This document shows positions 1 to 64,000 of a DNA stretch of 64,000 bases, one piece after another. The stretch's first letter is position 1. Each line of letters begins with the position of its first letter. The position numbers were made by a program, and so were the translations under genes. This DNA comes from Pseudothermotoga thermarum DSM 5069. Lineage in GTDB: Bacteria > Thermotogota > Thermotogae > Thermotogales > DSM-5069. The stretch spans positions 1,972,014 to 2,036,013 of the forward strand of contig NC_015707.1 of NCBI RefSeq assembly GCF_000217815.1. Reading direction: 5' to 3'. A model generated the notes under the pieces. The model saw only the letters and a list, made by a program, of their open reading frames with translations. It did not search any database and was not told the origin of the DNA.

Positions 1-1
1 T

Positions 2-1060
2 CTTGCTTTTTGTAAACAAGAAAAAGTTGGGATAGAGGAAGGTGCACGCATCGTCAGATACCAATTTTTGGAAAAGGTTAGAAAAAAGTCTTCTTCAGAT
101 TTGATAGCACTCGCTCACAACTTAAACGATCTTGTTGAAACCATGGTTCATCGTGTAGTCAGAGGGACAGGGTTAACAGGTCTTGTGTGCATGAAATCAA
201 AGGATGGAGCAAAGATAAGACCACTTTTGTACACAACAAGGGAGGAGATAGAAAGTTATGTTCATAGAAAAAGTTTACCGTACGTTGAGGATGAAACCAA
301 CTACGATCTCACGTATACCAGAAATTACATAAGACACAAAGTGATCCCGCTGTTAAAGCAGATGAATCCAAATTTAGAAAACACTCTGAAACAGCTGCAT
401 TTTTCATCGATTCTTCTTGAAAAACACGTAACACGAATTTTAGAAAATGCAAAAGTAGTGAAATTAACGGATCGTATGGTTTTTTCCATCGAAGGGTGTG
501 ATGAATTTGAAATCGTTGAGATTTTGAAATATTGTGCAGAAAGCTTTGGAGTTTGTTTGGCTTTTAGACAAATTGAAGATTTTTTAAAGTCGATTGGAAA
601 AACATCTTTTTCATTGCGCGTTGCGGACGATCTTTGGCTCAAGAAGGGATTTGAATTTGTAAGCGTTGAGAAAACTAAAGAAATCGTTTCATTTTTGGAG
701 CTCAGCGAGTTTGGTGTCTACAATTTCAATGGTTGGATTTTCAAACTGAGTGACAAGGTTGAATCGAAGCAATGGATAGAACTTGAAAAAGGCAAAAGTT
801 TTATTAGAACGCGCAGACCAGGCGATAAGATAGGGAAAGTTAAATTGAAGGATTTGATGATTGATTCAAAAATTCCTGAATTTTTGAGGAACGAGTATCC
901 CATCGTCTGTTCAAATGATAAAATAATATGGATACCTTATGTCTACAAAAGTGAGGAACAAAAAGGTTGTGGAATATTCCTAAATCTGATTTTCGATCCA
1001 TATGAGTGTATACTAAAGATGGAAAATCGTGAAAGGAGGAAAAGGTTTGAACGGCGGTAG
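2..1060 (+). CDS. tilS: tRNA(Ile)-lysidine synthase TilS, 5'-truncated by window edge
   Basis: TilS ligates lysine to C34 of the CAU-anticodon tRNA(Ile), producing lysidine and changing its decoding from AUG to AUA. The frame is open from base 2, so the true start and the N-terminal ATP-binding loop lie outside the window. The visible 352 residues include the family segment reading AHNLNDLVETMVHRVVRGTG, part of the N-type ATP-pyrophosphatase domain, followed by a weakly conserved C-terminal tRNA-binding region. A TTG at 68 is in frame but is internal. The 3' end overlaps ftsH by 14 bases, and tilS next to ftsH is a common bacterial arrangement. Identification is by motif and context. Confidence 0.9.
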   Translation, partial: LAFCKQEKVGIEEGARIVRYQFLEKVRKKSSSDLIALAHNLNDLVETMVHRVVRGTGLTGLVCMKSKDGAKIRPLLYTTREEIESYVHRKSLPYVEDETNYDLTYTRNYIRHKVIPLLKQMNPNLENTLKQLHFSSILLEKHVTRILENAKVVKLTDRMVFSIEGCDEFEIVEILKYCAESFGVCLAFRQIEDFLKSIGKTSFSLRVADDLWLKKGFEFVSVEKTKEIVSFLELSEFGVYNFNGWIFKLSDKVESKQWIELEKGKSFIRTRRPGDKIGKVKLKDLMIDSKIPEFLRNEYPIVCSNDKIIWIPYVYKSEEQKGCGIFLNLIFDPYECILKMENRERRKRFERR

Positions 1061-2927
1061 ACCAAACTATATATCTTTGATATTTGCTGTTTTGATGATA
1101 CTTTCGCTGTTTTGGTTGGTTAGGTCTTTTTATCTTCAAACCCAACCAACCTCAAAGATGAGCTTTAGCGACTTCATAGCCCTTGCTTACGAGGAACCAA
1201 CGAAAATAGCAGAAGTGGTTATAAAAGATGATGGAACCTTAAAAGTGATGACGAAAAGAGGAGAATACTACGAAATCTACGCACCATGGTTCAGCCAAGA
1301 TGTTGAAACAATCAAAAAGTTGAGCGAAAAAGGAGTAAGAGTGATAGGTGAAAAGGGAACGAGCAGTTCCTTTTGGATTAACTTGATAGGAAATGTACTG
1401 CTCGTTGGATTTTTGATCTTCATGTTCATGTTCATGATGAGAGCAATTTCTGGAAGAAACAACCAAGCTTTCACCTTCACTCGAAGTAGAGCGCAGATGA
1501 TCAAACCTGGACAAACTCGAGTGACCTTCAAAGATGTGGCAGGTGTGGATGAAGCGATAGAGGAGTTAAAGGAAACCGTTTTGTTTTTGAAAGACCCTGC
1601 TAGGTTTGCCAAAATCGGGGCTAGGATGCCTAAAGGTATACTTCTTGTTGGACCTCCTGGGACTGGTAAAACTTTGCTTGCAAGGGCTGTCGCAGGCGAA
1701 GCAAATGTTCCATTTTTCCACATAAGTGGTTCTGATTTTGTCGAACTGTTCGTTGGCGTTGGAGCAGCAAGAGTCAGGGACCTTTTCAACCAGGCGAAGG
1801 CTAATTCTCCATGTATAATCTTCATCGATGAAATCGATGCTGTTGGAAGGCACAGGGGTGCTGGCTTGGGCGGCGGACACGACGAAAGGGAGCAAACTCT
1901 CAACCAGCTTTTGGTGGAAATGGATGGCTTTGATGTTAGACAAGGCATAGTGGTCATGGCTGCGACGAACAGGCCTGACATATTGGACCCAGCTTTACTT
2001 CGACCTGGAAGGTTTGACAAAAAAATCGTCATCGATCCTCCTGATGTAAAGGGTAGAGAGGAAATCTTGAAGATACACACAAGAAACAAACCATTAGCCC
2101 CAGATGTGGATATAAAGATAATCGCTCAAAGAACAACTGGTTTCGTCGGTGCAGACCTTGAGAATTTGGTCAACGAAGCTGCACTCCTGGCAGCAAGAGA
2201 AGGTAAAGACAAGATAACCATGGCTCACTTTGAAGAAGCGATAGACAGAGTTATCGCTGGACCGGCTAGAAAATCCCGAGTTATAAGTCCAAAGGAAAAA
2301 AGAATAGTCGCTTACCACGAAGTTGGACATGCGATTGTTTCAAGCTTGCTTCCAAATGCCGATCCTGTTCACAGAATCTCAATAATACCAAGAGGTTATA
2401 GAGCCTTGGGTTACACCCTGCAACTTCCAACCGAGGATCGATACCTTGTGACAAAACAGGAACTTTTGGATCAAATAACAAGTCTTCTCGGTGGAAGGGC
2501 TGCGGAAGAGTTGGTTTTCCAAGAAGTTACAACAGGAGCAGCTTCTGATATTGAAAGAGCCACTGAACTTGCACGTAGAATGGTTTGTCAATTTGGTATG
2601 AGTGAAAAGCTGGGCCCTTTGTCGTGGGGAAAGGTAGAACAAGAGGTCTTTTTAGGAAAAGAATTAACGAGAATAAGAAATTACAGCGAAGAAGTGGCTA
2701 GCGAGATAGATGAGGAAGTTAAGAAAATCGTCTCAGAATGCTACGAGAAAGCTAAAAAGATATTGATAGAACACAGAGCGCAAATGGATAAACTGGTTGA
2801 ACTTTTGCTCGAGCGCGAAGTTCTTGAAGGAGAAGAACTTAGAAGGATTTTGAAGAGTGAACTTGGGGAGGAAATGGTTAACCATGATCAGCTTGGAGCA
2901 GTTAGTAGGAAAGAGTCAAACGGTTGA
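1047..2927 (+). CDS. ftsH: ATP-dependent zinc metalloprotease FtsH
   Basis: Membrane-anchored AAA+ protease that extracts and degrades misfolded membrane proteins and short-lived regulators. There are two N-terminal membrane segments (about residues 8-28 and 107-130) flanking a small external domain. The Walker A motif GPPGTGKT is at 202-209, followed by Walker B (IIFIDEIDA) and the SRH region. The zinc-binding HEVGH is at 424-428. The length of 626 aa is normal. I chose TTG 1047 because AAAGGAGG (1032-1039) lies 7 bases upstream; the GTG at 1029 would itself overlap that site. The gene overlaps tilS at its 5' end and the hot-dog-like gene at its 3' end, so translation is probably coupled. 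Confidence 0.97.
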   Translation: MNGGRPNYISLIFAVLMILSLFWLVRSFYLQTQPTSKMSFSDFIALAYEEPTKIAEVVIKDDGTLKVMTKRGEYYEIYAPWFSQDVETIKKLSEKGVRVIGEKGTSSSFWINLIGNVLLVGFLIFMFMFMMRAISGRNNQAFTFTRSRAQMIKPGQTRVTFKDVAGVDEAIEELKETVLFLKDPARFAKIGARMPKGILLVGPPGTGKTLLARAVAGEANVPFFHISGSDFVELFVGVGAARVRDLFNQAKANSPCIIFIDEIDAVGRHRGAGLGGGHDEREQTLNQLLVEMDGFDVRQGIVVMAATNRPDILDPALLRPGRFDKKIVIDPPDVKGREEILKIHTRNKPLAPDVDIKIIAQRTTGFVGADLENLVNEAALLAAREGKDKITMAHFEEAIDRVIAGPARKSRVISPKEKRIVAYHEVGHAIVSSLLPNADPVHRISIIPRGYRALGYTLQLPTEDRYLVTKQELLDQITSLLGGRAAEELVFQEVTTGAASDIERATELARRMVCQFGMSEKLGPLSWGKVEQEVFLGKELTRIRNYSEEVASEIDEEVKKIVSECYEKAKKILIEHRAQMDKLVELLLEREVLEGEELRRILKSELGEEMVNHDQLGAVSRKESNG

Positions 2928-3285
2928 AGTGAAAATCGACGAAAGCTGTCTTTGGAACGAGGATCAAGAAATGAGTTTGTTTCACTTTGCAAGTACTTCT
3001 GGCTTGTGTGCCTTGCTTTTCCACGTGGCTTTCAACTTAATTCAACCTTTTTTGGATGAAAACATCGTGAATGTTGTGGTTGAAGCCAACGTGCGGCATT
3101 TAAATCCAGTGAAAGTGGGCGAAGTGGTCGCTGCAGGAATAAGGGTTGTTGATGTTTCTGGAAACAGAATAAAGTTTAGAGGCATCATAATGAAAGGAGA
3201 AACCAAAATATTGGAAGCTGAATTTGTTCGATGTGTAGTTTCTAGAAACTATCTTAGGAGGTTGAGCGTTGAGAAGACCTCGTGA
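2884..3285 (+). CDS. Small hot-dog-fold thioesterase-like protein
   Basis: A 133-residue protein. The pattern of a short helix followed by strands (for example NVVVEANVRHLNPVKVGEVV) resembles single-domain hot-dog thioesterases of the fluoroacetyl-CoA thioesterase/PaaI type, where the second strand carries an N-x-x-H-like signature and a 'PVKVGE' turn. Substrate and catalytic residues cannot be assigned. ATG 2884 is chosen, with GGGGAGG at 2865-2871; a GTG at 2857 is also in frame but has no good ribosome site. The gene overlaps the ftsH end by 44 bases and the next gene start by 17, so it is co-transcribed. Fold assignment is by pattern only. Confidence 0.6.
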   Translation: MISLEQLVGKSQTVEVKIDESCLWNEDQEMSLFHFASTSGLCALLFHVAFNLIQPFLDENIVNVVVEANVRHLNPVKVGEVVAAGIRVVDVSGNRIKFRGIIMKGETKILEAEFVRCVVSRNYLRRLSVEKTS

Positions 3286-4771
3286 TAAAAAAGATTTTGC
3301 CGAATTTGAGTTTGTTCGTAGTTGCAAAAAAAGTGAATTGCTAATAGAAGAGAATGTTTTGAATGAAAAGGGCGACCTAAAGGTTGCCCTTATTTTTCCC
3401 AACAGTTATGAAATAGCTGCTTCAAACCTTGGTTTTCACCTTGTCTGGAAATTGTTCAACAAGCTTCCGAGGGTAAGGTGCGAAAGGTTTTTCTACGATG
3501 AAACTTTTGAAAGATTTTATTCCTTAGACTGCCAAACACCGTTGGATGAGTTTCAAATCTGGGCTTTTTGTGTTCATTTTGAAAACGATATAATCAACGT
3601 GATAGATATCTTGAAAAGAAAGTCTGTGCCTTTGATAAACGTTGAAAGAAGATCCTTTGATCCTTTGATAATTTTTGGTGGAATACTCACCTATGCAGAT
3701 CTTGATTTTCTTAAGGTCATACCAGATGTCGTACTTCATGGTGATTTCGAAGCTATGGTTGAAGATTTAGCCCAAATTTTAAGTCCAGCAAGCAGAGACG
3801 AACTTTTGGAAAGGTTTTCAAAACTTGATTTTTCGTCGGTTAAAGTTTTTGAAAAAAAAGCAAAAGAGGTGGCAAAATTTCTTGACTTAAGTAAATCTGC
3901 GCCCATCAGTCCCGTTGTACCAGCTAGAGGAGAGTTCGCAGGTCGTGTTCTTGTTGAAGTGGAAAGAGGATGTGTTTGGAACTGCAGCTTTTGTATGATG
4001 AGCAGCTGTAAGAAACCTGCTAGATTTGTCGATCCAAATGTTATCACCAAGTTGATGGAAAAAGATCTTAAACTCGGCCTTATTGCCTCAAATGTGACAG
4101 ATTATCCTTGGCTTGAAGATATTGTTCAAAAAGCTCGTGAAAAAAATATTTGGATATCTGTATCATCGCTCAGACTTGATAGGTTGAACGAAAATTTGTT
4201 GAGTTATTTGAAACAACATCAACATTCTTTTACCATTGCACCTGAATCGGCTACCTTCAAAATACGCCAAATCCTTGGCAAACCTTTTACAGATTCTCAA
4301 ATCGAAAAAGCTTTACAACTTGGAAGAAAAAGCGGTTTTTCACAGGTAAAACTTTACTTCATGTATGGCTTGGATGAGGAAACTGAGGAAGACCTTACTG
4401 CGATCGGCAAGATGGTTTCAAAAGCCTACGAAATCGGATACAACGATGTAAGGTTGACCTTGAACGCTTTTGTGCCGAAAAAGGGAACAAAACTTGGCAC
4501 AAGAAAGATGCAGGATGCAAAGATTTTGAAGGAAAAAGCTAAAGCTATAAAAGGTTCCATTCCTTCCCGCTGCGATGTTACCTTTGAAAGTTTAAAACAA
4601 CTTCAGCTTCAGTATATAATAAACCAAGCCCCAGAAGGGACTTGGCTAGAAGTACTTGCGAAGATTCAACACACAAGCAACTGGTCTAAACAATTGTTTT
4701 CGAATATTCTTCTTTCATTTTTCTCCTTGATCGAGGAGCGAAATGATGGCTTTCAGGTACTTACTTCTTGA
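3269..4771 (+). CDS. Radical SAM protein with N-terminal B12-binding-like domain
   Basis: A 500-residue radical SAM enzyme. Residues about 35-180 look like a cobalamin-binding-like Rossmann domain ([20 protein letters not shown]). The [4Fe-4S]/SAM site is CVWNCSFC, the CxxxCxxC signature. A later segment, [20 protein letters not shown], matches the TIGR03960-type uncharacterised radical SAM family. It is a paralogue of the protein at 28070-29854 but shorter, and lacks that protein's C-terminal cysteine cluster. The start is TTG 3269 with AGGAGG at 3256-3261. The last 57 bases overlap the 3' end of rpoD on the other strand. The substrate is unknown. Confidence 0.85.
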
Positions 4772-5899
4772 TGGATGGCGTAGTTTTCTCAATGCTTTGA
4801 CTTCTATCTGTCTTATCCTTTCCCTTGTTACGTTGAAGTATTGACCAACTTCTTCGAGTGTTTTTGCCTTCCCGTCCAAAAGCCCATATCTCATCTTCAA
4901 AACCATGGCTTCCCGTGGATTTAGCGTTCTAAGAACTTTTTCCAATTCTTCTCGCATAAGCATTCTCATGGCTTCTTTCTTTGGTGATGGGATAGACTCG
5001 TCGGCTATGAAATCTCCAACTGTGGAATCTTCGTCTTCTCCAACTGGCGCTTCGAGCGATATGATTTCTTTTGCTGCTTGCATTATTTCTTCTATTTTTT
5101 CAACTGGTTTATCCATGATTTTTGCAAGTTCTTCAACAGTTGGTGGTTCACCGTGTGTTTGTTGATATTCCCTTATGATTCTGTTCAGCTTGTTTATGGT
5201 TTCAACCATGTGCACAGGCACTCTTATGGTTCTAGCCTGATCAGCTATGGCTCTGGTTATAGCTTGCCTAATCCACCACGTGGCGTATGTGCTGAATTTA
5301 TAACCTTTGCGCCAATCGAATTTCTCGACTGCCTTCAAGAGACCTATATTTCCCTCTTGAATCAGATCCAAAAACGGCAAACCTCTGCCCATGTACTTTT
5401 TCGCAATGCTCACAACAAGTCTAAGGTTTGATTGGATTAACTTTTTCTTAGCTTTTTCATCCCCCATCTGCGCACGCCTTGCAAGTTCTCTTTCCTGCGA
5501 TGGCGTCAGCAAAGGTATTTTGCCTATCTCTCGCAAATACATTTTTATTGGATCTTTCAAAGAAAGGTTATCGAAAACTTCGGGATTGTCCTCCAAAGCT
5601 TGGAGTTCTTCTTCGGAAAGTTCCAGCGAATCATCCAATGGTTCTGGTTCAGAATCTTGGATGTTGATCTTGTTCTTTTCGAGCTCTTCGTAGATCCTTT
5701 CGATCAAATTGCTATCAAATCCCTCATAATCTGGAGGGAAAGCTTTATCTATATCATCGTACGTGACGAATCCTTTTTTCTTACCAAGCTTTACAAGGTT
5801 TTTGATCCTTTTCTCTATATCAGCTTGGGTCAAGGTTTTCTTTTCCTCCTTGCTTGTTTCTTCTTTCAAATCGACATTTTCCTTTTCAAGTTCTTCCAT
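4715..5899 (-). CDS. rpoD: Primary RNA polymerase sigma factor RpoD (sigma-70/SigA)
   Basis: Housekeeping sigma factor directing RNA polymerase to -10/-35 promoters. The 394-residue protein has an acidic, charged N-terminal region (1.1-like), then region 1.2 ([17 protein letters not shown]), region 2 ([14 protein letters not shown]), region 3, and a region 4 helix-turn-helix ([20 protein letters not shown]) ending shortly after. ATG 5899 follows a GGGAGGTGG ribosome site that sits in the last codons of dnaG; the two genes are 3 bases apart and form the dnaG-rpoD part of a macromolecular-synthesis operon. The 3' end overlaps the convergent radical SAM gene. Confidence 0.98.
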
Positions 5900-5902
5900 A
5901 AT

Positions 5903-7570
5903 CTATCCACCTCCCATTTTGATCAAAGTTTTAACCAGTTCCATACGTTGTTTGAGCAGAATGGTTCGTTCTGTTTCATCTTGGCAATTGGCAAGTTTAG
6001 CGTCAATTTGTGACAACAACTTTTCGGCGACTTTTCTAGCAAATCGCTTTTTTATATCCTCAAAAATTTTGATTGGATTTGACGGTGGAGGTATTCGTGA
6101 CAAAAGATCAAAAAGATAATTTCTCACTTCTTGACTGACTTGTGTAATATCTGGATTTTGTTGAAGCTGTGAAAGTATCTTCAAGGTTTTTTCACTCAAA
6201 ATCGTTTGGTCAAGTTTTGATATTTCTTTTCTCAGTTCTTCGTTGGTTAGGTATAGGTATATCAGGTAATCCTCGTCAGTCGGAAGTTTTGGTTCCTTTG
6301 ATACCCTTTGCAAAATGGATTTAGAAGAGCTCAGTTCATCCTTTAATCTGTGTGCTGGCAATCCTATTTTTTTCGATACAGCTTGTAAAAGCGCATCCAG
6401 TTTTTCCAATCTTTTGTTCTTTTCCAAAAACTCTTTCCAAACTTTGATTTTCGAAAGGTACTTCTCCAAACCCGAAGATGTTGAGACATCGTATTGTTCA
6501 AGATAAAAATCTGCAACGAATTCTTCAAAGGGCATAGAATCTTTCAGCATTTTGTGTAAGGCCTCTGGACCAGATGTTTTGAGAAGTTCATCTGGATCTT
6601 TTTCTTCCGCTTTTGCAACGGTAACGTCAAATCCTGCTTCTATAAGCAACCAAAGGTTTCTCAAAGTTGCTTTGCGCCCAGCTTCGTCGTTGTCAAAGCA
6701 CAAAATCGCATTTCTTGTCAAAGGAGATATCTTCAGAAGGTGATCTTTAGAAAGACTCGTTCCAAGAACTGCAACGGCTGCTTTTATTCCAGCTCTATGC
6801 ATGGCGATTGCGTCGAAGTATCCTTCCGTTATCACAATAAAATCAACATTTTTGATTGTCTTCTGAGCCCTATCCAATAGAAACAAGGTTTTGCGCTTTG
6901 AAAAGTATGGTGTATCTCTAAGATTTAAATATTTAGGTTCGCCGAACAAAGCCCTTCCACCAAAGGCAATTACTCTACCGTTCTGATCTTTGATTGGAAT
7001 GGTTATTCTGTTTTCAAAGATGTCTATGTAACCTGCCGAAGTTTGTTTGACAAAACCAAGCTGTAAAATTTTCGAAATTGGCATACCAAGTTTTGTTCCT
7101 ATCTTAATCGCAGCGTTAGAATTTGCAGGACAATATCCAAGTTCAAATTCATCGATTTCCCGATCCGTTAGCCCCCTTTGTCGAAGATATTCCATTGCTT
7201 CTTTGGATTTTTTAATTTCTGCTTTGTAAAATTCGTTGAGTTTGTGGCAAAACTCAAGGTACATTCTCTTTTCTTTGTCTTCTTTTATTTCAGGTAGCTC
7301 AACGTTTGCCATCGTAGCAAGCTTTTTTAAGGCTTCAAAGAAAGATAAGTGCTCTATCTCCTGCAGAAATTTGATAGCATCACCGGCTGCGCCGCATCCA
7401 AAACAATGGTACAATTTGAGGGTTGGGTTGACGAAAAACGACGGTGTTTTCTCGCTGTGAAAAGGACAAAGACCACGATAGTTGCTCCCAACCTTCTGAA
7501 GTGGCACATATTGAGAGATAAGTTGCACAATATCGATTTTTTCCTTGATTTTATCGATAATTTCACGCAT
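5903..7570 (-). CDS. dnaG: DNA primase DnaG
   Basis: Synthesises RNA primers for DNA replication and interacts with the replicative helicase. The N-terminal CHC2 zinc ribbon has C35, H38, C56 and C59. The TOPRIM domain shows ITEGYFDAIAMHRAG and the acidic CFDNDEAGRKA. The C-terminal helical part would bind the helicase. The length is 555 aa. ATG 7570 fits the usual DnaG N-terminus; an in-frame TTG at 7588 would add six residues, and neither start has a strong ribosome site. The gene is cotranscribed with rpoD. A possible promoter lies about 95 bases upstream, directly behind the rpsI terminator. Confidence 0.97.
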   Translation of the reverse strand: MREIIDKIKEKIDIVQLISQYVPLQKVGSNYRGLCPFHSEKTPSFFVNPTLKLYHCFGCGAAGDAIKFLQEIEHLSFFEALKKLATMANVELPEIKEDKEKRMYLEFCHKLNEFYKAEIKKSKEAMEYLRQRGLTDREIDEFELGYCPANSNAAIKIGTKLGMPISKILQLGFVKQTSAGYIDIFENRITIPIKDQNGRVIAFGGRALFGEPKYLNLRDTPYFSKRKTLFLLDRAQKTIKNVDFIVITEGYFDAIAMHRAGIKAAVAVLGTSLSKDHLLKISPLTRNAILCFDNDEAGRKATLRNLWLLIEAGFDVTVAKAEEKDPDELLKTSGPEALHKMLKDSMPFEEFVADFYLEQYDVSTSSGLEKYLSKIKVWKEFLEKNKRLEKLDALLQAVSKKIGLPAHRLKDELSSSKSILQRVSKEPKLPTDEDYLIYLYLTNEELRKEISKLDQTILSEKTLKILSQLQQNPDITQVSQEVRNYLFDLLSRIPPPSNPIKIFEDIKKRFARKVAEKLLSQIDAKLANCQDETERTILLKQRMELVKTLIKMGGG

Positions 7571-7665
7571 ATTTAAAAGCTCACACAAAAAGTTTCAAGG
7601 ATATAAAGAACGGTCAATTGAGGCTGTATGTGAAGATGACCAACGGCGAAACCATGGAATTTAGA

Positions 7666-7694
7666 CTTATAAAAAAACAAAAGGTTCAAAACAA
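7666..7694 (-). promoter_or_regulatory. Putative dnaG-rpoD promoter
   Basis: On the minus strand, TTGTTT (7689-7694) and TATAAG (7666-7671) are separated by 17 bases. The -35 element lies in the T-rich tract just after the rpsI terminator hairpin, so termination of the ribosomal operon and initiation of dnaG-rpoD would be back to back. The boxes are imperfect; this is a prediction from spacing and position. Confidence 0.4.
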
Positions 7695-7712
7695 AGGGGC
7701 GCGCACGCGCCC
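7672..7712 (-). terminator. Intrinsic terminator of the rplU-rpsI operon
   Basis: A GC-rich inverted repeat at 7697-7712 (GGGCGC arms, four-base loop) begins 10 bases past the rpsI stop codon and is followed on the minus strand by T-rich sequence (7672-7696). The stem is six GC pairs. Confidence 0.75.
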
Positions 7713-7722
7713 AAGGAAGAGG

Positions 7723-8124
7723 TTATCGCTTCGAGTACTGTGGAGCCCTTCTGGCTTTCTTCAAACCGTACTTCTTTCTTTCAACCATTCTTGGATCCCT
7801 GGTGAGCATACCGTGAGCTTTCAAAGTGGGTCTCAAATCTGGGTTGAGTGCCACCAAAGCCCTTGCTATTCCAAGTCTAACAGCTCCAGATTGACCGGAT
7901 AATCCACCGCCTTCAACTAGAATCCAAAGATCAACTTTTCCAAGCATGTTTGTTACCAACAAAGGCTCGACTGCATGTTTTGCCCAAGCGATGTTTTTGA
8001 AATATTCTTCAAAAGAGTTATACTGTTTTCCGTTTATAAACAGTTGTCCGCTTCCTGGTTCAATATAGACACGGGCAACTGCTGTTTTTCTCCTACCGAT
8101 CGCATGAATAATCGTCTTTTCCAT
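7723..8124 (-). CDS. rpsI: 30S ribosomal protein S9
   Basis: Small-subunit protein whose C-terminal tail reaches toward the P-site tRNA. The 133-residue sequence starts with the S9 signature ([14 protein letters not shown]), contains [19 protein letters not shown], and ends in the conserved basic tail RRAPQYSKR. It is the last gene of the L21 operon, 14 bases after rplM, and is followed by a clear terminator hairpin. Confidence 0.98.
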
Positions 8125-8138
8125 CCCTTACCCTCCCG

Positions 8139-8582
8139 TCAAATTTCAATTGGTTCAGGCTTTTGAGCCTCATGGGGATGCTTGTCTGAAGCGTAAATCT
8201 TGAGTCGTTTCAAATACTTGTCTCCCAGGGCGCCTTTGGGTAGCATTCTCTTAACTGCCAGCCATATTAACCTTTCAGGATGCTTTTCAAGAAGCTGTCT
8301 TGCGGTTTGAACCTTTAACCCACCTGGATAACCGGAATGTCTGTAGTAAAGTTTTTTGTCAAGCTTTTTACCGGTCAAAACAACCTTATCAGCGTTGATG
8401 ACAACGACGTAATTCCCTGTGTCTACACCAGGAAAGAAAGTTGGGCTGTTTTTTCCCATGAGGTATTTAGCTATTTGGCTTGCAAGTCTTCCTAAAACTT
8501 TTCCACTTGCGTCGACAAGGTACCATTTTCTTTCCACATTTCTAATTATCGTAGTTTTTTGTATTGGAAATGGTCTTGCCAT
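8139..8582 (-). CDS. rplM: 50S ribosomal protein L13
   Basis: Early-assembling large-subunit protein. The 147 residues contain the family segments [16 protein letters not shown] and [10 protein letters not shown]. It is placed directly before rpsI as in most bacteria, and starts 3 bases after the rpmA stop. The length is normal and nothing is unusual. Confidence 0.98.
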
Positions 8583-8585
8583 TTT

Positions 8586-8861
8586 TCATTCCTCCTTGAC
8601 AGGTATAACGCTCACAAATTTTTTATTCCTTTTTGTGTGGAACTTGACGATGCCATCAACCAAAGCGAAAAGCGTGAAGTCTCTTCCACATCCAACGTTT
8701 TGACCCGGGTGGATTTTCGTTCCTCTTTGTCTAACCAGTATGTTTCCAGCCCTAACTCTTTGACCGTCTCCTACTTTCACACCCAGATATTTTGGATTGC
8801 TATCCCTATTTCCTATCGACCCACTTTTTCTATGTCCGAACAACTGTATTTCTATTCTCAT
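8586..8861 (-). CDS. rpmA: 50S ribosomal protein L27 with cleavable N-terminal leader
   Basis: L27 reaches the peptidyl-transferase centre with its N-terminus. The body is typical ([19 protein letters not shown]). Before the usual basic start there is a short leader, MRIEIQLF, followed by GHRKSG. This resembles the N-terminal extension of Firmicutes and Thermotogae L27 that the cysteine protease Prp removes after a phenylalanine. Cleavage after F8 would leave GHRKSG as the mature end; that site is inferred. The prp gene lies immediately upstream, and its last 32 bases overlap codons 1-10 of rpmA plus two bases. Confidence 0.95.
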
Positions 8862-9174
8862 GATTTTTCACCTCCAAGCGTATATTTCTCGGGAACTGTG
8901 ACTGAAGATCGAGCAGACTTTTGTATAACTCTTCCATCAAAACTTGTGAGATTTGATCTGGCTGTACCAAATTAACTTCCATGAAACCGTCGTCTTTTTT
9001 GAAAAGAGCTTTTGACCTGCTTACCAAAGCTCTTGCTGTATGTTGAACCAACGCACTGACTGCCGCACAGACGATATCTTTTCCTTTTTCAGCGTAATTT
9101 GTGTGTCCAACAGCAGAAAAACCAACGTAATTTCCATCTTTCACGAAAAAAGTTATCTTGGTCATTTTCATCAT
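8830..9174 (-). CDS. prp: Ribosomal-processing cysteine protease Prp (YsxB family)
   Basis: Small cysteine protease that trims the N-terminal leader of L27. The 114-residue protein has the family catalytic pair: His24 in the segment [11 protein letters not shown] and Cys36 in [10 protein letters not shown], 12 residues apart as in characterised Prp. It lies between rplU and rpmA, the conserved position. It starts at ATG 9174, overlapping the rplU stop by four bases (ATGA); ATGs at 9171 and 9165 are alternatives. Its 3' end encodes the L27 leader in another frame. Confidence 0.93.
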
Positions 9175-9485
9175 CCGACCTGGATTTTGTCAATTCGCAC
9201 CAAGGTGTACCATTGCCGATGTCCGCGTCTTCTTTTATAACCAGTTTTTCTTTTGTACTTAGCAATTATGATTTTTCTTGCCCTTGCGTGTTGAATGATC
9301 GTGCCAATAACGCTGCAGTTTGTCAAGTAAGGCTGACCCACCAAAAAGCCGTTGTCCGTTGAAACATGCAACACTCTGTCGAACACTACCTGCTGCCCTT
9401 CTGCCTGAGGCAACTTTTCAACTGCTATGGTTTCACCTTCTGTAACTTTGTACTGTTTTCCACCACTTTCGATTATGGCGTACAC
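9171..9485 (-). CDS. rplU: 50S ribosomal protein L21
   Basis: Large-subunit 23S rRNA-binding protein. With start GTG 9485 the protein is 104 residues and begins in the canonical way (MYAIIESGGKQYKV). GGGAGGTG at 9491-9498 is correctly spaced for this start; a longer reading frame begins at 9512 but would place the start inside the leader hairpin. The C-terminal family segment is KRKTGYKRRRGHRQ. It is the first gene of the operon and is preceded by a structured leader and a promoter. Confidence 0.97.
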   Translation of the reverse strand: MYAIIESGGKQYKVTEGETIAVEKLPQAEGQQVVFDRVLHVSTDNGFLVGQPYLTNCSVIGTIIQHARARKIIIAKYKRKTGYKRRRGHRQWYTLVRIDKIQVG

Positions 9486-9507
9486 ATCTTCACCTCCCTG
9501 GTATACA

Positions 9508-9564
9508 GGCACTGAAAAACGTAGCTCCCAAATGCCGGAGCGTTTTCAACGTTTTTCAAGTGCC
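9508..9564 (-). ncRNA. Putative L21 autoregulatory leader RNA
   Basis: The minus-strand 5' UTR of rplU can fold into a long outer helix of 14 pairs with a single bulged U: GGCAC + UGAAAAACG on one side and CGUUUUUCA + GUGCC on the other. Inside it lies a hairpin with GCTCC/GGAGC arms. The helix ends about 10 bases before the ribosome site (9491-9498). There is no U-run after it, so it looks like a regulatory leader rather than a terminator. Ribosomal-protein leaders of this type are known for L21 in other phyla; this instance is inferred from structure and position only. Confidence 0.6.
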
Positions 9565-9587
9565 ATGTGTTTTGTTCACGCTTGAAT

Positions 9588-9618
9588 ATTGTACCATTGA
9601 ATTTATTACTATCGTGAA
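9588..9618 (-). promoter_or_regulatory. Putative promoter of the rplU ribosomal operon
   Basis: On the minus strand an extended -10 element, TGGTACAAT (core 9588-9593), is preceded 19 bases upstream by TTCACG (9613-9618). The predicted start of transcription is just upstream of the leader structure. The -35 spacing is long, so the TG extension probably matters. Confidence 0.5.
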
Positions 9619-9622
9619 ACAG

Positions 9623-9640
9623 TTTGTTTACGCAAACAAA
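9623..9640. promoter_or_regulatory. Inverted repeat in the rplU / 9721 divergent region
   Basis: A perfect 7-base inverted repeat, TTTGTTT and AAACAAA, is separated by ACGC. It lies just upstream of the rplU -35 box and about 80 bases before the divergent gene. The size and position suit a protein-binding operator, but the ligand is unknown. Confidence 0.4.
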
Positions 9641-9720
9641 AAGACATACATCTACGATTTGATAAGTTATAAATTAGATATTGATGGAATATAAACTTTA
9701 ATTTTAAAGGGGTGAAGACG

Positions 9721-10248
9721 GTGTACTTTGCGCTTGTTCTTATAACGGCCGGGGTTTTGCTGATCTTTTTTGGTGCCAAGGTCTTCTTCGGAGTTTTGTT
9801 TATAGGAATTGGCTTTTACGTTCTAGCTTGGATTTTAAAGCTTCACTTAAGAGCTGAAAAAAGAAGTAAAAAAGCAGCTGAAGAGATTCAAAAGCGATTG
9901 AAACACAAGCTTACAAAGGAAGATTTGGAGTGGTTAATGGCTTTTGTTAAAAGTCCTGTTGGTAAAAAAATCTTGATGCAAGTGGAGGAAGAACAAGTTC
10001 AGAAACCTGTGAGAATCAGCATATCAATTCCTATTTCGCTTGCTTTGTTTTTAAAACCAATCTTGAAAACCAGCTCCACTTTTATTTGGAAGTTTTTGAA
10101 AAATAAGCATGAAATCTTCGAAGACTATCAGCAATTCAAAACTGTTTTGGAAATTTTCTTGGATGCCTTGGACGAGTTGATGACGTACTCTGGTGATTTT
10201 ATCAGGATTGAAAGTCAAGGAACATTTGTGAGAATTGGGATCGTGTGA
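9721..10248 (+). CDS. Membrane protein of unknown function, first gene of DUF2089 module
   Basis: The 175-residue protein has one long or two closely packed membrane segments at about residues 2-33, then a charged helical region (RAEKRSKKAAEEIQKRLKHK) and a cytoplasmic C-terminal part. I do not recognise a family. GTG 9721 is chosen because AAAGGGG (9706-9712) is well placed 8 bases ahead; GTG 9712 overlaps that site. It is followed after 11 bases by the DUF2089 gene and then by the YvlB-like gene, all in one operon. This suggests a membrane-linked partner in a regulatory module, which is inference. Confidence 0.75.
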   Translation: MYFALVLITAGVLLIFFGAKVFFGVLFIGIGFYVLAWILKLHLRAEKRSKKAAEEIQKRLKHKLTKEDLEWLMAFVKSPVGKKILMQVEEEQVQKPVRISISIPISLALFLKPILKTSSTFIWKFLKNKHEIFEDYQQFKTVLEIFLDALDELMTYSGDFIRIESQGTFVRIGIV

Positions 10249-10259
10249 GGTGATTTGGT

Positions 10260-10640
10260 TTGGAGATGAGTTCAAAATGTCCTCTGTGCGGTGGAAATGT
10301 TGTTGTAACAAGCTTTAAATGCACTGAATGTGGGAGCAAAGTAGAAGGCCAATTTACCCTCAACGAGTTTTCATCTCTTTCAAAGCAAGATCTTGACTTT
10401 TTGCGAGAATATTTGAAAAACAGAGGTAACTTAACAAAAGTTGCCGAAAAGCTTGGAATATCTTACCCAACAGCGCATTCGTATTTCAACAGGCTTTTGA
10501 GAAACCTTGGCTACATTTCCAGCGAAGAGGAAAAGGAACGTGTAAGTTCCATTTCAGAAGTTTTAAACAAGCTCGAATCTGGTGAGTACGATTTCTCAAT
10601 GGCTTTGTCAATTTTGAAAAAGGAGGTAAGAGGAAAATGA
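10260..10640 (+). CDS. DUF2089 family zinc-ribbon / helix-turn-helix protein
   Basis: The 126-residue protein has an N-terminal zinc ribbon with CPLCGG and CTECGS pairs (about residues 7-27), then a helix-turn-helix-like segment (GNLTKVAEKLGISYPTAHSY, about 60-80). It matches the DUF2089 family, which I associate with small regulatory operons that also carry a YvlB/SHOCT-type protein. It probably binds DNA, but the target is unknown; the inverted repeat at 9623-9640 is one candidate. TTG 10260 has GAGGTGA at 10247-10253; the ATG at 10266 has no room for a ribosome site. The 3' end overlaps the next gene (ATGA). Confidence 0.8.
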   Translation: MEMSSKCPLCGGNVVVTSFKCTECGSKVEGQFTLNEFSSLSKQDLDFLREYLKNRGNLTKVAEKLGISYPTAHSYFNRLLRNLGYISSEEEKERVSSISEVLNKLESGEYDFSMALSILKKEVRGK

Positions 10641-11014
10641 GAGAAGAATTTGTCAGGGTTATGAACTTGGTCAAGGAGGGTAAATTGACGTCAGAGCAGG
10701 CAGCTGAACTGATAGAGACTATGATGTCAAACTTTGCGTCGTCGGAAAAACAAACCCACGAAATGTCCAAGAAACTGATAAAAGTACAAGTTCGTTCGAG
10801 CAAGGGTGATAACGTCGACATTCAGCTGCCTTTGAAACTGTCAAAACTGTTGATTTTAGGTTTGCCAGCTTTGAAGGAGAAAATGCCTGATGTTGATTTG
10901 AACGTCATCTCGCAACAACTTCAAGAAGCTTTGGAAAACTTGGAAAATCTGGAGGGTGATATTGTCAACATTACGGCAAGCGATGGTACTACGGTCAGAG
11001 TTTTTGTTGAGTAA
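10637..11014 (+). CDS. YvlB/SHOCT-like N-terminal-domain protein
   Basis: The 125-residue protein begins with a short helical segment (VMNLVKEGKLTSEQAAELIE) resembling the SHOCT-like N-terminal domain of YvlB/LiaX-type proteins. A small, strand-rich region follows (KVQVRSSKGDNVDIQLPLKL ... GDIVNITASDGTTVRVFVE). It has no signal peptide or membrane segment. It begins in a four-base overlap with the DUF2089 gene behind an AGGAGG site. The valS promoter overlaps its stop codon. The role is unknown; an envelope-stress regulatory function is suggested only by the family it resembles. Confidence 0.65.
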   Translation: MREEFVRVMNLVKEGKLTSEQAAELIETMMSNFASSEKQTHEMSKKLIKVQVRSSKGDNVDIQLPLKLSKLLILGLPALKEKMPDVDLNVISQQLQEALENLENLEGDIVNITASDGTTVRVFVE

Positions 11015-11035
11015 AAAAGGCTTTTTTGGTAAAAT
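11007..11035 (+). promoter_or_regulatory. Putative valS promoter
   Basis: TTGAGT (11007-11012) and TAAAAT (11030-11035) are 17 bases apart, and the -10 is extended (TGGTAAAAT). The -35 overlaps the stop codon of the preceding gene. Expected transcription start is near 11042, giving a leader of about 27 bases, too short for a T-box. Confidence 0.65.
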
Positions 11036-11068
11036 TGATGCACAGAGCGATAGGAGGGATTTAAGGTC

Positions 11069-13657
11069 ATGGACCTTGGTACACGTTATATGCCAGATCA
11101 GATAGAGAAAAAATGGTACGAAAAATGGCTTGAAAAAGGATATTTCCAACCAAAAGGTGTTGGTAAGCCCTTTGTCATAGTTATACCACCGCCAAACGTC
11201 ACTGGAACAATACACATGGGGCATGCTTTGAACATAACCTTGCAGGACATACTGGTTCGCTTCAGGAGAATGCAAGGTTACGATACACTATGGGTACCAG
11301 GTGAGGATCATGCTGGTATTGCCACTCAAAACGCTGTTGAAAGATATTTAGAGTCTCAGGGTAAAAGCCGTCAGCAGTTGGGCAAGGAAGAGTTCTTGAA
11401 AGTAGTCTGGGATTGGGTCAAAAAATACAGAGCTTACATAAAAGAACAAATAAAAACTTTGGGAGCGTCCGTCGACTGGTCTAGAGAAAGGTTTACTTTG
11501 GATGAGGGTCTTTCAAGGGCAGTTAGAAAAGTTTTTGTCGAGCTTTACAAGAAGGGATTGATATACAGAGGAAAATACATGGTCAACTGGTGCCCAAGGT
11601 GTAAAACAGTTCTTTCCGACGAAGAGGTCGAGCACGAGGAAAGAAAATCAAAGCTTTACTTTATAAAATACCCATTTGTGGATGGAACTGGTGAAATAGT
11701 TGTTGCAACTACAAGACCTGAAACTATGCTTGGGGATACAGCAGTTGCCGTCAATCCAAAGGACGAAAGATACAGCAAGTTCGTCGGCAAAAAAGTCTTG
11801 TTACCGTTGATGAACAGGGAGATACCAATAATCGCGGATGAATATGTTGATCCTGAATTTGGAACGGGAGCAGTTAAAGTAACACCAGCTCATGATCCAA
11901 ACGACTTCGAGATCGCCCAAAGGCACAACCTACCGCTTGTTGATATATTTGACGACGATGCCGTTGTGAACGAAAACGGTGGAAAGTACAAAGGTTTGGA
12001 TAGGTACAAGGCGCGGGAAGCGGTTGTAAAAGATCTTCAAGAGTTGGGTTATTTACTCAAGGTTGAGGAAATCGACAACGCGATAGGGCATTGTTACAGG
12101 TGTGAAAGCGTTGTTGAACCTAGGATCATGGACCAATGGTTTGTGAGGATGAAACCACTGGCTGTGAAGGCTATTGAAGCCGTTGAAAACGGGTCGATTA
12201 GGTTCATCCCAGAAAAGTGGAAAAAAGTTTACCTGCACTGGATGTACAACATCAAGGATTGGTGCATAAGCAGACAACTTTGGTGGGGACATCAGATACC
12301 TGTTTGGTATTGTGAATCTTGCGGTGAAGTCATCGTTTCCGAGGAAGATGTTGATCAATGTCCAAAGTGCGGTTCAAAATCAATCAAGCAGGACCCAGAT
12401 GTTCTTGACACTTGGTTTTCTTCGGCGCTTTGGCCGTTCAGCACACTTGGGTGGCCTGAGGAAACTGAGGATCTTAAAAAATATTACCCAACTAGTGTTT
12501 TGGTGACGGGTTTTGACATAATCTTCTTCTGGGTTGCCAGAATGATAATGATGGGCTATGAGTTCATGAACGAAAAACCTTTCAGCGATGTGTACATTCA
12601 TCAACTGATCCGAGATAAGTATGGAAGAAAGATGAGCAAATCCTTGGGAAACGGTATAGATCCGATTGAAATGTCTGCCAAGTATGGTACAGATCCGGTC
12701 AGGTTCACGCTTGCCATTTTAGCGGCTCAGGGTAGCGACATAAAACTTGACGAAAGGTACTTCGATACCTACAGAAAATTCGCAAATAAAATATGGAACG
12801 CAACAAGGTTTGCAATCATGAATCTCGATGGTTATGAAGAAGAGGAACTAACCTCCTTGGGACTTGTGGATAGATGGATTCTTTCAAGGTTGATGAAAAC
12901 CGTTGAAATCGTTACAAATGCCCTTGAAAATTACGAGTTCAACGTGGCGGCTAAACAGATATACGACTTCTTCTGGGATGAATTTTGCGATTGGTACATC
13001 GAGGCTGTCAAGCCTAGACTCAATGGGATTGAGAGAAGAAAAGTTCAAAACGTTCTTGTCAAAGTTTTGGACACAAGTTTGAGGCTTTTACATCCATTCA
13101 TGCCATTCTTGTCAGAGGAACTTTGGCATGCACTTCCGGTAAGTGGAGAATCAATAATGATCGCACCGTGGCCAGAATATGAACCAAACTCAGTGGACGA
13201 AGAAGCTGAGCAAGCTTTTGCAAGAGTTATGAACATCGTGAAAGGAATAAGAAATGTGAAGGCAGAACTGAACATTCCCGCGAAGGAAGCTGTGGACATT
13301 TTTGTTGTTGGTGAGAAATTGAGCGAAGAAGAGCAATTTTACATATGCAAACTTGCCATGGTGAACAAAATCGAATGGGTTGATGCAAAGCCAAGCAAGT
13401 GTGCCACAGCTTACGTAGACGAGCGTTGTCAAATTTTTGTAGACATCAAAAATCTCGATTTACAATCTGAGATCAAGAGGTTGGAGAAAAACATCGCAAA
13501 ACTTCAGGAAGATTTGGAATGGAATTTAAAGAAACTTTCAGACGATAACTTCTTAAAAAATGCACCAGAAAGCGTTGTCGAAGAGTGCAAACAAAAGGTT
13601 GAAAACATAAAGCAAAGATTGAAAGTACTCGGTGAGTTACTGGAGGGGTTGAAGTGA
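11069..13657 (+). CDS. valS: Valyl-tRNA synthetase
   Basis: Class I aminoacyl-tRNA synthetase charging tRNA(Val), with an editing domain against threonine. The HIGH-type motif is HMGH at 49-52 and KMSKS is at 521-525. The CP1 editing region carries TTRPETMLGDTAVAVNP. The C-terminal coiled coil (EIKRLEKNIAKLQEDLEWNL) is typical of ValS. The 862 aa length is normal. ATG 11069 has AGGAGG 11 bases upstream. Its stop overlaps the folC start (GTGA). Confidence 0.98.
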   Translation: MDLGTRYMPDQIEKKWYEKWLEKGYFQPKGVGKPFVIVIPPPNVTGTIHMGHALNITLQDILVRFRRMQGYDTLWVPGEDHAGIATQNAVERYLESQGKSRQQLGKEEFLKVVWDWVKKYRAYIKEQIKTLGASVDWSRERFTLDEGLSRAVRKVFVELYKKGLIYRGKYMVNWCPRCKTVLSDEEVEHEERKSKLYFIKYPFVDGTGEIVVATTRPETMLGDTAVAVNPKDERYSKFVGKKVLLPLMNREIPIIADEYVDPEFGTGAVKVTPAHDPNDFEIAQRHNLPLVDIFDDDAVVNENGGKYKGLDRYKAREAVVKDLQELGYLLKVEEIDNAIGHCYRCESVVEPRIMDQWFVRMKPLAVKAIEAVENGSIRFIPEKWKKVYLHWMYNIKDWCISRQLWWGHQIPVWYCESCGEVIVSEEDVDQCPKCGSKSIKQDPDVLDTWFSSALWPFSTLGWPEETEDLKKYYPTSVLVTGFDIIFFWVARMIMMGYEFMNEKPFSDVYIHQLIRDKYGRKMSKSLGNGIDPIEMSAKYGTDPVRFTLAILAAQGSDIKLDERYFDTYRKFANKIWNATRFAIMNLDGYEEEELTSLGLVDRWILSRLMKTVEIVTNALENYEFNVAAKQIYDFFWDEFCDWYIEAVKPRLNGIERRKVQNVLVKVLDTSLRLLHPFMPFLSEELWHALPVSGESIMIAPWPEYEPNSVDEEAEQAFARVMNIVKGIRNVKAELNIPAKEAVDIFVVGEKLSEEEQFYICKLAMVNKIEWVDAKPSKCATAYVDERCQIFVDIKNLDLQSEIKRLEKNIAKLQEDLEWNLKKLSDDNFLKNAPESVVEECKQKVENIKQRLKVLGELLEGLK

Positions 13658-14976
13658 CGTATTTACAAATGTTGAAATACCTTTACACCGAAAGACCTTC
13701 GGGCAAGGTCACGCTTGGACTTGAAAGGATCCAGGAACTTTGTAGAAGGTTGAACAATCCACAGGATTGTTTTCGTTCTGCACATGTAGCTGGAACGAAT
13801 GGGAAAGGTTCTGTCACAAAGTTTTTGAGTTATTTGTTCATAGAACATGGCTTGAAAACAGGAAGCTATTTTTCACCTCATTTGTCGATTTTTAAGGAAA
13901 GAATATTGGTGAATGAGCAATTCGTTGACGAACAAACTTTTGTCGATGCCTTTGAGATTGTACAAAGTGAAGCGGAGAAGATGGATCAACTTGGGATAAA
14001 CATGAGTCCAAGCTTCTTCGAATTTGTAACTGCCATGGCTTTTGTCATTTACAGGTTGAAAAACGTTCAAGCAACTTCCATAGAAGTTGGATTAGGCGGC
14101 AGGTACGATGCGACTAACGTTGTTTTACCCAGCGTTAGCGTTATAGTTACTATAGACTTTGACCACATGCATATACTTGGAGATACCCTAGCCAAAATAG
14201 CTTACGAAAAAGCGGGAATAGTGAAAGAAAGTGTACCAACCGTTTGTGGTGAAACCAAAGAAGAACCCCTTGAAGTAATAAGAGAAGTTTGCAGACAAAA
14301 AAACAGCAAGATTCACGTTTATGGAAAAGATTTTTCTTACGAGGCTTTAGAGCTAAAACTTTCGCAGAACCTGTTTAACTTCCATGGATTGACGGATTTT
14401 AAAAACCTTGAAATATCGTTGAACGGAGAACATCAGTTTTTAAACGCTTCTGTTGCCTTGCAAGCGTTTTTGATCTTTGCGCAAAAAGAAGGCATCAAGG
14501 TGGATGAAGAAAAAGTTAGATCAGCTTTGAAAAAGGCTAGCATACCAGGCAGATTCGAGGTTATTGCGGGCAAACCAACCATCATTTTTGACGGTGCGCA
14601 CAACATCGGTGGCGCCAAGGTTTTGAAAAAATCCATCCAGGATTATCTGAAAGGTCAAAAACTGGCTGCTGTGATTGGAATGGTTGATGACAAAGACAAA
14701 AGAGCAGTTCTTTCCCATCTTGCGCCTTTGTTCGAGAGGATTTACGTCACAAAACCGGTTTCTCACAGAGCTGTTAATGTGCGGGAAACTTATGAAATAG
14801 CCAGAGAATTCAACAAAAATGTTGTTTTTGAACCAGATCCTTTGAAAGCTTTTGAAAATTTAAAATCCGAAGGATGGGAGACTATAATAATCACGGGTTC
14901 ACTTTATCTTGTAGGTTATCTTAGAGATTACATAATCGACGGTCAACTTGAGCCGGAATGGGAACTTGTGAGGTGA
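13654..14976 (+). CDS. folC: Folylpolyglutamate / dihydrofolate synthase FolC
   Basis: Adds glutamates to folates and may also form dihydrofolate from dihydropteroate. It is a Mur-ligase-type fold of 440 residues, with the P-loop HVAGTNGKGSV at about 45-55, a second family motif (IEVGLGGRYDATNVV), and the C-terminal FDGAHN. It starts at GTG 13654, overlapping the valS stop by four bases. Whether it is bifunctional cannot be decided from sequence alone. Confidence 0.95.
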   Translation: MTYLQMLKYLYTERPSGKVTLGLERIQELCRRLNNPQDCFRSAHVAGTNGKGSVTKFLSYLFIEHGLKTGSYFSPHLSIFKERILVNEQFVDEQTFVDAFEIVQSEAEKMDQLGINMSPSFFEFVTAMAFVIYRLKNVQATSIEVGLGGRYDATNVVLPSVSVIVTIDFDHMHILGDTLAKIAYEKAGIVKESVPTVCGETKEEPLEVIREVCRQKNSKIHVYGKDFSYEALELKLSQNLFNFHGLTDFKNLEISLNGEHQFLNASVALQAFLIFAQKEGIKVDEEKVRSALKKASIPGRFEVIAGKPTIIFDGAHNIGGAKVLKKSIQDYLKGQKLAAVIGMVDDKDKRAVLSHLAPLFERIYVTKPVSHRAVNVRETYEIAREFNKNVVFEPDPLKAFENLKSEGWETIIITGSLYLVGYLRDYIIDGQLEPEWELVR

Positions 14977-14980
14977 GAAG

Positions 14981-15553
14981 TTGATCTACAGCGTTTCTGG
15001 AACGGTCGTTGAAAAGTTTGATCAAAATTTGCTGCTGAAAGTGGGCAATTTTGTGCTTCAAGTTTTTTGTGATTTTGAAACATTTGAAAAGGTGAGCGTG
15101 GGACAACTTGTACAGCTTTATACTTATCTGCAGCTAAATCAAGACGAGGTTAACCTCTATGGCTTTTTGGATTTGCAAAAACTGAAAGTTTTCAGAAAAA
15201 TAATGAAGGTTTCAAAGATGGGGCCAAAAACGGCTTTGAAAATACTTTCTGTCGTTCAACCACGAGAATTTGTTTGGCTTGTTAAAAAAGGAGAGATAAA
15301 CAAACTTTCCGCTTTACCTGGTATAGGCAAAAAAACCGCGGAAAGGTTGGTGGCAGAGCTTAAAGACGAAGATTTCGAAATAGAAGCAGATTTTTCACCA
15401 GAGATCTTCGATGCAGTTGAGGCGCTTGTTGCGCTGGGTTTTTCAAGAGAAGAAGCAAGGCAAGCGGTTTTGAGTGTTTTCAATAAAGACATGGACGTTG
15501 AACAGTTGATAAAAGAATCGCTTAAAATATTATCCAGGAAGGATAACAGATGA
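14981..15553 (+). CDS. ruvA: Holliday junction DNA helicase subunit RuvA
   Basis: RuvA tetramers bind Holliday junctions and load the RuvB motor. The 190-residue protein has an N-terminal OB-fold, two helix-hairpin-helix motifs (VSKMGPKTALKIL and LPGIGKKTAERLVAEL), and a C-terminal three-helix domain (EALVALGFSREEARQAVLSV) that contacts RuvB. TTG 14981 is preceded by GAGGTGAG 4 bases after the folC stop region. RuvB and RuvC are not in this window. Confidence 0.97.
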   Translation: MIYSVSGTVVEKFDQNLLLKVGNFVLQVFCDFETFEKVSVGQLVQLYTYLQLNQDEVNLYGFLDLQKLKVFRKIMKVSKMGPKTALKILSVVQPREFVWLVKKGEINKLSALPGIGKKTAERLVAELKDEDFEIEADFSPEIFDAVEALVALGFSREEARQAVLSVFNKDMDVEQLIKESLKILSRKDNR

Positions 15554-16035
15554 ACATTTCAGCGCTGGAAAACCCCATTTTAGGTTACAAACTCGATCCT
15601 GGAGAACCTGGGCTTGCCCATTCTTCAGCGGCAAGTAACAGCATTTTGCGCGTCTTAACGCAGGAAATAAGCAACTGGCTAGCTTTTAAAAGGGAAGCAG
15701 AAAGAAACGGTGGAGTGATAATTTTTGGTGGAATATATCTAAACCTTCAAAAGCGTGGGTCTTTCTTGGCAGCTGTTTCAGGTCGCACCACCGCGTACAT
15801 ATATTATCCAAACAAATCCCAAACTGTTGAGCAGGTTGAAGAAACAGAGATAAAAGCAAGGATAAAACAAGAAATAGAAAGGCTGGAGACAAGGATTCAA
15901 ATCGCTGCCAGTTTGGAAGAGCAAGAAAGAATCGAAAGACAAATAGCTTTTTTAAAGCTTGTCATGAACATGCCTCTTGTACTTCTCAAACAACTTCTCG
16001 GACCATCTGGAATATTACTTGACGTTTTCGCTTGA
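15550..16035 (+). CDS. Hypothetical protein downstream of ruvA
   Basis: A 161-residue protein that I do not recognise. It has a glycine-rich middle (GGVIIFGGIYLNLQKRGSF), then a predicted coiled-coil helix rich in E, K, R and Q (about 100-140), and a hydrophobic C-terminus. It has no signal peptide. It begins in a four-base overlap with ruvA (ATGA), so it is probably co-translated. Its last 21 bases overlap the 3' end of the HD-GYP gene on the other strand. No function is assigned. Confidence 0.7.
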   Translation: MNISALENPILGYKLDPGEPGLAHSSAASNSILRVLTQEISNWLAFKREAERNGGVIIFGGIYLNLQKRGSFLAAVSGRTTAYIYYPNKSQTVEQVEETEIKARIKQEIERLETRIQIAASLEEQERIERQIAFLKLVMNMPLVLLKQLLGPSGILLDVFA

Positions 16036-16884
16036 CATCATCTCTACGAAAACTTCCACCAGTTTTGGATCGAACATCTTTCCACTTTGTTTTTGAATCA
16101 TCTGCAAAGCTTCTTCTTTCGTTTTAGGATCTGGTCCCCATTCGGAACTGACAAAATTTGTTAACTCATCGTAATAATCACATATCGCTATGATTCTTGC
16201 AAAAAAAGGTATTTCTTCTCCTTTAAGTCCATCTGGATAACCAGTTCCATCCCATCTTTCATGGTGGGATCTAACTATTGGAACAAGGTCCCATAGAAGT
16301 TCTATTGAGGCAAGATAAATTGAACCAACTATCGTGTGGTCTCTTGAAGTACTTTCAATTTCCCTTATTCTTGCGGGGCTGAACATCATAAGCTGTTCTA
16401 TCCCAATTTTTCCAACATCGTGAAGCATGGCACCTTCAACGAGCAATGCCAAATCTTTTTCGCTTAAGTTCAATCTTTCTCCCATTTTCTTTGCAAGTTT
16501 TGCAACCCTTTGTGAATGACTAAAACCTTCCTTGTCTTCGACTTCTAAAAGAACCACTAAAGCTTGGAGAATTCCACTTGTGATTTTTCTAGCCCAGTGC
16601 GAACTGACCAATCCAGATTTCAAGAAAGCCTTCTCAAGATACGCTTTTGCAAAGATCCAAGCTGCTTCGTAGGTTTCTTGGATATTTTCAAAACTTGCAA
16701 CAAGTCTTTTTTGAGCATCGTAAAACTTCGCTTGATTTTCAACAATAACAAGTTGAGGTGCTTGTACATCCAAAATTTGATCACAAACAAAAAGCTGAGG
16801 AGAATCCTTCTCCTCAGTTGCAGACATTTTTTGGAAGAAATTCGATATCTCACTGTTTATTTTTCCAAAAATTTGTGCTCTCAT
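16015..16884 (-). CDS. HD-GYP domain phosphohydrolase-like protein
   Basis: The 289-residue protein has a C-terminal HD-GYP domain. The HD signature is HDVGKIGI and the GYP segment is HHERWDGTGYPDG, followed by ARIIAICDYYDEL. HD-GYP enzymes usually hydrolyse cyclic-di-GMP or related nucleotides. The N-terminal 120 residues show no receiver, PAS or membrane segment that I recognise, so the input signal is unknown. It starts 1 base after the thrS stop and is likely cotranscribed with thrS, an odd pairing. The 3' end overlaps the convergent hypothetical gene. Confidence 0.9.
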   Translation of the reverse strand: MRAQIFGKINSEISNFFQKMSATEEKDSPQLFVCDQILDVQAPQLVIVENQAKFYDAQKRLVASFENIQETYEAAWIFAKAYLEKAFLKSGLVSSHWARKITSGILQALVVLLEVEDKEGFSHSQRVAKLAKKMGERLNLSEKDLALLVEGAMLHDVGKIGIEQLMMFSPARIREIESTSRDHTIVGSIYLASIELLWDLVPIVRSHHERWDGTGYPDGLKGEEIPFFARIIAICDYYDELTNFVSSEWGPDPKTKEEALQMIQKQSGKMFDPKLVEVFVEMMSSENVK

Positions 16885-16885
16885 A

Positions 16886-18817
16886 TCAGATCTCCAAAAG
16901 ACTCTTTGAAGAACGTGTTTTTATCTCATTTACAATTATATCAATCACTTCCTGCAATTTCTTACTTCCACAATCGACACCTTTTCTGGTTCTAACCGAA
17001 ACGCTTTCATTTTCCTTTTCCTTATCTCCAACGACGAACATGTAAGGTATTTTCATCACTTGAGCATCCCTTATTTTGTATCCAAGAGTTTCTCTTCTGG
17101 TATCGACTTTTACCCTTATGCCATTTTGAACCAATGTCTTTGCCACCTTTTCGGCATATTCAACGTGTCTGTCGGCGATGGGTATCACAACTACTTGAAC
17201 TGGGGCAAGCCAAGTTGGGAAAGCTCCAGCGTAGTGCTCTATGAGTATGCCGAGAAATCTTTCCAAACTTCCATATATGGCTCTGTGTATCATAACTGGA
17301 GTTTCATATTTGCCTTCGGCGTTCACGTAGGTCAATTCAAACCTCTGCGGCATCAAAAAGTCAAGCTGCACCGTTGCGCACTGCCATGTTCTTCCAATGG
17401 AATCTTTGACATGAAAATCAATCTTTGGACCATAGAATGCGCCTTCACCCTCTTTGACTTCGTAAGCAAGATTTACATGCTCCAAAGCGGCTTTCAAAGC
17501 GTTGGTTGCTTTTTCCCAAATTTCCACATCACCCATGTGATTTTCCGGCATGGTGCTGAGTTCAACGGAGTATTCAAATCCAAACGGCGCATAAATTTTC
17601 TTTATAAGTTCAATAACTCCAACGATTTCTTCCTCAACTTGATCTAGCCTACAGAAGATATGCGCATCGTCTTGGGTGAAGCTTCTGACCCTAAACAAAC
17701 CGTGCAAAACCCCACTTCTTTCGTACCTGTGTACCCTTCCAAATTCAAAGTACCTTATGGGAAGATCTCGGTAAGAAACTGCCCTGCTTTTGTATATCAA
17801 AATATGACCAGGACAGTTCATCGGTTTTATGGCGAAGTTTTGTTCTTCTTTGCTCGTAAAGTACATGTTCTCCCGGTAGTGGTCCCAATGACCCGACATT
17901 CTCCACAATTTTTCGCTCATCACAAGCGGGGTCATGACTTCTTCATATCCATGTTCCAAATGAAGTTGTCTTGAAAAGTTCATGAGTTCTCTGAGAATGA
18001 TGGCACCGTTTGGCAAAAAGATCGGCATTCCGGCGGCAACTTCGTAGTCGATGAAAAAGATTCCAAGGGCTGGTCCAAGTTTTCGGTGATCTCTCTTCTT
18101 AGCTTCTTCAAGCATTTGAAGGTATGCGTCGAGATCTTCTTTCTTTGCGAAGGCAGTTCCGTAAATTCTTTGAAGCATCGCGTTCTTTTCGTCACCGCGC
18201 CAATACGCACCCGAGACGGATAGAAGCTTGAAATGTTTTACCCAGCCAGTTGATGGCATATGCGGGCCTCTGCATAAATCCACAAATTCTCCTTGCTTAA
18301 AAAGTGTGACTTTTTCATCGGGTATTTCGTTTATCAGCTCTACTTTGTAAACTTGCCCTTCTTGTTTCATCAAGGAGATTGCTCGATCTTTTTCTACTTC
18401 CATCCTTTCGATGATCAAATCTTCTTCGATGATTTTTCTCATTTCTTCCTCAATTCTTGGAAGATCTTCATCGGTTATTTTCCCATTCAAAATTTCAAAG
18501 TCATAGTAAAAACCATTTTCAATGGTTGGCCCAATTCCAAGCCGCACGTTGTCCTTCCCATAGATTCTCATAACAGCCTGCGCCATGATGTGCGACATGG
18601 TGTGCCTGTAAACTTCTGGGGCCAGTTTGTGATCAAGGGTGACAAATTCAACCTCACCGTCTTGATCAACCTTTTCACGCAAATCTCTCAATTTACCGTT
18701 GAACACAACGGCTATAACTTCGTTTTTGGGAAATTTCTCCAGCAGCTTTTGAAATTCAACAGGTTGTCCGAGATTCAAAACCACATCATATCCCTTTATC
18801 TTGATTTTGAACGACAA
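16886..18817 (-). CDS. thrS: Threonyl-tRNA synthetase
   Basis: Class II synthetase charging tRNA(Thr). It has an N-terminal TGS domain (about 1-60), an SAD/editing domain with [11 protein letters not shown], and the catalytic core with [11 protein letters not shown], the motif 2 stretch [15 protein letters not shown], and motif 3 near the end of the core. A C-terminal anticodon-binding domain follows. The length is 643 aa. TTG 18817 is chosen because GGAGGTGAT (18822-18830) is positioned for it; the in-frame ATG at 18832 overlaps that ribosome site. Confidence 0.98.
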
Positions 18818-18844
18818 AATTATCACCTCCATTGCTTATTTTCA

Positions 18845-18853
18845 ATCTTACCA
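18845..18853 (-). promoter_or_regulatory. Putative thrS extended -10 element
   Basis: TGGTAAGAT on the minus strand lies about 28 bases before the thrS start codon. No good -35 is seen, as often with extended -10 promoters. The predicted leader is about 20 bases, with no room for a T-box. Confidence 0.4.
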
Positions 18854-18930
18854 TATTTTCTGCTTCAAATTCTTTTCTTTGGTGTTATCATAAATATGAA
18901 ACCTTGCGTTGGAAGGGAGAACGAATTTTG

Positions 18931-20055
18931 ATGAGAATATTGGCTAAAAAGCTTTACACACCTCTTCAAGTTATCGAAGACGTTTGTATAACCATTGAAG
19001 GCGAAAAAATAGTTGGGATAGAAAAAACCCAGCAAAAAGTTGACAAAGCTTTTCCAATAGTTGCACCTGGGTTGGTTGACACGCACACCCACGGAGCAGT
19101 TGGGATTGATGCAATGCAGATTGATAAAGAAGGCCTGGAAAAACTTTCTTTGTTTTACGCCAGCCGCGGTGTTACGTCTTTCTTGCTTGCAACAGTTTCT
19201 GATACTTTTGAAAAAATCGTTCATGTTTGCGAAACTGTGAATGAGTTCAAAGAAAAGCTGCCTGCTGCAAAGCTTCGTGGCCTTTACATAGAGGGACCGT
19301 ACTTGAACCCTTCGAAAAAAGGGGCGCACAAAGAGCAGTATTTGAAAAAACCAGACATAAAAGAGCTACAAAAATTGGTCGATAATTACAAAGAGATTGT
19401 AAAAGTTTTCACCATAGCTCCAGAACTCGAAGGTTCAATCGAGGCAATAAAATTTCTTGCAAAAAACAACGTGGTTGTAAGCATTGGACACACCGAGGCT
19501 GATTATCAAACTACCGTAGACGCTGTGAATGCCGGTGCAACTAGGGCAACACATCTTTTCAACGCCATGCGGAGTTTTTCGCACCGCGAACCTGGGATTG
19601 TTGGAGCAGTTCTTACAGACGAAAGAGTCTTTTGCGAGATCATATGCGATCTTGTTCACGTACATCCAATAGTCATTGAGATCGCTTTAAAATCAAAAGG
19701 TTTTCAAAAAGTTGTGCTCGTCAGTGATTCCATGTCTGCAACTGGTTTAGAAGACGGAGAATACCTGCTGGGCGATCTTGAGGTTGTTGTGAAGAACAAA
19801 GTGGCAAGGCTAAAAAACTCCGATACCCTTGCTGGAAGCACCCTTACACTCGATCAGGCGATCAAAAACCTGGTTTTGAATTTGAACTTAGATTTGAAAA
19901 GCGCGTTGACAATGGCTACTTTGAACGCTTGTTTGGCGAGCAATTTGAGATGTGGAACGATACAAGTTGGAATGCCGGCGGATTTGGTTTGCTTTGATGA
20001 AGAGTTGAACGTTGTTGCGACCTTTGTTGACGGTAAGTTGGTATACTCGGCTTGA
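18931..20055 (+). CDS. nagA: N-acetylglucosamine-6-phosphate deacetylase
   Basis: Amidohydrolase-superfamily enzyme that removes acetate from GlcNAc-6-phosphate in amino-sugar catabolism and cell-wall recycling. Metal-binding and active-site motifs are visible: DTHTHGAVGID, SIGHTEADY, HLFNAMRSFSHREPG, and VSDSMSATG with the catalytic Asp. The 374-residue length is normal. ATG 18931 gives the usual N-terminus (MRILAKKLYTPLQV); TTG 18928 is an alternative and the ribosome site (GGAAGGGAG) is a little far. It is divergent from thrS. No transporter or nagB is nearby. Confidence 0.95.
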   Translation: MRILAKKLYTPLQVIEDVCITIEGEKIVGIEKTQQKVDKAFPIVAPGLVDTHTHGAVGIDAMQIDKEGLEKLSLFYASRGVTSFLLATVSDTFEKIVHVCETVNEFKEKLPAAKLRGLYIEGPYLNPSKKGAHKEQYLKKPDIKELQKLVDNYKEIVKVFTIAPELEGSIEAIKFLAKNNVVVSIGHTEADYQTTVDAVNAGATRATHLFNAMRSFSHREPGIVGAVLTDERVFCEIICDLVHVHPIVIEIALKSKGFQKVVLVSDSMSATGLEDGEYLLGDLEVVVKNKVARLKNSDTLAGSTLTLDQAIKNLVLNLNLDLKSALTMATLNACLASNLRCGTIQVGMPADLVCFDEELNVVATFVDGKLVYSA

Positions 20056-20077
20056 GAAGTCTGGCGGGGGATTTGGC

Positions 20078-23000
20078 ATGAAGCTGAAAAGCATGTTTCT
20101 TCACGGTTTTAAATCATTCGCTCGCCCAACAAGGTTGAACTTTGCCGATGGAATAACCGTCATCGTTGGACCAAACGGTGGAGGGAAATCAAATATAGTT
20201 GACGCGGTTAGATGGGTCTTTGGAGAACAGTCTATGAAGCAACTTCGTGCCGATGAGAAATCCGATGTTATTTTTGCAGGGTCTGCAAGCCAGCCAGCGG
20301 CTCAATCGGCTTACGTGGAACTTGTTTTTGAAAATGAAAACGAAACCATATCCGTCGCACGGCAACTTACAGCCGATGGAAAGAACACTTACTTTTTAAA
20401 TGGTCAACCAGCTAGGCTCAAAGATATACGCGAAAAATTCGAAGGCACAGGAATAGGCGTTGAGTTTTACTCGATCGTAGGACAAGGCCAGATTGAAAGG
20501 ATAATAAGTTCCTCACCTGAGGAATTGAGGGTCCTGCTGGAAGAAGCTGCGGATATACACGTGTACAAAGAACGTAAAAAGGAAGCTTTGGAAAACTTAG
20601 AAAGAGTTCAAAACAATCTCTTACGTGTGTCAGATGTGATAAATGAGCTTGACAGGCAGCGAAAGTCGCTTTATTTGAAAGCCAAACGTGCAGAAAGATA
20701 CAAAGAATACTCCCAAAAACTTGCCGAAAACAAGAGGATATACTACGGAAACATTTTGAAGAGAGAAACCAGAAGGTTGAACTATTTGAACGAAGAACTT
20801 TCGAAAACATTTGAGAAGATAAAACAGCTTCAAAAAGATCTGGTGGAAGTTGAGACAAATTGGTCAACCTTGAAGGCAGAGTTTGCCAGCGTTGACAAAG
20901 AAATAGAGAACTTCACAAACTTGCTTGAAGACTACAAAAGGCGCCAAACTACTCTATCTGAACTTCGAGAAATGTACAACAAACGCCTTTCGGAAAGAGA
21001 AGGAAAGTACGTTGAAACAACCACAAAACTTGACTCCATCCAGGAAAGGATAGCTCAAATAGAAAAAAGAATAAGCGAGTTGAGTTTAATTCTCAAAGGA
21101 CTGATCGAGGAAATTTCTCAAAAAGAGGCAGAACTTTCACAGATAGAAAAGCAAAGGGATGAAATACTTTCCAAATACACAGAAAAAGAGAAACAATTTT
21201 TAGGCATAAGGGAAAAGCTTGAGGCTTTACATAAAGAGAGAATATCACTTGAAGGAGAGCTTTCAAGGATTGAAGAAAGCGTTGAGGATTTATCAAAGAG
21301 AATATCGATAATAGATTCTCAGCTTGACGTTAAAGTTTCTAGGTTGAGCAGGCTGCAAACCGAGTTATCCTTGTTGCTTGAAAAGCTAAAAAATGCTGGT
21401 GACAAGGAAGCTCAACTTGTTAAGGAACTACAAACTATACGCGAGAGAATAGACGAACTGACAAGTGAAAAGAGAGCCGCTGAAGATGAGCTTGAAAACG
21501 TGAGAAGAACGTTGCGGTTGCTCGACGAGGAAGAGGCAAGGATAAAGCAAAGAATTGAAAGTTACGAAGGATATACCAAGGCTGTTCGAGCGATTTTTGC
21601 AAAAAAGGCAGAGGGTTATTTTGAAAATGTGCACGACGTAGTTGCGAATCTGATAAGTTTTCCAAGCGAATACGCCAAAGCTGTGGAGGTTTTGCTAGGT
21701 GGAGCTGTTCAAAACGTGGTTGTTGAAGCTTCCAACACCGCAAAAGAGGTTATAGAATGGTTGAATCGAGAAAAAATCGGTAGAGTAACCTTTTTACCTT
21801 TGGATTTGATAGAATCTCATTTCAGCGGTTTGAGAGATGTGGAAAGTCACAAAGGCTTTGTAGGTTATGCGGCTCAAATAGTTCGTGTTCCAGAAAAGTA
21901 CGCCGTTTTGCCAGGCTTTTTGTTTGGCAACGACATAATTGTAAGAACTCTTGAAGATGCAATTGATATAAAGAAGAAATACAAAGTAAGATGCAGAATA
22001 GTTACTTTGAACGGTGAGCTTATTGGTCAACACGGTTCCATCACCGGTGGAGAAGTTGAAACCGAAAGATCGGACACTTTGGTGAGAAGAAAGTTAAGAC
22101 TTGCGGAAATCTCCGAGCAGAGGGTACAACTTCTTTCACATGAAAAGCAGCTTCAGCAAAAACTTTCCAAGATCCAGGAAGAAGTCCAAGCGCTGTATGG
22201 ACAAGAGAAGATTGCGGAAAGAGAGCTTACAAACGTCATAGCGGAAGGTAGTTCCACAAAAAGGATGGTTGAAGAACTCAGCAAAACTGCACAGGAGATG
22301 GATCAAGAGATCTCATCTTTGCAGCAACTTAAAAAGAACTATCACTTGAGAATAGAAGGGATGAGGGCCAGAAAAGACACCATACTCTCAAGGTTGGATG
22401 AGATATCAAAGGAGAAAGAAAATCTTGAACTTCTCATGAAAGAGTACGACGAAAAACTTGCCGCTGAAAGGAAAACGATGGAAGAAATCCTATCAAAACA
22501 CTCTGAAGTGAAAACGAGGCTGGCAAGCTTGATGGAAACAAAGCTTCATTACGAATCCGAACTTGATAAGCTGAAGAAAGATAAAGAAAAGCTGAGTGAA
22601 GAATCTTTAGTTTTGAACAATCAAGCTCGAGAACTTGAAAAAGAGATAAACAAGCTTAAGGAATTGCTTTTGGAAAATCAAAGAGAACTGGAGGCTCTTA
22701 GAAAAGAATCGGAAAGCTTGTTTGAAGCCATGAGACTTCAAAGGGCTGACAAAGATCAAAAACTTGCAACGCTTGCTCAACTTGAAGAAAAGATGCAGAA
22801 AATGAAAGAGGAAAGAGAAAGGCTAAGAGATCAACAGCACCAGTTGGAATTGACTATACAAGAGGTGAAAAGCAAAATAGAACAGTGCTTCACACAGGTT
22901 GATCCACAAGAGGTGGAAAATGTTGAGGAAATCGACAACGAAACCTTGGAACTTGTGAAGAAGGAAATGGAAGACTTGGAAACAAAGTTGAAATACCTTG

Positions 23001-23599
23001 GACCTGTGGATTTGACGTCGATACAAGAGTACGAAGATGTTGAGAAAAAGTACAACGAGCTTGTGATTCAAAAGAAAGATTTGGAAGATGCAAAGGCGAA
23101 AATTTTGGAATTGATCGAAAAGACCGATGAAGAAGCCAGAAACAAGTTTTTGGACGTGTACGAACGGGTCAACGCCAATTTCAACAAATTCATCTCAATA
23201 CTCTTCCCAGGAGCTGAAGGAGAAATTCGTCTTCAATCTGGGAAGGATCTACTTGAGACAGGCATAGAGCTTTCGGTTAGAAAACCAGGAAGGAAGGTTC
23301 AAAAGCTTCAGCTTTTATCCGGTGGAGAAAAAGCTTTGGTTAGCATAGCTTTGATTTTCGCGTTGCTTGAGATCAAACCAAGCCCGTTCTACTTGCTAGA
23401 TGAAGTCGATGCACCTTTGGATGATTTCAGCGCAGAAAGGTTGAAAAACTTGCTTGAAATAAGTTCGTCAAAGACTCAGTTTATCGTTATAACCCACAAC
23501 AAAGTTATAATGGAAGCGGCAAAGATGCTTCACGGCGTAACGATGGTTGATGGTGTGTCGTGTGTTGTGCCGGTTGAACTCGAAACGGTTGTAAATTGA
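20078..23599 (+). CDS. smc: Chromosome segregation protein SMC
   Basis: Condensin ATPase that organises and segregates the chromosome. The N-terminal Walker A is GPNGGGKSN at 31-39. Long coiled coils (about 170-500 and 680-1010) flank a hinge around 510-650. The C-terminal ABC signature is LLSGGEKALVSIALIF and Walker B is FYLLDEVDAPLDD. The length of 1173 aa is typical. ATG 20078 has GGGGG upstream; longer in-frame starts run into nagA. The 3' end is followed closely by the NUDIX gene. ScpA and ScpB are not in the window. Confidence 0.97.
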   Translation: MKLKSMFLHGFKSFARPTRLNFADGITVIVGPNGGGKSNIVDAVRWVFGEQSMKQLRADEKSDVIFAGSASQPAAQSAYVELVFENENETISVARQLTADGKNTYFLNGQPARLKDIREKFEGTGIGVEFYSIVGQGQIERIISSSPEELRVLLEEAADIHVYKERKKEALENLERVQNNLLRVSDVINELDRQRKSLYLKAKRAERYKEYSQKLAENKRIYYGNILKRETRRLNYLNEELSKTFEKIKQLQKDLVEVETNWSTLKAEFASVDKEIENFTNLLEDYKRRQTTLSELREMYNKRLSEREGKYVETTTKLDSIQERIAQIEKRISELSLILKGLIEEISQKEAELSQIEKQRDEILSKYTEKEKQFLGIREKLEALHKERISLEGELSRIEESVEDLSKRISIIDSQLDVKVSRLSRLQTELSLLLEKLKNAGDKEAQLVKELQTIRERIDELTSEKRAAEDELENVRRTLRLLDEEEARIKQRIESYEGYTKAVRAIFAKKAEGYFENVHDVVANLISFPSEYAKAVEVLLGGAVQNVVVEASNTAKEVIEWLNREKIGRVTFLPLDLIESHFSGLRDVESHKGFVGYAAQIVRVPEKYAVLPGFLFGNDIIVRTLEDAIDIKKKYKVRCRIVTLNGELIGQHGSITGGEVETERSDTLVRRKLRLAEISEQRVQLLSHEKQLQQKLSKIQEEVQALYGQEKIAERELTNVIAEGSSTKRMVEELSKTAQEMDQEISSLQQLKKNYHLRIEGMRARKDTILSRLDEISKEKENLELLMKEYDEKLAAERKTMEEILSKHSEVKTRLASLMETKLHYESELDKLKKDKEKLSEESLVLNNQARELEKEINKLKELLLENQRELEALRKESESLFEAMRLQRADKDQKLATLAQLEEKMQKMKEERERLRDQQHQLELTIQEVKSKIEQCFTQVDPQEVENVEEIDNETLELVKKEMEDLETKLKYLGPVDLTSIQEYEDVEKKYNELVIQKKDLEDAKAKILELIEKTDEEARNKFLDVYERVNANFNKFISILFPGAEGEIRLQSGKDLLETGIELSVRKPGRKVQKLQLLSGGEKALVSIALIFALLEIKPSPFYLLDEVDAPLDDFSAERLKNLLEISSSKTQFIVITHNKVIMEAAKMLHGVTMVDGVSCVVPVELETVVN

Positions 23600-23612
23600 A
23601 AGGGTGGTTGGA

Positions 23613-24152
23613 ATGTTTGAAAAGACGATCGAAAGTCAGGAAATTTTTAAAGGAAAGATTTTGACTGTGAAATTGGATAAAGTGGAATTGGCGAACAAAG
23701 TTCAGTCAACCCGTGAAGTGGTTCTCCATCCAGGTGCAGTTGCAATCTTACCCATTCTTGATGAAGAAAAGTTGATCTTGGTAAAACAATACAGATATGC
23801 CGTGGATCAACAGCTTTTGGAAGTTCCAGCAGGCAAGTTGGACCTAGGTGAAAAACCAGAAGAATGCGCAAAAAGAGAGCTTGAGGAGGAAACGGGATAC
23901 AGATGTGGAAAATTGGAATACCTTGGTTTCATATACACAACCCCAGGTTTTTCGAATGAAAAAATTCACCTTTTTGTGGCTAAAGATCTTGAAAAAACTT
24001 TGCAGAAGTTGGATGAAGATGAGATATTACACGTCGTACAAATGAATCTCTCCGATGCGATTTTAAAATGTTTGAATGGAGAGATAGTTGATGCCAAAAC
24101 GATTTGCTTGTTGTTGATGTATTATGTTAAAAGGAGAGATGAGAATGGTTAG
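23613..24152 (+). CDS. NUDIX hydrolase, ADP-ribose pyrophosphatase type
   Basis: A 179-residue NUDIX enzyme. The NUDIX box GKLDLGEKPEECAKRELEEE followed by TGY fits GX5EX7REUXEEXGU. The flanking residues (PGAVAILPIL, VKQYRYAVDQQLLEVPAG) are those of ADP-ribose pyrophosphatases, which split ADP-ribose into AMP and ribose-5-phosphate. ATG 23613 has AAAGGGTGG 5 bases upstream; the GTG at 23604 overlaps it. Its end overlaps the next gene by 8 bases, so it is in the smc operon. Confidence 0.92.
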   Translation: MFEKTIESQEIFKGKILTVKLDKVELANKVQSTREVVLHPGAVAILPILDEEKLILVKQYRYAVDQQLLEVPAGKLDLGEKPEECAKRELEEETGYRCGKLEYLGFIYTTPGFSNEKIHLFVAKDLEKTLQKLDEDEILHVVQMNLSDAILKCLNGEIVDAKTICLLLMYYVKRRDENG

Positions 24153-24723
24153 GATAATCATCAACGGTCAAGAAACATTAGTTCCGGCTCAGGAGTACAA
24201 AACCTTTGGAAATCTTTACGATGCCTTTGCCCCAAAGAACATGGTTTTGAAGAAACTAGTTGTCAACAGTATAGATGTTCCACCACAGAAAGTATCAGAA
24301 CTTCGCGAAGCTCTTTTGGAAGAAAACACCACTGTATCGATGGAATTTGTCACTCCGAGTGAATTTGTCGCAGAAATACTCCCGGGTGTGATTGAAAATT
24401 TGAACATGATGACTAATCTGATACCGGAGCTAACCCAAGCAATTCGTGCGCGAAAACCAGAAGCTTTTGAAAATTTGAAAAACCTTTCAGAAAGTATAGC
24501 TGCACTTGAAAATCTAAAGCAAAATGTGCTCAAAATCGCGCCTTTGCAGCAGCCAGATTTTTCAGACGTGGTTTTAAGGTTGAAAAAGGTTGTCGAAGCC
24601 ATGGAAAGCGGTGATCATGGTAAACTTGCGGACGTTATCGCGGAAAACTTACCAGTCGTTTTGAAAACTTACGCAGAACTTTTCGAAAGAGTGTTGAGAA
24701 AACTTGAAGGTGATAAAAAATGA
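24145..24723 (+). CDS. Unknown protein encoded directly upstream of fliS
   Basis: The 192-residue cytoplasmic protein has an N-terminal strand-rich part (about 1-75, beginning VRIIINGQETLVPAQEYKTF) that resembles a small ubiquitin- or PilZ-sized fold, but I cannot name it. It is followed by a long helical region (about 80-190) of amphipathic repeats. ATG 24145 is 8 bases after GGAG (24133-24136). It overlaps the NUDIX gene upstream, and its stop overlaps the fliS start (ATGA), so it is probably translationally coupled to fliS and may serve flagellar assembly. That role is inference from context. Confidence 0.75.
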   Translation: MVRIIINGQETLVPAQEYKTFGNLYDAFAPKNMVLKKLVVNSIDVPPQKVSELREALLEENTTVSMEFVTPSEFVAEILPGVIENLNMMTNLIPELTQAIRARKPEAFENLKNLSESIAALENLKQNVLKIAPLQQPDFSDVVLRLKKVVEAMESGDHGKLADVIAENLPVVLKTYAELFERVLRKLEGDKK

Positions 24724-25133
24724 TGAAGGATTATTACCTTGAAAACGCGATTAAAACGGCTAGTCCTGCTAAGTTGGTCGAGATGCTTTACGAAAGGGCG
24801 ATAGAGCTTTTGAAAGAGGCAAAAGCCGCAATTGAACAGAAGGATTACGTTCTATCTAACGAAAAAATATCCAAGGTGCAAGAAATCATAACAGAACTCA
24901 ACGTTTCTTTGGATATGGAAAAAGGTGGAGAAATAGCCCAATCTTTGAGAGCTTTGTACAACTACATGTACAAAACATTGATTGAAGCCAATTTGAAAAA
25001 GGACATTCAAAAATTGGACGAAGTTTTGTACTTTGTCGAACAGCTTCTTGACGCGTGGAAAGTTGCTATGAAAACTGCCAAGCCACCTTCAATTCAAGAT
25101 CGTCAAAACCATGGTTTAAACATCTCCATATAG
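24720..25133 (+). CDS. fliS: Flagellar export chaperone FliS
   Basis: FliS binds the C-terminal part of unpolymerised flagellin and keeps it soluble for export. The 137-residue all-helical sequence matches the family: KTASPAKLVEMLYERAIELL near the N-terminus, then LNVSLDMEKGGEIAQSLRALYNYMY. It starts at ATG 24720, overlapping the preceding gene by four bases. FliD and flagellin are not in the window, so this copy lies apart from a flagellar cluster as far as can be seen. Confidence 0.93.
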   Translation: MMKDYYLENAIKTASPAKLVEMLYERAIELLKEAKAAIEQKDYVLSNEKISKVQEIITELNVSLDMEKGGEIAQSLRALYNYMYKTLIEANLKKDIQKLDEVLYFVEQLLDAWKVAMKTAKPPSIQDRQNHGLNISI

Positions 25134-25157
25134 CATAAAATGTTTGGGGGTGTTGTG

Positions 25158-26009
25158 GTGGAAACCGTTAAGCTTCTTTCTGAGTTTCCAATTACTCGTT
25201 TTGTCGAACTGGTAAACGAGGTATTCAGCGATTATTCAGTGCCTATAAAATGGGACATTCTATCTTTCAACCTCGATGCAAGGGAAAATTCCGTATCGCT
25301 CTCAGATTCCTTTGTGTTTTTGAAGGACGATAAACCCGTTGGATTTGTGGTTTGTTGTATCAGAGGAACAAGAGGCAGAATTGATGCTATGGGAGTTGTT
25401 AAAAGTGAGCGCGGAACTGGTTTGGCATACAGAATTCTTGCACACGCTTTGGATGCTCTAAGATGGAAGAAAGTTCAAACAGTAGTTCTTGAAGTTCTAA
25501 AAACAGAATCGAAAGCCGTTAGATTTTACGAAAAAAACGGTTTTAGAACAATCAGAGAGCTTCATTCGATGATGAGAGAAATCGAGACTTTTAGTGAGAG
25601 TGAGGAATTGACTGTTGTAATGGCTGACCCAAGATGGATTCATCAAGCTTCGATTGAAGCTTCGTTGAATCTTCATCGTTCCCCCAATTGGCAAAGAGAA
25701 CCCGCAACGCTTCTGTTATCCTCTGGTCGCTACAAATACGGTCGTGTGAACTTTAGACGAACTCAAGGATATCTGGTTTGGGGGTCAAATCAGGAAAATG
25801 CTTTCATTGTTGATTGTTCTCCCATCAAGGTTTTGGAAGTTTACCCAGATCTTTTGGATGCAGCTTCAAAATACGTGTGCAAAGTTGAGAACAAACGTTA
25901 TTGTGCTATTTTCAACGTCCCTGAAAATGATCCGATGTACAACGCCGCTTTGCAGTGTGGTTTTAAGGTTTTTTTAACACAGCTTGAGATGAAATTAGAG
26001 TTATACTGA
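25158..26009 (+). CDS. GNAT-family N-acetyltransferase with C-terminal extension
   Basis: The 283-residue protein has a GNAT domain at about 1-150 with an acetyl-CoA-binding stretch (MGVVKSERGTGLAYRILAHA), then KAVRFYEKNGF, the usual strand-turn near the end of the fold. Residues 150-283 may be a second, degenerate GNAT-like half (for example PMYNAALQCGFKVFLTQLEM). The substrate is unknown. The start is GTG 25158 or 25155 behind GGGGGTG; the ATG at 25140 lies upstream of that site. It has its own short gap after fliS. Confidence 0.8.
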   Translation: METVKLLSEFPITRFVELVNEVFSDYSVPIKWDILSFNLDARENSVSLSDSFVFLKDDKPVGFVVCCIRGTRGRIDAMGVVKSERGTGLAYRILAHALDALRWKKVQTVVLEVLKTESKAVRFYEKNGFRTIRELHSMMREIETFSESEELTVVMADPRWIHQASIEASLNLHRSPNWQREPATLLLSSGRYKYGRVNFRRTQGYLVWGSNQENAFIVDCSPIKVLEVYPDLLDAASKYVCKVENKRYCAIFNVPENDPMYNAALQCGFKVFLTQLEMKLELY

Positions 26010-26023
26010 AATGGGTGAAAGCG

Positions 26024-26425
26024 GTGAGGCTTGAACATTTTGGAAAAATTTTTCCGTACATCGCCATTTTAGGGGTTATAGTTTTTGACGGAGTTTATTT
26101 TGATCTTTTTCCGCTTTTGATCCTTTATATGGTATTTGAGTATTTAAGGTTTAAAAGTTCGGTGGACGCCTTGAGAGTTTTAATTGTTCTTTTTATCCAC
26201 TCGGCGGTGTGTTTTAAAACCATAACGATTGCCCATTTGATTTTGCTCTCAACCTACGTGGTGTTTTTAATAGTTCGTGATTATTTTCTTAACTCTTTTG
26301 TGCCATTTTTCAGTTATGTTTTGTGTGTTAGTTTGATAGTCTTTTTAAAAGGTTCTTATTTACCGAGTGTACTTTTACTTTGTGCCTTAAATTTGTTGCT
26401 TTGGAGAAAGTATGAGGTCTCGTAA
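26024..26425 (+). CDS. MreD-like small membrane protein upstream of PBP2
   Basis: The 133-residue protein is almost entirely hydrophobic, with about four or five membrane segments. Length, hydropathy and position just before mrdA fit MreD, a rod-complex membrane protein; sequence identity within MreD is low, so this is mostly contextual. GTG 26024 follows GGGTGA; GTG 26015 is the longer option. It overlaps mrdA by 14 bases. MreB and MreC are not in the window. Confidence 0.6.
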   Translation: MRLEHFGKIFPYIAILGVIVFDGVYFDLFPLLILYMVFEYLRFKSSVDALRVLIVLFIHSAVCFKTITIAHLILLSTYVVFLIVRDYFLNSFVPFFSYVLCVSLIVFLKGSYLPSVLLLCALNLLLWRKYEVS

Positions 26426-28073
26426 ATTTCTTCTGTATCTGTTTGTTCTAACCCCGTTTTTAATTCTCCTTTCAAGAGCTTTCGTTTTGCAGGTTATTCA
26501 GTACAAAACCCACAGAGAGTACATTGATTCTCTCAAAGTTTACGTAAGAAGGCTGGAAGCCCCAAGGGGAAGAATTTTAACAAGAGACGGAACAATTTTG
26601 GCTTGGGATGAAGAGGTTGTAACGGCAAAAGCTGTTGGCGCTATAAACACCGAATTGGTTGAACAGGTACTTGGCAAAGAAAAGATGCTTCAATTGATAC
26701 AAGGCGATGAGATAATCATCTCGGAAACAGAAGCGCAAAGACTTGAAAAATCAGGATTGATGATATCTCGAAAATTGTTGCGCAGATATTCTGGTTTGGC
26801 AAGTCATGTGGTTGGCTACGTTGATCAAAGCCGACAAGGAATTTCAGGTGTTGAGGCGATGTACAATTCCTATTTAAAAGGTGTGGACGGCTATGAGTTG
26901 ATAAGCATAGACATTCGTGGAAGGATCTTGGGAAGGTTCGTGGAATCTCCCGCGATAAGAGGTAACGATGTGGTTTTAACCATAGATTCGAAGCTTCAAA
27001 GTTACGTTGAAGAACTCTTGGCTCGACATGGCAAACCTGGTGCGATAATAGTTCAATCGGTGAAAACTGGCGAAATTTTGGCGATGGCTTCTTACCCAAT
27101 TTTTGATCCGAACGTGTTTGCACAAGGTGTGAGTGCAAGACAATGGGCAGAACTGGTCAACGATCCATCGAGTCCTCTGTTGAACAGAGCCATAGGTGGG
27201 CTTTATCCTCCTGGTTCGGTTATAAAGCCTCTTTATGCCATAGCACTTCTCGAAGAAGCGGACTTCGATATCCCTTCGATCAACTGCTTGGGATATTTTG
27301 AATACGTTGGAACTACTGGCAGAGTTTTGGGAACCTACAGAGATTGGTATCTAGAAGGACATGGTGAGACGGATCTTAAAAAAGCCATAAAAGTTTCCTG
27401 TAACGTTTACTTTTATAACCTAGCGTTGCATCTCGGTATAGAGAGAATGAAACAGATTGCATCTTTCTTTAGAATCGACGAGCTGACACAGATAGATCTT
27501 CCTGGGGAGAGGAAGGGTCTGTTTCCAGATCCAACTTGGAAGTACGAAAGATTCAAAGAACCTTGGTATCCTGGTGATACAATTCTGTGTGGGATAGGAC
27601 AAAGCTTTATTTTGGTTACTCCTTTGGAAATAACAAGTTTTTACAACGCAATAGCCAACGGAGGAACATGCTATCAGCCTAGGTTGCTCAAGTCCATCCT
27701 CGATTTTCGCGGTAAAAAGGTTTACGAACCTGATGTAACAGTTTTGTACAAAGTTTCTATGAAAAAATCAACCCATGAATTTCTCGTATCCGCGCTACGT
27801 GAAGTTGTTCAATCTGCAAACGGTGGAACGCCTAGGGACGAAGGAACAGCTTACAGAGCTTTCAGGGGATTGAAAATGGATGTGGCAGCAAAAACTGGAA
27901 CAGCGGAAACTGGAAAAAGTGGACAATTACCCCATTCGTGGTTTGCTGGCTTTGCACCCGCGAGTAACCCAGAGATATTGGTTGTCGTTTTGCTTGAAAA
28001 TTCCGGAAGCGGAGGAGAAGCCGCAGCGCCTTTGGCTAGAAAAGTTTTTGAATATTGGGGTGGAAAGAGATGA
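26412..28073 (+). CDS. mrdA: Penicillin-binding protein 2 (class B transpeptidase, MrdA)
   Basis: Peptidoglycan transpeptidase of the elongasome. A single N-terminal membrane anchor lies at about residues 5-25. The pedestal domain begins at RLEAPRGRILTRDG. The transpeptidase domain has the catalytic SVIK at 269-272, an SCN motif in KVSCNVYFYNLAL, and KTGT from 494. The 553 aa length fits PBP2. It follows the MreD-like gene and overlaps the next gene (ATGA), suggesting an envelope-synthesis operon. Confidence 0.94.
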   Translation: MRSRKFLLYLFVLTPFLILLSRAFVLQVIQYKTHREYIDSLKVYVRRLEAPRGRILTRDGTILAWDEEVVTAKAVGAINTELVEQVLGKEKMLQLIQGDEIIISETEAQRLEKSGLMISRKLLRRYSGLASHVVGYVDQSRQGISGVEAMYNSYLKGVDGYELISIDIRGRILGRFVESPAIRGNDVVLTIDSKLQSYVEELLARHGKPGAIIVQSVKTGEILAMASYPIFDPNVFAQGVSARQWAELVNDPSSPLLNRAIGGLYPPGSVIKPLYAIALLEEADFDIPSINCLGYFEYVGTTGRVLGTYRDWYLEGHGETDLKKAIKVSCNVYFYNLALHLGIERMKQIASFFRIDELTQIDLPGERKGLFPDPTWKYERFKEPWYPGDTILCGIGQSFILVTPLEITSFYNAIANGGTCYQPRLLKSILDFRGKKVYEPDVTVLYKVSMKKSTHEFLVSALREVVQSANGGTPRDEGTAYRAFRGLKMDVAAKTGTAETGKSGQLPHSWFAGFAPASNPEILVVVLLENSGSGGEAAAPLARKVFEYWGGKR

Positions 28074-29854
28074 TACTTGAATTTTTGAATAAACACCTTC
28101 TTGATGTCGAAAAACCTTCCAGGTACATAGGAGGGGAATACAACCAAGTTTTAAAGGATCCAGGAAAGGTAAAACTCAGGTTTGTCTTGGCTTTTCCAGA
28201 CGTTTACGAAATAGGAATGTCAAACCTTGGTTTGATGATATTGTACAGAGTGCTGAACAAAATGGAAGAAGTTTGGTGTGAAAGAACTTTTCTCCCCTGG
28301 AAAGACATGTACGATTTGATGAAACAAAAGAAAATTCCATTGTTCACCTTGGAATCGAAAACTTTTGTGAAAAATTGCGATGTCGTTGGTATATCTCTTC
28401 AATATGAGCTTTCCTACACCAACGTTTTGCACCTTCTTGATTTAGCTCAAATCCCCATAAGGTCCTTTGAAAGAAGGGAAAGCGATCCGCTGGTGATAGC
28501 CGGTGGTCCTTGTACTTTGAATCCAGAGGTGATGGCTGAAGTATTCGATGCCATGGTCATAGGAGAAGGAGAAGAGGTGATCAGACAAATAGCAAACGTT
28601 TTGATTGAGATGAAAGGAGCAAGCAGATTTGAAAAACTCAAAGCCCTCTCTCAGCTTGAGGGACTTTACGTTCCGATGTTTTACGAACCCACAATACCTC
28701 CCAAGCCAAAGTACGACTGGGTTTATCCAAAAATATTCAAAAGGACCGTTCAGGATTTGAATGAACATATATTAGACGAATTTCGAATCGTACCGCATTG
28801 TCAAACGGTTCACGATAGAATAGTCGTTGAAATAATGCGTGGTTGCAATCGAGGTTGTAGATTCTGTCAAGCTGGAATTTTTTACCGTCCAGTTAGGGAA
28901 AAGTTTAAAGCAGAAACTGTCGATGAAGCGATGAAAGCTTTGTTTTGCACCGGTTATGAAGAACTTGCTTTGCTTTCGTTGTCAACGGCAGACCATTCAA
29001 AAATAGTGGATATTTTGACCAATTTGAACGAGAAACTGCAGAAGCTTAACATTTCACTTTCTATACCTTCAACAAGACTCGACGCTTTTGGAGTCGAGAT
29101 AGCAAAACTTATCACGATAGCACGAAGAACTGGTTTAACTTTTGCACCAGAGGCAGGCACACAACGACTTAGAAACGTGATAAACAAAAATGTAACGCAG
29201 GAAGATTATCTAAATGCCTTAAAAGCCGCAAAGGAAGCTGGGTGGGATCGAATAAAGCTGTATTTCATGGTTGGTTTGCCCACAGAAACGGATGAAGATC
29301 TTGAGGGAATCGTGGAAATGGTTAACATAGCAAAGAAAATTGGTTTTTCAAAAATAAATGTTTCGGTTGCGTCTTTTGTTCCAAAACCCCATACTCCATT
29401 TCAGTTTGCCAAGCAAATGGATTTGGAATACTTTGATCATGTCAAAAAAGTGCTTTCAAAGCTGAAGCGGATAGCTTCTTTGAACATTCACGATCCTAGA
29501 ATGAGCTTGGTGGAAGGACTTTTATCAAGAGGAGATAGAAAAATCTTCAACGTTGTCTTTGACGCTTTCAAAAACGGAGCGATCTTCGACAACTGGGAAG
29601 GCATGTTCAACTTTGAGATTTGGGTGAAAGCGATAGAATCATCGCAGATAGATTTGAAAATGTATATGTCTGAACGAGAACTTTACGAACTGCTTCCGTG
29701 GGATCACATTCAAGTTGTAAGCAAAGAATTTCTCATTTCAGAGTATCTCAGGGCTTTGCGCGGAGAAGTTACACCTGATTGCCGTTGGAGTTATTGCAGT
29801 GGATGTGGCATTTGCAATGGTGCTTTGAGAAACATTCTGGAGGTGACCGTTTGA
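28070..29854 (+). CDS. TIGR03960-family radical SAM protein
   Basis: A 594-residue radical SAM enzyme with an N-terminal B12-binding-like domain (LRFVLAFPDVYEIGMSNLGL), the cluster motif CNRGCRFC followed by QAGIFYRP, a central TIM-barrel stretch (LTFAPEAGTQRLRNVINKNV), and a C-terminal cysteine cluster (CRWSYCSGCGIC) that might bind a second cluster or zinc. Family members often sit with a DUF2344 partner, absent here. ATG 28070 overlaps the mrdA stop. It is a paralogue of the protein at 3269-4771. The reaction is unknown. Confidence 0.88.
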   Translation: MILEFLNKHLLDVEKPSRYIGGEYNQVLKDPGKVKLRFVLAFPDVYEIGMSNLGLMILYRVLNKMEEVWCERTFLPWKDMYDLMKQKKIPLFTLESKTFVKNCDVVGISLQYELSYTNVLHLLDLAQIPIRSFERRESDPLVIAGGPCTLNPEVMAEVFDAMVIGEGEEVIRQIANVLIEMKGASRFEKLKALSQLEGLYVPMFYEPTIPPKPKYDWVYPKIFKRTVQDLNEHILDEFRIVPHCQTVHDRIVVEIMRGCNRGCRFCQAGIFYRPVREKFKAETVDEAMKALFCTGYEELALLSLSTADHSKIVDILTNLNEKLQKLNISLSIPSTRLDAFGVEIAKLITIARRTGLTFAPEAGTQRLRNVINKNVTQEDYLNALKAAKEAGWDRIKLYFMVGLPTETDEDLEGIVEMVNIAKKIGFSKINVSVASFVPKPHTPFQFAKQMDLEYFDHVKKVLSKLKRIASLNIHDPRMSLVEGLLSRGDRKIFNVVFDAFKNGAIFDNWEGMFNFEIWVKAIESSQIDLKMYMSERELYELLPWDHIQVVSKEFLISEYLRALRGEVTPDCRWSYCSGCGICNGALRNILEVTV

Positions 29855-30438
29855 AGGCGATATTTTATCTGATACTGCTCCTTGGATTTGTTGTCGTTCA
29901 AAGTATTTCGTCGAGGTTGAAAACAAAATATCGACTTTTAGTCGTTGGAGTTAACCAAGTCGTTTTTTCAACCATCTTGTTTTTCCTGTTAAAGGTTAAT
30001 TATGGTTTTAAGGTGAATTTTGCCGGTTTTTGGTGGTTTCTGATTTTGTTTTTGATAACTTTGTTTTTTGGCTGGTTTTTCAAAGCTTCACAAGCGAAAA
30101 TTCCATACAAACTAGGTTTTGAAATCGTTGTCAGCGTCGGTGTTTTGATGCCTCTTTCTGAAGAAATCTTCTTCAGGGGTATATTGCTTTACATTTATCC
30201 AAATTCAGTTCAAAATGCATTTGTTTTCGCTTCGCTGCACCTTTTAAATGTTTTTTCGAGGTTGGAAAATTTTTCTGTTTACAATTTGCTTTACAGATTT
30301 GCCGTTGGATACATTTTTTCAAGTTCGGTTTTGAAAACTCAAAGTCTGTTTTGCCCAGTTTTGTGCCATACAGTGAACAATCTTGCCGCTGTCTTAGTTT
30401 TATTTTTCTCTAAAAATGTAACCAACGAGCGAAATTAA
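29851..30438 (+). CDS. CPBP-family intramembrane glutamic protease
   Basis: The 195-residue membrane protein has about six segments. The CPBP/CAAX-protease motifs are present: EE in LSEEIFFRGILL, the FxxxH in FVFASLHLL, and HxxxN in LCHTVNNLAA. Substrates of bacterial CPBP proteins are mostly unknown. TTG 29851 is preceded by GGAGGTGA and overlaps the radical SAM stop. The 3' end overlaps the convergent gene at 30400 by 39 bases. Confidence 0.88.
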   Translation: MKAIFYLILLLGFVVVQSISSRLKTKYRLLVVGVNQVVFSTILFFLLKVNYGFKVNFAGFWWFLILFLITLFFGWFFKASQAKIPYKLGFEIVVSVGVLMPLSEEIFFRGILLYIYPNSVQNAFVFASLHLLNVFSRLENFSVYNLLYRFAVGYIFSSSVLKTQSLFCPVLCHTVNNLAAVLVLFFSKNVTNERN

Positions 30439-30762
30439 ACAACTTGTTGCAAAGATCGTCACGAGCGATACAACTGTCATTTTTAGCGTCACAATTTGGA
30501 CGGCAAACTTTAAAGCTTCGCGCAAATAAACCATCATGACAAAATAGCTTATAACACCGCTTGATATAAAAGATAAGGTCAACAACCAAAGAACTTTTGA
30601 AAAGTTTGAAAAACTGTTTCCAACGTAAAAACTCAAAATCAGTGCGAAGATCCATACCAAAACGGTTGGTAACGGCGAGAAGCGGCTCATCAAAAGCTCA
30701 AAAATCGTTGTATGAAAAGCGAAAGTCATCAATAAGTAAAAGGAAAGGAACCTTCTCTTCAA
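30400..30762 (-). CDS. Four-segment membrane protein of unknown function
   Basis: The 120-residue protein has four predicted membrane helices and short loops, with basic residues at the N-terminus (MKRRFLSFY) and C-terminus. I recognise no family. It is the last gene of the minus-strand opp operon, overlapping the preceding gene by four bases. Its 3' end overlaps the CPBP gene on the other strand, so the transcript must end inside that gene or beyond. Confidence 0.65.
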   Translation of the reverse strand: MKRRFLSFYLLMTFAFHTTIFELLMSRFSPLPTVLVWIFALILSFYVGNSFSNFSKVLWLLTLSFISSGVISYFVMMVYLREALKFAVQIVTLKMTVVSLVTIFATSCLISLVGYIFREK

Positions 30763-31160
30763 AACTTTTGCACCTCAATTGATATTGGAATGATGTCTTC
30801 CAGCCACAACCATTTTATCCTGGCGTTTGAAATTCCCGTAACCTTAAGTTGCTTGAGGGGTAAATCTGTTTTTGATTCAACTTCAAAGCTTTTGAAATTA
30901 CCTGCGATGGAATCAGCGATAACTTGGAGTAAATCCCCTTCTTCGTTGTAGATGTAAATTTGAAAGTCAATTGGTATCAATTTGAGATTTTTATCACTTT
31001 CAACCTTTATCGAACCAACGAAATGCATATCTCTCTTTTGCAAAGTACAAACTATTGAGGAAGCTTTAAGTCTATTTACATAGCTTCTGTAAACAAAAAC
31101 CCCGATGGCGTAATTTGCCGCCATCAGGGAGATAACTAGCCAAAAAATCGTTTTTTTCAT
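30759..31160 (-). CDS. Membrane-anchored extracytoplasmic protein of unknown function
   Basis: The 133-residue protein has one N-terminal hydrophobic helix (about 4-24, after MKK), which could be an uncleaved anchor. A strand-rich outer domain follows (VGSIKVESDKNLKLIPIDFQ), with a pattern like small LEA/FxLYD-type β domains; that is a guess. It overlaps oppF by four bases at its start and the next gene at its end, so it belongs to the transporter operon. Confidence 0.65.
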   Translation of the reverse strand: MKKTIFWLVISLMAANYAIGVFVYRSYVNRLKASSIVCTLQKRDMHFVGSIKVESDKNLKLIPIDFQIYIYNEEGDLLQVIADSIAGNFKSFEVESKTDLPLKQLKVTGISNARIKWLWLEDIIPISIEVQKF

Positions 31161-32326
31161 TTTACCTCGCCACTGACAACGTAGCAGGCTACCTTGTGAC
31201 CTGGTGCAACTTCTGACAGCGGTGGATGATCGTTTTTCTCGCAGTACTCAACAGCATACGGACATCTTTCGAAAAACCTGCATCTGTTAGGTGGATTTAT
31301 AGGCTTCGGTACCGTTCCCTTTATGTTCGGTTCCCCTCTTTTCACTTCTGGGTCAGGTATTGGAACTGCCGCCAAAAGGGCTTTTGTGTACGGATGAAGT
31401 GGATTTTTGAGAACCTCTTCGGTTGGACCTGTTTCAACTATTTTTCCAAGATACATAACGGCTATGTTGTTGCTCATGTACCTTGCAACGGCAAGATCGT
31501 GCGTGATATACAAATAACTTATGTGGTGCTCCTCTGCCAGGCGCATCATGAGCTTCATCACACCAGTTCTTATTGAAACATCGAGCATTGAGGTTGGCTC
31601 GTCTGCAACAACGAAAGATGGATTTAAAATCAAAGCCCTTGCGATTGCAACCCTTTGCCTTTGTCCGCCAGAAAGTTCGTGAGGAAATCTGAACATGAAA
31701 GTTTCAGGAGGCGTTAGTCCAACATCTGCAAGCATTTGTGTCACTCTTTCTTCTCTTTCCTTGAGGTCACCAATACCATGGATGTTCAAAGGCTCAGAGA
31801 CAATGTCAAAGATCGTCATTCTTGGGTTTAAAGATTCATACGGATCTTGAAAGATCATCTGAACCTTTCTTCTGAGTTGTCTTATCCTTTCTCTTCTGTT
31901 GTTCAAAAATTCCTGTATGAACCTTTCTCTGTTTTTTCCAAGTGCAAAGAATCTTTCTGCGTAGATTCTTTCTATCCCAGAAAGCTTTTCCAAATCTTTT
32001 CGCTCAAGGTTGATAAACTTTTCCACATAGGTTTTTTCAACGTATTCTATGGCTTTGCTTTCATGTTCGAAAAGCAACGGTGTTATGTCCTCTTGCTCAA
32101 AAATTATTCTTCCTTTTGTTGGCTCTTCCAAGCCAACCAGAACTTTTCCAGTAGTGGTTTTTCCACATCCAGATTCTCCAACCAGTGCGAGAGATTCTCC
32201 TTTTTTGATTTCAAACGAAATTTCGTCGACGGCATGAACGAAAAGCCTTGTTTTTCTAAAAAGTCTTCTTTCCGCAGGGAAAAGCTTTCTAAGTCCTTCT
32301 ATTTTCAAAATCAATTCATTTTTCAT
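31157..32326 (-). CDS. Oligopeptide/oligosaccharide ABC transporter ATPase, OppF-like
   Basis: The 389-residue ATPase has Walker A GESGCGKTTTGK, signature LSGGQRQRVAIARAL, Walker B FVVADEPTSMLD, and the C-terminal oligopeptide-transporter extension with cysteines (CRFFERCPYAVEYC). About 70 extra residues, rich in E, K and R, lie between Walker A and the Q-loop (FQDP). ATG 32326 has GAGAGGTGG upstream and gives a normal N-terminus; the frame is open further but that part runs through oppD. It pairs with OppD. The transported substrate, peptides or sugars, cannot be settled. Confidence 0.92.
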   Translation of the reverse strand: MKNELILKIEGLRKLFPAERRLFRKTRLFVHAVDEISFEIKKGESLALVGESGCGKTTTGKVLVGLEEPTKGRIIFEQEDITPLLFEHESKAIEYVEKTYVEKFINLERKDLEKLSGIERIYAERFFALGKNRERFIQEFLNNRRERIRQLRRKVQMIFQDPYESLNPRMTIFDIVSEPLNIHGIGDLKEREERVTQMLADVGLTPPETFMFRFPHELSGGQRQRVAIARALILNPSFVVADEPTSMLDVSIRTGVMKLMMRLAEEHHISYLYITHDLAVARYMSNNIAVMYLGKIVETGPTEEVLKNPLHPYTKALLAAVPIPDPEVKRGEPNIKGTVPKPINPPNRCRFFERCPYAVEYCEKNDHPPLSEVAPGHKVACYVVSGEVK

Positions 32327-33323
32327 AGAATTGCACCACCTCTCCAGGCTGAATAGGATGATGACATGCCACAAAGTGGTTTTTATCAACTTCCCTGTAC
32401 TCTGGCTCAACCTTTCTGCAAAGTTCATCGGCTTTTGGACATCTCGGTGAGAACCTGCATCCACTCGGAGGATTCAGCAAGTTTGGAGGTTCTCCAGGGA
32501 TCGTCACAAGCTCGGTTTTTTCTCCTGCAACACTTGGGAAAGCGTGCATCAAACCGTAGGTGTAAGGATGCATCGGACGCTTGAATATCGTAACTGAATC
32601 TGCCAATTCAACGAATTTTCCAGCGTACATAACTGCTATTTTGTCGCTTACCTCAGCTATCACAGCAATGTCGTGTGAGATGTAAATCATGGCCATATTC
32701 AATTTTTGCTGAATCTTTTTCATTTCTTTGAGTATTCTATCTTGCACGATTACATCAAGAGCTGTCGTTGGTTCATCAGCGATTATAACCTTTGGATCAC
32801 ACGCCAAAGCCATTGCAATTATTGCTCTTTGTTTCATACCACCGCTGTATTGATGTGGATATTGATCCATCCTGGATGGGTCTAATCCAACCAGTTCAAA
32901 AAGCTCTGCTACTTTTTTACGAGCTTTGTCCAAAGGCATGTCTGGAAAGTGAGTTTGAATGGCTTCAACTATTTGGTCTCCAACTTTGTAAACTGGGTTG
33001 AGCGAATTCATCGCTGCTTGAAAGACCATAGATATTCCCCGCCATCTGTATTTTCTCATTTCATCTTCACTGAGTTTTACCAGATCAACCGGTCCATTCC
33101 CCATGTCAAAAAGAACCTGTCCGCCTTTGAATTCGGCGTTGTCAGGTAAAAGCCTCAATATTGTCATCGATATTGAGGTCTTTCCACAACCAGATTCGCC
33201 AACGATACCTAAACTTTCTCCTGAATCGAGGTCGAAATTTATGCCGTCAACAGCTTTCACATAACCCATTTTGGTTTTGTAATACATCCTCAAGTCTCTC
33301 ACGGAGAGAACCAACTTTCTCAC
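32316..33323 (-). CDS. Oligopeptide/oligosaccharide ABC transporter ATPase, OppD-like
   Basis: The 335-residue ATPase has Walker A GESGCGKTSIS, Q-loop VFQAAMNSLNP, signature QYSGGMKQRAIIAMAL, Walker B VIIADEPTTALD, and the H-loop ISHDIAV. The C-terminal extension carries the cysteine pattern seen in the Opp/Dpp family (GCRFSPRCPKADELC). It overlaps oppC by four bases and oppF by 11. It lacks the insertion present in its partner. Confidence 0.93.
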   Translation of the reverse strand: MRKLVLSVRDLRMYYKTKMGYVKAVDGINFDLDSGESLGIVGESGCGKTSISMTILRLLPDNAEFKGGQVLFDMGNGPVDLVKLSEDEMRKYRWRGISMVFQAAMNSLNPVYKVGDQIVEAIQTHFPDMPLDKARKKVAELFELVGLDPSRMDQYPHQYSGGMKQRAIIAMALACDPKVIIADEPTTALDVIVQDRILKEMKKIQQKLNMAMIYISHDIAVIAEVSDKIAVMYAGKFVELADSVTIFKRPMHPYTYGLMHAFPSVAGEKTELVTIPGEPPNLLNPPSGCRFSPRCPKADELCRKVEPEYREVDKNHFVACHHPIQPGEVVQFYEK

Positions 33324-34300
33324 CTCTTCCTGAGCCTTGGATTGACAATTTCTTCAAGCCCTCTTCCAAGGAAGTAAAAAGCTGAACAGAGCAAAGTTAT
33401 GCAAGCTCCTGCAGGTACCCATAACCACCAATATGTTCCTATGCTTGCTCCCATAAGGTAACCTGAAGATTCTGCCATTTGAATTATTACACCCCAACTC
33501 ATTCGTATATTGGCAAGACCTAAAAAGGAAAGAACGGCTTCGGTGAAAATGGCACCTGTGACGTTGAACATCATGTATAAAAAGGAAAGAGGCATTATGT
33601 TGGGAATAATATGCCTAAAGATTATATAAGCATCACTGGCTCCAGCGGATTTAGCTGCTTCTATAAAAGGTCTAACCTTTACCGTCAAAGCTTGGGCTTT
33701 GAGAACAAGAGTTATCGAGCCAAATCCTGAAAGTATCCCAAGTATGACAGCTAATCTAAAAAGTGTTAGTTCCATGAAAGCACTTAGAACCATCAAAAGT
33801 GCTAGACTTGGAAAAAGCATAACCACGTCTGCCAATCTCATAAAAAACGTATCTATAATTCCTCCATAATAAGCACAGCTTGCACCTATGAAAGTTCCTA
33901 TCATAACTGTTATCAACGCGGCTGTTATTCCAAGGACAAATTCTCTTGGTGTGCTGTACATGATCATCGCAAGTATATCCCTTCCAAGTGGATCTGTGCC
34001 CAAAGGATGTCGTAAAGAAGGAGGTGAAGGATGATTGTAAATGTTTGGATCAAAACCAATCACAGGATCGTACGGACTAAAGGTATCAAAAGCAAAGGGA
34101 TCATCTTTCCAAAAGAGGTTTTTCATCACGATTGGGTAAAGCGGATACAAAGCCCCAAAGATAGCAAAAAAGATTATAACTCCAAGCCCGAAAACTGCAA
34201 GTTTTTTCTCTCTGAAAATCTTCCATCCAGCTTTGAAAGACCTAATCCAAAGTTTAAAACGAATTTTCCAAAGTGGTTCTTTAACAATCGCTTCCATCAC
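33320..34300 (-). CDS. ABC transporter permease, OppC-like
   Basis: The 326-residue permease has an N-terminal OppC cytoplasmic helix and first membrane segment (VFGLGVIIFFAIFGALYPLY), then a large loop containing HPLGTDPLGRDI, and the five-helix BPD transport core with the EAA loop (EAAKSAGASDAYIIFRHIIP). GTG 34300 is 8 bases after AAGGAG; ATG 34297 is nearly equivalent, and the longer GTG 34309 overlaps the ribosome site. It forms the channel with OppB. Confidence 0.92.
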   Translation of the reverse strand: MMEAIVKEPLWKIRFKLWIRSFKAGWKIFREKKLAVFGLGVIIFFAIFGALYPLYPIVMKNLFWKDDPFAFDTFSPYDPVIGFDPNIYNHPSPPSLRHPLGTDPLGRDILAMIMYSTPREFVLGITAALITVMIGTFIGASCAYYGGIIDTFFMRLADVVMLFPSLALLMVLSAFMELTLFRLAVILGILSGFGSITLVLKAQALTVKVRPFIEAAKSAGASDAYIIFRHIIPNIMPLSFLYMMFNVTGAIFTEAVLSFLGLANIRMSWGVIIQMAESSGYLMGASIGTYWWLWVPAGACITLLCSAFYFLGRGLEEIVNPRLRKR

Positions 34301-34313
34301 ATCAACCACTCCT

Positions 34314-35465
34314 TCAATATCTTATTCGTGGGTCTAAGAAAGCATAAAGAATATCCGCAACAAGATGCGCTATTAGAACAAATATTCCTGTGAAGACCAA
34401 CAAACCTATAAGAAGTGGTGTGTCTTGCTGATTCAAAGCTTCAAGGTAAGTTCTTCCAAGTCCAGGCCAAGAGAACATGGTTTCGGTTATGATTCCACCA
34501 CTTACCGTAAAGCCCAGGCTAATGACAAAATTCGTTACAAGTGGAAGTAAAGCGTTTCTTGCGGCATGCTTGTCTCGAACAACTCTGTCAGGTAATCCCT
34601 TTGCTTTTGCAGTTGTTATATAATCTTCTCTTATAACGTCGAGCATGGTATCACGCATCACAAGCATGCTTCCGGCAAATGAATATATTGTCAAAGTTAA
34701 AACGGGCAAAATCATGTGATTTATTATATCCCAGGCATATCTTCCAAGGCCTGAGAAAATCCATATTAAAATTGAGACAAACAGGAAAACACCAGCAGTA
34801 CTGCACAGTAAAAATTTCTTAGCGGCAATTGTTTTGAGTCTTTGAGCAATAATCATTGAAATCAAGAAAATTACAAGGAAAATAAAGGCATTAAGCAAGA
34901 GTCTTATGAAAACTGTCTGGGCAGAAACTGGTGCAGTTCTCCACAAATTGGGGTTGATAAACTGATTGAGTGGCAATATGCCAAGGACTACCCCAAATAG
35001 CCATATGTTGAAAATGGCAAGCAAAGGTAAAAAGATTGTCCAAAAAACAATTCCAACAAAAGTAGCCGTTTTGTCCAAAAGATTTCCACGCTTCCATGCG
35101 GCTCTTTTACCAAGCGAATAACCAAGGCTATAAGAAACCAAAGTCGCCGTTACAAAGAGAAACACAGTCCTTGGAAGTCGCTCGGCAATAATAGATGTGA
35201 CTTTTCTTGGAAAATATGAAAAAGATATACCAAGATCAAGCTTTAGGAAATTCTTTATATAAGTTAAATATCTAATAAAGGGTGGTTTGTCAAAACCAAA
35301 CTGTCGTTTGAGATTTTCTCTTATTTCAGGTGTAAGTTTTGGATTCATCAGGTATTTATCTACAAAACTTCCAGGCATTGCCTCGATCAGCCAATAAACA
35401 ATGGTGATGTAAATGAACAAAAGTATGATTATTTGTACAACTCTTTTACCAATGTATTTAAGCAC
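34314..35465 (-). CDS. ABC transporter permease, OppB-like
   Basis: The 383-residue permease has the family N-terminus (first segment about 8-30), the ERLPRTVFLFVTATLVSY region, extra membrane helices in the middle (about 190-240), and the BPD core with VIREDYITTAKAKGLP, the EAA-loop equivalent. GTG 35465 follows AGGAGG closely. It is longer than a typical OppB (about 310-340) because of the inserted helices, as in several sugar-type Opp systems. The hairpin at 35496-35519 separates it from oppA. Confidence 0.92.
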   Translation of the reverse strand: MLKYIGKRVVQIIILLFIYITIVYWLIEAMPGSFVDKYLMNPKLTPEIRENLKRQFGFDKPPFIRYLTYIKNFLKLDLGISFSYFPRKVTSIIAERLPRTVFLFVTATLVSYSLGYSLGKRAAWKRGNLLDKTATFVGIVFWTIFLPLLAIFNIWLFGVVLGILPLNQFINPNLWRTAPVSAQTVFIRLLLNAFIFLVIFLISMIIAQRLKTIAAKKFLLCSTAGVFLFVSILIWIFSGLGRYAWDIINHMILPVLTLTIYSFAGSMLVMRDTMLDVIREDYITTAKAKGLPDRVVRDKHAARNALLPLVTNFVISLGFTVSGGIITETMFSWPGLGRTYLEALNQQDTPLLIGLLVFTGIFVLIAHLVADILYAFLDPRIRY

Positions 35466-35495
35466 ATTTTACCTCCTTTCTCGTTTAACAAAATC

Positions 35496-35519
35496 CAACC
35501 GCCCCAAAAGGGGCGGTTG
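35496..35519 (-). terminator. Attenuator-like hairpin between oppA and oppB
   Basis: A perfect 10-base-pair stem (CAACCGCCCC with its complement) and a four-base loop follow oppA on the minus strand. Only GATTTTGTT comes after it, so termination is probably partial. Such hairpins lower permease and ATPase expression relative to the binding protein or protect the oppA mRNA end. Confidence 0.7.
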
Positions 35520-35542
35520 AAATTCAATAGAAATTCCTAGTT

Positions 35543-37378
35543 TCATTTAACAACTGGTTTTACAAGTGTTGGAACACCGTTTACATATTGTAAGCCTGAC
35601 AGCGTCTTTTCGTATGGGAAGATGATTTGATCTGTTCTGTAGCCTTCTGTTACAGGCGCATCAAAGAGAACAAGATATGGGAGATCTTCTGCAAGGATTT
35701 CTTGCAGTTTGAATGCCAATTTTCTTGCGGTTTCAATATCAGATGCGGCAAGAAATTCGTCACAGAGCTTGTCAAACTCTGGATTGTTGTAACCAGGTGT
35801 ATTGAAATCACCGACACCAGCTCTGTCACTCTTGAAGAAGTCTGCTATATGATCTGGGTAGTATCCAAGGCTCCAACCGAGCATGTATATATCAAAGTTG
35901 AACGGTTCATCCCAAACTCTTTGAACGATGTAGTTGAAATCAACAAGGTTTGCTTTTATCGGTATACCAAGGTCGTTAGCCCATCTTTCGATGTACAACG
36001 CCATGGTTGCCCTCATTGGGTCATAACCAGTACCAGGTGCCAACAGTTCAATGCTTTCAATTCTTTCACCGTTAGGACCTATCAAGCCTCTACCTTTTCT
36101 GACCACATTGTTACCTTCGATCTTTGGTTCTACAACCCACTTGAAGCCTGCTTTTTTCAATAGATCTACTGCAAGTTGCATTCTCTGACCAAAGGACATT
36201 CCATAACCAGGTGAAAGTTTCTCAACCGCTGGGTTGTACCAGAAAACGTTAGCAGATGGAACAACTCCATATTGTGGGAAGGCTTGTCCACCAAGAACTC
36301 TTGAGCAGAGGAATTCGCGGTCAGTGATAGCTGCGATTGCTTGCCTAAATTCTTTGATGTTCATTGGGAATCTTCTCATGTTGAAAGCGATGTATCTAAA
36401 GCCATTGACGCTGTTTTTGATTAGTTTTATGCCAGGAACTCTTGCAAGTTGATCTTCTTCACCTTTTTGAAGCCCAAGAGGATTGAAGATGAAGCTGACA
36501 TCTCCGTTTATCAATGCTGTTATAGCAGCTGCGCGGTTCAGATAGAATCTGTAAATTATACCATCGATATATGGCCCAGTGACAAGTTCCAGTTCCTTTT
36601 CTCCTGTTGGTTCACCATAGCCTGACCAGCTGAAACCAGTCTTTGGATTTGAAAAGCTAACAGCACCATTTTTGTAAAGTGTCAAAATGCTTCCTGAATC
36701 AAAGTAATCTTTCCTTGCAGCAACTTCGATGAAAGCTCCTTTTTCCCATCTCTTGAAAGCAAATGCTCCAAGTATTGGTTCGTCTGAATTATCATAGTTG
36801 TAAAGTTCCTGAAGCGGGTTGGCACTCTTAAGAGCTGCTTCAACCTTTGGTTCCCAATACTTTTTCTGCAAAATCGGCATCATCAAAGCTCCAAAGTTTG
36901 CTTTTGCCAAACTTGGTTTTGTAAAGTAAACTTTGACGGTAAAATCGTCAACTTTCTCAGCTTTTACGAAATAATCTTTGTCAACCATGCTAGCCCAGTT
37001 TCCACCAAGACCATACTCAACGATCAATTTCCTTACTGTGTTCATCGTCCAGACAACATCATCTGCAGTAAACTTAGTTCCATCTGACCATGTGACATCT
37101 GTTCTAAGTTTGATCGTGTAAACCCAAAGGTCTCCTTCTTGTTTCAAATCAGGCAAATCTGTGGCAAGCCCTGGAATCCAATCGAATCTAACGTCTGAAT
37201 AGGTGTACAAAGAACCATACCTTGGACCAATTATGTAGCTGTTCCAAACGGTGGCGTTTGGGCCGTAGTGCTGCCATGGGTTCAAGGTAATTGGTTCTGC
37301 TAAGAAAGCCCAGTTGATGGTTTGTGCAAAGACAGCAGCAGCGACAACTACCGAAAGAATCACCAAAAGTTTCCTCAT
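35543..37378 (-). CDS. Extracellular solute-binding protein, family 5 (OppA-like)
   Basis: The 611-residue protein has a Sec signal peptide at about 1-18 (hydrophobic LVILSVVVAAAVFA, likely cleaved before QTINW); no lipobox cysteine is visible. The SBP_bac_5 domain follows, with SDGTKFTADDVVWTMNTVRK. It delivers ligand to the OppB/C permease. In Thermotogae many family-5 binding proteins bind oligosaccharides rather than peptides, so specificity is open. ATG 37378 follows a strong GGAGG site. Confidence 0.93.
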   Translation of the reverse strand: MRKLLVILSVVVAAAVFAQTINWAFLAEPITLNPWQHYGPNATVWNSYIIGPRYGSLYTYSDVRFDWIPGLATDLPDLKQEGDLWVYTIKLRTDVTWSDGTKFTADDVVWTMNTVRKLIVEYGLGGNWASMVDKDYFVKAEKVDDFTVKVYFTKPSLAKANFGALMMPILQKKYWEPKVEAALKSANPLQELYNYDNSDEPILGAFAFKRWEKGAFIEVAARKDYFDSGSILTLYKNGAVSFSNPKTGFSWSGYGEPTGEKELELVTGPYIDGIIYRFYLNRAAAITALINGDVSFIFNPLGLQKGEEDQLARVPGIKLIKNSVNGFRYIAFNMRRFPMNIKEFRQAIAAITDREFLCSRVLGGQAFPQYGVVPSANVFWYNPAVEKLSPGYGMSFGQRMQLAVDLLKKAGFKWVVEPKIEGNNVVRKGRGLIGPNGERIESIELLAPGTGYDPMRATMALYIERWANDLGIPIKANLVDFNYIVQRVWDEPFNFDIYMLGWSLGYYPDHIADFFKSDRAGVGDFNTPGYNNPEFDKLCDEFLAASDIETARKLAFKLQEILAEDLPYLVLFDAPVTEGYRTDQIIFPYEKTLSGLQYVNGVPTLVKPVVK

Positions 37379-37419
37379 CCCTACTACCTCCCTCCATTGG
37401 TTTGGTTTGTCGCAAGTAT

Positions 37420-37450
37420 ATTATACACTAATTTGGTGTTTGTTTGGCAA
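37420..37450 (-). promoter_or_regulatory. Putative oppA promoter
   Basis: A perfect -10 TATAAT (37420-37425) on the minus strand has TTGCCA (37445-37450) 19 bases upstream. The spacing is long. It lies about 42 bases before the oppA start. Confidence 0.5.
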
Positions 37451-37522
37451 ATTCATTCAGACGGAACCATTCTGCTTCGAATACTTTCTTAAAGCAAATA
37501 GTATGAAAAAATTTTTGTTGGC

Positions 37523-37531
37523 TGCTATACT
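37523..37531 (+). promoter_or_regulatory. Putative tdh extended -10 element
   Basis: TGCTATACT (TG extension plus TATACT) lies about 60 bases before the tdh start; no clear -35 is seen. The remaining sequence between this and oppA shows nothing else I can name. Confidence 0.4.
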
Positions 37532-37590
37532 AAACTGTTTGGATTGGAAGATTACTTTGGTGTAAGCTTTCAAGTTGGGAGGGATTTAAA

Positions 37591-38625
37591 GTGTTGGCTA
37601 TAAGAAAAACATCCATGGCGGCAGGTTTAAGTATGGAAAATGTTGAACAACCAAAAGAACTTGCCCCAAACGAGGTTCTTGTAAAGGTTAAAAAAGCATC
37701 CATATGTGGTTCAGACGTTCACATCTACAAGTGGGACAAGTGGGCACAAAGCCATATAAGACCACCTATGACAATTGGTCATGAATTTGCTGGAGTTGTT
37801 GAAGCAGTTGGAGAGGCTGTTGATACAGTCAAGGTAGGAGATTACGTCGCCGCCGAATCACATATACCATGTCAAAATTGCTATCAATGCAGAACTGGTC
37901 GAATGCATATTTGCAAGGATATGAAAATACTAGGTGTTGATATCGATGGAGCTTTTGCACAGTACATAAAGGTTCCGCAAGTAATTCTTTGGAAAGTTTC
38001 AAAAGAGATCCCAGAAGAATATGCTTCAGTTATGGAACCTTTTGGCAACGCTGTGCATGCAACTTTGGTGGAAGATTTGACTGGAAAAACTGTTTTGATA
38101 ACCGGAGTTGGTCCAATCGGTGCTATGGCTATTCAAGTTGCAAAGGCTGCAGGAGCATCTCTTGTTATAGCGTCAGAAATAAGAGAATACAGAAAACAAC
38201 TTGCAAAAATAAACGGTGCTGATGTGGTCATCGATCCATCTTGTCAAGATCTTGAAAAAGAGGTGGTGAAACTCACAAACGGTGAAGGTGTGGATGTTGT
38301 AATTGAAATGTCTGGTAACGTGCAAGCATTGCTTGATGGTCTAAAGTGTGTGACAAGAGGTGGGGCAGTTTCTATCCTGGGCGTTTACAGCAAGAACGTT
38401 GAGATACCGATTGATGAATTTGTTACTTTTAAGGGTTTAAAGGTGTACGGTATAACCGGAAGGAAAATGTTCGAAACTTGGAGAACAGCTGATCAACTTT
38501 TGAAAAGTAAAAAGGTTGATTTATCAAAAGTGGTAACTCACGTTATTCCTTTTCAAGATTGGCAAAAGGGTTTTGAGTTGATGATCAAAGGCGATTGTGG
38601 AAAAATTGTGATGGAAATTTCCTAA
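37591..38625 (+). CDS. tdh: L-threonine 3-dehydrogenase
   Basis: NAD-dependent zinc alcohol dehydrogenase family enzyme that oxidises L-threonine to 2-amino-3-ketobutyrate. The 344 residues contain the catalytic zinc ligands (CGSDVHIYKWDKWAQ, then GHEFAG), the four-cysteine structural zinc loop (CQNCYQCRTGRMHIC), and the Rossmann GVGPIGAM. Threonine dehydrogenases carry the YKWD element seen here. GTG 37591 has GGGAGGG 7 bases upstream. kbl follows directly, which supports the assignment over sorbitol dehydrogenase. Confidence 0.93.
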   Translation: MLAIRKTSMAAGLSMENVEQPKELAPNEVLVKVKKASICGSDVHIYKWDKWAQSHIRPPMTIGHEFAGVVEAVGEAVDTVKVGDYVAAESHIPCQNCYQCRTGRMHICKDMKILGVDIDGAFAQYIKVPQVILWKVSKEIPEEYASVMEPFGNAVHATLVEDLTGKTVLITGVGPIGAMAIQVAKAAGASLVIASEIREYRKQLAKINGADVVIDPSCQDLEKEVVKLTNGEGVDVVIEMSGNVQALLDGLKCVTRGGAVSILGVYSKNVEIPIDEFVTFKGLKVYGITGRKMFETWRTADQLLKSKKVDLSKVVTHVIPFQDWQKGFELMIKGDCGKIVMEIS

Positions 38626-38649
38626 AAAGTAAAAAGGAGGGATAGTTTT

Positions 38650-39834
38650 ATGTTTGATTATTCTGTTTTCACCAAAGAGATAGAAGAAGCAAAACAAAAG
38701 GGTCTTTTCATAAACATTCGAACCTTGGAAAGTCCCCAGGGAGCATGGTTGACGATCGACGGAAGGAAGGTTTTAAACCTTTGCTCAAACAACTATTTGG
38801 GATTTGCCAACGAAGAAAGGTTGAAACAAGCGGCTATAAAAGCCATTGAAAAATGGGGCGTCGGACCTGGAGCTGTCAGAACAATTGCGGGTACGATGGC
38901 TATACACGTCGAACTAGAAAAAACGCTGGCTGCTTTCAAAAAGGTTGAAGATGTTTTATTCCTCCAATCTGGTTTTCTTGCCAACCAAGCGGTCATTCCA
39001 GCAATAACTGACGAAAGGGATGCGATATTGTCCGATGAGCTTAACCATGCAAGTATCATTGATGGTGTGAGGCTTTCGAAAGCCAAAAGATACATTTGGA
39101 AGCACCGAGATATAGAAGACCTTGCAAGAGCACTCGAACAAGCCACCAAAGAAGGTGCAAGGAGAAAACTGATAATAACCGACGGGGTTTTCAGTATGGA
39201 TGGTGATATTGCTCCTTTGAAAGAAATCGTGGAGCTAGCGGAAAGGTACGACGCGTTGGTAATGGTAGACGATGCTCACGGAGAAGGTGTTCTTGGTGAA
39301 TCTGGAAGAGGAATAGTTGATCATTTCAATTTGCACGGAAAAGTTGACATCGAGATTGGCACCTTGTCCAAAGCTTTCGGAGTTGTTGGAGGATACGTTG
39401 CAGGTCGAAAAGAGTTGATAGATTATCTGAGGCAGAAAGCACGCCCGTTCATGTTCAGCACGCCTTTGTCGCCAGCCGATACGGCAGCTTGTCTTGAAGC
39501 GGTTAAAATGCTCATGGAATCGGATGAAAGGGTCAGAAGACTTTGGGATAACGCAAATTACTTCAAATCCAAGATGAAAGAACTTGGCTTTGACGTTGGA
39601 GAAAGCCAAACACCGATCACACCGGTTATGCTTTACGATGCAACGGTTGCAAGCAAGTTCAGTCAAAGATTGTTTGAAGAAGGCATTTTTGCACAATCGA
39701 TAGGTTACCCACTCGTTCCTCACGGCAAAGCAAGGATAAGGGTCATGATAAGCGCAGTTCACACAAAGCAGGATCTGGACTTTGCAATAGAGAAATTTGA
39801 AAAGATTGGACGAGAATTTGGGATCATAAAATAA
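38650..39834 (+). CDS. kbl: Glycine C-acetyltransferase (2-amino-3-ketobutyrate CoA ligase)
   Basis: PLP enzyme of the alpha-oxoamine synthase group. It splits the Tdh product with CoA into glycine and acetyl-CoA. The 394-residue sequence has the [11 protein letters not shown] start, [16 protein letters not shown], and the PLP lysine in [13 protein letters not shown]. It shares its family with 8-amino-7-oxononanoate synthase, but pairing with tdh points to threonine breakdown. AAGGAGGG precedes ATG 38650. A clear terminator follows the stop. Confidence 0.92.
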
Positions 39835-39878
39835 GAGGGGCAACCGTGCCCCTCCCTTTATCTTTATTTTTTTCATTT
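39835..39878 (+). terminator. tdh-kbl intrinsic terminator
   Basis: An 8-base-pair stem GAGGGGCA/TGCCCCTC (39835-39854) with loop ACCG immediately follows the kbl stop and is followed by a T-rich run. It could also serve the convergent fakA transcript, since an A-rich stretch would be the T-tract there only weakly. Confidence 0.8.
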
Positions 39879-41489
39879 TTATTCAATCATTATAAGGTAG
39901 GGATAATGAGGTTGTCCACCCTCGCGAACGTCAATCTGTGCGTTTTCGATGACTTTCGAAAAGTAATTTTTTAGAATCTCAACTTCATCGTTGGTTGCAT
40001 CTTGGCCGGTGAATATCGTCACAACCTCTCTGTTTCTAAGATCTAATGCAGCCAAGGCTCTGTTTAAAGCCTGTTTTAAAGATTGACCATGGGCTATCAA
40101 CTTTTTTCCTTTCATGATCATGTACTCGCCTTTTTTTATCTTGGTCCCGTTGTGTTTTGCATCTCTCACAGCTTTTGTTATAGCCAAAGGTATTATGTAA
40201 CTTGCAGCTTCTTGGAATTTCTTTTCCAATTTTTCCGGTTCTTCACCAGGATCAAAACTCATCATGGCGGAGATACATTCTTGGACTGTTTGGGTGGGTA
40301 TCACTATGACCTTTTTGTCGTTAACATGTTCGGTGGCTTGACGAGCTGCAAGAATGATGTTGGGGTTGTTTGGAAATAGGAAGACTATCTCGGCGTTGAC
40401 TTTATCTATGGCATGTTTGAGATCCGCTGTACTTGGATTCATAGTTTGACCACCGCGTACTATCTGATCAACACCAAGGCTTTTTAAAACCTCCGAAATC
40501 CCAGGACCTGGCGAAACAGCGACGAAACCATACTTGTTTTTCGTTTGTTGTTGTACCTGCTCAACAAAGTGTTCGTGTTGAAGCTTCATGTTGTCGATTT
40601 TTACCTTAAGTAATTCTCCATACTTCAAAGCTTCTTGAATGACCAACCCTGGATCGTTCGTGTGGACGTGTGTTTTTAAAATTTGCTCGTCTTGTATGAC
40701 AACCGCCGAATCTCCGATTTCTTCAAGAAAACCCTTTAAAGGATCAACACTAAAATTGCTTGATGTGTTTTTCAGCTTTATCATCACTTCGGTGCAATAT
40801 TGGTAAACCAATTCTTCAGCTGGTACTTCCACAACAATTTCTCCGTTTTTTGTCGTAACCAATTGCAAGTTGATTTCAGTTTCACCCAGCGCAACTTTTA
40901 GAAAGCCTTGCAGAATATAGTACAATCCTTTTGCTCCAGCGTCGACAACACCAGCTTCTCTTAGAACAGGTAAAAGTCTTGGGGTTTCTTTAACTGTATT
41001 TTCCGCAACTTCAACAGCCCATTGAAGAACATCCGAAATTTTTTCAAAGTTTTGGGCTTGGGAAGATTTTTCATCTAGTCTCCTTAAAACGGTTAACATG
41101 GTTCCTTCGACAGGTTTCATAACTGCTTTGTAGGCAACTGCGCGAGCAGTTTTAAACATACCAATGAAATCAACCGCGGTTAAACTCTTTTTCTTTCCAC
41201 AGTAATCAGCAAAACCTCGAAATATTTGTGAAAGAATAACTCCAGAATTTCCCCTGGCACCCATCAGAGTGCCGTTTCTTATGGCTTCCATTATGGAAGG
41301 CAAATCGTTTTGAGTGAGTTCGTCCAAATATTTGCAGCCTTCTTTCATCGTGGCGAGCATATTGGAGCCCGTGTCGCCGTCTGGCACCGGGAAAACGTTC
41401 AGCGCGTTTAATTCATCAACGTGCGCCGCCAAAATTTCTGTAGCTTTTTGAAACGCAAGCTTGAAGAATTTTCCGTTTACTTTTTCCAA
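39879..41489 (-). CDS. fakA: DegV-partner kinase FakA-like protein (DhaL/YloV family)
   Basis: FakA phosphorylates fatty acids held by FakB (DegV) proteins. The 536-residue protein has an N-terminal DhaL nucleotide-binding domain (NALNVFPVPDGDTGSNMLAT and GARGNSGVILSQIFRGF) and a C-terminal region (FLFPNNPNIILAARQA) typical of YloV. TTG 41489 is behind GGGGGTG. It is encoded after the Asp23-family gene, the common yloU-yloV arrangement. No fakB is in the window; fatty-acid kinase activity is inferred from the family. Confidence 0.88.
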   Translation of the reverse strand: MEKVNGKFFKLAFQKATEILAAHVDELNALNVFPVPDGDTGSNMLATMKEGCKYLDELTQNDLPSIMEAIRNGTLMGARGNSGVILSQIFRGFADYCGKKKSLTAVDFIGMFKTARAVAYKAVMKPVEGTMLTVLRRLDEKSSQAQNFEKISDVLQWAVEVAENTVKETPRLLPVLREAGVVDAGAKGLYYILQGFLKVALGETEINLQLVTTKNGEIVVEVPAEELVYQYCTEVMIKLKNTSSNFSVDPLKGFLEEIGDSAVVIQDEQILKTHVHTNDPGLVIQEALKYGELLKVKIDNMKLQHEHFVEQVQQQTKNKYGFVAVSPGPGISEVLKSLGVDQIVRGGQTMNPSTADLKHAIDKVNAEIVFLFPNNPNIILAARQATEHVNDKKVIVIPTQTVQECISAMMSFDPGEEPEKLEKKFQEAASYIIPLAITKAVRDAKHNGTKIKKGEYMIMKGKKLIAHGQSLKQALNRALAALDLRNREVVTIFTGQDATNDEVEILKNYFSKVIENAQIDVREGGQPHYPYLIMIE

Positions 41490-41505
41490 GTTCTCGGCAC
41501 CCCCT

Positions 41506-41838
41506 TCAGCGGATGCCGATAACGTGAACGTTCACTTCCACGTCTTCACAACCACCAATCGTTTTAAGAACATGCGAAACATTTTCAATGATGTTTTTCG
41601 CAACTTCAGAGACTTTCACACCGTATTCCACTTCAAGGTAAAGGTCCACCACTATTTTTCCATTGTCAAGTTCCTCGACTTTTATCCTTTCCTCTTCCTT
41701 TTCTCCAAAAAGTTTTCCAAAGAAGCTTTCCGAAGCTATGTTCACAGGTCCATAACTTTCCCTGGTGGCTATGTAAGCCAATTTCTTAAGAACCTTCAAA
41801 TTGATTTCGAGATCCCCATGTTCCATCTTTATGACCAT
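41506..41838 (-). CDS. Asp23/Gls24 family envelope-stress protein (YloU-like)
   Basis: The 110-residue protein contains the family core: IATRESYGPVNIA, then strand-rich DLYLEVEYGVKVSEVAKNII, and the C-terminal VEVNVHVIGI. It is cytoplasmic with no membrane helix. Asp23 proteins are abundant near the membrane in Firmicutes and are often encoded beside fakA-like genes, as here. The ATG 41838 has AAGGAGG upstream. It overlaps the dxs end by 10 bases. Confidence 0.9.
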   Translation of the reverse strand: MVIKMEHGDLEINLKVLKKLAYIATRESYGPVNIASESFFGKLFGEKEEERIKVEELDNGKIVVDLYLEVEYGVKVSEVAKNIIENVSHVLKTIGGCEDVEVNVHVIGIR

Positions 41839-43694
41839 GTTGATACCTCCTTTCTCATAAATGATATCACATTGTCAAAGATGCCTTTCACATCCAGCCC
41901 GCAAAATTTTAGCAGATCCTCCCTTGAACCATGCGGAACAAATTCCTCTTTCAAACCAAGGCATAGAACAGGTTTTCTAATACCAAGGCTGTTCAGAAAA
42001 CTCACCACACTTTCTCCAAATCCACCAGTAACAACACCTTCTTCCACAGTTACGAAACTATCGTGATCTTGAATTAGTTGCTTTAAAAGATTTTCATCCA
42101 AAGGTTTCACACATCTAACGTAAACAACTGTCGGATCTATGCTTTCGAGTTTCAAGCAATTTTTTACCATGGTTCCAACCGCTAAGATTGCTACACCGCT
42201 TTGACCTTGCCTCACGATTTCCCATCGAAAGGGATCGATTATGCTTGATTCTTTCCAAAGCTGTTCAAAATTGGCTTCTTCACTTTCCTTTGGATACCTT
42301 ACTGCCACAACACCTTTTACGTTCAATTCAAAGATCGATCTTAAGATCGAAACCGTTTCCTTCAGGTTCATAGGTGCAAAGATTTTTGAACCTGGTATTG
42401 GTTTAAAAAACGCTATATCGAAAATTCCATGGTGAGTTGGCCCATCTTCACCAACAAGTCCTGCTCTGTCCACCGCGAACAAGACATCCAAATTCTGCAA
42501 GGCAACATCGTGAACTATTTGATCGTAGGCTCTTTGAAGGAAAGTTGAATAGATTGCAACCACGGGTTTAAATCCCATCTTTGCCAAGCCAGCCGCAAAG
42601 CTAACGCAGCTTTGTTCCGTTATTCCAAGGTCTACAAACCTTTCTGGGAAAGCTTTTGCAAAATGGCTAAGTCCAGTTCCATCCGGCATGGCAGCGGTTA
42701 TTGCAAAAACATCTTGCCTTTGAGAAGCTATCTTCACCAAAGCCTGTCCAAAAACATCGCTGAACGACAAATAACCTTGTTTTAAAATTGGCTCTCCGCT
42801 TTCGGGGTCGAATTTTGGGGAACTGTGGAACATAACACAGTTTTCTTCGGCCGGTTTAAATCCTTTTCCTTTTTGGGTAATTACGTGCACAACCACCGGG
42901 TAATCGTAATCTTTAATTCTTTGAAATACCTTAACCAATACTTTCAAATCGTGTCCATCAACAGGTCCAACGTGTTTTATTCCCAAAGTTTCAAAAAAGT
43001 CCAGTCCAGTTACAAACGCCTTCAAACTGTTCTTGAATTTTCTCAGCTCATCCTCCAAATTTTTACCAGCTTCCGAACTTTCAAGGAAAGCCTTTATCAA
43101 TTCTTTCAGCTTCACGTAAGCTTGACTTGTCCTAAGCTGCATAAAAGCTTCAGAGAGGGCACCAACGTTCGGTGCGATAGACATACCGTTGTCGTTCAAG
43201 ATGATCTTTATCTTCGACTTTTGAGCTTTCAATTGGTTTAAGCTTTCCAAAACCTCTCCATTTGAAAGTGCGCCGTCACCGATAACAACCACCACATTTT
43301 TGTTCAGCTTTTTTAGTTTCAGGGCTTTTTCAATTCCAAGTGCCATTGCAATCGAAGTACCAGCGTGACCAAGTGCGAAATGGTCATACTCATATTCCAA
43401 TGGATTCAGATAACCGCTGATTCCATTGAATTGTCTTAAGGTGTCGAATTTATCCCATCTTCCTGTCAAAAGTTTATGCGTATAACATTGGTGCGAAGTA
43501 TCCCAGATTACAACATCTTTCCTTGGATCAAAAACTTTGTAAAGCGCAAGGGTAAGTTCAACGACTCCTAAATTCGAAGCCAAATGCCCTCCGTTTTTCG
43601 ACACAACTTCTATAATCCTTTTTCTTATCATTTTTGCATATTCTTCAAGTTGGGAAACGTCAGCCTTTTGCACATCGTCAAGAGTTGGATACAT
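41829..43694 (-). CDS. dxs: 1-deoxy-D-xylulose-5-phosphate synthase
   Basis: Thiamine-diphosphate enzyme of the MEP isoprenoid pathway; joins pyruvate and glyceraldehyde-3-phosphate. The 621 residues have HLASNLGVVELTLAL, the ThDP motif GDGALSNGEVLESLN ... ILNDNGMSIA, and the transketolase central (GLVGEDGPTHHGIFDIAF) and C-terminal domains. ATG 43694 is chosen; an in-frame ATG at 43739 would lengthen the N-terminus inside xseB and has no ribosome site. It overlaps xseB by 17 bases. Confidence 0.95.
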   Translation of the reverse strand: MYPTLDDVQKADVSQLEEYAKMIRKRIIEVVSKNGGHLASNLGVVELTLALYKVFDPRKDVVIWDTSHQCYTHKLLTGRWDKFDTLRQFNGISGYLNPLEYEYDHFALGHAGTSIAMALGIEKALKLKKLNKNVVVVIGDGALSNGEVLESLNQLKAQKSKIKIILNDNGMSIAPNVGALSEAFMQLRTSQAYVKLKELIKAFLESSEAGKNLEDELRKFKNSLKAFVTGLDFFETLGIKHVGPVDGHDLKVLVKVFQRIKDYDYPVVVHVITQKGKGFKPAEENCVMFHSSPKFDPESGEPILKQGYLSFSDVFGQALVKIASQRQDVFAITAAMPDGTGLSHFAKAFPERFVDLGITEQSCVSFAAGLAKMGFKPVVAIYSTFLQRAYDQIVHDVALQNLDVLFAVDRAGLVGEDGPTHHGIFDIAFFKPIPGSKIFAPMNLKETVSILRSIFELNVKGVVAVRYPKESEEANFEQLWKESSIIDPFRWEIVRQGQSGVAILAVGTMVKNCLKLESIDPTVVYVRCVKPLDENLLKQLIQDHDSFVTVEEGVVTGGFGESVVSFLNSLGIRKPVLCLGLKEEFVPHGSREDLLKFCGLDVKGIFDNVISFMRKEVSTWS

Positions 43695-43887
43695 CGTCTT
43701 CCATCTCCTCAAGCTGAGCGTAGATATCTTCAACTTCAAGTCGAGCAGTTTTGAGCGCTGAAAGTAAATTTTTGTATATTTCTACACCTTTTTTGAACAT
43801 TTCCAAAGCCTGCTCAACGCTGACTTGTTCATTTTCAAGTTTTTCAACGATCATCTGAAGCTCTTTCAACATCTCGTCTATTTTCAT
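43678..43887 (-). CDS. xseB: Exodeoxyribonuclease VII small subunit
   Basis: The 69-residue helical subunit (LQMIVEKLENEQVSVEQALE is the family signature) assembles around XseA in the single-strand-specific exonuclease VII. It overlaps the xseA end by 44 bases, which is more than usual, and the dxs start by 17, so the three are translationally linked. Confidence 0.95.
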   Translation of the reverse strand: MKIDEMLKELQMIVEKLENEQVSVEQALEMFKKGVEIYKNLLSALKTARLEVEDIYAQLEEMEDDVSNS

Positions 43888-45052
43888 AAACCATCACCTT
43901 CACTGTTCCATCGAAGAATTTTATCATCAATATTTCCCCAACTCCCACATCGCGTATGCTTTTAACCCATTTTCCATCTTTTGACACTATTGAATATCCC
44001 TTTGTAAGTGGAAGCAATGGATCAAGCATTGAAAGTTTTGCACCTAGGACTTTCAGCGTTGCTTCGTATTTTTCTAAAATTAAGTTCGCTTTTGAATACA
44101 ATTTGGTCATAGTTAACTTGGCTTTATCTATCTCAGAAATCACTTTGAAGCGAGCGATTTTCCTCAAGTTTTGACTGGCTGATTTTGCCAACGCGAATTT
44201 GGTGTTTATCAGATTTTCCACGGTCTTTTTTAACCTCTCTAGATTTTTAGACGCTTCGGAGATTATCTCGGATTTACTTGGAAGCAGGTACTCGGCGGCT
44301 GCCGTTGGAGTGTGGGCAGAGTAATCAGCCACAAAATCCACAAGGACAGTGTCAATCTGATGACCTATACCAGTCACAACCGGGTGGCGAAGTTTGAAAA
44401 CGGCTCTCACGATTTCCTCATCGTTGAAAACCCAAAGATCGTCGCTTGCCCCACCACCCCTTGCTATTATCACAGCGTCCAAGTTTTCCTTGTTCGCATC
44501 CTCCAATGCTTTTAGCAAACTTTCTTTCGCATCTTCTCCTTGAACTTTCGTGTGGAATAAGATAATTTTAACTGCTGGAAACCTTTCCCTGGCTGTTCTT
44601 AAAATGTCTTGATAAGCTGCCGAATCACGTGATGTGATAATGCCTATTTTGCTTGGAAATTTTGGAAAAGGTTTTTTTGGTTTTTCGAAAATTCCTTCTT
44701 TCAAAAGTTTTTCATAAGTCTGCCTGAGCTTTAAGAACATGTTGCCAGCTTTAGTCAAAGTTCGTACCTCTTTACAAATCAATCGATAAAAGCCTTTTTG
44801 AGCGTACACTCTCACATCACCATACACTTTCACCAGGGATCCTTCTAAAATTTTGCTTCGGTACACACCCCCAAAGAACACACAGCTTATACTGGCTTCT
44901 TCGTCTTTTAACGTGAAGAACAAATGTCCTGATCTTTCTTTCAAATCAACTACTTCACCAACTACGTTTATGTCCGTTAGATAAGGATCATCGTTTATGA
45001 GTGATTCTATATAACGAGTCACTTCGGAAACGCTGTAAATCTTCTCGTCCAA
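43844..45052 (-). CDS. xseA: Exodeoxyribonuclease VII large subunit
   Basis: Catalytic subunit of exonuclease VII. The 402-residue protein has an N-terminal OB-fold (YLTDINVVGEVVDLKERSGH), the catalytic domain with IITSRDSAAYQDIL, IARGGGASDDLWVFNDEEI and GIGHQIDTVLVDFVAD, and a C-terminal coiled coil. TTG 45052 is chosen: GGAGG is 8 bases upstream, a -10 box lies at 45078-45083, and a terminator sits at 45097-45126. An open frame up to 45142 exists but would start inside the terminator. Confidence 0.94.
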   Translation of the reverse strand: MDEKIYSVSEVTRYIESLINDDPYLTDINVVGEVVDLKERSGHLFFTLKDEEASISCVFFGGVYRSKILEGSLVKVYGDVRVYAQKGFYRLICKEVRTLTKAGNMFLKLRQTYEKLLKEGIFEKPKKPFPKFPSKIGIITSRDSAAYQDILRTARERFPAVKIILFHTKVQGEDAKESLLKALEDANKENLDAVIIARGGGASDDLWVFNDEEIVRAVFKLRHPVVTGIGHQIDTVLVDFVADYSAHTPTAAAEYLLPSKSEIISEASKNLERLKKTVENLINTKFALAKSASQNLRKIARFKVISEIDKAKLTMTKLYSKANLILEKYEATLKVLGAKLSMLDPLLPLTKGYSIVSKDGKWVKSIRDVGVGEILMIKFFDGTVKVMVYENRRDVERASDDR

Positions 45053-45077
45053 CTTTTTTCCCTCCAAGTGCAAAATG

Positions 45078-45083
45078 ATTATA
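45078..45083 (-). promoter_or_regulatory. Putative xseA operon -10 box
   Basis: Perfect TATAAT on the minus strand, between the hppA terminator and the xseA start codon; no convincing -35. It probably drives xseA-xseB-dxs and following genes. Confidence 0.4.
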
Positions 45084-45096
45084 CTACCGTTGTTCA

Positions 45097-45126
45097 ACAA
45101 AAAAGTGGGCATCTTTGAAAGCCCCC
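45097..45126 (-). terminator. hppA terminator
   Basis: An imperfect stem (GGGGGC with GCCCAC, one mismatch) starts 20 bases after the hppA stop and is followed by a run of T on the minus strand. It separates hppA from xseA. Confidence 0.6.
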
Positions 45127-45145
45127 TTTTGTTTGAATTCAAAGG

Positions 45146-46825
45146 TTAACGAATGGTTATAAGCAACAGCAAAGGAGCAAAGACTTCCGCGACCAGTGAC
45201 ATTACGGTTATCATAGTGTTCAAGGAAGGACCTGCGGTATCTTTGAATGGATCGCCAACGGTATCACCAACGACAGCGGCTTTATGCGCTTCCGAGCCTT
45301 TTCCACCGTAGTGTCCTTCTTCGATGTATTTTTTAGCGTTGTCCCAAGCTCCTCCGGCATTTGCCATGAAAAGTGCAAAAATTATTCCGCTGACTATGCT
45401 TCCTGCCAAAAATCCCGCCAAGGCTTCCTTTCCCAGGATTATCAACGTTAAGACGGGCGCTATTATGGCAAGAACACCGGGTAGAATGAGCTCTTTCAAA
45501 GCCCCAATTGTTGCTATATCCACGCACTTGGCATAATCCGGTTTTGCTTTTCCTTCGATCAAGCCAGGAATTTCTTTGAATTGCCTTCTAATTTCTGCAA
45601 CCATTCTTTCACAGTTTTTTCCAACCGCAAGTATTAAAAGTGCGGAAAGTAGCGGTGGCATCATTGCTCCTATGAACAAACCTGCTATAACCTGTGGTGA
45701 AATCATATCGAGAGATTTTATGTCGACAAGATGCGCATAAGCTGAGAAAAGTGCTAAAACTGTCAAAGCAGCTGATCCTATGGCAAATCCCTTTGTGATT
45801 GCTTTCGAGGTATTTCCGGCAGCGTCGAGCATATCGGTTACGGCAACTACTTGCTCACCCAAGCCAGATTGTTCGGCAATACCTTTTGCGTTGTCGGATA
45901 TTGGACCATAAGCGTCGGCAGAAATTATCATTCCGACTATCGAAAGCATGCCAAGAGCTGCGTTGGCTATACCGTAAAATGGATCAACGCCAAACCACTT
46001 CGCCAAATACCAAGCGGCAACTGTGGCAGCCGCAATGCACAGAATCGGTGGAACGATGCTGGTAAGTCCGTAAGAAAAACCGGTCAAAATGTTGATGGCT
46101 GTTCCAGTTACCGAAGCTTCAGCAACCTTCTTTGTTGGCTTTTTTTCTATCGAAGTGAAGTAATCCGATGTCAAGCCAGTTACGATGCCCGCAAAAAGTC
46201 CAGCAAGCGTTGGAAGGAAAACCCCAGGCCATCTTTCTCCAAGGTTTGAAATTTTTGTTATAAGGAAAAGAAAGACCACAAAGATGACACAAGTTGAAAA
46301 AGTTCCTATGTTCAAAGCTTTTCCTGGACTGGTCTTGATGCTTCTCACCACGAAAATCAAACCAAGAATTGATGCAATTAATCCCATCGCAGCTATGATA
46401 CTTGCTATGTAAGAATCCGTTAAATCTGCACCCATCCCAGCAACATCACCCACGTTGTCTCCAACGTTGTCTGCTATTACAGCTGGGTTTCTTGGATCGT
46501 CCTCTGGTATACCAAGTTCAACCTTTCCAACCAAATCAGCACTTATATCGGCAGTTTTCGTGTATATTCCACCACCTGCTTTGGCAAACAAGGCAAGTGC
46601 GCTTGCCCCAAAGCTGAACCCAAGAACCATGTTTGTCGCATCGTTTTCCGGCCAACCCAGAAGAACTTTGAAGACGAAGTAAAGTACCGTGATACCAAAC
46701 AACGAAATCCCTACAACGAACAATCCCATCACCGCTCCACCGAAGAATGCAACAGGAAACGCAGCTTTAAGACCATTTCTAGCCGCGGAAGCGACACGAA
46801 CGTTTGCTTCAACAGCGGCCCTCAT
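45146..46825 (-). CDS. hppA: Membrane pyrophosphatase HppA, main C-terminal part (split gene)
   Basis: Ion-pumping pyrophosphatase, hydrolysing PPi to move H+ or Na+. This 559-residue piece has the [11 protein letters not shown] segment, the substrate site [33 protein letters not shown], and the final [16 protein letters not shown]. The segment [10 protein letters not shown] carries Lys at the position that is Ala in K+-dependent enzymes, which suggests the K+-independent class. The first 99 codons are separated from it by an in-frame TAA (46832-46834). The ATG at 46825 is 6 bases beyond that stop and has no clear ribosome site, so reinitiation would be needed. Confidence 0.9.
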
Positions 46826-46831
46826 ACCAAC

Positions 46832-46834
46832 TTA
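46832..46834 (-). other. In-frame TAA within hppA
   Basis: This stop codon is the only interruption of an otherwise continuous hppA frame. It sits in the pattern Ala-Ala-stop-Val-Gly-Met where homologues read Ala-Gly-(Tyr, Phe or Ile)-(Ile or Val)-Gly-Met. A Tyr codon TAT or TAC would become TAA by one substitution. Sequencing error, true pseudogenisation, readthrough and reinitiation are all possible. Confidence 0.8.
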
Positions 46835-47131
46835 TGCTGCCAACGTGGTACAGAAAGATCCAAGTACGTACGAAATTGCCATTCCAACACCGATTGAAAA
46901 ACCTTTGGTGTAAGTTGCAACCGCTCCTATGATCACACACATTACGATGACAAAGATAAAAAGAACCTGGTTTTGCCGTCTTAAATAGGCAAGTGCTCCT
47001 TCTTTGATAGCCTGCGAGATTTGTTGCATCTTCTCAGTTCCAGGGTCTTTTTTCACAACGTATCTGAAAAGGCCAAGAGCTATAAGAATAGCACCAACAG
47101 CTGAAATCAAACTTATTACAAACCAAGCCAT
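46832..47131 (-). CDS. hppA: Membrane pyrophosphatase HppA, N-terminal fragment (split gene)
   Basis: The 99 residues give the first two membrane helices and most of the third (AWFVISLISAVGAILIALGL and VLFIFVIVMCVIIGAVATY), with the connecting segment EKMQQISQAIKEGALAYLRR typical of M-PPases. The reading frame stops at TAA 46832, where homologues have an aromatic or aliphatic residue before VGM. The frame is unchanged after the stop, so a single base change explains it. ATG 47131 follows AAGGGGGTGAT, and a good promoter lies 24 bases further up. Confidence 0.88.
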   Translation of the reverse strand: MAWFVISLISAVGAILIALGLFRYVVKKDPGTEKMQQISQAIKEGALAYLRRQNQVLFIFVIVMCVIIGAVATYTKGFSIGVGMAISYVLGSFCTTLAA

Positions 47132-47154
47132 TCGATCACCCCCTTGTTTACCGT

Positions 47155-47184
47155 ATTATAGAACACATCTGGAAGAAAAATCAA
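47155..47184 (-). promoter_or_regulatory. Putative hppA promoter
   Basis: TTGATT (47179-47184) and TATAAT (47155-47160), 18 bases apart on the minus strand, lie upstream of the hppA ATG. The -35 overlaps the last codons of the preceding dehydrogenase gene. Confidence 0.65.
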
Positions 47185-48485
47185 AGCAGATAAATGTTGT
47201 CGCCTTTGAATCCAAGCATGCCAAGAATGTTTTTCGTATCGAAGATTAATTTGCATTTTTCAACAAGCATTTTGTAATCGACGTTCCTTTTATGAGCGGT
47301 CGTGATGACAGCTATATCAGCCCATTCGCACAGCTGTTCGGTTAATTTTTGAGTTTTTCTTATTTGATCTTTGTATTTGAATTCCTCAACGTAGGGATCA
47401 ACTGGTACAACGTCTGCGTGGTATTTTTCAAGAATTTCAAGGACCTTTAGCGCAGGAGATTCTCTGGTATCGCTAACGTCACCTTTGTAAGCAACTCCTA
47501 CAAGTAGAACTTTGGCACCGTTCAAACACTTTTTCCTTTCGTTCAAAAGTTCCATTACCCTTTGCACTACGTATTCAGGCATCGAGTCGTTTATTTCACC
47601 GGCTAGTTCTATCAACCTTGTGTGATATCCATACTCTCTGGCTTTGTAGGTCAGATAAAACGGATCGATTGGTATGCAGTGTCCACCCACTCCTGGCCCG
47701 GGGTAGAACGGCATAAAACCAAACGGTTTTGTCGAAGCTGCTTGGATAACCTCCCAAATGTTTATGTTCATCTTCCTTGCGATTATTGCCATTTCGTTTA
47801 TCAAAGCTATGTTGACTATTCTGAAGGTGTTTTCAAGGATTTTGGACATTTCAGCTTCCTTCGGGGAAGATACGACAAAAACAGGTGCATCAAGAATGGA
47901 TTCATAAAGCAGTTTTGCAAGTTCCGTTGATTTTTTACCCACTCCTCCAACCACTTTTGGCGTGTTCTTAGTTTTGTAAATCAAATTTCCAGGATCCACT
48001 CTTTCTGGACTGAAGGCAAGGTAAAAATCCTCTTCACACTTTAAACCTGTTTTTTCAAGAATTGGCTTAACAACTTCTTCCGTTGTGCCGGGATATGTTG
48101 TCGACTCTAAAACTATAAGCATCTCTTTGTGCAAACGCTTTGCTATTTCTTCCGTTGTGTTGATGACGTAACTCAAATCAGGTTGTTTGAATTTATCAAG
48201 CGGGGTTGGAACGCATATGGTAACCACATCGCATTCTTTCAAAAGGTCATAGTTTGTCGTTGCAGTCAGCATACCTTTTTCAACAACAGTTTTCAAATCC
48301 TCAGGCACAACATCTCCTATGTAGTTTTCTCCTCTGTTCACCATGTCAACCCTTTTTTGCTGAATATCGAAACCTATCACCTTGAATCCTGCTTTGGCTT
48401 TTTCAACGGCTAAAGGAAGACCAACGTAGCCAAGCCCAATGACTCCTATTACAGCTGTTTTGTTGACTATCTTTTCTTTCAACAC
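47181..48485 (-). CDS. Nucleotide-sugar dehydrogenase (UDP-sugar 6-dehydrogenase family)
   Basis: NAD-dependent four-electron oxidation of a UDP-sugar C6 to the uronic acid. The 434-residue protein has the Rossmann GVIGLGYVGLPLAVE, CVPTPLDKFKQPDL, and the catalytic cysteine in GPGVGGHCIPIDPFYL. Sequence features (STKPFGFMPFYPGPGVGGH) resemble the UDP-GlcNAc/ManNAc type more than UDP-glucose dehydrogenase. With the DegT aminotransferase upstream it could make an amino-uronic acid precursor, as in WbpA/WbpE pathways. GTG 48485 follows AAGGGGGT, just after the aminotransferase stop. Confidence 0.88.
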   Translation of the reverse strand: MLKEKIVNKTAVIGVIGLGYVGLPLAVEKAKAGFKVIGFDIQQKRVDMVNRGENYIGDVVPEDLKTVVEKGMLTATTNYDLLKECDVVTICVPTPLDKFKQPDLSYVINTTEEIAKRLHKEMLIVLESTTYPGTTEEVVKPILEKTGLKCEEDFYLAFSPERVDPGNLIYKTKNTPKVVGGVGKKSTELAKLLYESILDAPVFVVSSPKEAEMSKILENTFRIVNIALINEMAIIARKMNINIWEVIQAASTKPFGFMPFYPGPGVGGHCIPIDPFYLTYKAREYGYHTRLIELAGEINDSMPEYVVQRVMELLNERKKCLNGAKVLLVGVAYKGDVSDTRESPALKVLEILEKYHADVVPVDPYVEEFKYKDQIRKTQKLTEQLCEWADIAVITTAHKRNVDYKMLVEKCKLIFDTKNILGMLGFKGDNIYLL

Positions 48486-48488
48486 CTT

Positions 48489-49640
48489 TCATACCCCCTT
48501 GAAAAATTCGAGGATTTTGCTTGAAACGTATTCGATTTCCTCATCGAGCAGTTCTGGAAACATTGGAAGTGCAAGAACTTCTTGACAAGCTTTTTCTGCC
48601 TTGGGAAAGGAATAAGTTAAGCCGTCCTTTTCAAAACACTTTTGTTTGTGCATTGGTAAAGGATAGTAAATCGCAGTTTCAACGCCATTTTGTTTGAGAA
48701 ACTCCTTCAAACTGTCCCTAAGTCCGTTTTTAACCCTCACAACATACTGGTGAAAAACACATCCAAAGCCATCTTCAACTTTTGGAAGGACGATGAAACC
48801 ATTTTTTTGAAGATCCTTTAGATGGTCGTTGTATTTTCTTGCTATTTCAATCCTTTTTCGGTGATAATCGTCAAGGTATTTCATCTTGACTCTCAAAATT
48901 GCCGCTTGAATTTCGTCAAGCCTACTGTTGATTCCTTCTATCTCATGGAAATACTTAACTTTTGCACCGTGAACCCTGAACACTTTGCAAAACTCGGCAA
49001 GTTTTTCATCGTTTGTCAGAATCATTCCTCCATCCCCGTACGCTCCCAAATTCTTCGTGGGGAAGAAGGACAAAATTGCCAGATCTCCAACGCTACCGCT
49101 TTTTTTCCTTTGTCCTGATGAATAAGTCCACTCCGATCCTATCGATTGCGCGCAGTCTTCGATTATTTTCAAACCGTATTTGTTTTTTATGTTTTCCAAC
49201 CTTTCCAGATCAATTGTTCTTCCAAAGAGATGAACCGGTATGAAAGCCTTTATCCTTTCTTTATTCGGATGTTCTTGCAAAATCTTTTCCACTTCGTTCA
49301 AATCCACGTTGAAGGTTTCCTCGTCTATGTCCGCAAAAATGAAACTTGCCCTGTTTCTGGTTATGCAGCTTACTGTGGCAAAAAACGTGAACGGAGTAGT
49401 TATAACCAAATCGCCTTCACCGATGTTCAAAGCTTTGACCGCTATGTACAAAGCATCTGAACCGTTTGCAACTCCGATGGCATACCTTACGCCTATGTAA
49501 CTTGCAATTTCGTTTTCAAGTCTTTCGACGTTTGGACCAAGGATAACCCTACCGGATTTCAAAACCTCGTCGATACAGTTTAAAATTTCAGATCTTATAG
49601 ATTGGTATTGTCTTGTAAGATCAAAAAGAGGAACTTTCAT
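48489..49640 (-). CDS. DegT/DnrJ/EryC1/StrS-family aminotransferase
   Basis: PLP-dependent sugar aminotransferase. The 383-residue protein has LGPNVERLENEIASYIG, IEDCAQSIGSEW, and the PLP lysine in ILSFFPTKNLGAYGDGGM. The substrate would be a keto-sugar nucleotide such as UDP-3-keto-GlcNAcA; that is inference from the neighbour. ATG 49640 follows AAAGGGGAG; longer frame starts add six residues. It begins right at the end of the upstream regulator gene, within the same operon. Confidence 0.9.
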   Translation of the reverse strand: MKVPLFDLTRQYQSIRSEILNCIDEVLKSGRVILGPNVERLENEIASYIGVRYAIGVANGSDALYIAVKALNIGEGDLVITTPFTFFATVSCITRNRASFIFADIDEETFNVDLNEVEKILQEHPNKERIKAFIPVHLFGRTIDLERLENIKNKYGLKIIEDCAQSIGSEWTYSSGQRKKSGSVGDLAILSFFPTKNLGAYGDGGMILTNDEKLAEFCKVFRVHGAKVKYFHEIEGINSRLDEIQAAILRVKMKYLDDYHRKRIEIARKYNDHLKDLQKNGFIVLPKVEDGFGCVFHQYVVRVKNGLRDSLKEFLKQNGVETAIYYPLPMHKQKCFEKDGLTYSFPKAEKACQEVLALPMFPELLDEEIEYVSSKILEFFKGV

Positions 49641-49641
49641 G

Positions 49642-50289
49642 CTAATCTCCCCTTTCAAGATGCATTTCTCCAGAGGTTTTTAACCTAAAAATGTATACAT
49701 TTTTCAAGTTAACCAACTTTGCCTTTTGGAAGATTTCATCGGCATGCTTGAACGAAGCTATTAAAACCGCATCGTATTCTTGAGAGTGAAATTGTTCGGG
49801 TGGTAGTACACGAATTCCCGCTATTTCTTTTCCTTGCTTTTTTGGATCGTCGTCCAAAAAGCAAACCAAGTTGAATCCTTCTTCGATCAAAAGCCATGCC
49901 AAGTTTTGACCGATGACGCCTGCACCGTAAAGAACCAATCTATGACTGTTGGTACTGCGAAGATCGTCGAAGACTTTTCGAAAGTTTTCTTTCGATTGTT
50001 TGTATAGCCTGGCAACTTCGCTGAAATACAGAACGGTTAGATACTGAAGGCGTGTTTTCCCAGCTTCTGTCAATTGATACTTCATCTTTCTCTTTGAGCC
50101 AGATTTTTGTATCAATCCATTTTCTTGAAGGGTTATCAAGTAGTTGTGGACCATCGAAGGAACCACGCCCACCATTTTCGCAAGCTTTTTTTGCGAAATA
50201 TGTTCTTGATGAAGAATTGCCCTGAGAATCAAGTACTCTCTGTAAATTGCCGTTGGTTCGAAGAAACGTTCTTGTTCCAAATTGATCAC
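49642..50289 (-). CDS. Winged-helix regulator fused to Rossmann nucleotide-binding domain
   Basis: The 215-residue protein has an N-terminal winged helix (about 15-75: ISQKKLAKMVGVVPSMVHNY) followed, after a helical linker, by a Rossmann domain (about 115-205: LVLYGAGVIGQNLAWLLIEE ... FLDDDP) like the N-terminal half of PglD-type sugar acyltransferases or CoA-binding proteins. It could sense a nucleotide sugar or NAD. The start is GTG 50289 or TTG 50280; the promoter sits so close that GTG 50289 would be nearly leaderless. It is first in an operon with the aminotransferase and dehydrogenase, so it probably regulates them and itself. Confidence 0.82.
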   Translation of the reverse strand: MINLEQERFFEPTAIYREYLILRAILHQEHISQKKLAKMVGVVPSMVHNYLITLQENGLIQKSGSKRKMKYQLTEAGKTRLQYLTVLYFSEVARLYKQSKENFRKVFDDLRSTNSHRLVLYGAGVIGQNLAWLLIEEGFNLVCFLDDDPKKQGKEIAGIRVLPPEQFHSQEYDAVLIASFKHADEIFQKAKLVNLKNVYIFRLKTSGEMHLERGD

Positions 50290-50300
50290 TCACTGAGTGA
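50286..50300. promoter_or_regulatory. Perfect palindrome, likely operator
   Basis: TCACTCA and TGAGTGA are separated by one base, directly downstream of the -10 box of the regulator gene and over its possible start codon and transcription start. This is the usual place for an autorepressor site. Confidence 0.6.
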
Positions 50301-50329
50301 ATTATATACCACTCCTTGTCTTTGATCAA
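50301..50329 (-). promoter_or_regulatory. Promoter of the regulator / nucleotide-sugar operon
   Basis: TTGATC (50324-50329) and a perfect TATAAT (50301-50306) are exactly 17 bases apart on the minus strand. The AAGGAG just upstream of the -10 is not in the transcript. Confidence 0.75.
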
Positions 50330-50344
50330 ATTTTTCAATAAAAT
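50316..50344 (+). promoter_or_regulatory. Divergent promoter of the cyclophilin-like gene
   Basis: TTGTCT (50316-50321) and TAAAAT (50339-50344), 17 bases apart on the plus strand. It overlaps the opposite promoter by 14 bases, so the two should compete for polymerase. Confidence 0.55.
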
Positions 50345-50366
50345 TAGTACTTAGGAGGTGGTTCTG

Positions 50367-50744
50367 GTGAAGATCAAGTTCATCTTTGGAAACTATGAAT
50401 GCGTTGCAGAGCTTGACAAGGAAAAGGCTCCTCTTACGTGCGAAGCGGTGCTGAAAGAACTTCCAATCAAAAGTGTTGTGAACCGGTGGGGAGATGAGAT
50501 TTACTTTGAAACCCCAGTGAAAATAAATGTTGAAGAAAACAGCAAAGACGTGGTTGAAGAGGGCGACGTTGCCTTCTGGATTCCTGGAAGGGCAATCTGT
50601 TTGTTCTTCGGAAAGACTCCCATCAGCGACGACAAAATTAGACCTGCCAGTGCCGTAAACGTCTTTGGAAAGATAAAATCAGACCTTAAACCTTTGAAGC
50701 AAGTTGCACCTGGAACAAAGGTTACAGTCGTGCTTGAGGAATGA
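50367..50744 (+). CDS. Cyclophilin-like fold protein (TM1367 family)
   Basis: The 125-residue protein fits the cyclophilin-like family named after Thermotoga TM1367. The pattern includes ECVAELDKEKAPLTCEAVLK, GDEIYFETPV and VEEGDVAFWIPGRAICLFFG. The function is unknown; prolyl isomerase activity is not established for this family. GTG 50367 is 8 bases after AGGAGG (50353-50358); the frame's first GTG (50358) overlaps that site. It is transcribed divergently from the nucleotide-sugar regulator through overlapping promoters. Confidence 0.8.
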   Translation: MKIKFIFGNYECVAELDKEKAPLTCEAVLKELPIKSVVNRWGDEIYFETPVKINVEENSKDVVEEGDVAFWIPGRAICLFFGKTPISDDKIRPASAVNVFGKIKSDLKPLKQVAPGTKVTVVLEE

Positions 50745-50750
50745 AAAATG

Positions 50751-50759
50751 TGGTAATAT
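50751..50759 (+). promoter_or_regulatory. Putative extended -10 element before 50797
   Basis: TGGTAATAT, the same extended -10 form seen before valS, rplU and thrS, lies about 38 bases before the next start. The -35 is weak. Confidence 0.4.
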
Positions 50760-50796
50760 ATCGTTGATTTGAGCATGATTGAAAGGAGCTGACCTT

Positions 50797-51375
50797 GTGA
50801 ATCAAAGAACGCTTTTTTATATTTTGATAGCTTTCGTTGGTTTTTTCATAGTTTTCCAGTTCATAACGATCTTCACCCAGAAACCACCTTTCGAAATCGT
50901 TTATTATCGAACCAAAATGGAGTATGATTACAACGGCTCGGCGGTTTTCACAACAACCGCCGGGCTGTTTTTTAAGGATAAAAACAAACAGGCATCTTAT
51001 GTTCAACAATATCAACAAGTTTCGTTGGATACTTTCAGAAAATACTTTGAAGATGTGAGCAAAAAAATAGGTAGAGAGATCGAGGTAGTCTCGATGGAAT
51101 CGAGTATAAACGAGCGTGCTGGAATTTTGGAGATCGTCGAGGTTGCCAAGTTGAACAACGCCGCTGTGGTCACAGACGGTGTCGTGGATACCCAAATGAA
51201 AGATATAACCTTAAGCGCTTCGGGTGATTCGGAAATAGTAATAGTAATCCCAAAAGATGCGGTTGTTGTAAGCGTTGAACCGACCCCAACAAAAATCGTT
51301 GAAAATCAAATTTACTGGCAACCCATAGGTTCTAGGATGGCTTTTCCAAGGGTTGTTTTCAAAAGAGGTGAATGA
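50797..51375 (+). CDS. Membrane-anchored protein of unknown function
   Basis: The 192-residue protein has one N-terminal membrane helix (about 5-27: LFYILIAFVGFFIVFQFITI), then a region outside the membrane with mixed helix and strand. I recognise no family. GTG 50797 has AAAGGAG 8 bases before it. The gene starts just after the cyclophilin-like gene and ends one base before the sir2 start. Confidence 0.75.
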   Translation: MNQRTLFYILIAFVGFFIVFQFITIFTQKPPFEIVYYRTKMEYDYNGSAVFTTTAGLFFKDKNKQASYVQQYQQVSLDTFRKYFEDVSKKIGREIEVVSMESSINERAGILEIVEVAKLNNAAVVTDGVVDTQMKDITLSASGDSEIVIVIPKDAVVVSVEPTPTKIVENQIYWQPIGSRMAFPRVVFKRGE

Positions 51376-51376
51376 T

Positions 51377-52108
51377 TTGTACCAAGAATTCGTAGATCTT
51401 TTGAGGCAATCATCTTACTGCGTGGTTTTAACTGGAGCAGGAGTTAGCACGCCAAGCGGCATACCGGATTTTAGAAGTCCCACGGGGCTTTATTCGAAAT
51501 ACCCTCAAGAGATTTTCGATATAGACTATTTTTACAGCAGTCCTGCTTCTTTCTATTCATTCTGCAAAGAAGTGCTTTTGCCGATGATTGATGCCCAACC
51601 AAATTTAGTGCACGAATTTCTGGCATGGCTTGAAGAACGCGGTTATGTGAAAGTCGTGATAACCCAGAACATAGATGGATTGCATCAAAAAGCAGGAAGC
51701 AAAGACGTTGTGGAACTGCATGGAAACATCAGCCGATTCAAGTGTGATAAATGCGGAAAGCTTTACGATCACAACTGGGTCAGAAGAGAACTTGAGAAAA
51801 AAGCCGTTCCTCATTGCCTTTGCGGCGGGTTGATAAGACCAGACATAGTCTTTTTCAAGGAATCCCTTCCATGGGAAGCAGTAAACATGGCGGAAATGCA
51901 TTCCTTAAGTTGCGATTTAATGGTTGTCATGGGAAGTTCCTTGGTGGTTTACCCCGCAGCAAGCTTTCCAATCCTAGCCAAGAAAAACGGGGCAAAACTT
52001 GTGATAATCAACAATTCAGAAACAGGTCTTGATTTTCTCTGCGATTTGAAAATCGAAAAAGATCTTGTCGAATTTTGCTCACAGGTATGGAAAATGTTTC
52101 AATCGTAA
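51377..52108 (+). CDS. NAD-dependent protein deacylase, Sir2 family
   Basis: Sirtuin that removes acetyl groups from lysines using NAD. The 243-residue protein has GAGVS at 20-24 continuing to GIPDFRS, TQNIDGLHQKAG, the catalytic His115 in VELHGN, and a zinc site (CDKCG ... CLCGG). These fit Thermotoga Sir2-type enzymes. TTG 51377 is chosen: AGAGGTGA is immediately upstream, and the longer TTG at 51353 lies before that site within the preceding gene. Confidence 0.93.
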   Translation: MYQEFVDLLRQSSYCVVLTGAGVSTPSGIPDFRSPTGLYSKYPQEIFDIDYFYSSPASFYSFCKEVLLPMIDAQPNLVHEFLAWLEERGYVKVVITQNIDGLHQKAGSKDVVELHGNISRFKCDKCGKLYDHNWVRRELEKKAVPHCLCGGLIRPDIVFFKESLPWEAVNMAEMHSLSCDLMVVMGSSLVVYPAASFPILAKKNGAKLVIINNSETGLDFLCDLKIEKDLVEFCSQVWKMFQS

Positions 52109-52127
52109 AAACAAAGGAGTTGAGAGG

Positions 52128-53048
52128 ATGCAACAAATAGCTGTGTTTGGAAAGGTGAATTTGGACACCATTTTGTACGTGGATAAGCTTAAAATAGGTG
52201 AAAACCACATTTGCCTTCAAACGCTTGTTGACGTTGGCGGAAAAGGAGCAAACACAGCGATTGCTTTGGCTAAACTCGGTGTAAAAGTTGTTTTGGCGGC
52301 TTGTCTTGGAAACGACAACCTATCGCAGAGTATAACAAAAAGGCTTGAAAAGTACGGTGTGGACGTTTCCATGCTGAAGTATACCAACAACCAAACTGGC
52401 AAGACCTTCATCGTGGTGGATTCTCAAGGCATTAACACGATGTTTCACATCCTTGGAGCCAACGCAGACTTTAACCCCGAATACATCGATTGGACTTTCC
52501 TTGAAACAGTTTCAGCGGTTTTTGTTCAAATGGGTTTACCGCAGGACACCGTCCGCGAAGTCATAACCATGTCCAAAAGGAATGGAAAATATGTCTTCGT
52601 GGATCCGGCAGGTTTTCCAAGTGATGGTTCTTTGGAACTCATTTCGTACGCGGACACGGTAGCACCCAACGAAGTTGAACTTTTGAAATTGACGAAAGAA
52701 ACACAAGTTGAAAAAGCCGCAAAAAAGTTGATTTCCCTTGGGGTAGAAGAAGTGTTGGTTAAGCGCGGTGAAAAGGGAGCAACTTTGTTCACGCAAAAAG
52801 CTTCTTACCACCAGGATGCTTATCAGGTTCCAGTGGTTGATACAACCGGTGCTGGTGATGCTTTGAACGCGGCTTACATCATGGCTAAGTTTAAAAAACT
52901 AGATCCAAGGCAGGCTCTGAAAATCGCCGTTGCAGCTTCGGCCATAACTGTGACAAGGCAAGGAACTTCGAGCGCTTCACCAACGAAAGGTGAACTTGTG
53001 GAATTTCTAAAAAGCGTTCAAGAAGACGAAATTGCCAAACTTCTTTGA
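52128..53048 (+). CDS. PfkB-family carbohydrate kinase, ribokinase-like
   Basis: The 306-residue sugar kinase has the N-terminal GGKGANTAIALAKLG and the C-terminal anion-hole motif DTTGAGDALNAA with the catalytic Asp. The overall pattern and length suit ribokinase; the exact sugar is not certain. ATG 52128 with AAAGGAG upstream gives the standard N-terminus (MQQIAVFGKVNLD); longer in-frame starts run into sir2. No pentose transporter is nearby. Confidence 0.9.
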   Translation: MQQIAVFGKVNLDTILYVDKLKIGENHICLQTLVDVGGKGANTAIALAKLGVKVVLAACLGNDNLSQSITKRLEKYGVDVSMLKYTNNQTGKTFIVVDSQGINTMFHILGANADFNPEYIDWTFLETVSAVFVQMGLPQDTVREVITMSKRNGKYVFVDPAGFPSDGSLELISYADTVAPNEVELLKLTKETQVEKAAKKLISLGVEEVLVKRGEKGATLFTQKASYHQDAYQVPVVDTTGAGDALNAAYIMAKFKKLDPRQALKIAVAASAITVTRQGTSSASPTKGELVEFLKSVQEDEIAKLL

Positions 53049-53060
53049 GAGGTGAGTTTG

Positions 53061-54635
53061 GTGAAAAAATACATCGTCGTAACTGGTGGTGTCTTGAGCG
53101 GCGTAGGAAAAGGGATTTTCTCCGCTTCACTTGCAAGGCTGCTTAAGGAATGTGGTTTGAAAATAAACGTCCTGAAAATAGACCCTTACTTGAACGTCGA
53201 TGCGGGAACTATGAATCCAAATCAACACGGAGAAGTTTTCGTCACTGAGGATGGGTATGAAGCAGACCTTGACCTTGGGCATTATGAAAGATTCCTTGGG
53301 GAAGATATGAAAAGAACAAACAATTTGACTGCAGGGCAGATTTATTCGTTGGTCGTCCAAAAGGAAAGGGAAGGAAGCTACCTTGGTTCGACAGTTCAGA
53401 TAGTGCCGCACGTTACGGGTGAGATCAAAAAAAGGATTGAAGCACTTGATGGGGAAGTCAACGTCGTCGAAATAGGTGGAACGGTTGGAGACATAGAAAG
53501 CGAGGTGTTTCTTGAAAGTGTCCGTCAACTTGCTCTAGAAAAGCCAAGGGAAGATTTCATGTTCATCCATGTGACCTACGTGCCGTATTTGAAAACCACC
53601 AGAGAGTTCAAAACTAAACCAACCCAACAATCTGTTCAGCTTTTGCGCAGGTCTGGAATAAATCCAAACATGATCGTGGTGCGAAGCGAATTTGCAATGA
53701 ACGGAGACAGTTTGAAAAAAGTGGCACTTTTTGGTGGTGTTCCCCAGGATATGGTCATCAACTTGCCGGATGTTCCAAATGTGTATTCGATAGTTGAGCT
53801 ACTTTACAACCTTGAACTTCACAAAAAGGTTGCCGTGTGGTTGAAAATCGATCTTCCGCGTGAAACTTTTAACTGGGATTATCCAAAGGTTTTCAAACCT
53901 TTGAAGATTGCTTTGGTTGCAAAATATCTTGGAACAGATGATGCTTACAAAAGCATAGTTGAGTCGATACTGCTTTCTGGTGCCTCAAAACCAACGACAA
54001 TAGACGCGGAAATGCTTGAAGAAATGAACTACGAAGAAGTTTGTGCCGTGCTTGAAGAATTCGACGGCTTGATAATACCAGGTGGCTTTGGAAAAAGGGG
54101 AATAGAAGGAAAGATAAAGACAATTCAGTTTGCAAGGGAACACAAAAAACCAATCCTTGGAATCTGTCTTGGCATGCAGCTTATGGTTGTGGAATTTGCA
54201 AGAAACGTTGCAGGCTTAAAAGGGGCAAACTCAACGGAATTCGACCCGGACACACCACATCCAGTTGTCACGATGATGGAAGAACAAAAAAAGATCATGA
54301 AGCTCGGTGGAACGATGAGACTTGGATCGCAGGAAATGACCATTTTTGAAGGCACAAAACTTTACGAAATATACAAAACAACAAAAGCCAATGAAAGACA
54401 CAGACATAGATATGAAGTTAACTACGAGCAGTACAAAGACCTTTTCAAGTTCCCAGGCGAAAGTGGCTACAAACTCACCATAAGTGCGATGTCGCAGTTT
54501 GTTGAAGCTATAGAACTTGAAGAGCATCCTTACTTCATAGGCGTTCAATACCATCCGGAGTTCAAATCAAAGGTGGGAAATCCTCATCCCTTGTTCAAAG
54601 CGTTTGTGGACGTTTTGCAGAAAGGTAAACCTTAG
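53061..54635 (+). CDS. pyrG: CTP synthase
   Basis: Converts UTP to CTP with glutamine as nitrogen donor. The 524-residue protein has the synthetase P-loop (VVTGGVLSGVGKG), FVTEDGYEADLDLGHYERF, and the C-terminal class I glutamine amidotransferase domain with catalytic Cys in GICLGMQL and the His-x-Glu in QYHPEF. GTG 53061 is placed right after GAGAGGTGA; TTG 53058 is an alternative. Compared with many orthologues (about 530-545) it is slightly short but complete. Confidence 0.97.
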   Translation: MKKYIVVTGGVLSGVGKGIFSASLARLLKECGLKINVLKIDPYLNVDAGTMNPNQHGEVFVTEDGYEADLDLGHYERFLGEDMKRTNNLTAGQIYSLVVQKEREGSYLGSTVQIVPHVTGEIKKRIEALDGEVNVVEIGGTVGDIESEVFLESVRQLALEKPREDFMFIHVTYVPYLKTTREFKTKPTQQSVQLLRRSGINPNMIVVRSEFAMNGDSLKKVALFGGVPQDMVINLPDVPNVYSIVELLYNLELHKKVAVWLKIDLPRETFNWDYPKVFKPLKIALVAKYLGTDDAYKSIVESILLSGASKPTTIDAEMLEEMNYEEVCAVLEEFDGLIIPGGFGKRGIEGKIKTIQFAREHKKPILGICLGMQLMVVEFARNVAGLKGANSTEFDPDTPHPVVTMMEEQKKIMKLGGTMRLGSQEMTIFEGTKLYEIYKTTKANERHRHRYEVNYEQYKDLFKFPGESGYKLTISAMSQFVEAIELEEHPYFIGVQYHPEFKSKVGNPHPLFKAFVDVLQKGKP

Positions 54636-54708
54636 CATGCGAATAGATTGCAAGAACCATAGAAACCGTCTGGGAAAATTAGAATGAGCTTACCGCTGGC
54701 ACAAGTGA

Positions 54709-54786
54709 ACTATACTTGCAAATAAAGAATTAAAAGAAAAGTTAACCTACTTTGAGCCAAGTTACAAAAGATATCTCATCGAACCG
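54709..54786 (+). other. Start-less upstream frame of the subtilase
   Basis: After a TGA at 54706-54708 the subtilase frame is open for 26 more codons, and these read as protein-like (for example KELKEKLTYFEPSYKRYLIE), but contain no ATG, GTG or TTG. This looks like the remaining propeptide of a longer precursor whose signal sequence is gone. The rest of the 54636-54708 gap shows nothing recognisable. Confidence 0.55.
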
Positions 54787-56163
54787 TTGAAAAACGACGA
54801 ATGGAAAAAACTTCAAGATTCTGCGACAATAGAATCTTTGAAAGCTAAAGCAATTTCTTCCGCTGCTCAACCTAAAGATGAGGAATTTTGGAAATGGCTG
54901 TGGGGGGCAAGGAAAGTCAAGGCACCTGAGGCATGGAACCTTGGCTATACAGGTGCAGGGATAATTGTAGCTGTTGTTGATACTGGTGTAGATGGAACTC
55001 ACCCGGATCTACAAGGCCAGCTTGTTACTGGGTATAGACCCTTGACCAGAGAACTTCTTTCTCCTGATATGGATAGCAGCTATGGAGGATCTCACGGTAC
55101 TCATGTTGCTGGAACGATCGCAGCAAAGGACAACGACATTGGTATCATAGGAGTTGCTCCAAACGCAAAGATTATGCCAATTGTTATTTTTGATGATCTA
55201 GATCCAAATGATCCCAATAAGCAGAACGTATATATTGGAGATGACTTGGTGGCAGAAGGATTTTTGTGGGCAGCTGAGAATGGTGCGAAAATCTTCTCCA
55301 ACAGCTGGGGTGGCAAGGGTTATTCGATCACGCTTGCTCAAACAATTGCCCTTATAATGAAAGAATACAACGGTATTTTCGTTGCGTCAGCTGGAAACAG
55401 CCATACAGACGAAATTCATTATCCATCTTGTTATCCAGGTGTTATAAACGTTGCAGCAAGTACAGCAGAGGATGGTATAACTTATTTCTCAACTCGTGGT
55501 AGATGGATAACAGTCGCTGCTCCTGGAGATTTTACCATTCTTTCCACCGTGCCTGGACTTGGCAGCCCTGGTTATGAAGGTCATACCCTTGAAGATGAGG
55601 AAGGCGGAACCTATGATTTTTACGGTGGAACATCTATGGCAACGCCGCATGTTTCAGGTGTGATTGCATTGCTTCTTGAAAAACTTGCAAGTGAAAACAA
55701 AAGTTATACACCGTATCAAATTAGAAAACACATTGCTCAAACAGCCGATGACATAATGGCGCCAGGTTTTGACCACGACAGTGGTTGGGGAAGAGTGAAC
55801 GCTTACAAAGCTTTGACAACAACACTTCCAAAAGATACTGGAGCAAATGTGTTGCTTAGATTTTACGTTGAAATCAATGGTGAGTATCGTTATGCGCCCG
55901 AAGTCTATGTAACCATGTATCCAGAAAATTCAAACGTGCCGATTTACTATGGAAAGTCAAACGATGATGGTGAAGTATTCTTTGCGGCAATAGAACCTGG
56001 CAAATACGACGTTTACGCATGCTTTGGAGACGTGTGGTATTTGCAGAACCTTCACGGCATAGAGGTTACTATCGATGATCAGCTTACAAAGCATTTTGAA
56101 TTCACCTTTGCCAACGGCGATACGATTGTACCAGTATTCATGGGTTCAATAACTTTGCAGTAG
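54787..56163 (+). CDS. Subtilisin-like S8 protease, 5'-truncated
   Basis: The 458-residue frame has an intact S8 catalytic triad: Asp in VVDTGVDGTHPDL, His in GSHGTHVAGTIAA, and Ser in GGTSMATPHVSG, plus the oxyanion Asn region. A C-terminal domain (about 355-450: GKSNDDGEVFFAAIEPGKYD) is like small carboxypeptidase-regulatory β modules. It has no signal peptide, no ribosome site before TTG 54787, and an upstream open frame lacking any start, so it is probably a decayed secreted protease gene. Related enzymes in Thermotogae are secreted or membrane-bound. Confidence 0.75.
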   Translation: MKNDEWKKLQDSATIESLKAKAISSAAQPKDEEFWKWLWGARKVKAPEAWNLGYTGAGIIVAVVDTGVDGTHPDLQGQLVTGYRPLTRELLSPDMDSSYGGSHGTHVAGTIAAKDNDIGIIGVAPNAKIMPIVIFDDLDPNDPNKQNVYIGDDLVAEGFLWAAENGAKIFSNSWGGKGYSITLAQTIALIMKEYNGIFVASAGNSHTDEIHYPSCYPGVINVAASTAEDGITYFSTRGRWITVAAPGDFTILSTVPGLGSPGYEGHTLEDEEGGTYDFYGGTSMATPHVSGVIALLLEKLASENKSYTPYQIRKHIAQTADDIMAPGFDHDSGWGRVNAYKALTTTLPKDTGANVLLRFYVEINGEYRYAPEVYVTMYPENSNVPIYYGKSNDDGEVFFAAIEPGKYDVYACFGDVWYLQNLHGIEVTIDDQLTKHFEFTFANGDTIVPVFMGSITLQ

Positions 56164-56167
56164 AACA

Positions 56168-56200
56168 AAAAGAGGGGGTGCTTCCCCCTCTTTTCTTTGT
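56168..56200. terminator. Bidirectional terminator between subtilase and rny
   Basis: An 11-base-pair stem (AAAAGAGGGGG and its complement, 56168-56194) with loop TGCTT, T-rich on both strands, lies between the two convergent genes. Confidence 0.85.
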
Positions 56201-56210
56201 AATTTGAGCT

Positions 56211-57740
56211 TCACTTTGCATACGCGACTGAGCGTTTTTCTCTTATAACCACAACCTTCAAAACTCCTGGATATTCAACTTCTTCTTCTATTTTCTTGGC
56301 TATTTCGTAAGCGAGTTTTTCAGCTTCGGCATCGTCGACTTTTTCAGGTTCAACGATTACCCTGACTTCTCTTCCAGCTTGGATTGCGTAAGCTTTTTCG
56401 ACGTTTTTGAAGCTCATCGCTATCTTTTCCATCTTCACGATTCTTCTTATGTAGTTTTCCAAGCTCTCGCGTCTTGCTCCAGGTCTTGCTGCGGACAAAG
56501 CATCAGCTGCTGCGACCAAAACTGCCTCTGGACTTGCTGGATCTTCTTCGCCATGATGGCACATTATCATATTGATGACATAATCAGGTTCTCCATAACG
56601 TCTTGCGATTTCTGCACCGATTTCGGTGTGCGAGCCTTCCACCTCGTGGTCCAAAGCTTTGCCAATATCGTGTAGAAGTCCTCCTCGTTTGGCTTTTTCA
56701 ACGTCCAAATCCAGTTCCTCGGCCATCAACGCTGCAAGATGGGCAACTTCTATCGAATGATCCAAAACATTTTGACCATAACTTGTTCTGTATTTGAGTT
56801 TTCCAAGCAGTTTAACAAGTTCTGGATGTAATCCTGTAACACCCGTTGCAAAGGTTGCCTCTTCACCAGCCGCTTTGATGGCTTTTTCCACCTCTTGTTT
56901 TGCTTTTTCGTACATTTCTTCAATTCTTGCAGGATGTATTCTTCCATCCGCAACGAGTTTTTCCAAAGTAAGCCTTGCTATTTCTCTCCTTATCGGGTTG
57001 AAGCTTGACAAAACAACCACTTCCGGTGTGTCGTCGATTATCAAGTCAACTCCAGTTATTTTTTCGAAGGTCCTTATGTTTCTACCTTCACGTCCGATGA
57101 TCCTTCCCTTCATCTCGTCTGAAGGTAGACTTACGGTGGAAACGGTTATTTCTCCAACGTATTCAGGTGCATATCTTTGTATAGCCGTTGCTATGATCCT
57201 TTTTGCCTCTTTTTCGGCTTCTTCTTCATACCTTTCTTTGATCTGTTTGAACATAATTGCAAGGTCGTGTTCATAGCGTTCTTTTGCTTGCTGTAAAACT
57301 ATTTCTCTTGCTTCTTCAACGGTCATGCCAGCAAGTTGGGTTAGTTTTTCGCTGATTTCCTTTTCCTTTTGTTCGAGAATCTTTTTCTGCGATTCAAGTT
57401 GGTTCTTCAAGAGTTCAACGGCAGCTTCTTTTTTCTCAACCACTTCTTCTCGCTTTGAAATAAGTTCCTCGCGCCTCAAAAGTCTTTCTTCTAAAGCTCT
57501 TAGCTCTGCTTCTCTTTTCCTTCGCTCTTCTTCAAATTCTTCCTTCATTCTGTGAATTTCTTCTCTTGCTTCGACGATCGCTTTTTTCTTCATTTCTTGA
57601 GCTTCTTGTTCTGCTTTCTTTAAAATTGCCGTTGCATCCTGTTGAGCAGCCTTTATTCTTTTTTCTATTCCTGATTTGGCAACAAGATATCCAACAAAAA
57701 TTCCGGCAAGTGCACTCACTGCCACGAGAACTATCGTCAT
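56211..57740 (-). CDS. rny: Ribonuclease Y
   Basis: Membrane-bound endoribonuclease starting mRNA decay. The 509-residue protein has an N-terminal membrane helix (about 3-22), a long coiled coil (about 25-190), a KH domain around [20 protein letters not shown], and an HD domain ([18 protein letters not shown]). It starts 4 bases inside the recX end (ATGA overlap) and is the last gene of the recA operon, ending at a bidirectional terminator. Confidence 0.97.
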
Positions 57741-58186
57741 TCGTCAGCACCTCCTACTTCAGTGTCTAAAAGTTCTAGAAGATCTGGTGTAAAACCCCTT
57801 CGAAACAAATACTCTCTGGCTTTAGACTTGTCAACCCTATGAAGGTTTAAAATTCTTTTCATGATTTGCAACACATCGTTTTCCCTCAAGACCTCATCTA
57901 TGGCTTTTTCAACGGTTGCTTCGTCAACTTTCAATTCTTTCAACTTCATCTTGATCCTGAAAGGTCCGTATCCTTCAACGTTCAGCATGTGATCTGCGAA
58001 AAGTTTTGCAAATTTTTCATCGTTTATTATTCCTTTTTTCTCCAGCTCTTGGATGACTTTTTCGACGATTGCTTCATCAAATCCAGCTTCAAGGAGCCTT
58101 ATTTTCAGCTCCCACTTTGAACGTAAGCGGTATTTTAAAAGTCTTTTAGCGCGTTCAAGGGCTTTTTCGAACATTTGTTCATCCAT
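57737..58186 (-). CDS. recX: Regulatory protein RecX
   Basis: RecX modulates RecA filament assembly. The 149-residue all-helical protein has the typical three-helix repeats ([20 protein letters not shown] and [20 protein letters not shown], then [14 protein letters not shown]). It overlaps the recA end by 8 bases and rny by four, so the three are coupled. Confidence 0.93.
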
Positions 58187-59222
58187 TGTCGGCTCTTTTG
58201 ATCAAAGGCAAGTTGTATTTTTGCCTGATTTTGTTTTCAATTTCATCGGCAATCTGTGGATTTTCTTGCAAGAAAGCCACAACGTTGCTTTTGCCTTGGC
58301 CAAGGGTGTATTCCTTTCCGGAATCGGATACGTAGAAGAACCAGCTGCCTTTTCGTTGTATCAAACCTTCCGCCACGCCGACGTTGAATATCTCGTTTTC
58401 CCTCACGATACCCTTTCCATAGATGATGTCAAAATCGGCTTTTTTGAACGGTGGGGCGACTTTGTTTTTCACGACCTTTGCGTTGACGGTGTTTCCGATT
58501 ATTTCCGTTCCTTCTTTTATCGGTTCTCCTTTTCTGACCTCGATTCTCAGCGAAGCGTAGAACTTCAACGCAAGTCCACCAGTGGTGGTTTCTGGGCTTC
58601 CGTACATAACGCCTATTCTCATGCGTATTTGGTTTGTGAATATCACAATAGCCTTGGAGCGGCTGACGCTTCCTGCTATTTTCCTAAGAGCTTGTGACAT
58701 CAACCTTGCTTGAAGTCCAACCTGCAGATCTCCCATGCTTCCTTCTATTTCCACTCTTGGTACCAACGCTGCAACGGAATCAACCACAACCAAGTCGACT
58801 GCGTTACTTCTTACGAGTTCATCTACTATTTCCAAGGCTTGCTCTCCATAGTCAGGTTGGGATATCAGCAAGGTTTTAAGATCAACGCCAAGAGCCTTCG
58901 CATAGGTTGGATCCAAAGCATGTTCTGCATCGACTATTGCAGCTATCCCTCCAAGCTTTTGCACCTCTGCTATTGCGTGAAGAGCAAGCGTGGTTTTTCC
59001 ACTTGCCTCTGGGCCGTATATCTCCACTATCCTGCCTCTTGGATATCCTCCAACTCCTGTTGCTATATCTAAAGCCAATGAACCTGTTGGAACAACTTCA
59101 ACAGGTGTAACCTGGGTTTCTTCCCCCAAGATCATTATCGAACCTTTTCCAAAGGTGGTCTCGATTTTCTTTATGGCTTTTTCCAAGACCTCGAGTTTTT
59201 CCTTTTTCTCTTTTTCATTCAT
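58179..59222 (-). CDS. recA: Recombinase RecA
   Basis: Strand-exchange ATPase for homologous recombination. The 347-residue protein has Walker [10 protein letters not shown] at 70-78, Walker [11 protein letters not shown], the L1 and L2 loop regions including [20 protein letters not shown], and the C-terminal domain. It overlaps the thpR end by 8 bases. No SOS-type operator is obvious because it lies inside an operon. Confidence 0.99.
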
Positions 59223-59781
59223 ACTTGATTACGCCTCCTTCGAATTGGCATTCGTACAACTTTTTATAAATTGGACCTGATGGCGTTAGCGTTGAAGAAT
59301 AAACGGCAAATCTGTCAACTGCAACCAATATTGGTTCGTAGGTTATATCCTCCAAAAGCGCTTTCCACGCTGGCGGAAGAGGATCTTTCACCCTGCCGAT
59401 GGTTATGTGGGGGGTGAACTTCTTTTCAAAGGAAAAGTTGTGCTTTGAAAGCTCTGCCTCCATTTCTTCGTAAAGTTTTTGAAGGGCTTGGTTTGTTCTA
59501 ACACCAAGCCATATCACCGCAGGTTTGTTGTTTTTGACGAAATACCCCAGTTTTTCAACGTGGTAGTAAAACGATGGGAAACCTTTTATTCGATCGTAAA
59601 GATGCCTCGTTATCTCGTCAACCTTTTTTGGATCAACCTCACCAAGGAAAAACAGCGTTAAATGTACATTTTCCCTGCTGACCCAATTGGCTTTAAAGCC
59701 TCTTCGCATCAGTTTTTCAACAATTTGCATGGCGACGTCTCTGACCTGTTCGTTGACATCAATTGCTATGAAAGTTCTCAC
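59215..59781 (-). CDS. thpR: RNA 2',3'-cyclic phosphodiesterase (2'-5' RNA ligase family, ThpR)
   Basis: The 188-residue protein has the two catalytic HxTx motifs of the 2H phosphoesterase family: HLTLFFLG and HITIGRV. These enzymes open 2',3'-cyclic phosphates or reversibly join 2'-5' RNA ends; the cellular role is unclear. GTG 59781 gives the typical start (RTFIAIDV) and follows GGGGGG by 6; a longer frame to 59880 lies inside pgsA. It overlaps the pgsA stop by four bases. Confidence 0.9.
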
Positions 59782-60302
59782 CTCGATCCCCCCAGTGCAG
59801 TTTTGTTCTGGTAAACATAAATAACCAGCGACAAAATCGTCAAAAATGCACTCAAGTAGATCAACAAAGCAGTAAACCATTCAAGTTTGAGTCCAAAGGC
59901 ATTTGAGAACAAAACGAAAATTAAAAGAATCATTTGAACGAATGTTTTCGCTTTTCCATAAATGTTTGCTTGAATGACAACACCGTTGTTTGCAGCAAGG
60001 ATCCTCACCGCACTTATGACTGTATCCCTTGATACGAAAAGAGCAACAAGCCAAGCTGGAACCTTCGGTATCAAAGCTATCATGACGCCGTTGACGAAGA
60101 CTTTGTCTGCTATTTGGTCGAAAACTTTTCCAAAGTTTGTCACTTGGTTCAACTTGCGAGCTGCTAAACCATCGAAATAGTCGGTTAAGGCGCCGACGAT
60201 GAACAGAAAAAGCGCCGGTTTCCAATGGCCAAGGGCTATGATCGGAAACATCGGTATGATCAAAAACATTCGAAAAAGTGTTAAAAAGTTTGCCAGGTTC
60301 AT
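59778..60302 (-). CDS. pgsA: CDP-diacylglycerol-glycerol-3-phosphate 3-phosphatidyltransferase
   Basis: Makes phosphatidylglycerophosphate in the membrane. The 174-residue protein has about five membrane helices and the CDP-alcohol phosphatidyltransferase motif D-G-x2-A-R-x8-G-x3-D-x3-D, seen in YFDGLAARKLNQVTNFGKVF then DQIAD. It overlaps rimO by four bases at its start. It is typical for PgsA, although related enzymes with other alcohols share the motif. Confidence 0.93.
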   Translation of the reverse strand: MNLANFLTLFRMFLIIPMFPIIALGHWKPALFLFIVGALTDYFDGLAARKLNQVTNFGKVFDQIADKVFVNGVMIALIPKVPAWLVALFVSRDTVISAVRILAANNGVVIQANIYGKAKTFVQMILLIFVLFSNAFGLKLEWFTALLIYLSAFLTILSLVIYVYQNKTALGGSR

Positions 60303-61597
60303 TCCACTAACACTCCCTTCAGATCATATTCCGTGGTGGAAGTTATCAAAACGGTGTAGAAATCTTTTGGTTTTATTCTCTTTGTTTTCTCCACCAAAAC
60401 AACCCCATCGATTTCTGGTGCATCCAAATGGCTTCTACCGATGTAATAGTTTTTGTTGGAAGATTCTACAAGGATACGAAGCTTTTTGTTTAAAAATCGC
60501 TTCAACCTTTCTTCGGAAATTTCGCTTTGAAGAAGCATTACTTCCTCTTGCCTTTGACTTGCCACTTCGTGTGGGACTTTTTCGGGAAATTGGCTTGCAA
60601 CTGTTCCTTCTTCTTCAGAGTAAATGAAACAACCAAGTCTGTCGAACTTTGCTTCTTGCAGAAAATTCAAAAGTTGTTCAAAATCTTCGTCGGTTTCACC
60701 TGGAAAACCAACTATGATACTGGTTCTTATCGCACTGTCTGGATTGATTTTTCTTATTTTTTCTATCAGTTCCAAAAGCTGTTCTGCTGTTTTTGTCCTT
60801 CCCATTCTTTTCAAAATTTTGTCGCTACCGTGTTGCACGGGTATATCGAGGTACGGCAAAACCTTTTCCAAACCAAGCATCGCTTCAATGATTTCATCCG
60901 TCAAATGATCGGGATGAAGGTACATCACCCTTATGGTGAAATCTTTTTCAAGTTTGTTGAGCCTTTCAAGAAGCGTTGGAAGGGAAGGTTTACCGTAAAG
61001 GTCAACACCGTAGGCGGTTGTATCTTGCGCCACCAGGATTAGTTCTTTCACGCCTTGTTCTATGAGTTCTGCGGCTTCTTTTTCTATACTTTCAAGCGTT
61101 CGACTTTTGAAAGCTCCTTTGAAGGCCGGGATAGAGCAAAAAGTGCAGGCTCTATCGCAACCATCGGCGATTTTAATGTAAGCAAAGGTTTTTCCCTTTT
61201 CACACCTTGACGATTCTTCGTAAACGGTGATGGGATCTTTGACAAGGAACTTTACGCGGTTTTCAACAGCATCGGCAACTTCGCTTGGGGGTAAAATCCC
61301 GTACCAAGCGTCAACTTCAGGTATTTCCTTTGCAAGTTCATCGGCGTACCTTTGAACAAGACAACCCTTTACACAAAGAAAAAAGTTGTGCTTCGATTTA
61401 AACTGCGCAAAGGTTAATATTTCGTCTATTGCTTCCTTTTTTGCATCTTCTATGAATGCGCATGTATCTATTATTATTACATCGGCTTTTTTTGCATCCT
61501 TTACGATCTCATGGCCCCGGTGGCGTAGTATCGCCTCCAGGACATTGCAATCTGCCTCGTTCTTTGGACAACCTAAAACCTTTATTCCTATTTTCAT
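60299..61597 (-). CDS. rimO: Ribosomal protein S12 methylthiotransferase RimO
   Basis: Radical SAM enzyme adding a methylthio group to the conserved aspartate of ribosomal protein S12. The 432-residue protein has an N-terminal UPF0004 domain with cysteines (LGCPKNEADC, IDTCAF, VKGCLVQRY), the radical SAM cluster CDRACTFC, and a C-terminal TRAM domain. ATG 61597 is 7 bases after GGGTGAT; the GTG at 61609 would overlap it. The upstream DUF4416 frame runs 89 bases into this gene. Confidence 0.95.
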   Translation of the reverse strand: MKIGIKVLGCPKNEADCNVLEAILRHRGHEIVKDAKKADVIIIDTCAFIEDAKKEAIDEILTFAQFKSKHNFFLCVKGCLVQRYADELAKEIPEVDAWYGILPPSEVADAVENRVKFLVKDPITVYEESSRCEKGKTFAYIKIADGCDRACTFCSIPAFKGAFKSRTLESIEKEAAELIEQGVKELILVAQDTTAYGVDLYGKPSLPTLLERLNKLEKDFTIRVMYLHPDHLTDEIIEAMLGLEKVLPYLDIPVQHGSDKILKRMGRTKTAEQLLELIEKIRKINPDSAIRTSIIVGFPGETDEDFEQLLNFLQEAKFDRLGCFIYSEEEGTVASQFPEKVPHEVASQRQEEVMLLQSEISEERLKRFLNKKLRILVESSNKNYYIGRSHLDAPEIDGVVLVEKTKRIKPKDFYTVLITSTTEYDLKGVLVE

Positions 61598-62147
61598 TGA
61601 TTTCATCACCCTTTAGCAACCGTTTTCTTTTCTCGATGTAAAGTTTGCGGATGTGTTCAAGTTCTTTTTTGTAAACCTCGCTTTGATAATTTGGATAGGT
61701 AAATTCCCAATGTCTAAATTCACCAGACAAGTACATCAAAGTCACTTCTGCGTAAATGCCGTTTTTCAAATAGATCCTGTTTGCCCAAGGCTTTGTTGAA
61801 GCCAAGACAAAATTCATGTGGTGAACATAACCCGGATCAAGGTTGAACCTTCTTTTTCCCTCAACTGCGTATTTTTTCTCAAGCCAATTCGTGTAGATTT
61901 TTACATCCGCTAAAAGTGATGGATGTATTAACTTTTCAAAGCTCAAAAGCTTTCCAGTCAAATTAGATCCCAATTCGTCGTTGTAATAAGCTGTGTAAAT
62001 TCCAAATGGTAGTTCTGGTGAAATGTAATCGATCGGTCCAAATTTTTCTTCAAGTTCTCCTCTTAACTCGTTGATCCAATAGTCCACGTATTGTGAGAAT
62101 ATGAAAATCACAAGGTTTACAAGCTCAACTTTCTTTATTTCTCCCAC
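61509..62147 (-). CDS. DUF4416 family protein with unusual C-terminal extension
   Basis: The 212-residue protein matches the uncharacterised DUF4416 family (SPELPFGIYTAYYNDELGSN, RRFNLDPGYVHHMNFVLAST). It has no membrane segment. The last ~35 residues (from about KRLLKGDE) overlap rimO in another frame and have low-complexity composition, unlike a conserved tail. A TAA one base out of phase at 61614-61616 would end it just before rimO, so a one-base frameshift or error is likely. Function unknown. Confidence 0.8.
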   Translation of the reverse strand: MGEIKKVELVNLVIFIFSQYVDYWINELRGELEEKFGPIDYISPELPFGIYTAYYNDELGSNLTGKLLSFEKLIHPSLLADVKIYTNWLEKKYAVEGKRRFNLDPGYVHHMNFVLASTKPWANRIYLKNGIYAEVTLMYLSGEFRHWEFTYPNYQSEVYKKELEHIRKLYIEKRKRLLKGDEINENRNKGFRLSKERGRLQCPGGDTTPPGP

Positions 62148-62713
62148 ACGATCACCTCGAAGTTCTCAGCCAAAATTCTCCATTCTTTGGACATTGTTCT
62201 AATCGCGCAAACACCTTTGTTGTTGGTGACCTTGTACCTTTTACCAACCTGCAGCAAAACGGTTTCGTTTGGATTCAAAGCAAGTCCTTCGAAGTAAACC
62301 ACATCGTTTGACAAGTTGATGAACTTTATGTTCATGTTCTTCAAGGTTTTGAAGAAGTTATAACCTGAGTAAACAAAAAAGATCAACGAAGCTGCAAATA
62401 ATCCAACCAGCAAAAATTTTCCAAGGTCACCGTTTAAAAAACTTTTTGAAGTTGGCTTTGGTTCAACTTTTTTTGGTTCATATACTTCAAGGATTTCTTC
62501 CGGCTTTAGCCCGACCAACGTTGCATACTCTTTAATGTACTGTTTGACATAAAACGGTGCATCGACTCGGTCAAAGGCACCTTCTTCGATCATTCTGATC
62601 TTCCATGCCGGTATTTTTAAAGCTTCGGCTACTTGCTCAACGCTTAAATCTTTTTCTTCTCTGGCATTTTTCAACTTTTCCCCTATGGTTTTCCACTTTT
62701 CCACTTTCACCAC
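62135..62713 (-). CDS. RodZ-like helix-turn-helix membrane protein
   Basis: The 192-residue protein has an N-terminal HTH_25-type domain (about 8-70: LKNAREEKDLSVEQVAEALK), a single membrane helix (about 98-120), and a short strand-rich outer domain. This is the layout of RodZ, a cytoskeleton partner of MreB, in a reduced size. The start is a GTG at 62713 close to GAAGTGG. It overlaps the DUF4416 gene by 13 bases. Confidence 0.8.
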   Translation of the reverse strand: MVKVEKWKTIGEKLKNAREEKDLSVEQVAEALKIPAWKIRMIEEGAFDRVDAPFYVKQYIKEYATLVGLKPEEILEVYEPKKVEPKPTSKSFLNGDLGKFLLVGLFAASLIFFVYSGYNFFKTLKNMNIKFINLSNDVVYFEGLALNPNETVLLQVGKRYKVTNNKGVCAIRTMSKEWRILAENFEVIVWEK

Positions 62714-62730
62714 TTCCCAGTCAATAAAAA

Positions 62731-63393
62731 TTATACCAGCTCAAGTTCTCTTAAGCCATCCGTTGACAAAAGATGTTTACCGGGATTTTTAAGACAACGT
62801 TCGATAGCCGAAAGCACCAACAACTTGTGAGTAGGATTTTCAACGTAGTCTATCGTGTCTCCGTCTATTATCAAAGTGTTTGAATGATCAGTTTCGTTGA
62901 ACGTTTGGTCGTAAAAAAATTTGAGTTTTTCCCAATAGCTTTTTTCAACGTTTATTTCGTAATGCCTTCCACGCTTTTGGATTCTTTTTACAGCGGTGTC
63001 CACACTACACTTTATGTAGACAAGAAGCTTGCTTGGTTGAACGATCTTGTTAAAGGTTCGATAGAAACTTTCGTATATTTCGTACTCCAATTCGTCCAAA
63101 AGTCCTAGCTCTTTTTGCATTTTCACAAACACAAAATCGCCCATCATCGAGCGATCCATGACGGCTTTTTCAACGGAATTTGCTTGATTTATCTGTAAAA
63201 ATCTCTTGTGCAAGAAAAAAAGTTCCATGGTCAGGCACCATCTTCTTTTGTCTGTGTAGTACCTTTCTAAAATTCGATCCGCGATGGGATCCCCCATTTC
63301 GTAAAATCCTATCATACCCATTTCTTTTTCGAGAATTTCAACCAATGCGGTCTTACCTGCACCAACTGTTCCCTCAACGACTATCTCCAGCAT
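62731..63393 (-). CDS. Deoxynucleoside kinase, dGK/dAK type (copy 1)
   Basis: Phosphorylates deoxynucleosides for dNTP salvage. The 220-residue protein has the P-loop EGTVGAGKTALVEIL, the MDRSMMGDFVF (DRS) motif, and the lid RIQKRGRHYE. It is closely related to the neighbouring partial gene. The base specificity cannot be read from the sequence. It overlaps the neighbour by 20 bases. Confidence 0.9.
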   Translation of the reverse strand: MLEIVVEGTVGAGKTALVEILEKEMGMIGFYEMGDPIADRILERYYTDKRRWCLTMELFFLHKRFLQINQANSVEKAVMDRSMMGDFVFVKMQKELGLLDELEYEIYESFYRTFNKIVQPSKLLVYIKCSVDTAVKRIQKRGRHYEINVEKSYWEKLKFFYDQTFNETDHSNTLIIDGDTIDYVENPTHKLLVLSAIERCLKNPGKHLLSTDGLRELELV

Positions 63394-64000
63394 TTCTTAC
63401 ACTCCTTTTTACGCTTTTACCATCGTACTCGCAGATCACTTTTCTTTTCGACTTTAAAAGTTCTTTGATCAAATCGTCCAAACCTTCGAATTTTTCATCG
63501 ATATTGTCTGTGTTAACGACAAGGAGTGATGACAAATTGTAATTCGCAAAGTATTCTTCGTAGCATTGGTTCAAAACATACCAATAGTTTTTGTCAACCT
63601 TCAGCTCCCAGCTTCGTCCTCGCTTTTCAATCCTTTTGATTGCCGTTTCAGTTGAACATCTCAAATAAACCATCAACCTTGGAGCAGTTGCAAGTTTAAG
63701 AAGAGTTGTATGTAGATCTTTGTATATCTCGTACTCTAAATTGGTTAACTTGCCACACTTCAGCAAAGTCAAAGGAAAAATATGATCGCAGAATATCGAT
63801 CGATCCATTATTACATCGACTTTTTTCTTTGCAAGATCCATTTGTTCAAATCTTTTTGTCAAAAAATAAATTTGAAGTTGAAATCCCCATTTGGCTGGAT
63901 CTGCGTAGAATTTTTCGAGTATTTCAACCAATTTTTGATCCGATAGTTCGTATATTGGTTCCAAATTCAGCTTCTTCGACATCACCTCGATGAAAGTAGT
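63374..64000 (-). CDS. Deoxynucleoside kinase, dGK/dAK type (copy 2), truncated by window edge
   Basis: The frame is open to the window end, so the start and the P-loop lie outside; the first visible residues are TTFIEVM, which would follow a GKT. The 208 visible residues have MDRSIFCDHIF (DRS motif) and the lid RIEKRGRSWEL, and resemble copy 1. Tandem pairs of such kinases form heterodimers in some lactobacilli, so a heterodimer is a reasonable guess. It probably opens, or continues, the long minus-strand operon. Confidence 0.88.
   Translation of the reverse strand, partial: TTFIEVMSKKLNLEPIYELSDQKLVEILEKFYADPAKWGFQLQIYFLTKRFEQMDLAKKKVDVIMDRSIFCDHIFPLTLLKCGKLTNLEYEIYKDLHTTLLKLATAPRLMVYLRCSTETAIKRIEKRGRSWELKVDKNYWYVLNQCYEEYFANYNLSSLLVVNTDNIDEKFEGLDDLIKELLKSKRKVICEYDGKSVKRSVRNAGDSR

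Follow-up and report, generated by a model that had tools for sequence, protein, structure and literature searches.

A conserved palindrome as the probable operator of a winged-helix–Rossmann regulator of UDP-sugar genes in the Thermotogota

Introduction

Rex proteins join an N-terminal winged helix to a C-terminal Rossmann domain with a GxGxxG motif, act on redox metabolism and have the operator consensus TTGTGAn6TCACAA. Structures of a Rex of Thermotoga maritima have been solved (PMC8836258). Rossmann domains of the PglD_N type, including that of structure 3nkl, occur within sugar enzymes and acetyltransferases. The MarR-family EPS-associated regulators of model TIGR04176, which covers 105 positions and contains no Rossmann domain, have a MarR-like winged helix and, to judge from the name of the model, a polysaccharide gene neighbourhood. 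Finally, in the UDP-ManNAc3NAcA pathway of the Pseudomonas aeruginosa wbp cluster and of Thermus, UDP-GlcNAc is converted to UDP-2,3-diacetamido-2,3-dideoxyglucuronate by WbpA, WbpB (WlbA), WbpE and WbpD, and WbpI then epimerises the product (PMC10622841); the passages of that account considered here mention no regulator of the type we describe.

We analysed a 64-kb stretch (the window, positions 1,972,014 to 2,036,013) of the 2,039,943-bp single-contig genome of Pseudothermotoga thermarum, in which a palindrome lies at the promoter of a regulator gene. Very probably, this palindrome is an operator through which a repressor dedicated to the biosynthesis of UDP-2,3-diacetamido-glucuronate, encoded immediately downstream, regulates its own operon. 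The regulator resembles Rex in its architecture, GxGxxG motif included, and in a profile match to the Rex Rossmann part, but its putative operator, TCAnTCA-n-TGAnTGA, is not the Rex consensus, and the genes behind it form a local pathway operon rather than serving redox metabolism. With 3nkl and PglD_N it shares the C-terminal domain, here fused behind a DNA-binding domain and lacking an acetyltransferase or dehydratase part; with TIGR04176, the winged helix and the polysaccharide setting. The enzyme set of the wbp and Thermus pathway recurs behind or under the operator; the activities of the Thermotogota enzymes are predicted from homology.

Results

The palindrome overlaps the promoter of the regulator gene

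The elements at the regulator promoter are the following:
50286..50300, no strand: operator TCACTCA-C-TGAGTGA (TCACTCA-G-TGAGTGA on the regulator strand), exact match, conserved at regulator orthologues and pathway genes
50301..50306, minus strand: TATAAT, the -10 hexamer of the regulator promoter, immediately adjoining the operator, the junction being the same in most relatives
50324..50329, minus strand: -35 hexamer TTGATC of the regulator promoter, with a 17-bp spacer to TATAAT
49642..50280, minus strand: regulator gene, encoding a MarR/HTH_24-type winged helix, a long linker helix and a PglD_N/Rex-like Rossmann domain

The original prediction had placed a TTGATC-17-TATAAT promoter before the regulator gene and a perfect palindrome directly against its -10, and both were present in these positions. 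The promoter (TTGATC at 50329-50324, 17 bp, TATAAT at 50306-50301) matches the consensus at 10/12 positions; many relatives have an extended -10 (TGn upstream of TATAAT) in place of the -35 TTGATC. The palindrome, TCACTCACTGAGTGA, is a perfect 7-1-7 dyad touching the TATAAT. With seven 7-1-7 palindromes in the window, its symmetry by itself is unremarkable; it is the sole one of them that abuts a TATAAT. The genome search that had been proposed found the exact sequence once, against 0.009 occurrences expected, and this single copy is the one at the regulator promoter, the P. thermarum genome holding no further exact regulon site. All near matches with one or two mismatches in the whole genome fall within coding ORFs. 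As in one-component repressors, a dyad-symmetric site thus overlaps the promoter of the regulator's own gene. For comparisons across the phylum we used the motif form TCANTCANTGANTGA.

The longest open reading frame of the regulator begins at a GTG (50289) that falls within the palindrome. In four sister-genus orthologues, however, a second in-frame start codon lies three codons further on (ATG in three, TTG in one), and the corresponding P. thermarum codon is TTG 50280-50278, giving a protein that begins MEQERFFEP... and preceded by GTGATC, which we presume could pair with the 3' end of the 16S rRNA. Because of the second start of the orthologues and the GTGATC upstream, the regulator likely starts at TTG 50280, with GTG 50289 as the alternative, and the operator would span about -6 to +9 relative to the inferred transcription start.

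The regulator combines a MarR-like winged helix with a PglD_N/Rex-like Rossmann domain

The N-terminal domain scored above the Pfam threshold for MarR/HTH_24; for the MarR family (PF01047) it reached 29.2 bits against a gathering threshold of 24.6, a match that covers the DNA-binding domain only. PglD_N matched the C-terminal domain in 23 of 24 regulator orthologues. In the AlphaFold model (mean pLDDT 89.6, pTM 0.70) a helix of 38 residues links the winged helix to the Rossmann domain. The top fold matches were Rex chains, with a TM score of about 0.36 over the whole chain, so either the domains are arranged differently or the domain packing of the model is uncertain. The C-terminal domain also matched the fold of the UDP-D-quinovosamine 4-dehydrogenase domain 3nkl, which was its top PDB sequence match as well (E=4e-10). 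Assignment to an established family failed in three cases: the protein scored at most 35.9 bits against Rex models with cut-offs of 126-233, 25 bits against MarR_EPS (TIGR04176; cut-off 88), and below the model cut-off for NeuD.

Two conserved stretches, GAGxVGxxL and DDD...K.G...G.PV, would suit the binding of either NAD(H) or a UDP-sugar. Because domains of this type belong to enzymes of sugar-nucleotide metabolism, and because the regulon comprises a single pathway, we favour a UDP-sugar of the pathway over NAD(H) as the effector.

Homologues of the wbp enzymes lie behind the regulator

Three genes follow the regulator in the window:
48489..49640, minus strand: DegT/DnrJ aminotransferase, WbpE-like (likely start ATG 49640), from Pfam and PDB matches including WbpE (E=2e-70)
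47181..48485, minus strand: nucleotide-sugar 6-dehydrogenase, putatively in the WbpA role, from TIGR03026 above its cut-off and PDB matches
45146..47131, minus strand: hppA, encoding a membrane pyrophosphatase, read in the same direction as the operon and kept behind it in the sister genus

The DegT aminotransferase comes after the regulator across the phylum. The usual order is the WbpE-like DegT gene, often a WbpD-like hexapeptide acetyltransferase, the WbpA-like dehydrogenase and the WlbA homologue, and in some relatives (e.g. loci L213 and L223) the complete set of 6-dehydrogenase, 3-dehydrogenase, aminotransferase and acetyltransferase lies behind the regulator. Four enzymes of the pathway, WbpA, WbpB (WlbA), WbpE and WbpD, have homologues encoded under or behind the operator. 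In P. thermarum the WlbA homologue is found at 523 kb, away from the operon and without an operator, beside a gene whose product, read by eye, starts like the non-hydrolysing UDP-GlcNAc 2-epimerases. Thus, in this species only the arm made of DegT and the dehydrogenase appears to be directly controlled.

Note that hppA is divided by an in-frame TAA (46832-46834) into two ORFs of the same frame (LAA*VGMRAAV). In four genomes of the sister genus it is uninterrupted, encodes 682 aa and occupies the same place behind the operon. The TAA could be a real nonsense codon, a recoding site or a sequencing error.

The site accompanies the regulator and the pathway across the phylum

The regulator was found in 25 of the 45 genomes of the order. 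A profile search of the phylum detected it in 67 of the 103 Thermotogota genomes, which represent 26 of 38 genera. In the named GTDB collection, a scan with the single protein gave no matches and an alignment-based scan gave 20 loci.

In its own family, the site abuts the -10 before the regulator in all six genomes that have the regulator; the regulators of the five relatives are 42-45% identical to that of P. thermarum. The site reads TCACTCAGTGAGTGA in four of the six, TCATTCAGTGAGTGA in one and TCACTCAGTGAATAA in one; five are exact to the motif and one has a single mismatch. The search for the palindrome upstream of orthologous regulators thus found it in 5/5 other family members and in most other lineages. 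Kosmotogaceae, Mesoaciditoga, Marinitoga, Petrotoga and other lineages carry it at the regulator promoter with 0-1 mismatch, and one genus (G091-G096) and genome G049 with 2-3 mismatches.

The site moves where the pathway moves. In the second family (Fervidobacterium, Thermosipho) the regulator promoters have no site; instead, TCANTCANTGANTGA lies at the promoter of the dehydrogenase orthologue (62-67% identical to the gene two behind the regulator in the window) in 18 of 19 regulator-bearing genomes, with 0-1 mismatch (one mismatch in two genomes), and the remaining genome has no detectable dehydrogenase gene. Fervidobacterium has a second site before a WlbA-like Gfo/Idh oxidoreductase, whose nearest solved relatives are 3q2k and 3q2i, labelled simply oxidoreductase and dehydrogenase, which we take to be WlbA structures. 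In Marinitoga-like genomes the pathway is split into two operons, regulator-DegT and dehydrogenase-WlbA-acetyltransferase, with a site against the TATAAT of each. The name under which the protein had been predicted, a nucleotide-sugar regulator, gains support from the operon content and from the operator at the dehydrogenase and WlbA promoters.

With the dehydrogenase sites of the second family counted and the partial genes of G051 and G075 left out, 52 of 65 assessable genomes have the site at the regulator or a pathway promoter with 0-1 mismatch, and 59 of 65 when weaker sites in the same position are included (0-3 mismatches to TCANTCANTGANTGA). The exceptions are G052-G055, G062 and G020. 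Neither G052-G055, which form one genus, nor G062 has a site at its own regulator promoter, and G052-G055 have none at the dehydrogenase promoter either; these cases weigh against the operator reading. Conservation at orthologous regulator promoters gives the predicted autoregulatory operator strong support.

Several loci deserve separate mention. In G052-G055 (L215-L218) the regulator that lacks an operator is diverged (30-35% identity) and lies outside any sugar operon; its target may have changed. In G001 (L034) genes for a WbpD-like acetyltransferase and a phosphomannomutase-like protein come after the regulator; the dehydrogenase lies elsewhere (L272) with its own operator copy, which has one mismatch. 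In a Marinitoga-like genome (G085:C9:202671-203275, L238) the regulator gene appears to be in two fragments, one with an internal TAG, and the operator is intact. Finally, at six Thermosipho-like loci (L011, L013, L014, L016, L018 and L020) the region separating the regulator from a divergent nadE-like gene holds a long palindrome, for example AAATTATATCACGATTTTTGTGATATAATTT; it resembles a pair of extended -10 elements in mirror image, with TGATATAAT on either strand, and is possibly a bidirectional promoter or the operator of another factor.

The site is lost where the regulator is lost

None of the eight genomes tested that lack the regulator and have the dehydrogenase carries a site at the dehydrogenase promoter; the best matches there have 4-5 mismatches, the level given by random sequence. 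Within the order, the exact motif was present in 22 of the 25 genomes with the regulator and in 1 of the 20 without it, counts whose Fisher test is inflated by shared ancestry. The sole regulator-less genome with the motif is 60% complete and has two sites, at the expected dehydrogenase and WlbA places. The reversed motif matched in 1 of 45 genomes. Matches in L088, L091, L097, L115, L255, L258, L260 and L261 were treated as chance, since each falls in a coding sequence or at its margin and no promoter could be recognised there. Given the relatedness among the genomes, the independent evidence consists of the movements of the site together with the pathway.

These data bear on whether the site could be a palindrome that lies beside a promoter by chance. 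The number of such palindromes in the window would allow it, but the same position is kept in dozens of genomes and shuffled upstream regions almost never reached matches as good; we consider chance hardly credible and refuted by conservation. The sequence and position of the site, its conservation and its co-occurrence with the regulator and the pathway are read directly from these genomes.

The shape of the site fits a DNA-binding protein

We compared 47 collected sites, a few of which are the same site taken from the other strand, so that the frequencies are approximate. Within TCANTCANTGANTGA the positions TC....A.TG..T.A are invariant, and the junction AT-TCA and the tail AATnA are also preferred. 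C and A predominate in columns 3 and 11, with the TCA/TGA half-sites kept, which makes the perfect palindrome of the window a special case. The commonest form, TATAATTCACTCAGTGAATGAATGA, holds a second dyad, ATTCACT-C-AGTGAAT, shifted 2 bp to the left. Sites of this form in L089-L259 have, besides the second overlapping dyad, a direct-repeat tail (TGAATGAATGA), and the two together suggest that binding is not confined to a single register. In most genomes no base separates the site from the -10; in some genera it follows the -10 at a distance of 4-14 bp.

Could the palindrome act instead as a hairpin in the 5' leader, controlling mRNA stability or translation? It overlaps the start region of the regulator gene, and in full it folds as a 6-bp hairpin (-9.1 kcal/mol for a 42-nt leader). 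However, a transcript starting about 7 nt after the TATAAT carries only half of the palindrome, and the hairpin is lost in such a leader. Moreover, in the typical relative the C and A of columns 3 and 11 stand opposite each other and are unable to pair, the site does not fold, and the varying distance from the -10 means that the site is fully transcribed in some genomes and cut in two in others. We therefore rejected the RNA element, which is very improbable; the shape of the site fits a DNA-binding protein that blocks the polymerase around the start.

A model for feedback control of the pathway

We propose that a dimer of the regulator binds TCANTCA-N-TGANTGA over the transcription start. Binding would shut off the regulator's promoter and hence also the aminotransferase and the UDP-sugar dehydrogenase behind it, and in other genera the same regulator would shut the separate promoters of the WbpA-like dehydrogenase, the WlbA/WbpB-like 3-dehydrogenase and the WbpD-like acetyltransferase. 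The pathway under control would be the synthesis of UDP-2,3-diacetamido-2,3-dideoxyglucuronate, and the Rossmann domain would let a nucleotide sugar of the pathway (or NAD(H)) set the occupancy of the operator, giving feedback control. We infer that the winged-helix–Rossmann protein is the binder of the site; autorepression, as opposed to activation, is suggested by position only, and effector sensing by the Rossmann domain is likewise a presumed step.

It is rather unlikely that the site belongs to a different, co-inherited DNA-binding protein or that the bound protein activates. One genus retains the regulator without any site found, and a position near +1, typical of repressors, does not prove the sign. 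Against this, throughout the phylum the site accompanies the regulator gene at the promoter of that gene, and it goes with the pathway where the two are separated.

In the literature searched, which left out RegPrecise and most subscription papers, we found neither the motif in a bacterial regulatory setting nor a matching regulator, and the main text of a Thermotoga maritima carbohydrate regulon study mentions neither UDP nor MarR. Thermotoga-like genomes lack the regulator; the genus Thermotoga keeps the dehydrogenase and has neither regulator nor site. An autoregulated operator is of a classical kind; the regulator family and its regulon appear to be undescribed. More tentatively, and with somewhat less than even confidence, we suggest a phylum-wide family of one-component repressors in which a Rossmann domain of the PglD/UDP-sugar type senses a nucleotide sugar of the pathway directly and feeds back on its synthesis, a Rex-like architecture put to use for a sugar nucleotide instead of redox. 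If the Rossmann domain does bind a UDP-sugar, it would represent a new and simple way of building a nucleotide-sugar sensor.

The proposed assignment gives a regulator, an operator and a regulon, at base-level resolution, to a family of transcription factors that appears undescribed, in an ancient phylum of thermophiles. The control circuit, for a rare cell-surface sugar, would be kept across most of the Thermotogota, and most of them are predicted to synthesise a 2,3-diacetamido uronic acid and to regulate its production, presumably for polymers of the cell surface.

The divergent promoter is a local feature

Two further features lie on the other side of the regulator promoter:
50316..50344, plus strand: divergent promoter-like site TTGTCT-17-TAAAAT, in an arrangement that is not conserved
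50358..50744, plus strand: cyclophilin-like gene (PF04126), outside the conserved module

The opposite promoter had been predicted to overlap that of the regulator by 14 bases, as is the case: TTGTCT (50316-50321), 17 bp and TAAAAT (50339-50344) match the consensus at 9/12 positions, and the two promoters share 14 bp (50316-50329). The further proposal, a switch that connects the operon with the cyclophilin-like gene, is not supported. A two-way switch, in which the palindrome-bound regulator would govern its own operon together with the divergent cyclophilin-like cluster through the overlapping promoters, is unlikely. RNA polymerase at one of the overlapping promoters could hinder the other in P. 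thermarum, but the divergent promoter does not include the operator, which lies upstream of its -35, and the arrangement is not conserved. Of the family members compared, P. thermarum alone has the cyclophilin-like gene beside the regulator; in the four sister-genus genomes that share the operon, a transporter gene read in the same direction lies upstream of the regulator. In one of them, G007 (L033), a CycL-DUF4897-SIR2-RbsK cluster lies about 7 kb from the regulator, with unrelated upstream sequence and no such site upstream of it. In P. thermarum itself, the overlap of the two promoters may cause local interference.
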